NCBI GenBank assembly: GCA_018970445.1
Contig: JAGWWF010000027.1
Location: forward strand, 1-45,874
Length of the DNA stretch: 45,874 nucleotides
Direction: 5' to 3'
Source: Alphaproteobacteria bacterium
GTDB taxonomy: Bacteria > Pseudomonadota > Alphaproteobacteria > Sphingomonadales > Sphingomonadaceae
Position numbers and translations under genes: made by a program. Numbering within the stretch: position 1 is the stretch's first letter; each line of letters begins with the position of its first letter. Of the stretch, positions 1 through 45,874 are shown in pieces. The notes below the pieces were generated by a model. The model did not search any database, had not been told where the DNA came from, and saw only the letters and a program-made list of their open reading frames with translations.

Positions 1-133
1 GGGCCGGTCGATCCCCCGGTGCAGCCGCGCGCGGCGGGCGGGCGCCGGGCGGGCGGGAACCGGGCGGCCGGCTGCCGGTGGGTTTGCGGGGTGGGCGCAT
101 CGTGCATCCCATGCGGCCGGCGCGGCGGATTGT

Positions 134-171
134 CAAAAAAAGAGAAGGGCCGGTGTTGCCACCGGCCCTTG
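134..171 (-). terminator. Rho-independent terminator after the first TonB-dependent receptor gene
   Basis: Read on the minus strand, an 11-bp GC-rich stem (AAGGGCCGGTG / CACCGGCCCTT, loop GCAA) spans about 145-170 and is followed by CTC and a run of T to 134. It lies 25 bases past the stop codon of the receptor gene that ends at 196, so it ends that single-gene transcript. Positions 1-133 to its left hold GC-rich sequence in which I see no supportable gene. Confidence 0.9.
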
Positions 172-195
172 CCCTTGTGCTGGCTGATCAGGCGA

Positions 196-3100
196 TCAGA
201 ACTTCACCTGCACGCCGCCATAGAAGAAGCGACCGGTGTTGGGGAAGATCGCCGAACCGGCGCCGTCACCCAGCACCAGATCAAGCGGCGGCAGCTGATC
301 GAACACATTGTCCACGCCGGCATAGACCGAGATGTCCTTGTAGACCTTGGCGGTGAAGCGCAGATCCGAATAGGTGACGGCCGGATAATATTTGAACGGC
401 ACCACGTCGGCGTTCGTCGGCGGGCGGCCCTGTTCGATGTGCTGCGCGGCATAAGTGCCGGCAACGGTCATCTTGTGCACATAGCGGAAGCTGTAGAGCA
501 GGTCGAAGCCCTTGTAGCCCAGGGTGATGTTGGCCTGGCCGTTCCATTCCGGGTTGCCCAGGGTGGTGCGTTCGCGGGTCAGGCGGCTGGGTTCGGTGAG
601 CGAGGTGAAGACATTGCGCTGGCCCAGCCACGAGATCAGCACGCGGGTGTTCAGGCGCCAGTCTTCACCGAACTTGTGGTTGTAACCCATGTCGAAATCG
701 ATCCCGCTCGTCACCTGGCGGGCATAGTTGAAGGCGCCCTGGACGAACGAGATGCCGTTGCCGGTGGTCGGGAAGTTCACCGTGTTGCCACCATGCAGCA
801 CGTTGGTCTGGCCGCGGAACGTGCCATCCGGGTTGCGGAAGATGGCGGCGCAGAAGGTGTTGTTGATGCCGCCCGGATCGTCATAGCACTGGTTGATGAC
901 GGTCTGCGCGCCCACGGTGAGGATCGCCTGGTTCAGCGAGATGCGATACCAGTCCAGCGTGGCGGTGAAGCCCGGCAGGAAGGACGGGGTGAACACCGCG
1001 CCCAGGGTGATCGAATCCGATTTTTCGGCGAACAGGCCGGGGTTGCCGCCCGACACGCCGGAAATGCCCGACGCGGTGCGGTTGGTGAAGGGTTCGGTGG
1101 TGCCGGCAAAGGTCTGGGTGGTGGGCACACCGCCCGCGCGGCAGTTCGCAACGCGGTTGGGGTTGTTGTTGATGTTCTGCTGGCCGCACGGATCGGCCAG
1201 ACCGTTGAGGAAGGTCTGCGACTGGGCCGAGAACAGATCGCCCTGGGTGGGCGAACGGATGGCGCGGCCATAGTTGGCGCGGATGCGCAGATCGCTGATC
1301 GGCTGCCACACGCCGCCCACGTTGTAGGAGGCGACGGTGCCGGTGTTGCCGCTGTTGTAGTTGGAAACACGGCTGGCGGCTTCGATGGTCAGCTCCTTGA
1401 AGAACGGCATGTCCTTCAGCAGCGGGATGCGGATTTCGCCAAAGGCTTCCCACACGTCCAGCTTGGGCGGATTGAAGATGGCGATGGCGTTCAGGAAGGT
1501 CTGGCCGCCACGGGTGACATCGTCAAACGCCGAATAGCTGCGCTCCTGACGCCATTCGCCGCCGACCGAGAAGCCGACCGGGCCGCCGGGCAGTTCGAAC
1601 AGCTTGCCCAGATCGCCGCTGACGTTGGCGATGACGTTCATCTGTTCCGCCCACTGCTTGCGGCTGGAGACATGCTCGATATAGGCCAGCGCCGCTGCCG
1701 ACGGTGCACCCAGGCCGAACAGGTTGAGCGGACGGCAGGCCGGATCGTCGTTGGCGGTGGTGCTGTCGGTGTTGATGGCGCAGACGATCGGGCTGCTGGC
1801 GTTGAGCGGATCCTGGCGCACCGCGTTCACCGCGTTGGTGAAGCGGGCCGAATGCACGTTGCCGCGCGTCTGGTAGAAGGTTTCGGTGCGGCCATAGTTG
1901 GCCGCCACGTTGTAGGACCAGGTGTCCATGAAGTTGCCCTGGGCGCCGACCACGGCGCGGAACAGTTCACGGCTGTGGTTTTCACCGCGGCCACCGAAAT
2001 CGATGTTGAACCGCTGCGTGGTGAAACCGGTGGCACCGGGCGCCAGGCTGGTGATCAGCAGATCGCGGGCCTGGGTGGTGAGGAACGGGTTGTTGATCGA
2101 GAAGGTGGGGTTCAGCGCGCCCGACGAGAAGGTGGGCTGGCCCTCCTGCAGCGATTCGGTGCGCACCCACTTGGCCTCGAAATAGGGCCGGAACGCATCA
2201 GACACATCATAATGGCCGATCAGATTGGCGGCATAGCGGGTGTTGCCGATCTGCATCACGCCGGTTTCCCGCAGGGTGGAACCCAGGCCACCGATGCCGT
2301 TGCCCGAACCGGTGCCACGGAAATCGCGTTCCACCACGTTGCGCACCAGATTGCCGCCGGGCTGGAACACGAAGACATTGCCGAATTGCGACGGGGTGAC
2401 GATATCGGCGTTGAACACGCCGGAACAGTTCAGCGTGGCGCGCGGCCCGGGGGCGACGCCCTGGCAGGTGGAGGTGTAGGCACCGCCGGTGGAAATGCCG
2501 ATATTCTTGATGCCGCGGGTGAACTGGCTGTCGAAGATGCCATCGCCCGCCGCCGGTTCGGCCGTGCCGCGGCCATCGGGCCCCAGCGGGCCGGTGCGCG
2601 ACGTGTCCTGCTGCAGCTGGAAGACGTCACGGCCGGTGATGGCACCGGTTTCCGGGCGATCGGCGAAGAACAGCGGATCGCTCTTGTTGTATTCCAGCGA
2701 CAGGGCGATGTTGCCGCGGCCTTCGGCGAAATTGGTGCCGGCGGTGAGGGTGGCGAGATACTGGTTGCTGTCCCCGCGCGACGAGGTGCCGGCCTGGACG
2801 CGGCCCATCAGGCCCTGGAAATCCCGCTTCAGCACGAAGTTGACGACACCGGCCACGGCGTCGGAACCATAGACCGACGAGTTGCCGCCGGTCACGATGT
2901 CCACCCGCTCGATCAGATCGACCGGGATGGTCGACACGTCGACGGTGGCCGCGCCGGGCTGCGAGGTGACATGGCGCAGGCCGTTCTGCAGCACCAGCGT
3001 GCGGGCGGTGCCCTGGCCACGCAGATCGAGGATGGACAGACCGGCGGTGCCGATGAAGCGGCCGCTGTTCTGGCTGGTGAAGGTGGGGCGGAACTGCGGC

Positions 3101-3354
3101 AGCAGCGCGATGCGGTCACCCACGTTGACCTGGCCGTTCTGCAACAGCTCGGCCGCGCTGAGCGAGGTGATCGGCACGGTGGCATCGATGTTCTGGCGCG
3201 CGATGCGTGAACCGGTCACGATCATCATTTCGGCGGCGGCTTCTTCGGCGGCGCCATCGGCGGCAGCGGTCTTGGTGACTTGATCTTCAGCGGCGAATGC
3301 CGGCGACGCGAGCAGCGCCAGGGCGGATGCCCCGGCCAGGATGGTTGAACGCAT
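196..3354 (-). CDS. TonB-dependent outer-membrane receptor
   Basis: A 1052-residue outer-membrane active transporter that should take up a substrate using TonB/ExbBD energy. The chosen start gives a signal peptide (MRSTILAGASALALL..., cleavage near residue 22, SPAFAA). The plug begins after MMIVTGSRI and carries the usual plug motifs near residues 90-190, including SVYGSDAVAGVVNFV. The chain ends GGVQVKF, with the terminal Phe expected of outer-membrane beta-barrels. An in-frame ATG exists upstream at 3585, but it would bury the signal peptide behind 77 residues, so 3354 is preferred. The gene stands alone: it has its own terminator and faces away from tRNA-Leu. Nothing next to it reveals the substrate. 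The N-terminal pattern and length match the large sphingomonad receptors often tied to glycan or aromatic-ester uptake; that is family knowledge only. Confidence 0.93.
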   Translation of the reverse strand: MRSTILAGASALALLASPAFAAEDQVTKTAAADGAAEEAAAEMMIVTGSRIARQNIDATVPITSLSAAELLQNGQVNVGDRIALLPQFRPTFTSQNSGRFIGTAGLSILDLRGQGTARTLVLQNGLRHVTSQPGAATVDVSTIPVDLIERVDIVTGGNSSVYGSDAVAGVVNFVLKRDFQGLMGRVQAGTSSRGDSNQYLATLTAGTNFAEGRGNIALSLEYNKSDPLFFADRPETGAITGRDVFQLQQDTSRTGPLGPDGRGTAEPAAGDGIFDSQFTRGIKNIGISTGGAYTSTCQGVAPGPRATLNCSGVFNADIVTPSQFGNVFVFQPGGNLVRNVVERDFRGTGSGNGIGGLGSTLRETGVMQIGNTRYAANLIGHYDVSDAFRPYFEAKWVRTESLQEGQPTFSSGALNPTFSINNPFLTTQARDLLITSLAPGATGFTTQRFNIDFGGRGENHSRELFRAVVGAQGNFMDTWSYNVAANYGRTETFYQTRGNVHSARFTNAVNAVRQDPLNASSPIVCAINTDSTTANDDPACRPLNLFGLGAPSAAALAYIEHVSSRKQWAEQMNVIANVSGDLGKLFELPGGPVGFSVGGEWRQERSYSAFDDVTRGGQTFLNAIAIFNPPKLDVWEAFGEIRIPLLKDMPFFKELTIEAASRVSNYNSGNTGTVASYNVGGVWQPISDLRIRANYGRAIRSPTQGDLFSAQSQTFLNGLADPCGQQNINNNPNRVANCRAGGVPTTQTFAGTTEPFTNRTASGISGVSGGNPGLFAEKSDSITLGAVFTPSFLPGFTATLDWYRISLNQAILTVGAQTVINQCYDDPGGINNTFCAAIFRNPDGTFRGQTNVLHGGNTVNFPTTGNGISFVQGAFNYARQVTSGIDFDMGYNHKFGEDWRLNTRVLISWLGQRNVFTSLTEPSRLTRERTTLGNPEWNGQANITLGYKGFDLLYSFRYVHKMTVAGTYAAQHIEQGRPPTNADVVPFKYYPAVTYSDLRFTAKVYKDISVYAGVDNVFDQLPPLDLVLGDGAGSAIFPNTGRFFYGGVQVKF

Positions 3355-3533
3355 GAGAGCCCCCTCAATTGCGGTTGTGCGCCTTCCTTGACCAATATGT
3401 GACAGGAGGGAAAGGGGCAGAATGGCTGCCACGACGCAGCTGCGACAATGCGGCTGCCCAGTGTTGCGCAAATGCATCAGCCTGTGCGTGCCCCATTGCC
3501 CGCCGCCCCGGCCTGCGCTAAGCGCCCGCCACT

Positions 3534-3618
3534 GCCCCTGTGGTGAAATTGGTAGACGCGTCCGACTCAAAATCGGATGGAGCAATCCGTGCTGGTTCGA
3601 GTCCGGCCAGGGGCACCA
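3534..3618 (+). tRNA. tRNA-Leu (anticodon CAA)
   Basis: An 85-nt cloverleaf. The acceptor stem GCCCCTG pairs with CAGGGGC, followed by A and an encoded CCA. The anticodon stem TCCGA/TCGGA encloses loop CTCAAAA, giving anticodon CAA. A long variable arm, typical of tRNA-Leu, and the T-arm GGTTCGAGTCC are present. It is divergent from the receptor gene at 196-3354. Confidence 0.97.
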
Positions 3619-3634
3619 TTATTGCAGGCGCGAT

Positions 3635-3694
3635 GCCGCCCACCAACCCAACCCGCCCTTGTTTGCGGGTTGCCGCCCACCAACCCAATCCGCC
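3635..3694. repeat. Short direct repeat and hairpin downstream of tRNA-Leu
   Basis: Two 24-bp copies beginning TGCCGCCCACCAACCCAA lie at 3635-3658 and 3671-3694 and differ at one base. Between and partly over them is a 7-bp hairpin (AACCCGC / GCGGGTT, about 3650-3671). The hairpin has no T-run, so it may or may not end the tRNA transcript. The rest of 3619-3750 shows nothing else. Confidence 0.6.
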
Positions 3695-3750
3695 GGATCA
3701 ACTTCCACCGGCCCCGTGCGATGCCGTGACCGAACGCAGCCTGGCCGGGA

Positions 3751-5001
3751 TCAATCGATCGAACAGGGCTGTTCCGGCGTTGCGATGCGCGTGCAACGTT
3801 CGATCACCTGCGCCGGTGACGGCTTTGCGCCGGTTTCCACCCAGCGTGTCAATGCCTCGATGGCGGCGGTATATTCCGCATCGGACAGCCGGCTGTGCGT
3901 TCCCCTGGCCGCAAACAGGCTGAGCAGCAGCGGCGCATTGCCAGCGCCGGCCACCATTTCGGCATAGCGGCGGCTGGCGTCGGGCGAGACGGTCTGATCG
4001 GCCCTGGAATGCAGGGTGATGGTGGGAAGCACGATCCGCCCGGTCAGATCGGCGTCAAAGGAAAGCAGCGCGCGGCCTTGCGGATCGGCGGCGAAGCGCG
4101 GCACCCCGGCGTTGAGGGCGGCATCATCGGCTGAACCGGAATAGCGCCGCGTGCTGTTGTCGAAGGGATTGCGGCCGGACAGCCGCACCATGACAAGATC
4201 GCGGAACGTGAAGGTGGCAAAGGCCAGATGCGGCACGAGCTGGCTTTCGGCCACGCCCGTCACGGCCACGATGTCCCGCAGCCGTTGCGCCTGCGCCGGC
4301 GTGCGCGCTGCGGCCGGCAGCTCGGCGCCGGTGCAGTCGTTCACGCGCTGGCGAAGCTGGGCGCGGGTGAGCCGGGCACCCAGTGGCAGGCCCTGCCAGA
4401 CGGGATAGGCCGCCTCGTCCGCGGCCGGATGGTTGCGGCAATAATATTGATAGACGGCCCGCAGATCGGCCCGGAACTGATAGGCCTGGCTGCCGCCGCT
4501 GAGTACCCCGGCGGTGAGCAGCACGCCATCATAGAGCGCGCGGTTTTCCACATCCAGCGCCCCCGATTCGGCCAGCCGTGCCGCCACGTTGCCGCCCCAC
4601 GACTGGCCATGCAGGATGGTGAGCCGCGGGCGGCCGAAGCTGGCCCAGTACAGCGCGCGCGAGCGATCGACGTCGGCCGCTGCCATGCGCACGCCATAGC
4701 CGCCCCGGCGGTAGCTGGAACCGACCCAGCCATAGCCCGCCCGCACGAACGCGGCGAAGCGGTCCAGATCCTCGTCGTTGTCACCGGCGGCGGGCGGATC
4801 GAGGCGCGGGCCGCCATGGGCATGCACGATGAGGATGCCATTGGCATTGCGCGGCCTGGCGGCCAGCACCAGGGCACCGGCCTCGTCGCGCATCTCGCTG
4901 CAGATGACATTGGGCCCCACCGCCGCCGGGCATGGGCGCTCCACCCATGCCCGGGGCGGTTCGACGGCGGCCGCCGCGGCGAGGGCCAGCAAGGCCAGCA
5001 T
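3751..5001 (-). CDS. Secreted alpha/beta hydrolase, coupled to the TonB receptor
   Basis: A 416-residue hydrolase of unknown substrate, probably periplasmic. Residues 1-13 form a short hydrophobic leader (MLALLALAAAAAV). Oxyanion-type HAHGG lies at 60-64. The nucleophile elbow GQSWGG puts the catalytic Ser at 134. Asp335 (SRADQT) and His369 (GTHS) complete a likely triad. Several Cys residues (24, 34, 188, 223, 403, 413) fit disulfides in an exported protein. Its ATG overlaps the stop of the upstream receptor gene by one base (TGATG), so translation is coupled and the two products should act on the same substrate. With dctA first in the same unit, an ester or polymer that releases a dicarboxylate is a reasonable guess, but the sequence does not prove it. 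Confidence 0.85.
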   Translation of the reverse strand: MLALLALAAAAAVEPPRAWVERPCPAAVGPNVICSEMRDEAGALVLAARPRNANGILIVHAHGGPRLDPPAAGDNDEDLDRFAAFVRAGYGWVGSSYRRGGYGVRMAAADVDRSRALYWASFGRPRLTILHGQSWGGNVAARLAESGALDVENRALYDGVLLTAGVLSGGSQAYQFRADLRAVYQYYCRNHPAADEAAYPVWQGLPLGARLTRAQLRQRVNDCTGAELPAAARTPAQAQRLRDIVAVTGVAESQLVPHLAFATFTFRDLVMVRLSGRNPFDNSTRRYSGSADDAALNAGVPRFAADPQGRALLSFDADLTGRIVLPTITLHSRADQTVSPDASRRYAEMVAGAGNAPLLLSLFAARGTHSRLSDAEYTAAIEALTRWVETGAKPSPAQVIERCTRIATPEQPCSID

Positions 5002-8000
5002 CAGAACGCCTTCATCATGGAGGCATACCAGTAGCGCGGAATCGGATTGTAAAGGAAGCCGTTGAAGCCTTCCGATGTCAGCGGCGGCGCCTCGTTGGTG
5101 ATGTTGCGGACACCGACGCGGAACCGGAAGCCATCGCGCTTGTCGCCAAAGCGATACTGGGCATAGGTGTTGGCGGTCAGCTGATCCTTGATCACCCAGG
5201 GGTTGCCCTGCGGATCGACAAAGCCGGTTTCCAGGGCCCGGCCGGTGTAGCGCGCCGCGGCACCCAGCTGGAAGCGGCCCAGCGTCCAGGTCAGGGTGGC
5301 CAGACCCCGCCATTTCGGCCGGCCGTTGGCTTCCAGCAGATTGGCGGTTTCGGGCAAGGGTGTGGCGATGTTGATCTGGCCGGCCGCGCGTGCCGCCACC
5401 AGCGCATCGACGGCGTCGCCCGGATCGCGGCTGAATTCCAGCATGCGGGTGGCGTTCACGGCCAGTTCGAAGCTGCCGATGGCCGTGTCGGGCAATGTCC
5501 AATAGGCCCCGAAATCGAGGCCCCGCACGGTTTGCGGACGCAGGTTGCGGAACTGGTCGAGGACCTGCAGCACGGTGCCCGCCGGGGCAAGGCCGGTGCC
5601 GGCAAAGAAGGCGACATCATCCGCCGTGGGCGTGGCGCGGACAACTGCCGGATTGGACGAACCCTGCAGCCGCAGCAGATAATCCTGGGCGAGCGCGATC
5701 TCGTTGCCGAGCACGCCGACGAGGCCCCGCTGGTCGATCCGCCAGTAATCGACGGTGAACGACAGCTGGCCCAGCGCCGACGGCAGGAACTTGGGCTCAA
5801 GCACGACCCCAAGGGTGAGGTTGCGGCTGGTTTCCGGTTCCAGAGCGGGGTTGCCGGCCACCACGCGCGAGAAGTTGGGGTTGTTGCCGCAGCGCGTGAA
5901 ATCGGTGATGCGCCGCGCCCGCAGATCGGCCTCGCAGCGGATATAATCCTGGGCAAGCGCGTTGCGGGCATATTGCAGGGCGTTGGTCTGCTCCAGATTG
6001 GGCGCGCGGAAGCCTTCCGAATAGGAACCACGCAGCTTGAGGCCATCGAACATCACCCAGGCCGCGGCAATCTTGGGACGCGCGATGCTGCCGAAATCGG
6101 AATAATGCTCGAAACGGCCGGCGATCTGCAGGTCGATCGACTGGATCAGCGGCACGTTCATGTCGGGCGAGATGACCGGCACCGCAAATTCGGCAAAGGC
6201 GGCGGCAATGGTGCGCCCGCCACCCGTGTCGGGGTTGGGGCTGACCGCCGCCGCGTCCGACAGGGTGACTTCGCCCGTCACGGCGTCGATGAACGGGGCG
6301 CTGCCGTCCACCGCTGAATCGCGATCGTCGAACTGGGTTTCCCGACGCACTTCAACGCCCAGCGCCAGGCCGACCGGGCCGGCGGGCAGCGCAAACAGCC
6401 GGGCGTTGGAGGCGCGAAAATCGCCCATGGCCAGCGTGGTCTTGGAGAAGCGGCGCAGCGTGAACATGATGGAATCGATGGCCTGCTGGCTGCTGGGCGT
6501 GCAGTCGCCAAAGCCCAGATCGGCAACGCAGCCGCCGTTGAACGGGTTGTAGGCGGCGGGCGTCTGCTGGGCGAGCGAGCGCTGGAGCAGGGAGCTCTTC
6601 ACGGCCGACGAGCGGTCTAGCGAGGTGGCCTGCGAATAGACCAAGGCGCTGTCCCACTTGAAACCCAGCGTCTCGCCGCGCAGGCCGATCAGCAGCCGGG
6701 CCTGCGTGCTCTGGACGTTGACCGTTTGCGGACCGGTATCGGCAAAGCGATAATTGTTCATCCGCACCGGCAAGCCGGTCGCCGGCACGTTGGTCAGGCC
6801 TGCAATGCGATTGGGGTTGGCCTGCCCGTTGGGAAATTCGACCGGCCCGAAGGGATTCCAGTAGCTGCCAGCCGGAATCCAGATCGGGTTGAGGTTGATG
6901 ACGGCGGGCTGGATGCGATCCGTATCGGCATAATACATGCCGATTTCCGTGAAGAGTTCCAGATTGTCGGACACTTCCTGCCGGCCGTTCAGGAAGAAAT
7001 TGTACCGGGAAACCTGCGGCAGCACGGTGGTGCCGCGCGCGGTGTCATAGCGCAGGTCGCGGAACACGCCGGTGGTTGGCAGGGTGGTGTTGACCAGGCA
7101 GATGTCCTGCGGCTGGTTCGGCAGCTGGGCCGCGCAGCTGCCGAAGCTGACGGGGCGAATGTGGAACGAGCCGGCGGCCGTGGTCAGCGCCCGCGTGCCC
7201 TGCCGGATGGTGCCATTGGTGGTGGGCGTGTTCAGTGCCGGCCACACACCACGGGTGTTGCGCGTGTCGGCACCGGTGACGCCTTCGAACGGCGTGCCCA
7301 CGAAATAACGGCGCTGATCGGCCGTGGCGGTGTAGTCCTGATCCTCGGCGCGCAGCGCGGTGCGCTGGGTGAATTCGAAGCTGGCCGTGACGCTGCCCGA
7401 TTTCCAGCGCGTGCCGGCCAGCAGGTTCGACTGGAATTCGCGCAGGTGGGTGCCTTCGCCGCCGCCATATTGCACGCTGGCCCGCACACCATCGTAATTG
7501 TCCCGCAGCACGGTGTTGACCACGCCGGCCACCGCATCGGAGCCATAGATGGCCGCAGCGCCATCAAGCAGCACTTCCAGGCGCTGGAGGCTGGTGATCG
7601 GCAGGGCGTTCGAATTGTAGCTGAGCACCGGCACGGTTCCGGTGTCCGACAGGCCCTGGCTGGCCGCGTTGGTCACCACGCGGCGGCCGTTGACCAGCAC
7701 CAATGTGCTGCCAACCCCAAGCCCGCGCAGATCGATCGAGCCCACGTCGCCGCGTGCGGCATTGCTGGTCTGTGCGTTGTTGGACGGATTGAAGGAGACA
7801 TCGCCCATCTGCGGGATCGAACGGATCAGTTCATCGCCGGACACGGCACCCGTTGCATCGATCTTGTTGGTATCGAGAACGATGACGGGCAGCGCCCCGG
7901 TGGCCTTGGCGCCCCTGATGAGCGTTCCGACAACCACGATCTCGTTGGCTGCCTGCTGTTCCGCCATGTCGATCAGGCCGGATTGCGCCGGCTGGCTGCT

Positions 8001-8114
8001 CTGGTCTGCAGCGCTGACCGCCCCGGCAGCGGGTTGCTGGGCCGCTTGCGCCAGGGCGCCGGTGGCGGCGCTGGCCAGCAGCAATCCCGCAAGGTGATGG
8101 CGGATGTGAGTCAT
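5001..8114 (-). CDS. TonB-dependent outer-membrane receptor in the dctA unit
   Basis: A 1037-residue TonB-dependent transporter. It has a signal peptide (about residues 1-22, ending TGALA), a Gln/Ala/Ser-rich linker to about residue 57, then EIVVVGTLIRG opening the plug, and the conserved IYGSDAVAGVVNTVLRD segment near residue 190. The barrel ends in Phe (ASMMKAF). The start has a good Shine-Dalgarno site (CAGGGAG, about eight bases upstream). It lies 21 bases after the dctA stop on the same strand and overlaps the following hydrolase by TGATG. dctA, this receptor and the hydrolase therefore form one unit covering outer-membrane entry, hydrolysis and inner-membrane dicarboxylate uptake. Confidence 0.93.
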   Translation of the reverse strand: MTHIRHHLAGLLLASAATGALAQAAQQPAAGAVSAADQSSQPAQSGLIDMAEQQAANEIVVVGTLIRGAKATGALPVIVLDTNKIDATGAVSGDELIRSIPQMGDVSFNPSNNAQTSNAARGDVGSIDLRGLGVGSTLVLVNGRRVVTNAASQGLSDTGTVPVLSYNSNALPITSLQRLEVLLDGAAAIYGSDAVAGVVNTVLRDNYDGVRASVQYGGGEGTHLREFQSNLLAGTRWKSGSVTASFEFTQRTALRAEDQDYTATADQRRYFVGTPFEGVTGADTRNTRGVWPALNTPTTNGTIRQGTRALTTAAGSFHIRPVSFGSCAAQLPNQPQDICLVNTTLPTTGVFRDLRYDTARGTTVLPQVSRYNFFLNGRQEVSDNLELFTEIGMYYADTDRIQPAVINLNPIWIPAGSYWNPFGPVEFPNGQANPNRIAGLTNVPATGLPVRMNNYRFADTGPQTVNVQSTQARLLIGLRGETLGFKWDSALVYSQATSLDRSSAVKSSLLQRSLAQQTPAAYNPFNGGCVADLGFGDCTPSSQQAIDSIMFTLRRFSKTTLAMGDFRASNARLFALPAGPVGLALGVEVRRETQFDDRDSAVDGSAPFIDAVTGEVTLSDAAAVSPNPDTGGGRTIAAAFAEFAVPVISPDMNVPLIQSIDLQIAGRFEHYSDFGSIARPKIAAAWVMFDGLKLRGSYSEGFRAPNLEQTNALQYARNALAQDYIRCEADLRARRITDFTRCGNNPNFSRVVAGNPALEPETSRNLTLGVVLEPKFLPSALGQLSFTVDYWRIDQRGLVGVLGNEIALAQDYLLRLQGSSNPAVVRATPTADDVAFFAGTGLAPAGTVLQVLDQFRNLRPQTVRGLDFGAYWTLPDTAIGSFELAVNATRMLEFSRDPGDAVDALVAARAAGQINIATPLPETANLLEANGRPKWRGLATLTWTLGRFQLGAAARYTGRALETGFVDPQGNPWVIKDQLTANTYAQYRFGDKRDGFRFRVGVRNITNEAPPLTSEGFNGFLYNPIPRYWYASMMKAF

Positions 8115-8135
8115 GACGGTTCTCCCTGTTTGCTG

Positions 8136-9512
8136 TTATGCTTTTGCTGTTCCGGTTTCGGCGGTGCTCGCGGCCACGGTGGCGGGGCCGGCATCGTCAG
8201 GCAGGGCTGCGGCCTCTGCCGGCACCACGCCGCCCAGCACGGCGGCCAGGCGTTGGCGGTCAAGCGCCTGTTCCCAGCCGGACACGACGATGGTGGCGAC
8301 GGCATTGCCGATGAAGTTCGTCAGCGCCCGGCATTCCGACATGAAGCGGTCCACGCCAAGGATCAGGGCCATGCCGGCGACCGGCAAGGACGGCACGATC
8401 GACAGGGTCGCGGCCAGGGTGATGAACCCGGCGCCGGTCACTCCGGCGGCACCCTTGGAGCTGATCATGGCCACCAGCAGCAGCGCCAGCTGTTCCGACA
8501 GGCTGAGTTCGATGCCGAGCGCCTGGGCAATGAACAGCGCGGCCAGCGTCATGTAGATGTTGGTGCCATCAAGATTGAAGGAATAGCCGGTGGGCACCAC
8601 AAGGCCCACGACGCTGCGGGCACAGCCGGCCTGTTCCATCCGGTTCATCAGCGCCGGCAACGCCGCCTCAGAACTGGACGTCCCGATCACCAGCAGCAGT
8701 TCCGCCCGCAGATAGACCAGCAGGGCAAACAGCGAAAAGCCGGCCATGCGGGCAATCAGCCCAAGCACGATGATCACGAACAGGGCCGATGTGAGATAGA
8801 AGGTGGCCACCAGCGCGCCGAGCGACAGCAGTGTTGCCAGCCCGAACTTGCCGATGGTGAAGGCCATGGCGCCAAAGGCACCGACCGGCGCGGCCTTCAT
8901 CACGATCGCGACCAGCCGGAAGACGATGCGTTCCAGATCATTGAGCGCGGCAGTGACCCGCGCGCCGGCATCCCCCGCGGTCGCCAGCGCCAGGCCGGTC
9001 AACACGGCGGCGAACAGGACCTGCAGGATCGAACCGCTGGTCAGCGCCGAAACCAGCGTGGTGGGCACGATGTCGAGCAGGAAGCCGGAAATGGTCGCAT
9101 CATGGGCCTTGGCCACGAACCCCTGCACGGCCTGCGCATCAAGCGACCGGGGATCGATGTTCATCCCGGCGCCGGGCTGGACGACATTGCCGACGACCAG
9201 GCCCACGACCAGTGCAAAGGTGGATACGACAAGGAAATAGCCGAACGCCTTCAAGCCGACGCGTCCCACCGATCCGATCGATTGCATGCCCGCAATGCCG
9301 GTGGCGATGGTGAGGAAGATCACCGGCGCGATGACCATCTTGACCAGCTTGACGAACCCGTCTCCCAGCGGCTGCAGCGTGACGCCGACATCTGGCCAGG
9401 CCACGCCGACCATGATGCCCAGCACGATCCCCACCAGCACCTGGACATAGGCATTGCCCAGCCAGCGCATGGCGCGGCCACCAGCCAAGCTGTTCGTTGA
9501 GACTCCTGCCAC
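8136..9512 (-). CDS. dctA: C4-dicarboxylate:cation symporter (DAACS family, DctA-like)
   Basis: A 458-residue inner-membrane carrier that should co-transport dicarboxylates such as succinate, malate or fumarate with cations. Family signatures are clear: the serine-rich re-entrant loop [10 protein letters not shown], the [18 protein letters not shown] segment (the XNXXNXXNX-like cation/substrate site region), and the second hairpin with [14 protein letters not shown] followed by [19 protein letters not shown]. About eight membrane segments are visible. The GTG start at 9512 has GCGGGGGA about nine bases upstream; an ATG at 9470 ([10 protein letters not shown]) is the alternative. It is the first gene of dctA - receptor - hydrolase and is divergent from dctB, the arrangement expected for DctBD control. 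Confidence 0.92.
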
Positions 9513-9646
9513 TGTTCACATCCCCCGCCGCGATCCGGCCATTGATGTTCAATAGAAAGAGTCGGGCGGCCGGGACAATGTCGCTGCGAGCGAAGGGCAA
9601 ATTGTTGAAATTGAACATGTTCGCGTGCGTTCCTGCGTTTTCTCTT

Positions 9647-9680
9647 GTCCAAGTGTGTGGAAAACCGCACATGATGGACA
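9647..9680. promoter_or_regulatory. Imperfect palindrome between dctA and dctB, candidate DctD site
   Basis: An 18-bp near-palindrome, TGTGTGGAAAACCGCACA, lies at 9654-9671 with one mismatch between its arms. An outer pair TGTCCA/TGGACA extends it to 9647-9680. It sits in the divergent dctA/dctB intergenic region, upstream of both genes. Enhancer sites of DctD-class regulators are similar GC-armed dyads around an AT centre. I found no convincing -24/-12 sigma-54 promoter before dctA; the best GG-N10-GC match lacks the TTGC element. Confidence 0.55.
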
Positions 9681-9696
9681 GGGGGTGCGCCCGCAC

Positions 9697-11460
9697 GTGA
9701 CGAGAGGTTGGACAATCAGTCGGCGATGGTGGCCGTTGCTCGCCGGCGCGCTGCTGATGCTGGTGCTGGCCGCATGCGGCGAGGTCTGGGCGGCGCGCAC
9801 CGCCCGGGAGCAAGCCGATGCGGATGCCGGCCGGTTGGCCCGCGACAATGCGGCCCTGTTTTCATCCGAACTGCAGAAATTCCGGTTGCTGCCGGTGGCG
9901 TTGAGCGAGTTTCCCAGTGTTGCGGCCCTGCTGGCCAGGCCTGACGACCCGGCCCGGGTCAATGCGGAGCTGGAACATCTCGCCGCCCGCACCAACGCGG
10001 CGGCGATCTATGTCATTGGCCGTGAGGGCGTGACGCTGGCCGCCAGCAATTACCGGCAGCCGACCAGCTTTGTCGGGCAGAATTACAGTTTCCGGCCCTA
10101 TTTCATCGATGCCTTGCGCGATGGTGCGGCGGAATTGTTTGCCCTTGGCACGGTCAGCGGCCGGCCGGGCCTGTTCATCGCCAGCCGGATCGGTTCGGCG
10201 GCCCGGCCGCTGGGCGTCATCGTGGTGAAGATCGAGTTCGACTCCATCGAACGTGCCTGGTCGAAGCAGCCCGGTTTGACCTTCGTTGCGGAGCGGCACG
10301 GCGTTGTCATCGTGACCAGCCGGCCACGCTGGCGGTTTCGCACACTGGATACGCTGGCCGATGCGGCGCGGCGGGAAATTGCTGCGGCCCGGCAGTTTCC
10401 GGGCCGCGATCTGGCACCGCTGAACCTGGGGCGGGGCAGCGATGTTGCCCTTGATGGCGCGGTGTATCGCCGCGTGCGCCTGCCCCTGCCGCTGGCCGGG
10501 GCCGGCCTGCATGTGCTGATCCCGCTGGCACCGGCCTTGTCTGCCGCCCATGGCCAGGCGTGGAGCATGCTGGCCGCGGCTGCCGGCCTGCTGGCCTTCG
10601 CCCTGTTGTGGCTGTTCCGCCAGGCGGAGCGCGATGCGCTGGCCGAAACCACCCGCCGCGAGCTGGAGTCCCAGGTGGCGGAACGCACCAGCGCGATGCA
10701 GGTCGCCAATGCCGCCCTGCTGCGCCAGAGCGCCGAGCGCGCGCGCGCCGATGAGCGCTATCGCGAGGCGCGCGAGGAGCTGGCCCAGGCCAGCCGGCTG
10801 GCCACGCTGGGCCAGATCGCGGCCGGCATTGCCCACGAACTGAACCAGCCCGCCGCCGCCATCCGGGCCTTTGCCGAAAATGCCAGGGCCTTCATCGAAA
10901 TGGGCCAGTCTGACAGGGCGCGGGAAAATCTTGGCCACATCGTGGGGCTGACACAGCGTGTCAGTGCCATTTCCGGCGAGTTGCGCCAGTTTGCGCGCAA
11001 GCGCACGCGCGGCGCCGGCGTGGTCGACATGAACGATGCCATCGATGGGGCGCTGATGATCGTCAGCCACCAGTTGCGGCGCGGCGCGGTCAGCATCGAG
11101 TGGCGCCGTGATCCGCTGCCGCTGGCGGTGCGCGGTGAGCGTGTGCGACTGGAACAGATCATCGTCAATCTGGTGCAGAATGCCCTGCAGGCCCTGGCCG
11201 GGCACGCCGATGGCCGCATTGTCATTGCGCCGACGGCAAGCGCCCATCAGGTCGAAATCCTGGTGACGGACAATGGCCCCGGTGTGCCGCAGGCGCTGGT
11301 TGAAACCCTGTTCACGCCGTTTGCCACCGGGCGTGAGGATGGCCTTGGCCTGGGCCTTGCCATTGCGCGCGACATTGCGCGCGGCTTTGGCGGCGATCTG
11401 CAACTGGCGGCAAACGGGCCGGACGGCGCGTCATTTGCCCTGTGGCTGGAACGACCATGA
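9697..11460 (+). CDS. dctB: Sensor histidine kinase, DctB-like
   Basis: A 587-residue membrane kinase for C4-dicarboxylate sensing. Membrane segment 1 is near residues 13-33 (PLLAGALLMLVLAA). A periplasmic double-Cache-like sensor spans about 34-285, with SNYRQPTSFVGQNYSFRPYF as in the DctB sensor. Membrane segment 2 is near 287-308, and a coiled linker spans about 310-370. The H-box GIAHELNQPAAAIR has phospho-acceptor His380. The ATPase domain has N-box IVNLVQNALQA, DNGPGVP and GLGLGLAIA. GTG 9697 was chosen for AGGGGG upstream; GTG 9625 would add 24 residues and run through the palindrome at 9647-9680. It overlaps the response-regulator gene by ATGA, so the pair is translationally coupled, and it is divergent from dctA. 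Confidence 0.9.
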   Translation: MTRGWTISRRWWPLLAGALLMLVLAACGEVWAARTAREQADADAGRLARDNAALFSSELQKFRLLPVALSEFPSVAALLARPDDPARVNAELEHLAARTNAAAIYVIGREGVTLAASNYRQPTSFVGQNYSFRPYFIDALRDGAAELFALGTVSGRPGLFIASRIGSAARPLGVIVVKIEFDSIERAWSKQPGLTFVAERHGVVIVTSRPRWRFRTLDTLADAARREIAAARQFPGRDLAPLNLGRGSDVALDGAVYRRVRLPLPLAGAGLHVLIPLAPALSAAHGQAWSMLAAAAGLLAFALLWLFRQAERDALAETTRRELESQVAERTSAMQVANAALLRQSAERARADERYREAREELAQASRLATLGQIAAGIAHELNQPAAAIRAFAENARAFIEMGQSDRARENLGHIVGLTQRVSAISGELRQFARKRTRGAGVVDMNDAIDGALMIVSHQLRRGAVSIEWRRDPLPLAVRGERVRLEQIIVNLVQNALQALAGHADGRIVIAPTASAHQVEILVTDNGPGVPQALVETLFTPFATGREDGLGLGLAIARDIARGFGGDLQLAANGPDGASFALWLERP

Positions 11461-12737
11461 GCGCCGGCAAGGTCATGCTGGTGGAGGACGATGCCGCGTT
11501 GCGGCTGGCAACGCTGCAGACGCTCGACCTGGCCGGGTATGAAGTGGAGGCCCACGACAACGCCCGCGACGCCCTGAAACGCTTGTCGCCGCATTTTTCC
11601 GGCGTGATCGTCACGGATATCCGCATGCCGGGCATGGATGGCCTGGAGCTGTTCGCGCGGCTGCGGGCCCTTGATGCAGACCTGCCGATCCTGCTGATCA
11701 CCGGCCACGGCGATGTGCCGATGGCCGTGCGCGCCCTGCAGGAAGGCGCCTTTGATTTCATTGCCAAGCCCTTTGCCACCGAACAGCTGATCGCCAGCGT
11801 GGCCAGAGCCCAGGCCGTGCGCACGCGCGTGCTGGCCGATCGCCGGCTGCAGCAGCGACTTGCGCCGGACGAAGTGATGATCGGCGATTGCGATGCCATG
11901 CAGCGCTTGCGCGCCCGGCTTGCCGACGTGGCCCGGACCCGGCTTGATGTGCTGATCGAGGGGGAAGCCGGTGTTGGCAAACGCCTGGCCGCCCGCGTGC
12001 TGCACCGGCAATCGCTGCACATGCACAAGGCGTTTGTTGCGGTCGACGCCATGGCCCTGGGGTCTGATCCCAACGGTCTGGCGGCGGCGCTGGCGGCGGC
12101 GGCCGGGGGCACGCTGCTGGTCGAGGGCGTGGACGCGCTGTCCTTGCCGCAGCAGGCGTTCCTGGCGCAAGCCATGGCACAGCGCAGCAGACCGGATGCA
12201 CAAGCGGCGCCCGGCGCCGCCGATGTGCGGCTGGTGGCGACGGCCTGTCCAAATCTTGAGACGGCGGTGACCGCTGGTCGATTCCGCAGCGACCTCTTCT
12301 ATCAGCTGGCAGCGGCGCGCCTTGCCGTTCCCCCGCTGCGCGACCGACGCGACGACATCGGACCGCTGTTCGCGCATTTCCAGGCCGAAGCCGCTGCGCA
12401 GACGGGCCGTGCCAAACAGCAGTTGTCGCCCGGCCAGCGCCAGCATCTGCTGGAGCATGAGTGGCCGGGCAATGTCCGCGAGCTGCGCAATCACGCCTTT
12501 GCGGTGGCGCTCGGGCTTGTGGATGGCAACAGCCAAAACGGGCTGGCGACCACGCCGGAACGCACGCTGGCAGCGCAGGTCGACGATTATGAGCAGACCC
12601 TGATCACCCAGGCCCTGCGCGCCTGTGAAGGCCAGGTGACCCGTGTTGCCGAAGTGCTGGGGATACCGCGCAAGACTCTTTATGACAAATTCCGGAAATA
12701 TCAGATTGATCCCATCCTGTTCCGTTCGAAGTCCTGA
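11457..12737 (+). CDS. dctD: DctD-like response regulator with degenerate AAA+ domain
   Basis: A 426-residue regulator partnered with the upstream kinase. Residues 1-120 are a receiver domain: acidic pocket Asp11/Asp12, phospho-acceptor Asp54 (VTDIRMPG), Thr82 and Lys104. Residues 140-345 are an NtrC-type AAA+ domain with Walker A GEAGVGK (169-175), FRSDLFYQL near 276-284 and WPGNVREL (336-343). Residues 375-415 are a Fis-type helix-turn-helix. The span between FVAVDAM (193-199) and GGTLL (217-221) is far shorter than in the family, so the sigma-54-contacting GAFTGA loop is absent. The Walker B position reads TLLVEGVD instead of the usual TLFLDEI. It therefore probably does not open sigma-54 promoters; it may regulate by DNA binding with the housekeeping polymerase. 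The start overlaps the dctB stop (ATGA). Confidence 0.88.
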   Translation: MSAGKVMLVEDDAALRLATLQTLDLAGYEVEAHDNARDALKRLSPHFSGVIVTDIRMPGMDGLELFARLRALDADLPILLITGHGDVPMAVRALQEGAFDFIAKPFATEQLIASVARAQAVRTRVLADRRLQQRLAPDEVMIGDCDAMQRLRARLADVARTRLDVLIEGEAGVGKRLAARVLHRQSLHMHKAFVAVDAMALGSDPNGLAAALAAAAGGTLLVEGVDALSLPQQAFLAQAMAQRSRPDAQAAPGAADVRLVATACPNLETAVTAGRFRSDLFYQLAAARLAVPPLRDRRDDIGPLFAHFQAEAAAQTGRAKQQLSPGQRQHLLEHEWPGNVRELRNHAFAVALGLVDGNSQNGLATTPERTLAAQVDDYEQTLITQALRACEGQVTRVAEVLGIPRKTLYDKFRKYQIDPILFRSKS

Positions 12738-12830
12738 TCCGGCGAACGTGCGGATTTGGTCGGCCAATCGGCTGCGGTGCGCAGCAGGCGCGTGCCGAAC
12801 GGGGTGCGTTGCGTGGCTGGCGGCATTAAT

Positions 12831-12848
12831 GTACCAACTGGTTCGGAC
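12831..12848 (+). promoter_or_regulatory. Shared operator motif, site A (ThuA-like gene)
   Basis: GTACCAACTGGTTCGGAC contains the 10-mer ACSAACTRGT that recurs at four promoters in 12.8-26.4 kb; here the arms ACCA/TGGT match perfectly. It overlaps a possible -10 (TTAATG/TAATGT, 12826-12832) and ends 26 bases before the ATG of the ThuA-like gene. The rest of the intergenic stretch from 12738 shows nothing else definite. Confidence 0.65.
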
Positions 12849-12874
12849 ACATGGACTTCGAAAGGGGCAGGGCG

Positions 12875-13798
12875 ATGCGGTGGCTGACGATGGCAATGAT
12901 GGCCGGGATGGCGGCCGGCGCAGCGCTGGCGCAGCCGGCCGCGCCGGCACCGGCGGCGGGTGCGGCCGCTGCCGGGCCGCCGCGCGGCTATCGTGACCCG
13001 TATGAAGGCCGCAAGAAGCTGCTGATCATCGCCGATCTTTCGACCGGCAACCAGAATGCCCATATCGGTTCCAGCCACGCGGTGTCGGTGATCGAACAGA
13101 TCGGCCGCAAGGCCGGGGCCTATGTCTCCATCATCCGCACCGATACCGATCTGGTGACCAAGGGCGAGGTGTGGGGCACCGGCGCCTATGCCAAGGGCGG
13201 CCCGCGCCAGGCGCGCGGGCGCAACCTGGATTATTTCGATGCCGTGCTGTTCTATACCAACGGCGAAACCCGGCTGACGCCGCAGCAGAAGCAGGACCTG
13301 CTGGATTTCGTGGCCAGGGACGGCAAGGGCTTTGTGGGCGTGCACACCGCCACCGCCACGGCGGCCAGCTGGCCGGAGTATCAACAGATGATCGGCGGCA
13401 GTTTCGACAATCACCCCTGGGGCATCACACGGGCCAGGATCATCGTGGAGCGGCCGGAGTTTCCGGCGATGCAGGCGCTCAAGACCGGCGACGTGCTGGA
13501 GGATGAGCATTATCAGATGCTGCCCACGCCCTACAGCCGGGCCGACGTGGATGTGCTGGCCCGGCTCGACACGCGCGGGCTGGACATGACGCTGCCCGGT
13601 GTGCACCGCACCGATGGCGATTTTCCGGTGGCGTGGATCAAATCCCATGGCAAGGGCCGGGTGTTCTATTCCGGGCTGGGCCACCCCGATGCGGCCTGGG
13701 ATGACAGCCGCGTGCAGACCATGTTTCTGGAAGGCATCAAGTGGGCGATCAACGGCGGCCAGGCCCCGCGCCCGCACCCGATGCCGCCAGCGCCGTGA
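12875..13798 (+). CDS. Secreted ThuA-domain protein
   Basis: A 307-residue protein of the ThuA / trehalose-utilisation family, which has a class I glutamine-amidotransferase-like fold. It has a signal peptide (cleavage near residue 20, AGAALA) and a Pro/Ala linker. The ThuA domain from about residue 43 carries KKLLIIADLSTGNQNAH, LDYFDAVLFYTNGE, GKGFVGVHTAT, GGSFDNHPWG, PVAWIKSHGKGRVFYSGLGHP and the terminal MFLEGIKWAI. The biochemical role of the family is poorly defined; some members are linked to sugar catabolism. ATG 12875 was chosen over 12851 because AAAGGGG precedes it at proper distance and it gives a clean signal peptide. It is the only plus-strand gene of the shared-motif set apart from the PQQ dehydrogenase, and it ends three bases from the convergent quiC stop. 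Confidence 0.85.
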   Translation: MRWLTMAMMAGMAAGAALAQPAAPAPAAGAAAAGPPRGYRDPYEGRKKLLIIADLSTGNQNAHIGSSHAVSVIEQIGRKAGAYVSIIRTDTDLVTKGEVWGTGAYAKGGPRQARGRNLDYFDAVLFYTNGETRLTPQQKQDLLDFVARDGKGFVGVHTATATAASWPEYQQMIGGSFDNHPWGITRARIIVERPEFPAMQALKTGDVLEDEHYQMLPTPYSRADVDVLARLDTRGLDMTLPGVHRTDGDFPVAWIKSHGKGRVFYSGLGHPDAAWDDSRVQTMFLEGIKWAINGGQAPRPHPMPPAP

Positions 13799-13801
13799 AC
13801 C

Positions 13802-15703
13802 TCAGCTTGTCGGCGGCTTGAACCGGGCCTGGGCTGCCAGCCGCACCACGGCGTTGGCGGCGCCATAGCCCTGATAGGCGCGGCGTTCGACGATTTCGAA
13901 GAACACCCGGCGGGCAAAGGCGCGGCTGTAGAGCTGGAAATATTCCGCCTCGCCATCGCGATCATACAGGATGTTGTGGGCGCGCAAGGCATCGACCAGC
14001 GCCGGCTCCAGCCCGAAGCGGGCTTCGATATCATCATAATAATTGGGCGGGATCGGCAGCAGATCCAGGCCGTTGGCGACGGCCGCGGTGGCCGCGGCAA
14101 AGATGTCGGGGCAGGCAAAGGCGACATGCTGCACGCCCGCGCCGAAATAATGCTGCACGAAGCGGGACGACAGGGTCTGCCCGCTCTGGCTGCCGTTCAG
14201 GGTGATGCGGATGCCCTTGCCGGCCGATTCCACCGCCTGGCTGTGTACCAGCCCCAGCGTGTCGGCGATGTCCAGCTGCGGCGTCTTGGTCATGGCGAAC
14301 AGGGTGAGATAGAAGAGCTGCCAGCTCAGGAACTCCTCGTGAGTCATCGTCTGGGCGACATGATCGATGGCGGTGAGGCCCAAAGACTGGCCCTGTGCCG
14401 ACTGGCCGGCTGCGGGCTGGCTGATCGGCTGCGGGAATTCATGCGCCCACACCGCGGCTTCGGCACCATCGGCGATGAAGTGCAGCAGGCTGCCGCCCAC
14501 GCCGCGCACGCCGGCGATGTCCAGCTCGTCCGGGCCGACGGCCTGTTCGAAACGGGGCACGCCCAGCGCCTGGGCCCGTGCCAGCGCGGCCGGCACATCG
14601 GCCACCACCAGGCCCAGCGCGCACACCGATGCGCCGTGCATCACATCGAAACTGTGGGCAAAGCCTTCGGGTTCGGAATTGACGACGATGTTGATGCCGC
14701 CTTGCGTCCAGCGCACCACATCCTTGCGGCGGTGGCGGCTGGTGGGGGCAAAGCCCAGCGCGGCCAGCATGGTGCCCAGGGCGGCGGCTTCGGCATGGCT
14801 GGCGGCAAATTCGATGAAGGCGATGCGTTCGGCGGCCACCGGCGGCGGCATGGTTGGCGTGACCGGGCTGCGCGGGCGGCGGGCGACCGCATCATGCATG
14901 GCCAAGAGGGCGCGGTGGCCATCCTGGGCAACGCCACTGGCCGAACCGGCGCGGAACCGGTCGTTGAAGATCTCCAGGCTCCACCAGCCATCATAGCCGG
15001 TGCGCAGGATCGCTTCGGCCCAATCGGCCAGCGCGAAATCGCCCTGGCCGGGCATGCAGCGGAAATGCCGGCTCCACTGCAACAGGTCCATGTCCAGCCG
15101 TGGCGCATCGGCCACCTGCACCAGGAACAGTTTTTCGGGGCGGATGTCGCCGATGCTGCTGGACGGGATGGCCCGCGACAGGGAATGGAAACTGTCGAGG
15201 ATCAGGCCGATGGCCGGGTGATCGGTATCGCGCACCAGCGCCCAGGCCTCGCGATGGTCATGCACGTGCCGGCCCCAGGCCAGTGCCTCATAGCCCACCT
15301 TGAGGCCGCGCGCGGCGGCGCGGTCGCCCAGTTCGTGCAGATCGGCGATCATGCGCGGCCGGTCGGGCAGGGCCAGCGGCGAGCAGTTGGAACACAGCAG
15401 CAGCAGCGGCGCGCCCAGTTCGGCCATCACGTCGAACTTGCGCTCCATCCGGTCAAAGGCGCGGGCGCGCTGTGGTTCCGGCATGGCTTCCAGATCGCGG
15501 AAGGGCTGGAACAGGGTGATGGCCAGGCCCAGATCAGCCGCGATGGCGGCGACGTCGCGCGGCCGGCCCGGATAGGTGATCAGATCGGTTTCAAAGATTT
15601 CCACGCCGGCAAAGCCGGCGGCGGCCACGGCGGCGAGTTTCTGTTCCAGCGTTCCGCTGAGCGAGACAGTCGCGATGGAGCACAGCATCGCGCCGCGCCC
15701 CAT
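13802..15703 (-). CDS. quiC: 3-dehydroshikimate dehydratase, QuiC type
   Basis: A 634-residue enzyme predicted to dehydrate 3-dehydroshikimate to protocatechuate. The N-terminal half (about 1-260) is an AP-endonuclease-2-type TIM barrel with likely metal ligands Glu139 (GYEALAWG), Asp170 (LILDSFH), Gln196 (LVQVAD) and Glu244 (WSLEIFND). The C-terminal half (about 285-630) resembles 4-hydroxyphenylpyruvate dioxygenase, with two vicinal-oxygen-chelate modules and Fe-ligand-like residues in TAIDHVAQ, VQHVAFA and FFEIVER. This two-part build matches the fused QuiC enzymes of proteobacteria. The ATG overlaps the stop of the shikimate dehydrogenase gene by TGATG; a second ATG (MLCSI) lies 15 bases in. 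It is last in the receptor - aroE-like - quiC unit. Its product is the substrate of LigAB at 29-30 kb. Confidence 0.92.
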   Translation of the reverse strand: MGRGAMLCSIATVSLSGTLEQKLAAVAAAGFAGVEIFETDLITYPGRPRDVAAIAADLGLAITLFQPFRDLEAMPEPQRARAFDRMERKFDVMAELGAPLLLLCSNCSPLALPDRPRMIADLHELGDRAAARGLKVGYEALAWGRHVHDHREAWALVRDTDHPAIGLILDSFHSLSRAIPSSSIGDIRPEKLFLVQVADAPRLDMDLLQWSRHFRCMPGQGDFALADWAEAILRTGYDGWWSLEIFNDRFRAGSASGVAQDGHRALLAMHDAVARRPRSPVTPTMPPPVAAERIAFIEFAASHAEAAALGTMLAALGFAPTSRHRRKDVVRWTQGGINIVVNSEPEGFAHSFDVMHGASVCALGLVVADVPAALARAQALGVPRFEQAVGPDELDIAGVRGVGGSLLHFIADGAEAAVWAHEFPQPISQPAAGQSAQGQSLGLTAIDHVAQTMTHEEFLSWQLFYLTLFAMTKTPQLDIADTLGLVHSQAVESAGKGIRITLNGSQSGQTLSSRFVQHYFGAGVQHVAFACPDIFAAATAAVANGLDLLPIPPNYYDDIEARFGLEPALVDALRAHNILYDRDGEAEYFQLYSRAFARRVFFEIVERRAYQGYGAANAVVRLAAQARFKPPTS

Positions 15704-16581
15704 CAGGCCGCCCGGGCGGGCGCGAAGGAATCGAAACTGGCCCGCATCCGCGCCCGATCGGCCGGGCGGCCGGTGAACAGGGTGAAGGCGGCGGCAGCCT
15801 GGCCGATGGCCATGGCGCTGCCATCGATCACCGCACAACCGCGCCGCCGGCTTTCGGCGATCAACGCGGTTTCCAGCGGGAAATAGACGATATCGGCCAC
15901 CCACAACTGTGGCCCCAGGCATTCGGCCGGCACCGGCAGGCCCGGCAGCTTGGCCATGCCCATCGGCGTGGCGTTGACCAGGCCATCGGCGGCGGCCAGG
16001 GCACCGGGCAGGCTGGTGCCGGCCGTGATGCGGGCAGCGGGAAACTGGCCCTGCAGACGGGCCGCCAGGGCAGTGGCGCGGGCCTGATCGACATCGAACA
16101 GCGCCAGTTGTTCCACGCCGTGGCGCATCAGCGCCTGCGCCGTGGCGGCACCGGCCCCGCCAGCCCCGACCTGCACCACCGTGCCGGCCGGGCGGCCGCC
16201 GATGCCGCCGGCCAGCGCCTCGCCAAAGCCGATCACATCGGTGTTGTGGCCAATGGCCCGGCCATCGGCGAACACCACGGTGTTGACCGCGCCCACGGCG
16301 GCGGCCTGCGGCGACAGGCCATCGAGATGGCCGATCACCGCCTGCTTGTAGGGGTAGGTGACGTTGCAGCCGGCCGCGCCCAGCGTGCGCATGGCGGCCA
16401 GCACGCGGGGCAGATCGGCCTCATCCCAGCCGCGCTGGGCGAAATCATGCAGCATGTAGAGCAGGCGCAGGCCCTGGGCACCGGCTTCCTGTTCGTGCAG
16501 CCAGGGCGAACGCGACGCCGCGATGTCGCGGCCGATCAGGCCGACAAGATAGGTGTCGCTTGCCACCCCCATCTGCGTCAT
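15703..16581 (-). CDS. aroE: Shikimate/quinate 5-dehydrogenase, NAD-type, catabolic
   Basis: A 292-residue enzyme oxidising shikimate (possibly quinate) to 3-dehydroshikimate (3-dehydroquinate). The substrate domain has SRSPWLHE and NVTYPYK with catalytic Lys79; NTD places Asp115. The nucleotide domain has GAGGAGAA at about 139-146. The segment after the second beta strand reads LFDVDQARA. Biosynthetic AroE enzymes usually carry a basic NRT..R motif there for NADP, whereas Asp fits NAD, as in catabolic quinate/shikimate dehydrogenases. That and the translational overlap with quiC argue for a degradative role. It lies 26 bases downstream of the TonB receptor stop on the same strand. Confidence 0.9.
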   Translation of the reverse strand: MTQMGVASDTYLVGLIGRDIAASRSPWLHEQEAGAQGLRLLYMLHDFAQRGWDEADLPRVLAAMRTLGAAGCNVTYPYKQAVIGHLDGLSPQAAAVGAVNTVVFADGRAIGHNTDVIGFGEALAGGIGGRPAGTVVQVGAGGAGAATAQALMRHGVEQLALFDVDQARATALAARLQGQFPAARITAGTSLPGALAAADGLVNATPMGMAKLPGLPVPAECLGPQLWVADIVYFPLETALIAESRRRGCAVIDGSAMAIGQAAAAFTLFTGRPADRARMRASFDSFAPARAA

Positions 16582-16607
16582 CGCTGCCGCGTTCGCCGCT
16601 GGCCGGA

Positions 16608-19604
16608 TCAGAACCGGGTCCGCACGCCCACGCTGATCACGCGCAGGATCGGGTTGCCGGCGAACGTGTCATAGCCTTGCGTGTTGTTGTAGAAGGGCGG
16701 TCGGGTGTTGAACATGTTCTGCACGTCCAGGAACACCTCGCCATCCTTCATCCAGCTTTCAGGCAGGGTGTAGGCGATGTGGGCATCGACCGTGGTATAG
16801 GCCTTCACCGGATCGCCGCCCGCGCCGGTGGGCACGCCGTTCACCGACACCACCGGATTGACGGCATTGGCGCTGAAGTTGCGATAGCCGCCGGTGTGGT
16901 TGAGGAACAGGTTGGCAGCGAAATCGCCCACCGTCACCCCGGCATCGGCGCGCAGATCCAGCCGGATCGACGGGAAGGTGCCGTTGAAGCCGGTGGTGTT
17001 GAGCACCGAGAAGGTGGGGCCGCCGCCGAAATTCTGATCGAACCTGGTCTTCAGCGACATGGCCGCACCCAGGGTGAAATTGCCCCAGCTGGTGTTGTGG
17101 CTGTAGCGCGCATCGGCATCGATGCCCTGCACCTTCAGGTTCAGCACGTTGCGCTGCCGGAAATCATAGACATAGTTGACGGTGGCCGGGATCGTGGTGG
17201 TGAGCGGCCGGTTGCCGACGATTTCCTGGATCTGCGCCGGGGTGGCGCCGGTGGGGAAGATGCGCAGCAGGGGTTGCAGGCCGGTGATGTTGACCGCCGA
17301 ACCCGCAACCGGAGCGGTGACGCCGCCGCTGAACTGGTTGTTCCAGAAGGTGGCCGACAGGCGCAGGCCCGGCGCGAACGACGGGGTGAAATCCACGCCC
17401 AGCGCCCAGCTGGTGCCGCGCTGGGCCACCATGTCGTTGTTGCCGCCGTTGATCTGCAGGCCCTGGATGGTGGGGGTGCCGATGGTGCAGGTGGTGGTGC
17501 TGCACGACACGCCCGGGATGGTGTTGACGCCGGGATAGGCGGCAATCGGCACGGCCAGATTGGTCGGCCCGCCGGCCACCGAGGTTTCCGCCGTGGTGCC
17601 GCGGCCATCGGCGCCAAAGCTGGTCAGGGCCGGGGCGACGAAGCTGCGCGACCAGTTGCCGCGCACGCGCACGCCTTCCACCGGTTCCCAGTTCACCGCC
17701 ACCTTGGGGTTGGTGGTGGAACCGAAATCCGAATAATCATCGATGCGGCCGGCCAGGTTCACGTCCAGCTTGTGGATGCCGGGAATGGCCTGTTCGGGGC
17801 CGACGATGGGCAGCAACACTTCGGCATAGGCCGCCTTGACGTTGCGGTTGTAATCCAGGTTGATCGTGCTGGAACCGCTGCTGGCCGGGCCGGTGCCGTT
17901 GGGGAACGAGACGTTCTGGCGGATGGTATAGCCGATATATTCGCCGCCGAACGCCAGCTTGGCCGCGCCACCGGGCAGATCGAACAGATCGCCGGCAATC
18001 TGGGCGCGGAAATTCTGGATGCCCTGGCGGGTGTAGCGCCAGGTGGTGGTGTCGGTCAGCCGGGCACGCACGGCGGCCGACGTGCGGTTGGCCGCGCCGA
18101 CAGTCCACACGTCCAGCGCGTTGGCGGCGGTGAGCGGCAATTGCGTGACGATCTGGCCGGTGGCCGGCACCGAAATCGTCGTCAGGCTGCCGCCCTGGTT
18201 GGTGGTGCCGTTCAGGGCCAGCAGCGCCGCCGACTGGTTGAGGCGGCCGGTGTCGCGCACGAAGCTGGCCGAGGTGCCGACCAGCGCCAGGCCCGACACG
18301 GTCCATTTGTCGCTCAGCTCATAATCGGCGTGGGTGTTGACGAAGAAATGTTCTTCCCCCGAATTGATCTCGGCACCCGGGCCGAACATGGCGTCGCCGG
18401 AAAAGCGCACCTGCTGGGTGGTGGAGGTCTGCCCCGGCATGGCGACATAGAAGGGGTTGATCTGCCCGGCGCCGCCAGCCGGGGTGCTGCCCGGGCCGAA
18501 CACGGTGGCCAGCACCGCGCCGCCGCCAGTGCCGCCCTGGCCGCGGCTGACCTGCTGGTTGTTCTTGCGGTTGGAATAGAGGATGTCGGCCCCCACGGTC
18601 AGGCGGTCACCCACCTTCTGTTCGGCCTTCATCATCACGTTGTGGCGGCGTTCTTCGGGCAGCTGGTCGCCGGCCTGGGTGATGTCGCAGAAGGCATTGG
18701 CCTGGGCATTGGACACCGGATTGCCATAGGCGCCGTTGACGAAGCCGAAGATGGTGGTGGTGCCGCCCGGCTGCACGCTGGCCGGATCGCAGTTGAAGGT
18801 GGCGAAATTGGCGCGGTTCTGCGCCGTCGCGGTTGACAGGTCCAGCCCGGCGTTGATTGCATCCTGGCGGTGATCGGCGGCCAGGAAGGGGCGATCGGCG
18901 ACGCGCAGGCGCGACCGGTCGGAATAATTGTACCCGATCGTCACCCAGCCCTGATCCCAGCTGGTGCCGGCAACGAACCCGGCCTGATAGGTGCGATAAT
19001 CATCGCCAAAGCCCAGCTGGCCCGACATCTGGATGCCATCGAACTTGCGGCGGGTGATGAAGTTGATGACCCCGGCCACGGCGTCGGAGCCATAGATGGA
19101 CGACGCGCCTTCGGCCAGCACCTCGACCCGTTCGATCATGGTGACGGGCACCATGTTGGGATCGCCCAGGCTGTGGTTGACGCCCGACAGCGGAATGCGA
19201 TGGCCATCGACGATGTTGAGCGTGGAGTTGGAGGCCGAACCGCCCAGACCGTGGATGGTCGGTGCGTTGGTGCCCGATGCCGAGGCGGAGTTGAACGAAC
19301 CCTGGCCGGCCGAACCCAGACCGACCACGGCCGGCACGGTGCGCAGGATCTGCTGCACGGTCTGCGCGTTGGTCTTCTCGATGGCTTCGGCCGAAACGCT
19401 GATCAGGTTGGAGCCGACCGGGGCGACGCCCTTGATGCTGGAGCCGGTGACGACGATTTCGGCGGCCTCTTCCTTGTCTTCGACAACGGCGCTGTTGCCC
19501 TGTTGATCATCGGCGGCGCGGGTGGCGGCCAGCGGGGCCATGGCCAGCGCCATGGCAAGGGCCAGGCGCGAGGCGTGCGGCAACAGGCGCGTCGAAACAG
19601 TCAT
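16608..19604 (-). CDS. TonB-dependent receptor of the quinate/shikimate unit
   Basis: A 998-residue outer-membrane transporter, first gene of the unit receptor - shikimate dehydrogenase - quiC, so it probably imports a quinate/shikimate compound or its ester. It has a signal peptide of about 31 residues (ending ATRA), plug start EIVVTGSSIKG, the segment SIYGSDAVAGVINFITRR near 175-190, and terminal Phe (ISVGVRTRF). The start at 19604 has a strong Shine-Dalgarno site (GGGGAGG, six bases away); the in-frame ATG at 19637 does not. A core promoter and a shared-motif operator lie just upstream. Confidence 0.94.
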   Translation of the reverse strand: MTVSTRLLPHASRLALAMALAMAPLAATRAADDQQGNSAVVEDKEEAAEIVVTGSSIKGVAPVGSNLISVSAEAIEKTNAQTVQQILRTVPAVVGLGSAGQGSFNSASASGTNAPTIHGLGGSASNSTLNIVDGHRIPLSGVNHSLGDPNMVPVTMIERVEVLAEGASSIYGSDAVAGVINFITRRKFDGIQMSGQLGFGDDYRTYQAGFVAGTSWDQGWVTIGYNYSDRSRLRVADRPFLAADHRQDAINAGLDLSTATAQNRANFATFNCDPASVQPGGTTTIFGFVNGAYGNPVSNAQANAFCDITQAGDQLPEERRHNVMMKAEQKVGDRLTVGADILYSNRKNNQQVSRGQGGTGGGAVLATVFGPGSTPAGGAGQINPFYVAMPGQTSTTQQVRFSGDAMFGPGAEINSGEEHFFVNTHADYELSDKWTVSGLALVGTSASFVRDTGRLNQSAALLALNGTTNQGGSLTTISVPATGQIVTQLPLTAANALDVWTVGAANRTSAAVRARLTDTTTWRYTRQGIQNFRAQIAGDLFDLPGGAAKLAFGGEYIGYTIRQNVSFPNGTGPASSGSSTINLDYNRNVKAAYAEVLLPIVGPEQAIPGIHKLDVNLAGRIDDYSDFGSTTNPKVAVNWEPVEGVRVRGNWSRSFVAPALTSFGADGRGTTAETSVAGGPTNLAVPIAAYPGVNTIPGVSCSTTTCTIGTPTIQGLQINGGNNDMVAQRGTSWALGVDFTPSFAPGLRLSATFWNNQFSGGVTAPVAGSAVNITGLQPLLRIFPTGATPAQIQEIVGNRPLTTTIPATVNYVYDFRQRNVLNLKVQGIDADARYSHNTSWGNFTLGAAMSLKTRFDQNFGGGPTFSVLNTTGFNGTFPSIRLDLRADAGVTVGDFAANLFLNHTGGYRNFSANAVNPVVSVNGVPTGAGGDPVKAYTTVDAHIAYTLPESWMKDGEVFLDVQNMFNTRPPFYNNTQGYDTFAGNPILRVISVGVRTRF

Positions 19605-19630
19605 GATGTCCTCCCCAGGATCGGTTTTTT

Positions 19631-19675
19631 GTACCAACTAGTGCGTTCAATATCGGCCTGTTCATCTGCCGTCAA
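19631..19675 (-). promoter_or_regulatory. Promoter with shared operator motif, site B (receptor-aroE-quiC)
   Basis: On the minus strand, -35 TTGACG (19670-19675) and -10 TATTGA (19647-19652) are separated by exactly 17 bases. The operator motif, read on the plus strand as GTACCAACTAGTGCGTTC (19631-19648), directly abuts and overlaps the -10 and covers the start-site region. That is a repressor-type placement. It is the best-formed promoter in the window. Confidence 0.75.
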
Positions 19676-19701
19676 GATTGCGGCAGTGCGCCGCGGGCGG
19701 T

Positions 19702-20961
19702 TCAGTCCAGCGCCACCCGCTCCACCGGGCCGACGATCAGCACATAGGCCGCCGCCCCGATCAGGCCGAGCACGGCGATATAGGCCAGCGCGCCATAGAA
19801 GCTGCCGGTGGCGCCGACGATGAAACCGATCACCAGCGGCGTGACGATGCCGGCCAGATTGGCGCACAGGCTGAACAGCCCGCCGGTGACGCCCACCGCC
19901 TCGCGCGGGGCGACATCGGTGATCAATGTCCAGCCCAGATTGACCATGCCCTGCCCGAAGAAGGCCAGGCTCATGATGGCGATCACCATGTCGTTCGAAT
20001 CGGTGAAATTGGCCGCCACCATGGTGGAGGTGAGCAAAAGGCCGACGATGATCGGCAGCTTGCGCCCCAGCGTGGCGGAACCGCTGCTGCGGATCAGCCA
20101 GTCAGACACCTGCCCGCCGACCAGCACGCCAACGCTGGCCGCCAGATAGGGCAGGGCAGCGGCCCAGCCGGATTTGAGGAAATCCATGCCGCGTTCATCG
20201 GCCAGATAGGACGGGAACCAGGTGAGGAAGAACACCAGGGTGGAATTGCCGCAGAATTGCCCGATGGACGCGCCCAGCACCTGGCGCCTGCGGATCAGCC
20301 GGCCCAGCATCGCCCAGCTGAACGGCGGCGCCGTGGCGGTGGAGAGGCCGCCGCCGGCTTCGATCAGGGCCAGTTCCGCTGCATTGGCGCGGCTGGCGTG
20401 CGGTTCGCGATAGAAGATGAACCAGATGCCGGCAAAGGCGATGCCGATGCCGCCGGTGATCCAGAACAGGGACCGCCAGCCCCAGGTGGCGACGATCCAG
20501 CCCAGCACCGGGATCAACAGGCCCAGCCCCACATATTGCCCCACGGCATAGACGCTGTTGGCGCGCGCCCGCTCGCCTTGCGGAAACCAGGTTGCCAGCA
20601 CCCGGCTGTTGGCCGGAAAACAGGGCGATTCGGCCAGGCCCAGCGCCAGCCGGGCGCCCAGCAGGCCGGCAACGCCGGTCATCAGCCCGTGCAGCGCGGT
20701 GGCGGCCGACCACAGCGCCAGCGACAGGCCATAGGTGAGGCGGGTGCCAAAGCGATCGAGCACGAAGCCGCCCGGCACCTGCGCCAGCGCATAGGTCCAG
20801 GAAAAGGCCGAGAAGATCAGGCCCATGACTTCGGGGCCGATCTCAAGTTCGGCGGTGAGCGCCGGCTTGGCGACGCCCAGCACCGAACGATCGAGATAGT
20901 TGAGCATGGTGGCCGCCGTGATCAGCGCCAATATGCCCAGGCGGGCGCGGCTGGGCGTCAT
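19702..20961 (-). CDS. MFS transporter, anion:cation symporter family
   Basis: A 419-residue inner-membrane carrier with about 12 membrane segments. The N-terminal MLNYLDRSVLGVAKP and ALAQVPGGFVLDRFGTRLTYG match the ACS group (hexuronate, glucarate, phthalate-type organic anions). QGERARANSV and GWRSLFWITGGIG follow the usual loop pattern. Its ATG overlaps the dehydroquinase stop by four bases (ATGA), so the two are coupled; quinate, shikimate or dehydroquinate are the likely cargo. This is inference from context, since the family does not fix the substrate. Confidence 0.9.
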   Translation of the reverse strand: MTPSRARLGILALITAATMLNYLDRSVLGVAKPALTAELEIGPEVMGLIFSAFSWTYALAQVPGGFVLDRFGTRLTYGLSLALWSAATALHGLMTGVAGLLGARLALGLAESPCFPANSRVLATWFPQGERARANSVYAVGQYVGLGLLIPVLGWIVATWGWRSLFWITGGIGIAFAGIWFIFYREPHASRANAAELALIEAGGGLSTATAPPFSWAMLGRLIRRRQVLGASIGQFCGNSTLVFFLTWFPSYLADERGMDFLKSGWAAALPYLAASVGVLVGGQVSDWLIRSSGSATLGRKLPIIVGLLLTSTMVAANFTDSNDMVIAIMSLAFFGQGMVNLGWTLITDVAPREAVGVTGGLFSLCANLAGIVTPLVIGFIVGATGSFYGALAYIAVLGLIGAAAYVLIVGPVERVALD

Positions 20962-21404
20962 GCCCGCAGCGCCCAGCGCCGGGCCAGATCGCGCACCGCC
21001 AGGCCATAGCCGGCGACGCCCAGGCCGGAGATGATGCCGGTCACCACCTGGGTCATGATCGATTTCGATCGCCATTCCGCCTCGCGGCGGTGGATGTTGG
21101 AAATATGCACCTCGATCACCGGGCAATCGACCATCTTGAGTGCATCAAGGATGGGATAGCCGGCATAGGTGAAGGCCGCCGGGTTGATGACGATGCCGAT
21201 CTGGCCACGGCGGGCGGCCTGGATCCAGTCCACCATTTCATGTTCGGCATTGGTCTGGCGAAAGATCAGCGGCAGGTCGCCGGCTTCGGCGCGGCACAGC
21301 GCCTCCACATCGGCCAGCGTCTCATGGCCATAGATGTGGGGTTCGCGTTCGCCCAACAGGTTGAGATTGGGCCCGTTCAGCACGTGAATGGCGTGCGTGT
21401 TCAT
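20958..21404 (-). CDS. aroQ: Type II 3-dehydroquinate dehydratase (catabolic paralogue)
   Basis: A 148-residue dodecamer-type dehydroquinase converting 3-dehydroquinate to 3-dehydroshikimate. Family marks are HVLNGPNLNLLGERE, Tyr25 (active-site Tyr of the flexible loop), Asn75 (INPAAF), His100 in EVHISN and Arg112. Two usual motifs are altered: the NPAAxTH stretch reads NPAAFTYAGY (His to Tyr), and the usual FRxxSY reads WRSKSI. That suggests a diverged, catabolic copy. ATG 21404 was chosen because GGGGGG lies six bases upstream; ATG 21410 would sit directly on the Shine-Dalgarno site. It leads the unit aroQ - MFS and diverges from the PQQ dehydrogenase across operator site C. Confidence 0.9.
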   Translation of the reverse strand: MNTHAIHVLNGPNLNLLGEREPHIYGHETLADVEALCRAEAGDLPLIFRQTNAEHEMVDWIQAARRGQIGIVINPAAFTYAGYPILDALKMVDCPVIEVHISNIHRREAEWRSKSIMTQVVTGIISGLGVAGYGLAVRDLARRWALRA

Positions 21405-21474
21405 TTCCATCCCCCCAGGATCGTCTGCCCTTTCGTGCCTGCCACGGGCCGCCGGTGCGGGCAAGGGCAGGGGG

Positions 21475-21514
21475 TTGCAGCGGCGCGACCCGTTGTGTAC
21501 GAACTGGTACATAT
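21475..21514. promoter_or_regulatory. Shared operator motif, site C (PQQ dehydrogenase / aroQ divergent region)
   Basis: GTACGAACTGGTACATAT at 21497-21514 carries the ACSAACTRGT motif within GTAC-N6-GTAC. A candidate plus-strand promoter is -35 TTGCAG (21475-21480) with a 17-base spacer and -10 TACGAA (21498-21503) inside the motif. The site is 22 bases before the PQQ dehydrogenase ATG and about 93 bases before the divergent aroQ start, so it could control both. Confidence 0.65.
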
Positions 21515-21535
21515 AAAAGCGGGGAGGGGTTGGCA

Positions 21536-23500
21536 ATGCGCCTGATGCCGATGCTGGTGGCAAATGTGGCAGGCCTGGGCCTGGCGGCGGCGGCGCTGGC
21601 CGATCCGGCGGCCGACTGGCCCACCTATGGCCGCGACAAGGGCGGCCAGCGCCATTCGCCACTGGCCCAGATCACGCCGGCCAATGTGGCCGGGCTGGAA
21701 CTGGCCTGGACCTATCACATGCGCCCCGCCAGCCTGGATGCAGCGCCGGCCGATGCCGCGGCCGCTGCCCAGCGCAGCGCCGAAGGGGTGGGCGGGCCGC
21801 CACCCGGTGCCCCCGCCGGCGGAGCCTTCTCGCGCCAGCGCAGCCGCTTTGCCGGATCGCAATCGACGCCGCTGGTGGTGGATGGCGTGATGTACACCAC
21901 CACGCCTTATGGCCGGGTGGTGGCGCTGGAACCGGAAACCGGGCGCGAGCTGTGGGCGGCGGCCATTCCCGGCCCCGGCCAGCCCAGTTTGCGCGGGGTC
22001 GAATACTGGCCGGGCGATGGCGACACGCCGCCGCGGCTGTTCTTTGGCACCCGCGATGGCCGGCTGTTTGCGCTGGATGCCGCCAGCGGCAAGCCGGCGG
22101 CCGGCTTTGGCCAGAACGGCGTGGTGGAGATGAAGACGCCCGACGTGCTGAACGGACAGACGGTGCGCCAATATGGCATGACCTCGCCGCCGATCGTCTG
22201 GAAGAATCTGGTCATCACCGGATCGGCCGTGCAGGAATTCCCGCCGCGCGGTGCGGCCGGCGACGTGCGCGCCTGGGATGCCCGCACCGGCGCGCTGGTG
22301 TGGACATTCCACAGCGTGCCCCGCCCCGGCGAGCCGTTCCACGAGACGTGGGGCACGGATGGTGCCGCTGCCCGGTCGGGTGTGAATGTGTGGGGATTCC
22401 TCACGCTCGATGCGGCGCGCGGCATTGTCTACATGCCGTTTGCCGCGCCCAGCTTCGATCGCTTTGGCGGCGATCGGCCGGGCGACAATCTTTATTCCTC
22501 CACGCTGGTGGCCGCCGATGCCGCCACCGGCAAGCGGCTGTGGCATTTCCAGGTGGTGCGCCACGACATCTGGGACAATGATCTGCAGGCCCCGCCCATC
22601 CTGTTCGATGTGGAAAAGGGCAAGCGCCGGATTCCGGCGGTGGCCATCGTGTCGAAGAACGGGCTGGTGTTCATTCTGGATCGCGTGACGGGCAAGCCGG
22701 TCTTTCCGGTGAAGGACATGCCGTTTCCGGCCAGCCCGGTGCCGGGCGAAGTGACCGCGCCGACCCAGCCGATCCCGCAGGTGACGCCGCCCTTGTCGCG
22801 CACCAGCTTCACCATGGCCGACGTGGCCGACGTGACGCCCGAACTGAAGGCCGGCTGCACCGACTGGATCACCAGGAACGCCATGGTGCCCGGCGGCCTG
22901 TATGTGCCGGTGGGTTTCAACACGGTGACGATCAGTTTCCCCGGCCTGCAGGGCGGCGGCAACTGGGGCGGTTTCACCTATGCCGCCGATCGCCGCCACC
23001 TGATCGTCAACACCACCGAACTGGGCCAGGTGACGGCGCTGGTGCCATCGAAAGGCCCGTTGCCGGTGGAACGTGGGCCGGTGAGCGGGCGGTTCCAGCT
23101 GCCCGGCAGCAAGCTGATGTGCCAGCAGCCGCCGTGGGGCAAATTGTCGGCCATCGACACGCGCACCGGCAAGCTGGCCTGGACGGTGCCGCTGGGCGTG
23201 ACCGACGAACTGCCCGAAGGCAAGCGGCTGACCGGCCGGCCCAACATCGGCGGCCCGATCAGCACGGCCAGCGGCCTCACCTTCATCGGCGCCAGCGATG
23301 ATGGCCGCTTCCGTGCCTTTGACAGCGCCAATGGCAAATTGCTGTGGGAGGTGAAGCTGCCGGCCGCCGCCCATGCCACGCCCGCCACCTATCGCGGCAA
23401 GGATGGCCGGCAATATGTGGTGGTGACGGCCACTGGCGGCAGTTTCCTCGACAGCCCGTTGGCCAGCGATGTGGTGATGGCGTTCGCCCTGCCCCGATAG
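21536..23500 (+). CDS. PQQ-dependent periplasmic dehydrogenase (quinate/shikimate candidate)
   Basis: A 654-residue quinoprotein with a signal peptide (about 1-22, ending AAALA) and no membrane anchor, so a soluble periplasmic enzyme. The eight-bladed propeller starts at DWPTYGRDKGGQRHSPL. The region DNLYSSTLVAADAATGKRLWHFQ...HDIWDNDLQAPP and IPAVAIVSKNGLVFILDRVTGKPVFPV matches the glucose/quinate (Gcd/QuiA) branch rather than alcohol dehydrogenases. Unlike classical QuiA and Gcd it lacks the N-terminal membrane domain, so an electron carrier is needed; the small cytochrome c at 23507-23794 is the obvious candidate. Its neighbours make quinate or shikimate oxidation the best guess, but the substrate cannot be read from sequence. 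SD GGGGAGGGG precedes ATG 21536. Confidence 0.85.
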   Translation: MRLMPMLVANVAGLGLAAAALADPAADWPTYGRDKGGQRHSPLAQITPANVAGLELAWTYHMRPASLDAAPADAAAAAQRSAEGVGGPPPGAPAGGAFSRQRSRFAGSQSTPLVVDGVMYTTTPYGRVVALEPETGRELWAAAIPGPGQPSLRGVEYWPGDGDTPPRLFFGTRDGRLFALDAASGKPAAGFGQNGVVEMKTPDVLNGQTVRQYGMTSPPIVWKNLVITGSAVQEFPPRGAAGDVRAWDARTGALVWTFHSVPRPGEPFHETWGTDGAAARSGVNVWGFLTLDAARGIVYMPFAAPSFDRFGGDRPGDNLYSSTLVAADAATGKRLWHFQVVRHDIWDNDLQAPPILFDVEKGKRRIPAVAIVSKNGLVFILDRVTGKPVFPVKDMPFPASPVPGEVTAPTQPIPQVTPPLSRTSFTMADVADVTPELKAGCTDWITRNAMVPGGLYVPVGFNTVTISFPGLQGGGNWGGFTYAADRRHLIVNTTELGQVTALVPSKGPLPVERGPVSGRFQLPGSKLMCQQPPWGKLSAIDTRTGKLAWTVPLGVTDELPEGKRLTGRPNIGGPISTASGLTFIGASDDGRFRAFDSANGKLLWEVKLPAAAHATPATYRGKDGRQYVVVTATGGSFLDSPLASDVVMAFALPR

Positions 23501-23506
23501 CGTCGG

Positions 23507-23794
23507 TCAGGGCGCGAAATTGCGGCCCAGATAGGCGGAGATCTCGGCAAATTCGGCATCGTTGATTTCGGCGCCGCGGCCGATCATCTGCTCCATCGTC
23601 TGTTCCCAGGCGACGCGGTCGCGGCGCTGGCCAACCACGATTGCGATGGCGTGGCAGGTGCCGCACTTGGCCCCCACCAGTTCCCGCCCCGGCCCGGCCG
23701 GCAGCAGCGACAGATCGGGCGCCGGTTCCTGCGCGGCCGCCACGCTGATGGTGACGGCGGCCAGCAGGGGCAGACAGAGCAGCAACCTAGTCAA
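23507..23794 (-). CDS. Small periplasmic c-type cytochrome
   Basis: A 95-residue monohaem cytochrome c. It has a signal peptide (about 1-21, ending VAAA) and a single haem site CGTCH (Cys44, Cys47, His48). Met67 or Met70 (MEQMIGRG) could be the distal axial ligand, and the C-terminal helix has EFAEISAYLGRNF as in class I cytochromes. It is last in the esterase - carboxylesterase - cytochrome unit, overlaps the carboxylesterase by eight bases, and is convergent with the PQQ dehydrogenase, whose stop is six bases away. It probably accepts electrons from that enzyme. Confidence 0.9.
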   Translation of the reverse strand: MTRLLLCLPLLAAVTISVAAAQEPAPDLSLLPAGPGRELVGAKCGTCHAIAIVVGQRRDRVAWEQTMEQMIGRGAEINDAEFAEISAYLGRNFAP

Positions 23795-25361
23795 CGGCGC
23801 GGCCCGTGGCGCGCACCCGTGGTGCGGGTGCAGGGTTCAGGGCCGCGACCAGCCCGGCGCGCGGCCAGTCGATGGCGCGGCTTTCAAGGTCCAGCCACAT
23901 CAGCCTGGGTTTGGCCGGATCAAAGCGCGGCCAGTCCGGCGACGGGGCCTCGCCGCGCACGAAGCGCACCAGCATGTCGGACATGGTTTGCGCCAGCGCC
24001 CGGTCCTGTGCCGTCCAGTTGCGGGTGGTGCGGAACAGGTTCAGGCTGTCCAGCGTCTGGAACCAATAGGGCACATCGCCGGTGTGATAGGCCCCGGCAG
24101 TGGCGGCATCATGATCGGAAAATGTGATGCCGGGCGCATAGGGCTGGCGGCGGGCGAACAGCCAGACATAGGCCGGGCTGCCGGCCCTGGCCTGGGCCCC
24201 GGCCCAACCCATCACCTGGTTGCCGATGCTCATGTCGCGCTGCAAGTCGTTGAGTGACCGATAAAGATCGGCGTCCGTCCCGGGGGCATAGCTGGCCAGC
24301 ACCGCATCGGCCTGGGGGCCAAAGCGGGCGCGCACGGCCGCTTCGAATTCGGCCACGCTCTTGACCGGCCCCAGGCTGGCAAAGGCCTCGTCGCGGGTGA
24401 AACCGATCAGCACCGGCACCTTGCTTTGCGCGCCGGCGGCATAGGTGGCGGCGGCATCGCCGGTCAACACATGGCCATCGGCCACCAGCGCATCGCGCGG
24501 CACGCCCGCGGCCCCGGCCAGCAGCCGATCACCGGCCAGATCGCGCATCGCCTCGATCCCGGTCGCGCCCAGCGCCTTTTGCAACGCCAGCCCCTGCACT
24601 TCGGCTTCGGCCAGCGGGATGGCGCCGCGCGGCCGCATTGGGCTGCCGCTCATGCCCACCACGCGGTGGAACAGGCCCCTGGCCAGCGGCGACATCTGCA
24701 ACGTGCCCACCGACATTGACCCGGCCGACTGGCCGGAAATGGTGACATTGCCGGCGTTGCCGCCAAAGGCCGCAATGTTGCGCTGCACCCAATGCAGGCC
24801 GGCGATCTGGTCCATCAGGCCATAATTGCCGCTGCGGCCGCCGGCTTCGCGGCTGAGTTCGGGGTGGGCCAGAAAGCCCAGCGCGCCAACCCGATAGGCG
24901 ATGTTGACCTGGATGACGCCCTTCCTGGCCAGAAACGCCCCGGAATAATTGGCCATGGATGTGGAGCCGACGTTGAACGCGCCGCCATAAATCCACACCA
25001 GCACCGGCCAGCCACCGGGCGGCGGCGCACCGGGTGGCACCCAGATGTTGAGGTGGAGGCAATCTTCCGACACCGCCTCGTTGCCGAAATAATGGTTCAT
25101 GGTGCGGCCGCGGCCCGGTTGCAGGCACATCGGCGCCGGCCGGGTGGCATCACGCACGCCGGCCCAGGCGGCGGCCGGCTGCGGCGGCTTCCAGCGCAGT
25201 TCGCGCACCGGCGGGGCGGCGAAGGGCACGCCCAGAAACGCCTTCACCCCGCCATCGATGGTGCTGCCGGCCAGGATGCCGGTATCAACCGTCACCTGCT
25301 GGGCGACGGCTGGCGCGGCGGCAAGCAGCAGGGCGAAGGCAAGCTGGATCAACGGCTTCAT
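23787..25361 (-). CDS. Secreted type-B carboxylesterase
   Basis: A 524-residue carboxylesterase/lipase-B family enzyme, secreted (signal peptide about 1-20, ending APAVA). It carries the second family signature EDCLHLNIW (99-107), oxyanion loop YGGAFNVG near 125 and nucleophile elbow GQSAGS with Ser212. An acidic residue in TRDEAF and the His in AYHTGDVPYWF complete the triad. It overlaps the upstream esterase by four bases (ATGA) and the downstream cytochrome gene by eight, so all three are coupled. Placement with quinate/shikimate genes suggests esters such as chlorogenate or galloyl/feruloyl quinates; that is inference. Confidence 0.9.
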   Translation of the reverse strand: MKPLIQLAFALLLAAAPAVAQQVTVDTGILAGSTIDGGVKAFLGVPFAAPPVRELRWKPPQPAAAWAGVRDATRPAPMCLQPGRGRTMNHYFGNEAVSEDCLHLNIWVPPGAPPPGGWPVLVWIYGGAFNVGSTSMANYSGAFLARKGVIQVNIAYRVGALGFLAHPELSREAGGRSGNYGLMDQIAGLHWVQRNIAAFGGNAGNVTISGQSAGSMSVGTLQMSPLARGLFHRVVGMSGSPMRPRGAIPLAEAEVQGLALQKALGATGIEAMRDLAGDRLLAGAAGVPRDALVADGHVLTGDAAATYAAGAQSKVPVLIGFTRDEAFASLGPVKSVAEFEAAVRARFGPQADAVLASYAPGTDADLYRSLNDLQRDMSIGNQVMGWAGAQARAGSPAYVWLFARRQPYAPGITFSDHDAATAGAYHTGDVPYWFQTLDSLNLFRTTRNWTAQDRALAQTMSDMLVRFVRGEAPSPDWPRFDPAKPRLMWLDLESRAIDWPRAGLVAALNPAPAPRVRATGRAVD

Positions 25362-26377
25362 TTGCGGTCTCCCAACCGGGCATGGAAGAAATCGAACGTG
25401 GCATTGACCGCCTGCATCGTGGCAGCATGGGTGGTGGCGGAATCCGGCCCGATGAAGCTGTGATCGACATTGGCGATATAGATGGCAGCAACGGGCATGC
25501 CATTGGCCTGCAGGCCGGCTTCGGCCAGCCGTGACTGTTCCACCGGAACGGTGCGATCATTGATGCCGTGGATCAGCAGGAAGGGTGGATCCTGCCGGCT
25601 GAAATAACGGGCCGGGCTGGCGGCGGCCACGCGGTCGGCCGGGCAGGTGGCGGGCTGGCAGCGCAGCAACTGATTTTCTGCTGCCGGCGCGCCGGGCTGG
25701 GTCTGTCGCGCCAGCAAAGGCTTGAAATCAAACACGCCATACCAGATGGCGGCGGCCTGAACGCAGGTGTCTCCGGCCGGCGGCGGGGTCTGGCCGGGGC
25801 GGGACGGCGGGTCCAGGCTGGCATCGCGGCAACTGGTGGCCGCCAGTGCGGCCAGGTGCCCGCCGGCCGAACCGCCCCACAGGGCGATGCGGGCCGGATC
25901 AATGCCATGGCGGCCGGCATTGGCCTTCAGGAAACGGATCGCGGCGCGCACATCCTGCAACTGGGCCGGGTGGGGCGCTTCGCCGGCCAGGCGATATTCC
26001 AGGCTGGCCACCACAAAGCCTTCGGCCGCCAATCGGGCCAGTGCGGCCGGAAAATCGGCAATGGCACCGGCCTGGCGGGTGTGGCCACCCACCCAGCCGC
26101 CGCCGTGGACATAGATGACCAGCGGGCGCGCCGGCCCGCCCGGCCGGTGATAAAGATCAAGCCGCAGCGGCCGGAAGCCATTGATCGTGGAATAGATCAC
26201 ATCGGCCTGCGCCGTGACGCCGCCGGGGAAGGCCAGCGCCCGATCGGGCATGGGATCACCCAGGGCCGGGCCGTTGGCGGCGGTGGGCAGATCGCGCGGA
26301 CCGGTCGGTTGCCGGGCCAGCGCCGGCCCGGCGACCGCCAGGGCCGCCGCCGCCATGATGAGATGATCGATCCGCAT
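25358..26377 (-). CDS. Secreted alpha/beta hydrolase, BD-FAE/HSL-like esterase
   Basis: A 339-residue secreted esterase. It has a signal peptide (about 1-22, ending GPALA), oxyanion motif HGGGW (91-95), nucleophile elbow GGSAGG with Ser170, Asp274 (GINDRTVPV) and His306 (VDHSF). The family includes acetyl and feruloyl esterases and arylesterases. ATG 26377 has GGGGGGAG just upstream. It heads the unit of two esterases plus cytochrome, with operator site D about 25 bases upstream of its start. Two secreted esterases in one unit suggest removal of acyl groups from a plant phenolic ester before uptake. Confidence 0.9.
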   Translation of the reverse strand: MRIDHLIMAAAALAVAGPALARQPTGPRDLPTAANGPALGDPMPDRALAFPGGVTAQADVIYSTINGFRPLRLDLYHRPGGPARPLVIYVHGGGWVGGHTRQAGAIADFPAALARLAAEGFVVASLEYRLAGEAPHPAQLQDVRAAIRFLKANAGRHGIDPARIALWGGSAGGHLAALAATSCRDASLDPPSRPGQTPPPAGDTCVQAAAIWYGVFDFKPLLARQTQPGAPAAENQLLRCQPATCPADRVAAASPARYFSRQDPPFLLIHGINDRTVPVEQSRLAEAGLQANGMPVAAIYIANVDHSFIGPDSATTHAATMQAVNATFDFFHARLGDRK

Positions 26378-26401
26378 CGCTCCCCCCTCTGGGCGCCTTG
26401 T

Positions 26402-26419
26402 ATATTAACCAGTTCGTCC
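26402..26419 (-). promoter_or_regulatory. Shared operator motif, site D (esterase unit)
   Basis: On the minus strand this reads GGACGAACTGGTTAATAT and carries the ACSAACTRGT 10-mer. A -10-like TAATAT (26402-26407) directly follows it, so the motif lies in the spacer of the promoter for the esterase unit starting at 26377. It is 53 bases beyond the tetR stop codon. Confidence 0.65.
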
Positions 26420-26471
26420 ATACCGTGCGTGGCAGACGCCGACAAGGTAGAACCGGGCAAATGGGCCGGGT

Positions 26472-27119
26472 TCAGGCCGGGTTTTGCACCGCGGCCAGCA
26501 TGGTGGCGACGATGGCGGCGCGGCGGCGGGCGATGACGGCGGGATCGGCCATGTCCAGCCCGAAGATCGTGTTGATGGTGTAACGATTGGAGACGACATA
26601 AAAGCACAGCGAGGAGATCTGCAAATGCAGTTCCAGGGGATCAAGGCCGGGGCGGAAGCTGCCTTCGGCCAGTCCCTTGTCGATGATGGCCTGCATCGAA
26701 GCAATGACTCGCCGGTTGCGTTCACGAATACCATAAACGCCGGCAAGATGTTCGGCACGATGGATGTTTTCGTTCATCACCATCCGCACGAATTCTGGAT
26801 GGGCGATGTGATAATCCAGCGTGTGTTCCACATGGGCACGCAGGGCATCAATTGCGGGTAGATCCTCGAAATGGCGATCGCCTTCGGCTTCGCGGATGCC
26901 GGCATAATTTTGTTCCAGCACGGCGCGATACAATTCTTCCTTGCTGCCGAAATAATAATAGATCATCCGTTTGGAACTGCGGGTCTTTTCGGCGATTTCA
27001 TCGATGCGCGCGCCGGCCAGGCCCTTGGCGGCGAATTCGGTGGCGGCCACCCGCAATATGTCGGCGCGGGTGGCATCGGCATCATGAATACGGCCGGTTC
27101 GGCCATCGGCATCGGTCAC
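26472..27119 (-). CDS. TetR-family transcriptional regulator
   Basis: A 215-residue one-component regulator. The N-terminal helix-turn-helix (about 18-62) shows ILRVAATEFAAKGLAGARIDEIAEKTRSSKRMIYYYFGSKEELY in outline, with the YYYFGSKEEL signature. The C-terminal ligand domain contains HPEFVRMVMNENIHRAEHL. The start is GTG at 27119 with AAAGGCAG upstream. It lies just upstream of the esterase unit and operator site D, and is the only TetR protein in the window. It is therefore the leading candidate to read the four shared-motif sites, with a quinate/shikimate-related inducer. It also has a different palindrome before its own start. Confidence 0.92.
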   Translation of the reverse strand: MTDADGRTGRIHDADATRADILRVAATEFAAKGLAGARIDEIAEKTRSSKRMIYYYFGSKEELYRAVLEQNYAGIREAEGDRHFEDLPAIDALRAHVEHTLDYHIAHPEFVRMVMNENIHRAEHLAGVYGIRERNRRVIASMQAIIDKGLAEGSFRPGLDPLELHLQISSLCFYVVSNRYTINTIFGLDMADPAVIARRRAAIVATMLAAVQNPA

Positions 27120-27131
27120 GCGTCTGCCTTT

Positions 27132-27148
27132 CGTGGGTCAATCCCACG
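27132..27148. promoter_or_regulatory. Palindrome upstream of tetR
   Basis: CGTGGGTCAATCCCACG is a perfect 6-bp dyad with a 5-base centre, 13 bases from the tetR GTG start. Position and form suit an autoregulatory operator, but it does not resemble the ACSAACTRGT sites. It could also act as a hairpin between the tetR leader and the upstream aldo/keto reductase stop (27187). Confidence 0.45.
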
Positions 27149-27186
27149 TGGTTACAGGCAGGGCCGCCGCTTGCGCAAGTGGCTGT

Positions 27187-28166
27187 TCACAGTCGTTCCG
27201 TGTCGATTTCGGCATAGGTGGTGGCCGGATAGCGTTCACCGGTGACCGCGCCGGCAAACAGCGTGGCCGCGGCATCGAGCACGGTGGCGGCAACCGCGAC
27301 CCCGGCGGCAGCATGATTTTGCGCCATGTGGGCGGCGCTGGTGGTGCCGGGCAGGGCATGGACATGGGCCCCGCGCGACAGCACCCAGGCCAGGCACAAT
27401 TGCCCGGCGCTGATCCCGGCGCTGGCCGCCAGTGCCGCCAGCCGCGCCGCCAGGGCGGCATTGGCGGCCAGCGCCGCGCCCTGGAACCGCGGCATGCCGG
27501 CGCGGATGTCGCCCGGCTGGAACTGGGTGGTGGCGGTGATCGCGCCCGACAACAGGCCGCGCCCCATCGGGCTGAACGCCACCAGCGCCGCCCCGATTTC
27601 GGCACAGGCATCCAGCACGCCCAATTCCACATCGCGGCTCCACAGCGAATATTCGCTTTGCACCGCGGCAATCGGGTGCACGGCGTGGGCGGCGCGCAGC
27701 GTGGCGGCCGACACTTCCGACAGGCCGATGGCGCGCACCTTGCCGGCTTCGACCAGCCGGGCCATGGCGCCCACGCTGTCGGCGATCGGCACGCCAAAAT
27801 CGCGGCGGTGCAGATAGAGGAGATCGAGATGATCGGTGCGCAGCCGGGTGAGCGACGCGTCAACCGTGGCGGTGATGGTTGCGGGCCGGCCATCGATCAC
27901 GCGGCGCCCATCCACCCCGGCCATGCCGCACTTGCTGGCCAGGAAGATGTCGTGCCGCCGCCCGGCCAGCGCTTCGCCCAGCAGTTCCTCGTTGGCGCCA
28001 AAGCCATAGAGCGCGGCGGTATCGAAATGATCGTGGCCGGCGGCCAGGGCGGCGTGGATCAGCCGCACCGCATCGCCGCGGTCGGGCGGGCGGCCATAGG
28101 CGTGCGACAGGTTCATGCAGCCCAGCGCCACGGGATGCAGCGAGCGGCCGGCGATGCTGCGCGCCG

Positions 28167-28170
<4 letters not shown>
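27187..28170 (-). CDS. Aldo/keto reductase at the end of the lig operon
   Basis: A 327-residue NAD(P)H-dependent oxidoreductase with a TIM barrel. The full tetrad is present: Asp50, Tyr55 (HFDTAALYG), Lys80 (LASKCG) and His121 (LYLHRRD). The cofactor region has SPMGRGLLSG and a late LPGTTSAAHMAQN. The ATG overlaps the ligC stop by four bases, so it is translated with the protocatechuate genes. No step of the known 4,5-cleavage pathway needs an aldo/keto reductase, so it may reduce a side product or feed a related aromatic aldehyde. Confidence 0.88.
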
Positions 28171-30349
<2,179 letters not shown>

Positions 30350-30353
<4 letters not shown>

Positions 30354-31384
30354 AGGCCGCGCTCCTTCAGCTTGGCATCCAGGCGGGGGAACACCCGGCG
30401 GGCGTTGCCTTCGAAGATCGCCGCGCGCGCCGCGTCGCTGATCGGCAGGGCATCGACATAGCGTTTGGTGTCGTCGAAATATTGCCCGGTGGTGGGATCG
30501 ATCCCGCGCACCGCGCCCACCATCTCGCTGCCGAACAATATGTTCTTGGTTTCGATCACTTGCGCCAGCAGATTGATGCCCGGCTGATGATAGACGCAGG
30601 TATCAAAGAACACATTGTGCATCAGATGGGTATCGAGCGCCGGCTTCTTCAGCATGTCGGCCAGGCCGCGATAGCGGCCCCAGTGATAGGGCACCGCGCC
30701 GCCGCCGTGCGGGATGATGAAGCGCAAGGCGGGGAAGCGGGCGAACAGATCGCCTTCCAGCAACTGCATGAAGGCGATGGTATCGGCGGCGATATAATAG
30801 GCGCCGGTGGCGTGCATGGCCGGGTTGCAGCTGCCCGACACATGGATCATCGCCGGCACATCCAGTTCGCACATCACCTCATAGAGCGGGAACCAGAAGG
30901 GATCGGTGAGCGGCGGATGGCCAAAATGGCCGCCGCCGGGATCGGGATTGAGATTGCAGCCGATGAAGCCCAATTCGGTGACGCAGCGGCGCAGCTCGGC
31001 GATGCTGGACGACAGATCGGCCTCCGGCGATTGCGGCAGCATGCAAACGCCCACGAAGGTTTCGGGATAGAGGCCGACAACGCGGGCGATCAGATTGTTG
31101 CAGGCCCGCGCCCATGGCACCGCCACCGATTGATCGCCCACGTGGGGCGCCATGGCGCTGGCGCGCGGCGAAAAGATGGTGAGATCAGCCCCGCGTTCGC
31201 GGATCAGGCGCAGCTGATTCTGTTCGATGGTGGCGCGGATCGCATCGTCGCTGATGGCCGGATAGGGCGGGGCGGGCTGGCCGGCCTTGAACGCGGCAAT
31301 CTGGGCCGTGCGCCATTCATCATGGGCAGCGGGCAGCACGGTGTAATGGCCGTGGCAATCGATGATCAGCGGCGGGCGGGTCAT
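30350..31384 (-). CDS. ligJ: 4-oxalomesaconate (2-keto-4-carboxy-3-hexenedioate) hydratase
   Basis: A 344-residue amidohydrolase-superfamily enzyme. It hydrates the tautomerised ring-cleavage intermediate to 4-carboxy-4-hydroxy-2-oxoadipate. Metal-site DCHGH places His11 and His13. Further LigJ stretches are DLTIFSPRASAMAPH, CNLNPDPGGGHFGHPPLTDP, AMIHVSGSCN, HGGGAVPYHWGRYRGLA, FFDTCVYHQPGI and SEMVGAVRGIDP. Four-base overlaps join it to the DUF1932 gene upstream and ligA downstream. Confidence 0.95.
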
Positions 31385-32289
31385 GCGGCGTCCTTTCGGC
31401 CGGGCGGGGCCAGCGCGGCGCTGATCGCGGCCAGCCGTGCGGCCGGATCGAGAGCGGCGGCCAGGCCCAGGCCGCCAAGCCGGCTTTGCCAGCCCTGCGC
31501 GCCGCTGGCCATGGCCGGTGGCACCCCCAGGGCCGAAAGCGTGGCGGCCACTTCGGCCATTTCCTCGGCGCGGCGCTGGCCGTGCGTGGTCATGCGTTCC
31601 AGCCGATAGGCAAATTCAGCGGCGCTGGCGGGGCCCAGCGTGGCCAGCACATCATCCAGCACGCCGGCGCGGGTGGCGGCGATGGCACATTCGGCGGTCA
31701 ACGCCTCCAGCCCCTTGATCATCACCGATCGGATCATCTTGACACTGCTGGCCATGCCCACCGGGCCGGCCAGCACGCGCAGATTGGCAAAGCCCAGCCC
31801 GGCCAGCGCGGCGGCCGCGGCCGCCGCGCCGGCGCCCGACAGCAGCAGCGGCACGCTGCGGCGGGCCGGCAGCACCGGCGCCATGATCGCCAGATCGACA
31901 TAACGGCCGCCGGCAGCATCGATCAGCGCCGCCGCCGCGCGCTTGGTGTCGGGCGCCACGCTGTTGCCATCCAGATAGAGCGCGCCCGGCGCGATTTGCG
32001 CGGCGGCGGCGCGGGCGGCGGCCAGCGCCTGGCCAGCTGTGACAAGGCACAGGATCAGGCCGCCGCCGGCCAGCGCCTGGGCCAGCGTATCGGCCCCGGC
32101 GATGCCCAGCCGATCATAATCGCAGCGCTTAGCGGCCCAGGCGGCGGGATCATCGGTCTTGCGGTCGAACGCGGTGGCGGCCCAGGCCGGGCCGGCGGGC
32201 GCGCCGGCAAAGGCCATGGCGGCCTCACCACAGCCGATCAGGCGCACATCAGGGGCAGGCAGGGCAGTGGCCATGGCCAGCCGATGCAC
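31381..32289 (-). CDS. 6-phosphogluconate-dehydrogenase-like protein with DUF1932 domain
   Basis: A 302-residue protein with an N-terminal Rossmann region (VRLIGCGEAAMAFA, with a weakened glycine motif) and a C-terminal DUF1932 helical domain (MASSVKMIRSVMIKGLEALTAE). Such proteins often sit in protocatechuate 4,5-cleavage clusters, but I know of no proven reaction. The start is uncertain: GTG 32289 (MHRLAMATAL) or ATG 32274. It follows the LysR gene by 39 bases and overlaps ligJ by four, so it opens the structural part of the operon. A role in handling an unstable keto/enol intermediate is possible but is inference. Confidence 0.8.
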   Translation of the reverse strand: MHRLAMATALPAPDVRLIGCGEAAMAFAGAPAGPAWAATAFDRKTDDPAAWAAKRCDYDRLGIAGADTLAQALAGGGLILCLVTAGQALAAARAAAAQIAPGALYLDGNSVAPDTKRAAAALIDAAGGRYVDLAIMAPVLPARRSVPLLLSGAGAAAAAAALAGLGFANLRVLAGPVGMASSVKMIRSVMIKGLEALTAECAIAATRAGVLDDVLATLGPASAAEFAYRLERMTTHGQRRAEEMAEVAATLSALGVPPAMASGAQGWQSRLGGLGLAAALDPAARLAAISAALAPPGRKDAA

Positions 32290-32328
32290 GCCGCGGCCGG
32301 GCCATGCCCAATCATTTTCACCCCCGCC

Positions 32329-33543
32329 CTATTCAAAAAACGGAAGTGAAGGATCGGCATCGATGCCGGCCACCACGGCCAGATGGTGCAGAAACGCCCG
32401 CTGCACCGGGCTGGGTTGCCAGCCATGGCGCAGCACCGCGCCGATGCGGCGGGGCGGGATGGCCAGATCGGCATCGATCGCCACCAGCAGGCCGGCGGCC
32501 AGTTCCACCCGCACCTGTTCGGGCGAGAGCAGGGTGAGGCAATCACTGGCCAGCAGCAGTTCGCGGATGGTCATCACGCTGCCACAGGCAACCGGCGCGG
32601 GCGGCCGCTGGCCGGCAAACAGCGCCTGCCACTGCGCCGCCAGGGGTGAACCGGCGCGGCCCGTCACCCAGGGAAAGCCGGCCAGCGCCGCGCGGCCGGC
32701 CTTGTGGCCGGCCAGCGGGTGGCCGGCGCGCGCGATCACCGCCGGGCAATCGCTGAGCAGCGGCCATTGCACCAGATCGGCCGGGGCCGGATCGCGCAGC
32801 GCGCCGATCATCAGGTCGATCGCGCCATCGCGCAGCCGCTCGGCCAGATCAGCCCAGGCGCCTTCCACCACATCCACCGCCACGCCGGGCCAGGCCGGCA
32901 GCAGCCGGGCCAGCGCCGCCGGCACCAGCCGCGCGCGCGACAAGGGCATGGCCCCGATGGCCAGCCGCACCGGGCCGGCGGGCGGCTGCGCCGCTTCCAG
33001 CCCGGCGCGATATTCGGCCACCACCAGCCGCAAGTGCCGGGCCAGGCCACGCCCGCCGGCAGTGAGCGCCACGCCGCGCCCGCGCCGTTCCACCAGGCTC
33101 TGCCCGGCCAGCCGCTCCATTTCGGCCACCGCCCGGTGCAGCGCCGGGCCCGACAGCGACAGGCGCGGCGCGGCTTCGGCATAGCTGCCGGCATCGGCCA
33201 GCGCGAGGAAGGCGCGCAATTGCGCCATGCCCAGATGATTGACCGGGTTGAAGCCGCGCCGGCTGGCCCGCGCCAGCGCCGTGGCCAGCCGTTCATCGGC
33301 GGCGCTGATGCGCGCCGCCAGTGCCGCGCCGGCCGGGGTGGCGGCCATGCCGCCGGGCAGGCGATCAAACAGGCGGGTGGCCAGCCGGCGTTCCAGCTGG
33401 GCCAGGCCCTGGGCCAGCGCCGGCTGGCTGATGCCGATGGCGCTGGCCGCGCCGCCCATGGTGCCGATGCGGGCAATCACCGGCACGGCGCGCAGGTGGC
33501 GCAGGTTGAGGCGATAGAGGGGTTCCATGCCAGACTTAACCAT
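32329..33543 (-). CDS. LysR-type regulator with two winged-helix domains
   Basis: A 404-residue activator, about 100 residues longer than a standard LysR protein. It has two N-terminal winged-helix domains in tandem: about 12-75 ([32 protein letters not shown]...) and about 102-165 ([36 protein letters not shown]...). A LysR effector domain follows from about 190 ([19 protein letters not shown]). It is divergent from ligK and upstream of DUF1932-ligJABC, so it is well placed to control both arms of protocatechuate breakdown, as LigR does. The start is ATG 33543 or ATG 33528 (MEPLYRLNL); neither has a clear Shine-Dalgarno site. Confidence 0.88.
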
Positions 33544-33622
33544 GGCTTATGGGGCGGGCGCAATTCCGTCTTTGTGCCCGCTGCGCGCTTTGGCAGCGCA
33601 GGCGCGACGCCAGGGGAGGGTG

Positions 33623-34292
33623 ATGATGGCCGGAATCGTGGTGCAGAACATCGAACGCGCCGATGCGGCGGTGATCGCCGGGCTGGCCGCTGCTGGCGTG
33701 GCCACGGTGCACGAGGCGCAGGGGCGCACCGGCCTGCTGGCGGCGCACATGCGGCCCATCTATGCCGGGGCGCGCATCGCCGGCAGCGCGGTGACCATCT
33801 CGGCCCCGCCGGGGGACAACTGGATGCTGCATGTGGCCATCGAACAGGTGCGGGCGGGCGACATATTGGTGCTGGCCCCCACATCCCCGTGCGAGGATGG
33901 CTATTTCGGCGATCTGCTGGCCACATCGGCGCAGGCGCGCGGCTGCCAGGGGCTGGTGATCGATGCCGGGGTGCGCGACGTGCGCGATCTGGCCGCCATG
34001 GGCTTTCCGGTGTGGAGCAAGGCGGTGTTTGCGCAAGGCACGATCAAGGCGACGCTGGGCAGCGTGAACGTGCCGATCGTGTGTGCCGGCGCGGTGGTGA
34101 ATGCCGGCGATGTGATCGTGGCCGATGATGATGGCGTGTGCGTGGTGCCGCGCGCCCGCGCCGCCGATGTGCTGGCCGCCGCCCAGGCCCGCGAGGCCGC
34201 CGAAACCGCCAAGCGCGCCCGGCTGGCAGCGGGGGAGCTGGGGCTGGATATCTATGCCATGCGCGACAAGCTGGCAGCGATGGGCCTGAAAT

Positions 34293-34300
<8 letters not shown>
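33623..34300 (+). CDS. ligK: 4-carboxy-4-hydroxy-2-oxoadipate aldolase
   Basis: A 225-residue RraA/HMG-aldolase-family enzyme. It performs the last step of the pathway, splitting 4-carboxy-4-hydroxy-2-oxoadipate to pyruvate and oxaloacetate. Divalent-metal/substrate motifs are [11 protein letters not shown] (Gly96-Asp97) and IDAGVRD (Asp114, Arg118, Asp119). ATG 33623 follows AGGGGAGGG; ATG 33626 is equally possible. The 79-base gap to the LysR start should hold both divergent promoters; I could not pick a clear LysR box. It overlaps the next gene by eight bases. Confidence 0.95.
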
Positions 34301-36208
<1,908 letters not shown>

Positions 36209-36220
36209 ACCAGGCCCGGT

Positions 36221-37861
36221 TCAGGGGGCCATGCCGCTGTCCATCCAGCGGCGGAACAGGGCGATGCGTGCATCATCCCAGCGGGCGTCGCACGGCATGG
36301 TGCCATCGGCCAGACGTTGCAGGATATGCCCGGCCCTGGCCTTGACCGTGGCATAATCGAACAGATCAAAGGCCCCCAACATGGCCTGGCGATCAAAATC
36401 GCGGAACAGCGGCCGGATATCGGCGGCAAAGCCGGGGGTGGCCGGGGCATGGCCGCCGGGCGGCGGGGTGGGGCTGGCGGCCGGATGGGCGGGCAGGGTG
36501 GCGGCGGCCCCGGCGTGCGATACCGCCAGCAGCACGGCAAAGCTGGTCTGATCGATCGTCACCCGGATGAAATGGGGGCCGGGGGGCACGCGATTGCCGG
36601 CGGCATCCTTGATGTCCCACGCGATGCTGGTGGCACCGGCGGCCGGGCCCGTGCTGTCGGCCAGGGTGCGCACCAGGCTGCCAAAGCGGTTCCACACCGT
36701 GACCAGCAGCGTGCCCGCCCCGGCCGGAATAGTGAAATCCAGCCGATAGGGATCGGCCGGCACCGTGCGCGGGGTGGCCGGCGGCATCACCGCCGTCTGG
36801 CCGGGGGCCAGGCGATACACCCCGTCGCCCGAAGCAAAGACGCTGTGCACCGGATCGCCGATGAAGCGGAACCGGTTGAGATTGCGGCCCACCTCGTTGG
36901 CGTTGCGCCAGTTCAGGCCGCCATCGCTGGTGGCGCTGGTGGCGCCGGTGATGCCATCCTGATCGCCCCAGCCGCCGATCCAGCCGATTTCCGGCGTGAG
37001 GAAGCCGATGCCTTCCAGATTGGAATTGCGCTGGGCGTCGTTGATCTTCAGCCGCGCCCAGGTGGCACCATTGTCATCGGATCGCAGGATCGCGCCATCG
37101 CGTTCATTTTCCAGCGCCACCACCAGGGTGGATGGCGGCAGAAACTGGATTTTCCAGCCCCATTCGCCGCGCGGGAACTGGCGCACCAGATCGGGCGCGC
37201 CGGCCAGATTGGTCCAGGTCGCGCCGCCGTCGCTGGTGTGCAGCACCACCGGGATCATGTCGTTGCGATCGACCACCCGGCCGGGGATCTGCAGGGCATC
37301 GCGGCCGCCCACCACCCAGCCTTCGCTGGCATTGCGGAAAAACACATCGATCAGCATGGAGGCATGGGCCGCCATCGGGATGGCCTGCCAGCTGGTGCCG
37401 CCATCGCTGGATTTCATCAGGCCGGGCGGTTCGGCCGGGTTGTTGGTGCCCGACAGATAGATGGTGGTGGCATCGGCCACGCTCAGGCCGCAGATGCGTC
37501 CTGGCACCGCCGCCGGCAGATCGACCCAGGCCCAGCTTGCGCCGCCATCGCGTGTAGCCAGCAGGCGTTTGGCCAGCGTGGGCGCGCCATCGTCGCCGCG
37601 ACCGCCCACAGTGCCCACCCAGCCGATCTGATCGGTGGCAAAGCCGATGCAGCGCAGCCAGATATCGGGCACATGAAATTGTTCCGTCCAGTGATCGCCG
37701 GCATCTGTGGTCTTGAGGATCTGGCCGTGGCAGTTGACCGTCCAGCCGTTGTTGCCATCCAGAAACCAGATATCATCGTTGCGCATCACCACCGGCGCGT
37801 TGGTTTTCACCCAGGATGACGCCAGCAGCGCCTCCATCTGTGCCTGGCCCGTGTTGGTCAT
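36221..37861 (-). CDS. Asp-box beta-propeller protein with FlgD-like Ig module
   Basis: A 546-residue protein of unknown function with no signal peptide (MTNTGQAQMEALL...). Residues 25-355 hold six Asp-box (BNR/Ycf48-like) repeats of form S/T-x-D-x-G-x-x-W at about 51, 103, 151, 210, 261 and 311. Residues 365-448 resemble the FlgD Ig-like fold (LLVTVWNRFGSLVRTL, SIAWDIKDAAGNRVPPG, FIRVTID). A Pro/Ala linker (455-475) leads to a short C-terminal helical module, 478-546 (FAADIRPLFRDFD...GTMPCDARWDD), a segment I have seen at the ends of assorted oxidase-type proteins. ATG 37861 follows GGGGG. It is divergent from the methyltransferase at 37955, with 93 bases between, which suggests a shared regulatory region. 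Confidence 0.8.
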   Translation of the reverse strand: MTNTGQAQMEALLASSWVKTNAPVVMRNDDIWFLDGNNGWTVNCHGQILKTTDAGDHWTEQFHVPDIWLRCIGFATDQIGWVGTVGGRGDDGAPTLAKRLLATRDGGASWAWVDLPAAVPGRICGLSVADATTIYLSGTNNPAEPPGLMKSSDGGTSWQAIPMAAHASMLIDVFFRNASEGWVVGGRDALQIPGRVVDRNDMIPVVLHTSDGGATWTNLAGAPDLVRQFPRGEWGWKIQFLPPSTLVVALENERDGAILRSDDNGATWARLKINDAQRNSNLEGIGFLTPEIGWIGGWGDQDGITGATSATSDGGLNWRNANEVGRNLNRFRFIGDPVHSVFASGDGVYRLAPGQTAVMPPATPRTVPADPYRLDFTIPAGAGTLLVTVWNRFGSLVRTLADSTGPAAGATSIAWDIKDAAGNRVPPGPHFIRVTIDQTSFAVLLAVSHAGAAATLPAHPAASPTPPPGGHAPATPGFAADIRPLFRDFDRQAMLGAFDLFDYATVKARAGHILQRLADGTMPCDARWDDARIALFRRWMDSGMAP

Positions 37862-37954
37862 GCTGCCCCCCTGCGGCCCGCGCCGTTCATGCTGGCGTGC
37901 GTGATTGTTGCCGGGGCCGATCCCGCCTATACCCCGATTGGGCAAGGGGGGCCA

Positions 37955-38908
37955 ATGGACAAGATCAGCAACACGGCGCTGGCCGATTTCCTGGCCGTTC
38001 TGGGCGATCCGGCCGAACAGACGCGGTTTCGGGCCGATCCGCACGCCGCCATGGCGGCCCATGGCGTGCCGGCGCTGGCCCGCGCCGCGCTGCTGGCCGG
38101 CATGCCGGAATGGGTGGAATCGCTGGCCTTTGCCGAACTGGAAGCGCTGCGCCCGCCGGTGCCGGCGCTGCCGCTGGCGCCGCCGGCCGGGCCGGGGCGC
38201 GGCCTGACCGTGGTGGGCACCGGCATGGATGTTGGCCAGTTGACGCACACGGCCCGCCTGGCCATCGCGGCAGCGCCCAAGCTGCTGTACAGCGTGGCCG
38301 ATCCGGGCAGCGAGCGGCTGCTGCTGGCGTTGAACCCCAATGCGGAATCGCTGCAGGGCCATTATCGCGAAGGCGCGCCGCGCATCGACATCTACAATGC
38401 CATGGTGGCGCGCATCATGGCCTGCCTGCGCGCCCATGGTGATGTGTGCGTGGCGCTCTATGGCCATCCCGGCGTGTTCGCCCATGCCGGCCATGCCGCC
38501 ATTGCTCAGGCGCGCGCCGAAGGCCTGCCGGCGCGGATGCTGCCGGCGGTTTCGTCGCTGGATAGCCTGTGGGCCGATCTGGGTGTTGATCCGGCCAGCG
38601 GCTGCGTGATTCAGGAAGCCACCGATTTCCTGACCCGCAACCGGGCGGCGGTGGCCGATCTGCCGTTGATCCTGTTGCAGATCGGGGCCACCGGCGATCG
38701 CCGGCTGCCGCCCGGCGGCAAGCGCGGCCAGGGCCTCCCGCTGCTGGTGGCGCTGTTGCGGCAAAGCCATCCGGCCACGCATCCGGCCATCATCTATGAA
38801 GCTGCCACACTGCCGCTGTTCGGCCCGCGCATCATCACCACCAGCATCGCCGCGCTGCCACAGGCGGCGGTGACCGATCGTTCGACACTCTTTCTGCCCG
38901 CGGTTTAG
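37955..38908 (+). CDS. Borosin-type peptide N-methyltransferase with N-terminal clasp-like domain
   Basis: A 317-residue SAM-dependent enzyme of the tetrapyrrole-methylase fold (about 82-315). It follows the fungal borosin alpha-N-methyltransferase OphMA rather than cobalamin or sirohaem enzymes: VVGTG (86-90), the catalytic-type triplet Tyr137/Arg143/Tyr147 in HYREGAPRIDIY, YGHPGVF (169-175), ARMLPAVSSLDSLWADLGVDP (in part) and EATDFL. The end RSTLFLPAV falls where the OphMA catalytic domain ends. Residues 1-65 are helical (DFLAVLGDPAEQTRFRADP...ARAALLAGM) and resemble the OphMA clasp/borosin-binding domain and LigA-like folds. A Pro-rich linker (67-80) joins them. No core peptide follows. 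ATG 37955 has AAGGGGGG upstream. Other methylations cannot be excluded. Confidence 0.8.
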   Translation: MDKISNTALADFLAVLGDPAEQTRFRADPHAAMAAHGVPALARAALLAGMPEWVESLAFAELEALRPPVPALPLAPPAGPGRGLTVVGTGMDVGQLTHTARLAIAAAPKLLYSVADPGSERLLLALNPNAESLQGHYREGAPRIDIYNAMVARIMACLRAHGDVCVALYGHPGVFAHAGHAAIAQARAEGLPARMLPAVSSLDSLWADLGVDPASGCVIQEATDFLTRNRAAVADLPLILLQIGATGDRRLPPGGKRGQGLPLLVALLRQSHPATHPAIIYEAATLPLFGPRIITTSIAALPQAAVTDRSTLFLPAV

Positions 38909-38909
38909 G

Positions 38910-39028
38910 CTCGATTGCGCTTTGACTGAACCGCTCATGCCGAGCGTGTCGAGGCACGTTCCAAACGGCGTGCGTGCCTCGACAAGCTCGGCATGAGCGG
39001 ATTTCGATTCAACCCAGACGCAATCGAG
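38910..39028. repeat. Nested large palindrome, bidirectional terminator or dispersed repeat
   Basis: Two 27-bp arms (38931-38957 and 38974-39000) starting CCGCTCATGCCGAGC pair with one mismatch around a 16-base loop. Outer 10-bp arms CTCGATTGCG / CGCAATCGAG lie at 38910-38919 and 39019-39028. It fills the 141 bases between two convergent genes, beginning two bases after the methyltransferase stop. The inner core (GAGC-TTGTCGA-GGCAC-type) resembles a repeat I have often seen dispersed in sphingomonad genomes. Confidence 0.8.
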
Positions 39029-39049
39029 TCTAGGGCCGGCAGCGCGCCA

Positions 39050-41317
39050 TCACCACGCCAGCGGCGGCGCGTCGATCAGGGCGCGTTCGCGGTTGATGCG
39101 TTCAACACAGGCAGCCAGCAGCGCGGCAAAGCGCGGCTGCCCGGCCAGCGGCGCCAGCAGCGGCAGCTCGCCGATCCAGGCCGGGCCGCGCGCCACCGCC
39201 CACCATTGCGCCTCGAACCCCTGTTCCAGCGTGGTGAGTGCGGCGTCAATGTCCCCGCGCCCGGCCTGCAGGGCGGCCATGGCAATGGCGGTCTGGCTGG
39301 CGGTGACGCCGCCGGCCCGGGCGCGGGCCAGATTTTCGGCAGCGATGTCGCGCAACTGTGCCGCCTCCGCCGTGGCCCCGGCCGCATCCAGGGCAAAGGC
39401 CAGCGCCACCGAAGCCTGTTCGATCACCGGGGCCGCCGCGGCATAGCTGTGCGCGCCATCGAAGCGGGAACGATACAGGGCGACCAGCTCTGGCCCGCGA
39501 TCCACCGCCAGGCAGGCGAGCGAAAATCCGCGCGAGAATTGCGCCCCGTCCCACGCCGCATCGCCGCGGGCGCGGGCGCGATCCACCGCATCATTGGCCA
39601 GGCTGCGCGCCAGCGCGCGCAGATCGCGGCTGTCGGGGTGGCTGGCCGGGGCCAGGAACAGCGCCTCGCGCGCGGCATCGCGGGTGACGGCGGCATAACG
39701 CAGCGTGGGATTGAGCGCGAGCGCGGCCAGCGACAGTTCATGGCCGCGGCCAAAGGCGCCGATGGCATTGGCCTCGGCCGCTGAAACCCAGCGGCGGCTG
39801 GCCTCGTCGGGGCTGAGCTGGCGGAAATGTTCGGCCGTTGCCGCCATGCCGCGGCGATCATCGATCATTTCCCCGGCGATCATCTGCGACACCACCGGGA
39901 TCGGCCACAGCGGATCCAGCGCTTCGGCCTGGCGCAGTTGATCGATGCCGCGCGCGAACTGCGCTTCGTTGCACAGGAACGAACCCAGATGCTGGCGGGC
40001 CTCGGCGTCGCCGGGGTTGAGCGCGACGGCGCGCTGCGCCGCCGCCAGCGCCGCCACCCGTTCGCCCGAATAGCTGAGCGCGACGGCCAGCGCATCGTGC
40101 GATTCAGCCGCCGCCGGATCGAGCATGACCGCCATTTCGGCATCGTTGCGCGCCGCCCTGGCCACCGCGCGCGCGTTGTTGATCGGGGCAAGGGCATAAT
40201 AATTGTTGATGATCGTGGCCAGCGCGCGGGTGGCATGGGCCGGGGCATGGCCGGGATCGGTTTCGATCGCGCCACTGGCCAGCGCGCGGGCGCGTTGCAG
40301 GGAATCGGGCTGGCGCAGGCGGATCAGGTGCCGCGCCACCAGCGTATCGACATAGGCCTTGTTGGTGACGGCCGCCTGTGGCGGGGCGGCACCGCGCGGC
40401 GGCGGGCTGGCCGGCGGATCGCGGCCGGCCAGCCGGGCGGCCAGCGCATCGAACACATCGGCTTCCAGCGCGGCCAGATCATCGGCGGCGCGGGTGAATT
40501 TCGCCGCCCACGCCTGTTCGCCCGTCCGCGTTTCGATCAGCCGCACCTTCACCGTCACGCCGCCGGCGGCCGCCGCCGCCACACTGCCTTCGATCAGCCA
40601 GGCCACCCCCAGCCGTTCGCGGGCAAATTCGGGATCGGCGTGCATCGCGCTGATCTGCGCGGTGGAGGCGCGGCCCAGCACGCGCAAGCCCGGCGCGCCG
40701 GCCAGCAGATCCAGGATTTCTTCCGACAGGGCGCGGGCGAAATGCGGATCAAGGCCGGCGGACGCCGCTTCGCTGAACGGCAGCACGGCGATCAGGGGGG
40801 GCTGTGGTGCGGCCGGGGCCACCGGTGGGCGCGGCGGCGGCAGGGCGGGCGCGGCGGTGCCGTGGCGCGTCTGCCAGCTGGCCAGCGCGCCGCTGATCAG
40901 GTTCAGCAGCGCCGGATCGCGGCCATCGCCATCCCAGTCGATCAGATTGAGGGTCTGGGTCTGGCGAAAGCCCAGCGGCGGATCGGTGGCATCCAGACGG
41001 AACGGCAGCAGGATGCCCCGGTCACGGCCAACGCCGGCCTCGTCACGCACCCAGTGCGATTCCCGCGATGCAGCCGACCACAGCACCGCCACCAGTTCGG
41101 CCCGATCCAGCGCGGCCTCGATCTCGGCGGCAAAGGCCGAACCGCCGGCGATGTGGCGATCCCACCACACCTCGCAGCCGCACTGGGCAAAGGCGGCGGC
41201 CATGCTCTCGGCCTTGCGCACATCGGCGTGCGCATAGCTGAGGAACACGGCAAGCCGCGGCCCTGGTTCGGTTGCGTCGATGGATTGATCGGCGCGATCG
41301 GTTGACAACGGTTCCAC
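39050..41317 (-). CDS. TIR domain - TolB-like domain - TPR fusion protein
   Basis: A 755-residue predicted cytoplasmic signalling protein. Residues 22-150 are a bacterial TIR (TIR_2) domain: AVFLSYAHADVRKAE, CEVWWDRHI, AVLWSAASRESHWVRDEAG with Glu93 at the usual catalytic NADase position, and GILLPFRLD. A Pro-rich linker (157-174) is followed by a TolB/FlgO-like N-domain (about 175-292: IAVLPFSEAAS...ISAMHAD...WLIEGSVAAAA...RLIETRTGEQAW), as in adenylate-cyclase-associated TPR proteins. Tetratricopeptide-like helices run to the end. No signal peptide or membrane segment is seen. The same layout is known in alphaproteobacterial proteins of unknown role; TIR could consume NAD or act as a scaffold. 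Gene borders are convergent with the methyltransferase across the palindrome. Confidence 0.87.
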   Translation of the reverse strand: MEPLSTDRADQSIDATEPGPRLAVFLSYAHADVRKAESMAAAFAQCGCEVWWDRHIAGGSAFAAEIEAALDRAELVAVLWSAASRESHWVRDEAGVGRDRGILLPFRLDATDPPLGFRQTQTLNLIDWDGDGRDPALLNLISGALASWQTRHGTAAPALPPPRPPVAPAAPQPPLIAVLPFSEAASAGLDPHFARALSEEILDLLAGAPGLRVLGRASTAQISAMHADPEFARERLGVAWLIEGSVAAAAAGGVTVKVRLIETRTGEQAWAAKFTRAADDLAALEADVFDALAARLAGRDPPASPPPRGAAPPQAAVTNKAYVDTLVARHLIRLRQPDSLQRARALASGAIETDPGHAPAHATRALATIINNYYALAPINNARAVARAARNDAEMAVMLDPAAAESHDALAVALSYSGERVAALAAAQRAVALNPGDAEARQHLGSFLCNEAQFARGIDQLRQAEALDPLWPIPVVSQMIAGEMIDDRRGMAATAEHFRQLSPDEASRRWVSAAEANAIGAFGRGHELSLAALALNPTLRYAAVTRDAAREALFLAPASHPDSRDLRALARSLANDAVDRARARGDAAWDGAQFSRGFSLACLAVDRGPELVALYRSRFDGAHSYAAAAPVIEQASVALAFALDAAGATAEAAQLRDIAAENLARARAGGVTASQTAIAMAALQAGRGDIDAALTTLEQGFEAQWWAVARGPAWIGELPLLAPLAGQPRFAALLAACVERINRERALIDAPPLAW

Positions 41318-41407
41318 CCTGCAAGCTTGACCTGGCCCGACGCGCCAGACTGGCGATCAGGCAAGGCACCGGCAGCGTTTCTGCCCTGGCATCACGGCAG
41401 CAGGCGG

Positions 41408-41450
41408 GCCACGCCATCGGCACCCCATCATCGGGTGCGCACGCGTGGCC
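41408..41450 (-). terminator. Nested hairpin after the 74-residue protein gene
   Basis: Outer arms GGCCACGC / GCGTGGCC (41408-41415, 41443-41450) enclose a second dyad GCACCC / GGGTGC. It begins four bases past the stop of the small minus-strand gene. There is no T-run, so intrinsic termination is uncertain. The rest of 41318-41453 shows nothing else. Confidence 0.45.
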
Positions 41451-41453
41451 TTG

Positions 41454-41678
41454 TCAATTGCCGCCCGGCACCACCAGCAGGATCATCGCCTTGTTCAGGC
41501 TGTGGGTGTCCACCTTGGTGATGGCGGCACCGCCCGTCATGCCGCGCAGCTTCTCGGCGGCGGCATTGGCGTCGTCCGAACCGGAGCCATCGGCCGGAAA
41601 ACAGGCCACGCTATTCATGACATGGAACGCACCATCATGATGCACCACATAGACGGAATCCGTGCTGTCGTTGCTCAT
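41454..41678 (-). CDS. Small hypothetical protein, 74 residues
   Basis: I do not recognise this protein. The sequence starts MSNDSTDSVYVVHHDGAFHV, has one Cys (CFPADGSGSDD), an Ala-rich helix (DANAAAEKLRGM) and a short hydrophobic end (AMILLVVPGGN). There is no signal peptide or membrane segment. A strong Shine-Dalgarno site (GAGGGGAAG) precedes ATG 41678, an AT-rich promoter-like patch lies upstream (GATTATTAAC), and a hairpin follows the stop. These make it a credible real gene despite its size. It stands alone between the TIR gene and tRNA-Pro. Confidence 0.65.
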   Translation of the reverse strand: MSNDSTDSVYVVHHDGAFHVMNSVACFPADGSGSDDANAAAEKLRGMTGGAAITKVDTHSLNKAMILLVVPGGN

Positions 41679-41780
41679 CGCTGCTTCCCCTCAGTTAATA
41701 ATCAAGAGGCTAACACCACCATTGGCCAGTGTCGACAGGCTTGGTAACAAATGTGAAAATAGTTCGAAATGGGCGATTTG

Positions 41781-41859
<79 letters not shown>

Positions 41860-41935
41860 ACTTGGGGCTTGCCCTAGGGGATGGCGGGGCTTTCGGCAAG
41901 TGCGGGAACCGGGGGCTGGAAACCGGGGCTGGGGG

Positions 41936-42712
41936 TTACAGGCCGCGGGTGATGGCCTGGGAGGCGCGCTGGAGTTCGGGCAGGATGTGGTGGCGCATGC
42001 CATCCAGATCGGTGCGCGACGACGGGCAGCAGACATTCAGGGCGGCCAGCACCCGGCCTTCGGCATTGCGGATCGGCACCGAGATCGAGCCCAGGCCGAT
42101 TTCCAGTTCCTGATCGACGATGCTGTGGCCAGCCAGGCGCACCTGTTCGATCTCGGCGCGCAGCTTCACCTTTGAAACGACGGTGTTGGGCGTGAACGCA
42201 TGCAGCGTCACCCGTTCCAGATAGCGCAGCAGCGCCTCTGGCGGCTCGGCGGCCAGCAGCACGCGGCCGGTGGACACGGCGTGGGCCGGCGCCCGGCCGC
42301 CAACCGCGATGGAGACATTGACCAGCCGTTCCGACGTGGCCCTCGCGATATAGGTAACGTCATCACCGGTGAGCACGGCGCAGAACACCGATTCCTGCAG
42401 GTTGCGGGCCAGTTCGTTCATGATCGGCTGGGCCACATCCAGGATGCCCATCGACGACAGCGCCGAATAGCCCAGATCCAGCACCTTGGGCTTCAGGCTG
42501 AACAGCTTGTCGTCCTTTTCGGCATAGCCTTCGCGCACCAGGGTGAGCAGGAAACGCCGGGCGGTGGCGCGGGTCATGCCGGTGCTGCGGGCAATTTCGC
42601 TCAAGGTCATGCGCGGGCGGGTGCGGGTGAAGGCGCAGATCACATCCAGCCCGCGGGCCAGCGAATTCACATAGTCGCGGTCGCTGATCTCGTCCTGTTC
42701 GGCAACTGCCAT
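41936..42712 (-). CDS. IclR-family regulator, PcaR/PcaU/PobR type
   Basis: A 258-residue regulator. The N-terminal winged helix (about 14-75) has VNSLARGLDVICAF, MTLSEIARSTGMTRATARRFLLTL and YSLKP-like FSLKPKVLDLGYSAL. The C-terminal effector domain has ESVFCAVLTGDDVTYIARA, HAVSTGRVLLA, VDQELEIGLGSISVPIRN and AALNVC. This pattern is typical of the protocatechuate/4-hydroxybenzoate branch of IclR. ATG 42712 was chosen; an upstream in-frame ATG at 42775 overlaps the dehydrogenase end. It follows the semialdehyde dehydrogenase by 32 bases on the same strand, so it may be co-transcribed. Its targets may be these genes or the aromatic genes at 27-36 kb. Confidence 0.9.
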   Translation of the reverse strand: MAVAEQDEISDRDYVNSLARGLDVICAFTRTRPRMTLSEIARSTGMTRATARRFLLTLVREGYAEKDDKLFSLKPKVLDLGYSALSSMGILDVAQPIMNELARNLQESVFCAVLTGDDVTYIARATSERLVNVSIAVGGRAPAHAVSTGRVLLAAEPPEALLRYLERVTLHAFTPNTVVSKVKLRAEIEQVRLAGHSIVDQELEIGLGSISVPIRNAEGRVLAALNVCCPSSRTDLDGMRHHILPELQRASQAITRGL

Positions 42713-42744
42713 GGCCGTCCTGTCTGTTTCCCCGTTCCGCCCGT

Positions 42745-44211
42745 TCACCCTAGCGGTGAAATCCCGGCGATGCACAGATATTTCGTTTCCAGGAATTCCT
42801 CGATGCCCTGGCGGCCGCCTTCCCGGCCGATGCCGCTTTCCTTCCAGCCGCCAAAGGGTGCGCCTTCATAGCTGGTGGCACCGGTGTTGATGCCGACGAT
42901 GCCATATTCCAGCGCCTCGCCCACCCGCCAGATGCGGGCATGGTTGGTGGTGAAGACATAGGCGGCCAGGCCATATTCGGTGGCATTGGCCAGCGCGACC
43001 GCTTCGGCCTCATCCTCAAAGCGGAAGATGGGCGCGACCGGGCCAAAGGTTTCCTCCGCCGCGATCAGCATGGCGTGGGTGGCGCCGGCCAGCACCGTGG
43101 GTTCAAAGAAACTGCCGCCCAGCGCGTGGCGCTTGCCGCCGGTGACGATGCGTGCACCCTTGGCCACGGCATCGGCGATATGGCGTTCGCACTTGGCCAC
43201 GGCATCGGCATCGATCAGCGGGCCCTGGGCCACGCCTTGCGCCAGGCCATCGCCCAGCCGCATCGCCGCCACCGCCGCCGCCAGCGTCGCCACAAAGCGA
43301 TCATGGATGCCGGCCTGGACATAGATGCGGTTGGCGCACACGCAGGTCTGCCCCATGTTGCGGAACTTGGTGGCGATGGTGCCGGCAACGGCGGCATCCA
43401 GATCGGCATCGTCGAACACCAGCACCGGGGCGTTGCCACCCAGTTCCAGGCTGAGTTTCTTGATGGTGCCACTGGCCCTGGCCATCAGCGCCCGGCCCAC
43501 TTCGGTGGAACCGGTGAAGGTGAGTTTCTTCACGCGCGGATCGGTGGCCAGCGTGTTGCCCACCGCCGCCGCACTGCCGGGCACCACGTTGAACACCCCG
43601 GCCGGCACCCCGGCGGCTTCGCCCAGCGCCGCCAGCGCCAGCGCCGACAAGGGCGTGGCGCTGGCCGGTTTCAGCACCATGGTGCAGCCGGCGGCCAGCG
43701 CCGGGGCGGCCTTGCGCGGGATCATCGCCATCGGGAAATTCCACGGCGTGATCGCGCCGCACACGCCGATCGGCTGGCGCAGCGCCAGCAGGCGGCGATC
43801 ATCGGCATAGCTGGGGATGACATCGCCATAGATGCGCTTGGCTTCATCGGCGAACCAGTCGAAGAAGGCGGCACCATAGAAGATTTCGGCGCGCGCTTCG
43901 GCCAGCGGCTTGCCCTGTTCCAGGGTGAGGATGCGGGCCAGCGGTTCGGCATTGGCCACGATCAGATCATGCCAGCGCCGCAGGATGGCGGCGCGCGCCT
44001 TGGCCGGCTGTGCCGCCCAGGCCGGCTGTGCGGCCTGGGCCGCGGCAATGGCGGCTTCGGTTTCGGCGACGCCGCCGCTGGCCACTTCGGCAATCACCGC
44101 GCCGGTGGCCGGATTGTGCACGGCAAAGCGGCTGGCGGCGGCCTGCCAGTGGCCGTCGATATAGAGATTTTCGTGCCAGAGTGGGGCGGGAATCGCCTCG
44201 GGCCGGGTCAT
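42745..44211 (-). CDS. gabD: Succinate-semialdehyde dehydrogenase, NAD(P)-type
   Basis: A 488-residue aldehyde dehydrogenase oxidising succinate semialdehyde to succinate in GABA/polyamine breakdown. It has Asn158 (TPWNFP), Lys181 (VLKPAS), the Glu256 site LSLELGGNAP and the catalytic Cys290 in GQTCVCANR. The second Cys292 is the redox-switch partner typical of GabD. The late WKESGIGREGG motif is also present. The start at 44211 lies at the divergent junction with the aminotransferase. An adjacent transaminase that could make the semialdehyde supports the assignment. Confidence 0.92.
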   Translation of the reverse strand: MTRPEAIPAPLWHENLYIDGHWQAAASRFAVHNPATGAVIAEVASGGVAETEAAIAAAQAAQPAWAAQPAKARAAILRRWHDLIVANAEPLARILTLEQGKPLAEARAEIFYGAAFFDWFADEAKRIYGDVIPSYADDRRLLALRQPIGVCGAITPWNFPMAMIPRKAAPALAAGCTMVLKPASATPLSALALAALGEAAGVPAGVFNVVPGSAAAVGNTLATDPRVKKLTFTGSTEVGRALMARASGTIKKLSLELGGNAPVLVFDDADLDAAVAGTIATKFRNMGQTCVCANRIYVQAGIHDRFVATLAAAVAAMRLGDGLAQGVAQGPLIDADAVAKCERHIADAVAKGARIVTGGKRHALGGSFFEPTVLAGATHAMLIAAEETFGPVAPIFRFEDEAEAVALANATEYGLAAYVFTTNHARIWRVGEALEYGIVGINTGATSYEGAPFGGWKESGIGREGGRQGIEEFLETKYLCIAGISPLG

Positions 44212-44331
44212 GTCTGCTCTCCCATGCGGTGTTGGCTGGTTGTTATCGCACGGGCGGCCGCCATGCGAACAATTCTTGCCAGCACCGCCAAGCTGGGCAA
44301 CATCGGCAGCCAGCCAGACACGGGAGTCGCC

Positions 44332-45723
44332 ATGTTGATCCGCAACGCCATTGACGATGTGCGCGAACTTGATCGCCGCTATGTCTTCCACCCGTTCACG
44401 GCGCTGGCCGATCATCAGCGCGATGGCGCGGCCTTTGTGGTGACGAGCGCCCATGGCGCGCGGCTGACCGATACCGATGGGCGCGACTATGTCGATGCCA
44501 TGGCCGGGCTGTGGTGCGTGAATGTGGGATATGGCCGGGCGCGCATCGGCGAGGCGATGGCGCAGCAGGCGACACAGCTGAGCTATTGCCACGGCTTTTC
44601 CGGCATGACGAGCGACACGCCGGCGATCCTGTCGCAACGGCTGATCGAACTGGCCCCGCCCGGCATGGCGCGGGTGTTTTACGGCAACAGCGGATCGGAT
44701 GCCAACGACACCCAGGTGAAACTGGCCTGGTATTACAACAATATCCTGGGCCGCCCGCACAAGAAGAAGATCATCGCGCGGCACCGCGGCTATCACGGTG
44801 TGACGGTGATGACGGCGGGGATGACCGGCCTGTCCGGCCTGCATGCCGGCTTTGATCTGCCGCTGCCGATGATCCGCCATGCCATGGCCCCGCGCCGGCT
44901 GTGGGAAGGCCATGGCCTGAGCGATGCCGAATTCACCGCCAGACTGGTTGCCGATCTGGAAGCGCTGATCGCGGCCGAAGGCGCCGATACGATCGCGGCG
45001 ATGATCATGGAGCCGCTGATGGGCGCCGGCGGCGTGCTGGCCCCGCCGGCCGGATATTATGCCGCCGTGCAGGAAATCCTGCGCCGGCACGATATCCTGC
45101 TGATCGCGGACGAAGTGATCTGCGGCTTTGGCCGGCTGGGGCAGATGTTCGGTTCCACCGTGTTCGGCATCCAGCCTGATCTGATGACCGTCGCCAAGGG
45201 GCTGACCTCGGCCTATTTCCCGCTGTCGGCCTGCATTGTTTCAGAACGGGTGTGGGATGTGATCGTGGCCGGCGGGGCGCACTATGGCGCGTTTGGCCAT
45301 GGTTATACCTACAGCAGCCATCCGGTGGGGGCGGCGGCCGCGCTGGCCAATCTGGACATCATTGCCGAAGAAGGGCTGGTGGCCCGCGCCGCCGACATGG
45401 GCGCGCACCTGCAGGCGCAACTGCGCGCGGCCTTTGCCGATCATCCGCTGGTGGGCGAAGTGCGCGGCCAGGCGCTGATCGCGGCGGTGGAATTTGTCGA
45501 TCATGTCGGCGATGCCGGCCCGGTGGCCTTTGATCCGGCGCTGAAGGTGGCACCGCGCATCGTCAAGGCGGCGCTGAAGCGCGGGGTGATCAGCCGGGCG
45601 CTGCCATCGGCCGACACGCTGGCCTTTTCACCGCCGTTCGTGATCAGCCGGGACGAGATCGACACCGCGGTGGCCGCCGTGCGCGACGCCGCTGATGAAG
45701 TGGCGGCCGAACTGGGGCGTTAG
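44332..45723 (+). CDS. Class III omega-aminotransferase (GABA/putrescine/beta-alanine type)
   Basis: A 463-residue PLP enzyme moving a terminal amino group to a keto acid, probably pyruvate. It has HPFTALADHQ, GLWCVNVGYGR, YGNSGSDANDTQ, the PLP-binding Asp260 in LLIADEVICGFGR and the Schiff-base Lys289 in VAKGLTSAYFPLSA. This is the subgroup of gamma-aminobutyrate/putrescine-pyruvate and beta-alanine-pyruvate transaminases. ATG 44332 has GGGAG upstream. It is divergent from gabD; the 120-base gap has a short GGCGGCCGCC palindrome near 44254 but no operator I can assign. Confidence 0.93.
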   Translation: MLIRNAIDDVRELDRRYVFHPFTALADHQRDGAAFVVTSAHGARLTDTDGRDYVDAMAGLWCVNVGYGRARIGEAMAQQATQLSYCHGFSGMTSDTPAILSQRLIELAPPGMARVFYGNSGSDANDTQVKLAWYYNNILGRPHKKKIIARHRGYHGVTVMTAGMTGLSGLHAGFDLPLPMIRHAMAPRRLWEGHGLSDAEFTARLVADLEALIAAEGADTIAAMIMEPLMGAGGVLAPPAGYYAAVQEILRRHDILLIADEVICGFGRLGQMFGSTVFGIQPDLMTVAKGLTSAYFPLSACIVSERVWDVIVAGGAHYGAFGHGYTYSSHPVGAAAALANLDIIAEEGLVARAADMGAHLQAQLRAAFADHPLVGEVRGQALIAAVEFVDHVGDAGPVAFDPALKVAPRIVKAALKRGVISRALPSADTLAFSPPFVISRDEIDTAVAAVRDAADEVAAELGR

Positions 45724-45754
45724 GGTCAGGACCCATTGATTCCATGCCCCGTCA

Positions 45755-45851
45755 TTGCGACATGAGGCCAAATGGCGAGGAGCGGGGCCGCAGGCGGGGC
45801 TTTGCCCCCCGGCGAGGCCACGCGACGACGCCATTTGGCCTCATGTCGCAA
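45755..45851. repeat. Perfect 23-bp inverted repeat at the window edge
   Basis: Arms at 45755-45777 (starting TTGCGACATGAGGCC) and 45829-45851 are exact reverse complements with a 51-base interior that holds its own hairpin (GGGGC-TTT-GCCCC). It lies 31 bases after the aminotransferase stop. The flank GTCATTGCGA and GCGAGGAGC resemble dispersed extragenic repeats. It could be a REP/MITE-like element or a strong terminator. Nothing else is seen to 45874. Confidence 0.8.
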
Positions 45852-45874
45852 CCCGAAGGGCGGCCCGGAGCGGC

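Follow-up and report, generated by a model that had tools for sequence, protein, structure and literature searches.

A predicted borosin-type peptide alpha-N-methyltransferase preceded by a borosin-binding domain and lacking a recognisable core

In the well-studied borosins, the substrate is attached to a borosin-binding domain (BBD), which is part of the same chain as the enzyme or of a precursor encoded separately. The locus studied here raises the question of what a borosin-type enzyme modifies when such a domain stands in front of it in the same chain and no core follows. The window, i.e. the whole stretch of 45,874 nucleotides that was analysed, is contig 7 of a genome of 3.03 Mb, which consists of 45 contigs and is rated 99.99% complete. 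The gene occupies positions 37955–38908 of the forward strand, to which all coordinates within the gene refer, and forms a single open frame from ATG to TAG encoding 317 residues. The GC content by codon position indicates one coding frame through BBD, linker and enzyme, with GC3 values of 0.75–0.90 along the ORF; coordinates, strand and length had been given correctly in the original prediction. Sequence, Pfam, phmmer, AlphaFold2 and Foldseek together divide the CDS into a BBD, a Pro-rich linker and a borosin-type alpha-N-methyltransferase. Codon 69 is a GTG, from which translation could also begin; the product would then be an enzyme that lacks the BBD.

The catalytic domain comprises residues 83–317 (38201–38905) and was assigned by means of Pfam, phmmer and Foldseek to the TP_methylase fold of the SonM and OphMA kind. 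Pfam PF00590 (TP_methylase) matches residues 84–299 with an E-value of 7e-18. A phmmer search against the sequences of solved structures yielded E-values of 7.7e-41 for SonM, 3.7e-40 for OphMA and 1.1e-39 for dbOphMA. At E ≤10, 33 distinct sequences of this set match the protein. The best 25 are borosin enzymes (SonM, OphMA, dbOphM, MroM), all with E ≤1.2e-26; the others are one phycoerythrin (0.72) and seven SonA sequences (0.9–1.6), which align to approximately residues 7–57. Tetrapyrrole enzymes are not represented among the 33. The AlphaFold2 model of the whole protein, based on an alignment of 38 rows (A5), has a mean pLDDT of 87 and a pTM of 0.81. Comparison of this model with solved structures, which had been suggested as a check against OphMA and SonM, placed SonM (7ltc_A) first with an E-value of 4.9e-25 and 40% identity, and the best 50 of 744 Foldseek matches are without exception borosin enzymes.

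The active site was compared with that of SonM by means of sequence alignment and A5. Y137, R143 and Y147 (codons within 38363–38395) correspond to Y58, R67 and Y71 of SonM. Within the motif YGHPGVF (38459–38479), Y169 and F175 correspond to Y93 and F99. In SonM, Y58, R67, Y71 and Y93 are core-binding residues, according to excerpts of PMC8429565. All 38 rows of A5 contain R143, Y147 and Y169, and 33 of them contain Y137. Y137, R143 and Y147 as well as the motifs YGHPGVF, LPAVSSLDSLWADLGVDP and EATDFL are present as originally noted. The accompanying statement that the domain follows OphMA almost residue for residue proved too strong: the active-site residues are there, but identity in the fold alignment is 36–38%, and SonM is at least as close with 40%. 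Taken together, sequence matches, predicted fold and active-site residues support the borosin identity claimed for the gene, and the ORF is by sequence and predicted fold a borosin-type peptide alpha-N-methyltransferase.

Two further elements of SonM, whose roles are likewise taken from excerpts of PMC8429565, have a counterpart in the alignment. The first is the loop 208–216 (AANLPIQAP), around which the BBD of SonA wraps. It corresponds to residues 283–291 (AATLPLFGP; 38801–38827), and five of the nine residues are identical. The second is W166, the "bottom lock", whose place is taken by L241 (codon 38675–38677) as judged from A5. This position contains a Trp in 35 of the 38 rows and a Leu in three, namely the window protein and the enzymes of loci L030 and L094. 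The bottom-lock Trp is thus a feature of SonM that is absent from the window protein, and it is not a demonstrated family-defining trait.

Residues 1–65 (37955–38149) were identified as a BBD on the basis of a BBD profile, AlphaFold2 and Foldseek, with five predicted helices within residues 8–65. In the full-length model these helices span residues 8–15, 19–27, 29–35, 40–47 and 51–65, and the first strand of the enzyme begins at residue 83. When residues 1–62 were modelled alone (32 rows), five helices were obtained as well, with a mean pLDDT of 85. In order to gather BBD sequences, BBD-like ORFs were searched within 3 kb of the enzyme gene in 85 loci, 79 of which stem from a contig scan of the best 80 matches among 555 relatives; the last round yielded 40 stretches at ≤0.01, the window included. 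The final profile consists of 36 unfused bacterial BBD sequences, some of them near-identical to each other, and excludes the window sequence; the latter took part in the iterated search by which the 36 were gathered, which introduces a slight bias in its favour. Applied to residues 1–80, this profile gave 32.5 bits, whereas 2000 shuffled versions of this stretch reached 13.9 bits at most. In a Foldseek search with residues 1–62, 38 matches were obtained, which comprise 27 SonA chains, nine fungal borosin chains, LigAB and one ChpT. The top 16 are all SonA BBDs, with rmsd values of 1.0–1.3 Å and approximately 30% identity. The E-values are weak, the best being only 0.061; the domain is small. 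Profile, five-helix model and fold matches thus bear out the helical clasp- or BBD-type domain that had been proposed for the N-terminus.

A distinction from LigA is required at this point, since the LigA structure 1bou_A ranks 17th in the Foldseek list of the front domain. Scored with Pfam LigA, the front domain reached 15.2 bits, which is below the cut-off of 25.3. Conversely, the true LigA of the window (29949–30245) scored 15.9 bits with a BBD profile that gave 62.2 bits for the front domain, the window sequence being a row of that profile. An assignment by family library alone was dropped: at E ≤0.1, Pfam LigA matches 23 and NCBIfam IniB_NTERM 24 of the 32 members of the BBD alignment, so that these labels do not separate BBDs from LigA- or IniB-type bundles. 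The best E-value among the 24 IniB_NTERM matches is 1.5e-9. Hence, the BBD call relies on the profile, the fold and the context. The structures of LigA and the BBD are related, and both may belong to one superfamily with the N-terminal domains of IniB. Further proteins with the front domain had been suggested as a target for a genome-wide search; no second convincing BBD was found in the source genome, as the other six matches at E ≤10 score at most 18.0 bits, and one of them is the true LigA.

BBD and enzyme are connected by a linker that comprises residues 66–82 (RPPVPALPLAPPAGPGR; 38150–38200) and was delimited by means of the sequence and the AlphaFold2 model. Seven of its 17 residues are Pro, and it contains no core of the hydrophobic type. 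The pLDDT falls below 50 at residues 74–78, helix 5 of the BBD ends at residue 65, and the first strand starts at 83. The chain ends with the enzyme, and no core lies behind the catalytic domain. The predicted Pro-rich linker in front of the enzyme and the lack of a core behind it were thus confirmed, with a C-terminus that is even shorter than in relatives. In some split precursors (L012, L013), the BBD is followed by a Pro-rich stretch and, further on, by a hydrophobic segment; in the window protein, the enzyme occupies the place of the core.

With a probability of roughly 0.55, we consider the protein to be a SAM-dependent peptide-backbone alpha-N-methyltransferase with a built-in N-terminal BBD that acts in trans on a separate peptide. 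As no recognisable substrate is attached, the enzyme probably modifies a separate peptide. From the evidence given here we infer docking geometry, catalytic activity, trans mode and fusion route as follows. The leader part of an upstream precursor gene, i.e. its BBD, would have been fused to the adjoining methyltransferase gene, and the core would have been lost or left elsewhere. By analogy with SonM and SonA, the BBD would dock on the loop 283–291 as a permanent clasp. The active site with Y137, R143, Y147 and Y169 would then act on a peptide or protein tail provided in trans and methylate its backbone amides. Three observations argue for the trans mode. Firstly, no core lies behind the enzyme, and only 17 residues separate BBD helix 5 from the first strand. 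Secondly, the source genome, rated 99.99% complete, contains one enzyme match and one convincing BBD. Thirdly, a protein of the same form exists in another organism, locus L007, whose genome (a Planctomycetales MAG) also contains one convincing BBD. Directly upstream of the L007 fusion, a coiled-coil protein encoded by a frame of 476 codons ends with GGGGSGGGGGNIPVVVVIIG; a Gly-rich stretch precedes the terminal NIPVVVVIIG. It is plausible that this NIPVVVVIIG is a separate core. On the other side, only one species of the genus was found to carry the gene, the putative BBD upstream of the enzyme of L030, its sister in the enzyme tree, scores only 9.9 bits, and the pairing with L030 joins two long branches.

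L007 is one of three among the 79 loci of the contig scan (best 80 matches of 555 relatives) in which a BBD precedes the enzyme in one frame, the others being L035 and L066. The profile of 36 BBD sequences also finds these three, with 40.1 bits for L007, 32.4 for L035 and 30.8 for L066. L007 is 42% identical over residues 5–315 and is the only one of the three with a short linker as in the window. L035 and L066, both from Micrococcaceae, possess a big extra N-terminal part, and their BBD and enzyme are separated by approximately 90–100 residues, some of which form an Asn/Thr-rich stretch. Within the order of the L007 genome, matches were found in 4 of 45 genomes, its own included; the four other matches cover the enzyme part only, and each is accompanied in its locus by a BBD ORF that is not fused to it. 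In 36 loci from the whole-genome searches and the search of the L007 order, the profile detected a BBD in front of none of the 28 enzyme ORFs. It located a BBD behind the enzyme in three of these ORFs (L093, L094, L099) and elsewhere in the short stretch in 13. The unfused BBD ORFs lie upstream of the enzyme gene in 22 of 36 cases and downstream in 14.

Some of these loci showed further arrangements. In L093 and L094, the enzyme is followed by a weak BBD and then by long repetitive tails (EQHETEQHEAEQH..., AELNDAAELND...), which makes them fused borosin-like proteins. L117, located on plasmid p155_2 of Bradyrhizobium sp. 155, contains a split BBD precursor and an enzyme, with a second borosin-like TP-methylase, a TauD-type dioxygenase and a prolyl oligopeptidase adjoining; this may be a borosin cluster that encodes a protease or cyclase of its own. 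In L062 (7848–9644), two methyltransferase domains lie in tandem in one ORF, after two BBD precursors. In L002, L003 and L004, i.e. in three genomes of the same order, the enzyme gene adjoins a protein that looks like TPR/GGDEF, these domains having been named by eye.

In a tree of 110 enzyme domains, L030 is the sister of the window enzyme (SH-aLRT 87), which sits on a long branch; according to a warning by the program, this pairing unites two long branches. L011 is as near as L030 by path and has the highest identity to the window enzyme, namely 50%. After removal of L030, the window enzyme moved and again joined a long branch. L007 was placed elsewhere in the same tree, in a set of 17 rows (support 95). 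A tree in which window and L007 were constrained together was not rejected (p-AU 0.377), while the unconstrained tree places them apart, with the window enzyme outside all starred sets. One or several fusion events are therefore possible. In L030, the ORF with the weak BBD match has a Pro-rich tail and runs to a stop at 8023, and the enzyme may start with a TTG at 8013, which would give an overlap of 11 nt. This overlap makes a fusion by a small frame change plausible, and from an arrangement of this kind a fusion would plausibly be easy to reach.

At ≤0.001, matches to the enzyme were found in 6 of 148 genomes of relatives, the own genome included, and two of these are weak. The other 23 genomes of the genus contain no match to the enzyme gene, which places it in a single species of the genus. 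In the family, 4 of 397 genomes contain a match, the three besides the own genome being weak. With the own genome always included, the counts are 6 of 396 for the order, 7 of 385 for the class and 16 of 398 for the phylum; these genome sets overlap. No relative of the enzyme was found in viral contigs.

Beside the two options that had originally been proposed, a trans-acting enzyme and a peptide-independent descendant, a third one is that the protein modifies itself. In that case the linker 66–82 would serve as the core, as in type 0 borosins, and its non-Pro residues would be methylated by the own or a partner subunit, perhaps after helix 5 of the BBD had partly unwound. Judged from the sequence, V69, A71, L72, L74, A75 and A78 could in principle be N-methylated, and V69 falls at I65 of SonA if the BBD alignment is extended without gaps. 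Type 0 borosins with an N-terminal core and a C-terminal enzyme are described in excerpts of PMC11395268, and the segment between BBD and enzyme in L035 and L066 could be such a core. The geometry of SonA speaks against this assumption. Its BBD comprises residues 1–53, the linker 54–61 and the core 62–71, of which L63 and I65 are methylated (PMC8429565, excerpts). The methylated residues lie 10–12 positions beyond the BBD, and by lengths alone, i.e. without the use of coordinates, a linker of 17 residues is probably too short to run through the active site and back to the N-terminus of the enzyme. Helix 5 of SonA was unwound in one mutant complex (PMC8429565, excerpts), which would lengthen the linker, so that it might be methylated after all. 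Nevertheless, the linker is short, seven of its 17 residues are prolines without an amide hydrogen, it does not resemble the hydrophobic cores with which many split precursors end, and the linker of L007 differs in sequence. We consider self-methylation less likely than action in trans, yet a serious rival to it.

A second alternative is a decaying or repurposed descendant, that is, a borosin gene that was acquired, has lost its core and was truncated at its 3' end by a palindromic, MITE-like insertion; it would have little or no activity, or the BBD would serve as a fold-stabilising cap. This alternative derives from the C-terminal end. In all 36 compared rows of A5, the chain continues for at least 16 residues beyond the last ones of the window protein, which lacks this tail; L035, which had been shortened in A5 by hand, was left out of this count. 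A nested, MITE-like palindrome of 127 bp (38906–39032), identified by means of inverted repeats and DNA folding, starts at the stop codon TAG and ends with CTA. Its 28-nt arms are 96% and 75% complementary, and none of 200 shuffles was as stable as its DNA fold (z -12.25). An exact match of its 15-base core pattern was not found elsewhere in 181 loci. The palindrome resembles a MITE-type insertion at the 3' end of the gene and may have cut off the C-terminal tail; combined with the loss of the bottom-lock Trp, the missing tail may point to an altered or lost function. The long branch in the enzyme tree, the absence of a match from the other 23 genomes of the genus and the weakness of the three other matches in the family are also in agreement with decay. 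In contrast, the frame is intact, the catalytic and docking-loop residues are kept, the change from Trp to Leu also occurs in L030 and L094, and the last residue blocks were modelled with a mean pLDDT above 90. A descendant in decay is likewise a less likely explanation, but also a serious rival.

That the fusion is a frameshift of sequencing or assembly, which joined two overlapping genes for BBD precursor and enzyme, is suggested by the 11-nt overlap in different frames that may exist in L030; it is very unlikely, as the codon-position GC holds one frame throughout, the genome is nearly complete in 45 contigs and the same fused form exists in L007. A tetrapyrrole, diphthine or rRNA methylase that merely resembles borosin enzymes can practically be dismissed: it would share Pfam PF00590, and weak matches to NCBIfam YabN (34.6 of 525 bits) and CobI (16.9 of 163.25 bits) exist, but these are far below the cut-offs, the best 25 of 33 solved-structure sequences are borosin enzymes, the core-binding residues are kept and a BBD lies in front, so that the better match to cobalamin, sirohaem or diphthine methylases named beforehand as a refutation did not occur.

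For an enzyme acting in trans, the neighbourhood was inspected for substrates. A screen for hydrophobic C-termini retained 2 of 579 window ORFs of at least 40 codons, one of which is antisense to the enzyme gene. The other is an ORF of 74 residues on the reverse strand (41454–41678), whose C-terminus SLNKAMILLVVPGGN resembles the SonA-like tail KAFLLIVNPSE of L048. It has no match in NCBIfam or among plasmids and no Pfam match near a cut-off. Because the base rate of the screen is 7 of 612 coding-like long ORFs, this ORF is only a weak candidate for a separate core and not significant on its own. As a speculation to which we assign a low probability, the leader may have become a permanent part of an enzyme that no longer depends on BBD-tagged precursors and N-methylates backbone amides in hydrophobic C-terminal tails of ordinary proteins, such as the NIPVVVVIIG adjoining L007 and perhaps the 74-residue ORF. 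If this were true, backbone N-methylation would be a protein modification and not a step of natural-product making.

On the other side of the enzyme gene, at a distance of 93 bp, lies a divergent gene on the reverse strand (36221–37861) that codes for a YCF48/BNR-type protein with a FlgD_ig domain. It has no close match in 23 congeners; the best one among these other genomes of the genus shows 30% identity (1.5e-24). A promoter scan gave no site. Three relatives match the window through the amidohydrolase gene (35336–36208), and this match ends at 36192–36196, which suggests that the YCF48 and enzyme genes are part of an accessory region. A role of the YCF48-like protein as a substrate or partner is not supported: its homologues on rhizobial plasmids adjoin genes for a tyrosinase, a metalloprotease and an oxidase, and a borosin enzyme is annotated in neither of the two regions inspected. 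The window further contains, at 29105–30245 on the reverse strand and approximately 7.7 kb from the BBD-bearing gene, the LigA and LigB subunits of a dioxygenase (Pfam, 93.7 and 267 bits), as well as RraA-like, PrpF and amidohydrolase genes at 33527–36208, which are compatible with a set for protocatechuate 4,5-cleavage.

Enzymes that N-methylate the backbone of ribosomal peptides are wanted for drug-like peptides. With a natural enzyme that has a built-in BBD and no core of its own, it could be tested whether substrates must carry the leader domain themselves or whether this domain is required just as a clasp.

How does the window protein compare with known systems? One of its closest counterparts is SonM/SonA, the type IV split borosin of Shewanella oneidensis (PDB 7ltc and others). 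The enzymes are 40% identical in the fold alignment, Y58, R67, Y71 and Y93 are kept, and the front domain matches the BBD of SonA at 1.0–1.3 Å. In contrast to SonA, the BBD of the window protein is covalently linked in front of the enzyme, a SonA-like core is lacking, W166 is replaced by Leu, and nothing corresponds to approximately the last 20 residues of SonM. The type IV feature of separate genes for enzyme and BBD precursor is absent, as both parts share one frame. With the fungal fused borosins OphMA and dbOphMA, the protein has in common that enzyme and clasp or BBD reside in one chain, and the enzyme domains are 36–40% identical; their order is reversed in the window protein, where the BBD precedes the enzyme and a C-terminal core is missing. 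Types I–III are arranged as enzyme, clasp and C-terminal core, whereas the window protein ends with the enzyme. With respect to LigA of the LigAB dioxygenases, the BBD is a LigA-like helical bundle, yet Pfam LigA gives 93.7 bits for the true LigA of the window compared to 15.2 for the front domain.

For the remaining types, the comparison follows the descriptions in excerpts of PMC11395268, which cites Lee 2024, Imani 2022 and Cho 2022. Type 0 possesses an N-terminal core and a C-terminal enzyme, and in type XI (XulAM) a C-terminal enzyme stands behind a domain of unknown function. Compared with these descriptions, the window protein also carries its methyltransferase at the C-terminus but has neither an evident core-like segment nor an extra N-terminal domain. 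At the position of the type 0 core, only the 17-residue Pro-rich linker is found, and in place of the unknown front domain of type XI there is a BBD. With an N-terminal part, a BBD, an Asn/Thr-rich segment and the enzyme in this order, L035 and L066 resemble type XI or type 0. Members of "class 2" have a BBD fused to the enzyme and a core on another chain; the window protein agrees with this description in that its BBD is fused to the enzyme and a core is not evident in the chain. The originally proposed inverted architecture was correct with regard to the order of BBD, linker and enzyme without a core, while its novelty is weaker than assumed: as types 0, XI and "class 2" are in print, a reversed order is not new in itself. 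Among the titles and abstracts retrieved from the open-licence borosin literature, no coreless fusion with the BBD first is described. If published members of type 0 or class 2 include exactly this form, the window protein is one more such member; what is uncommon about it is the minimal, coreless combination of BBD and enzyme.
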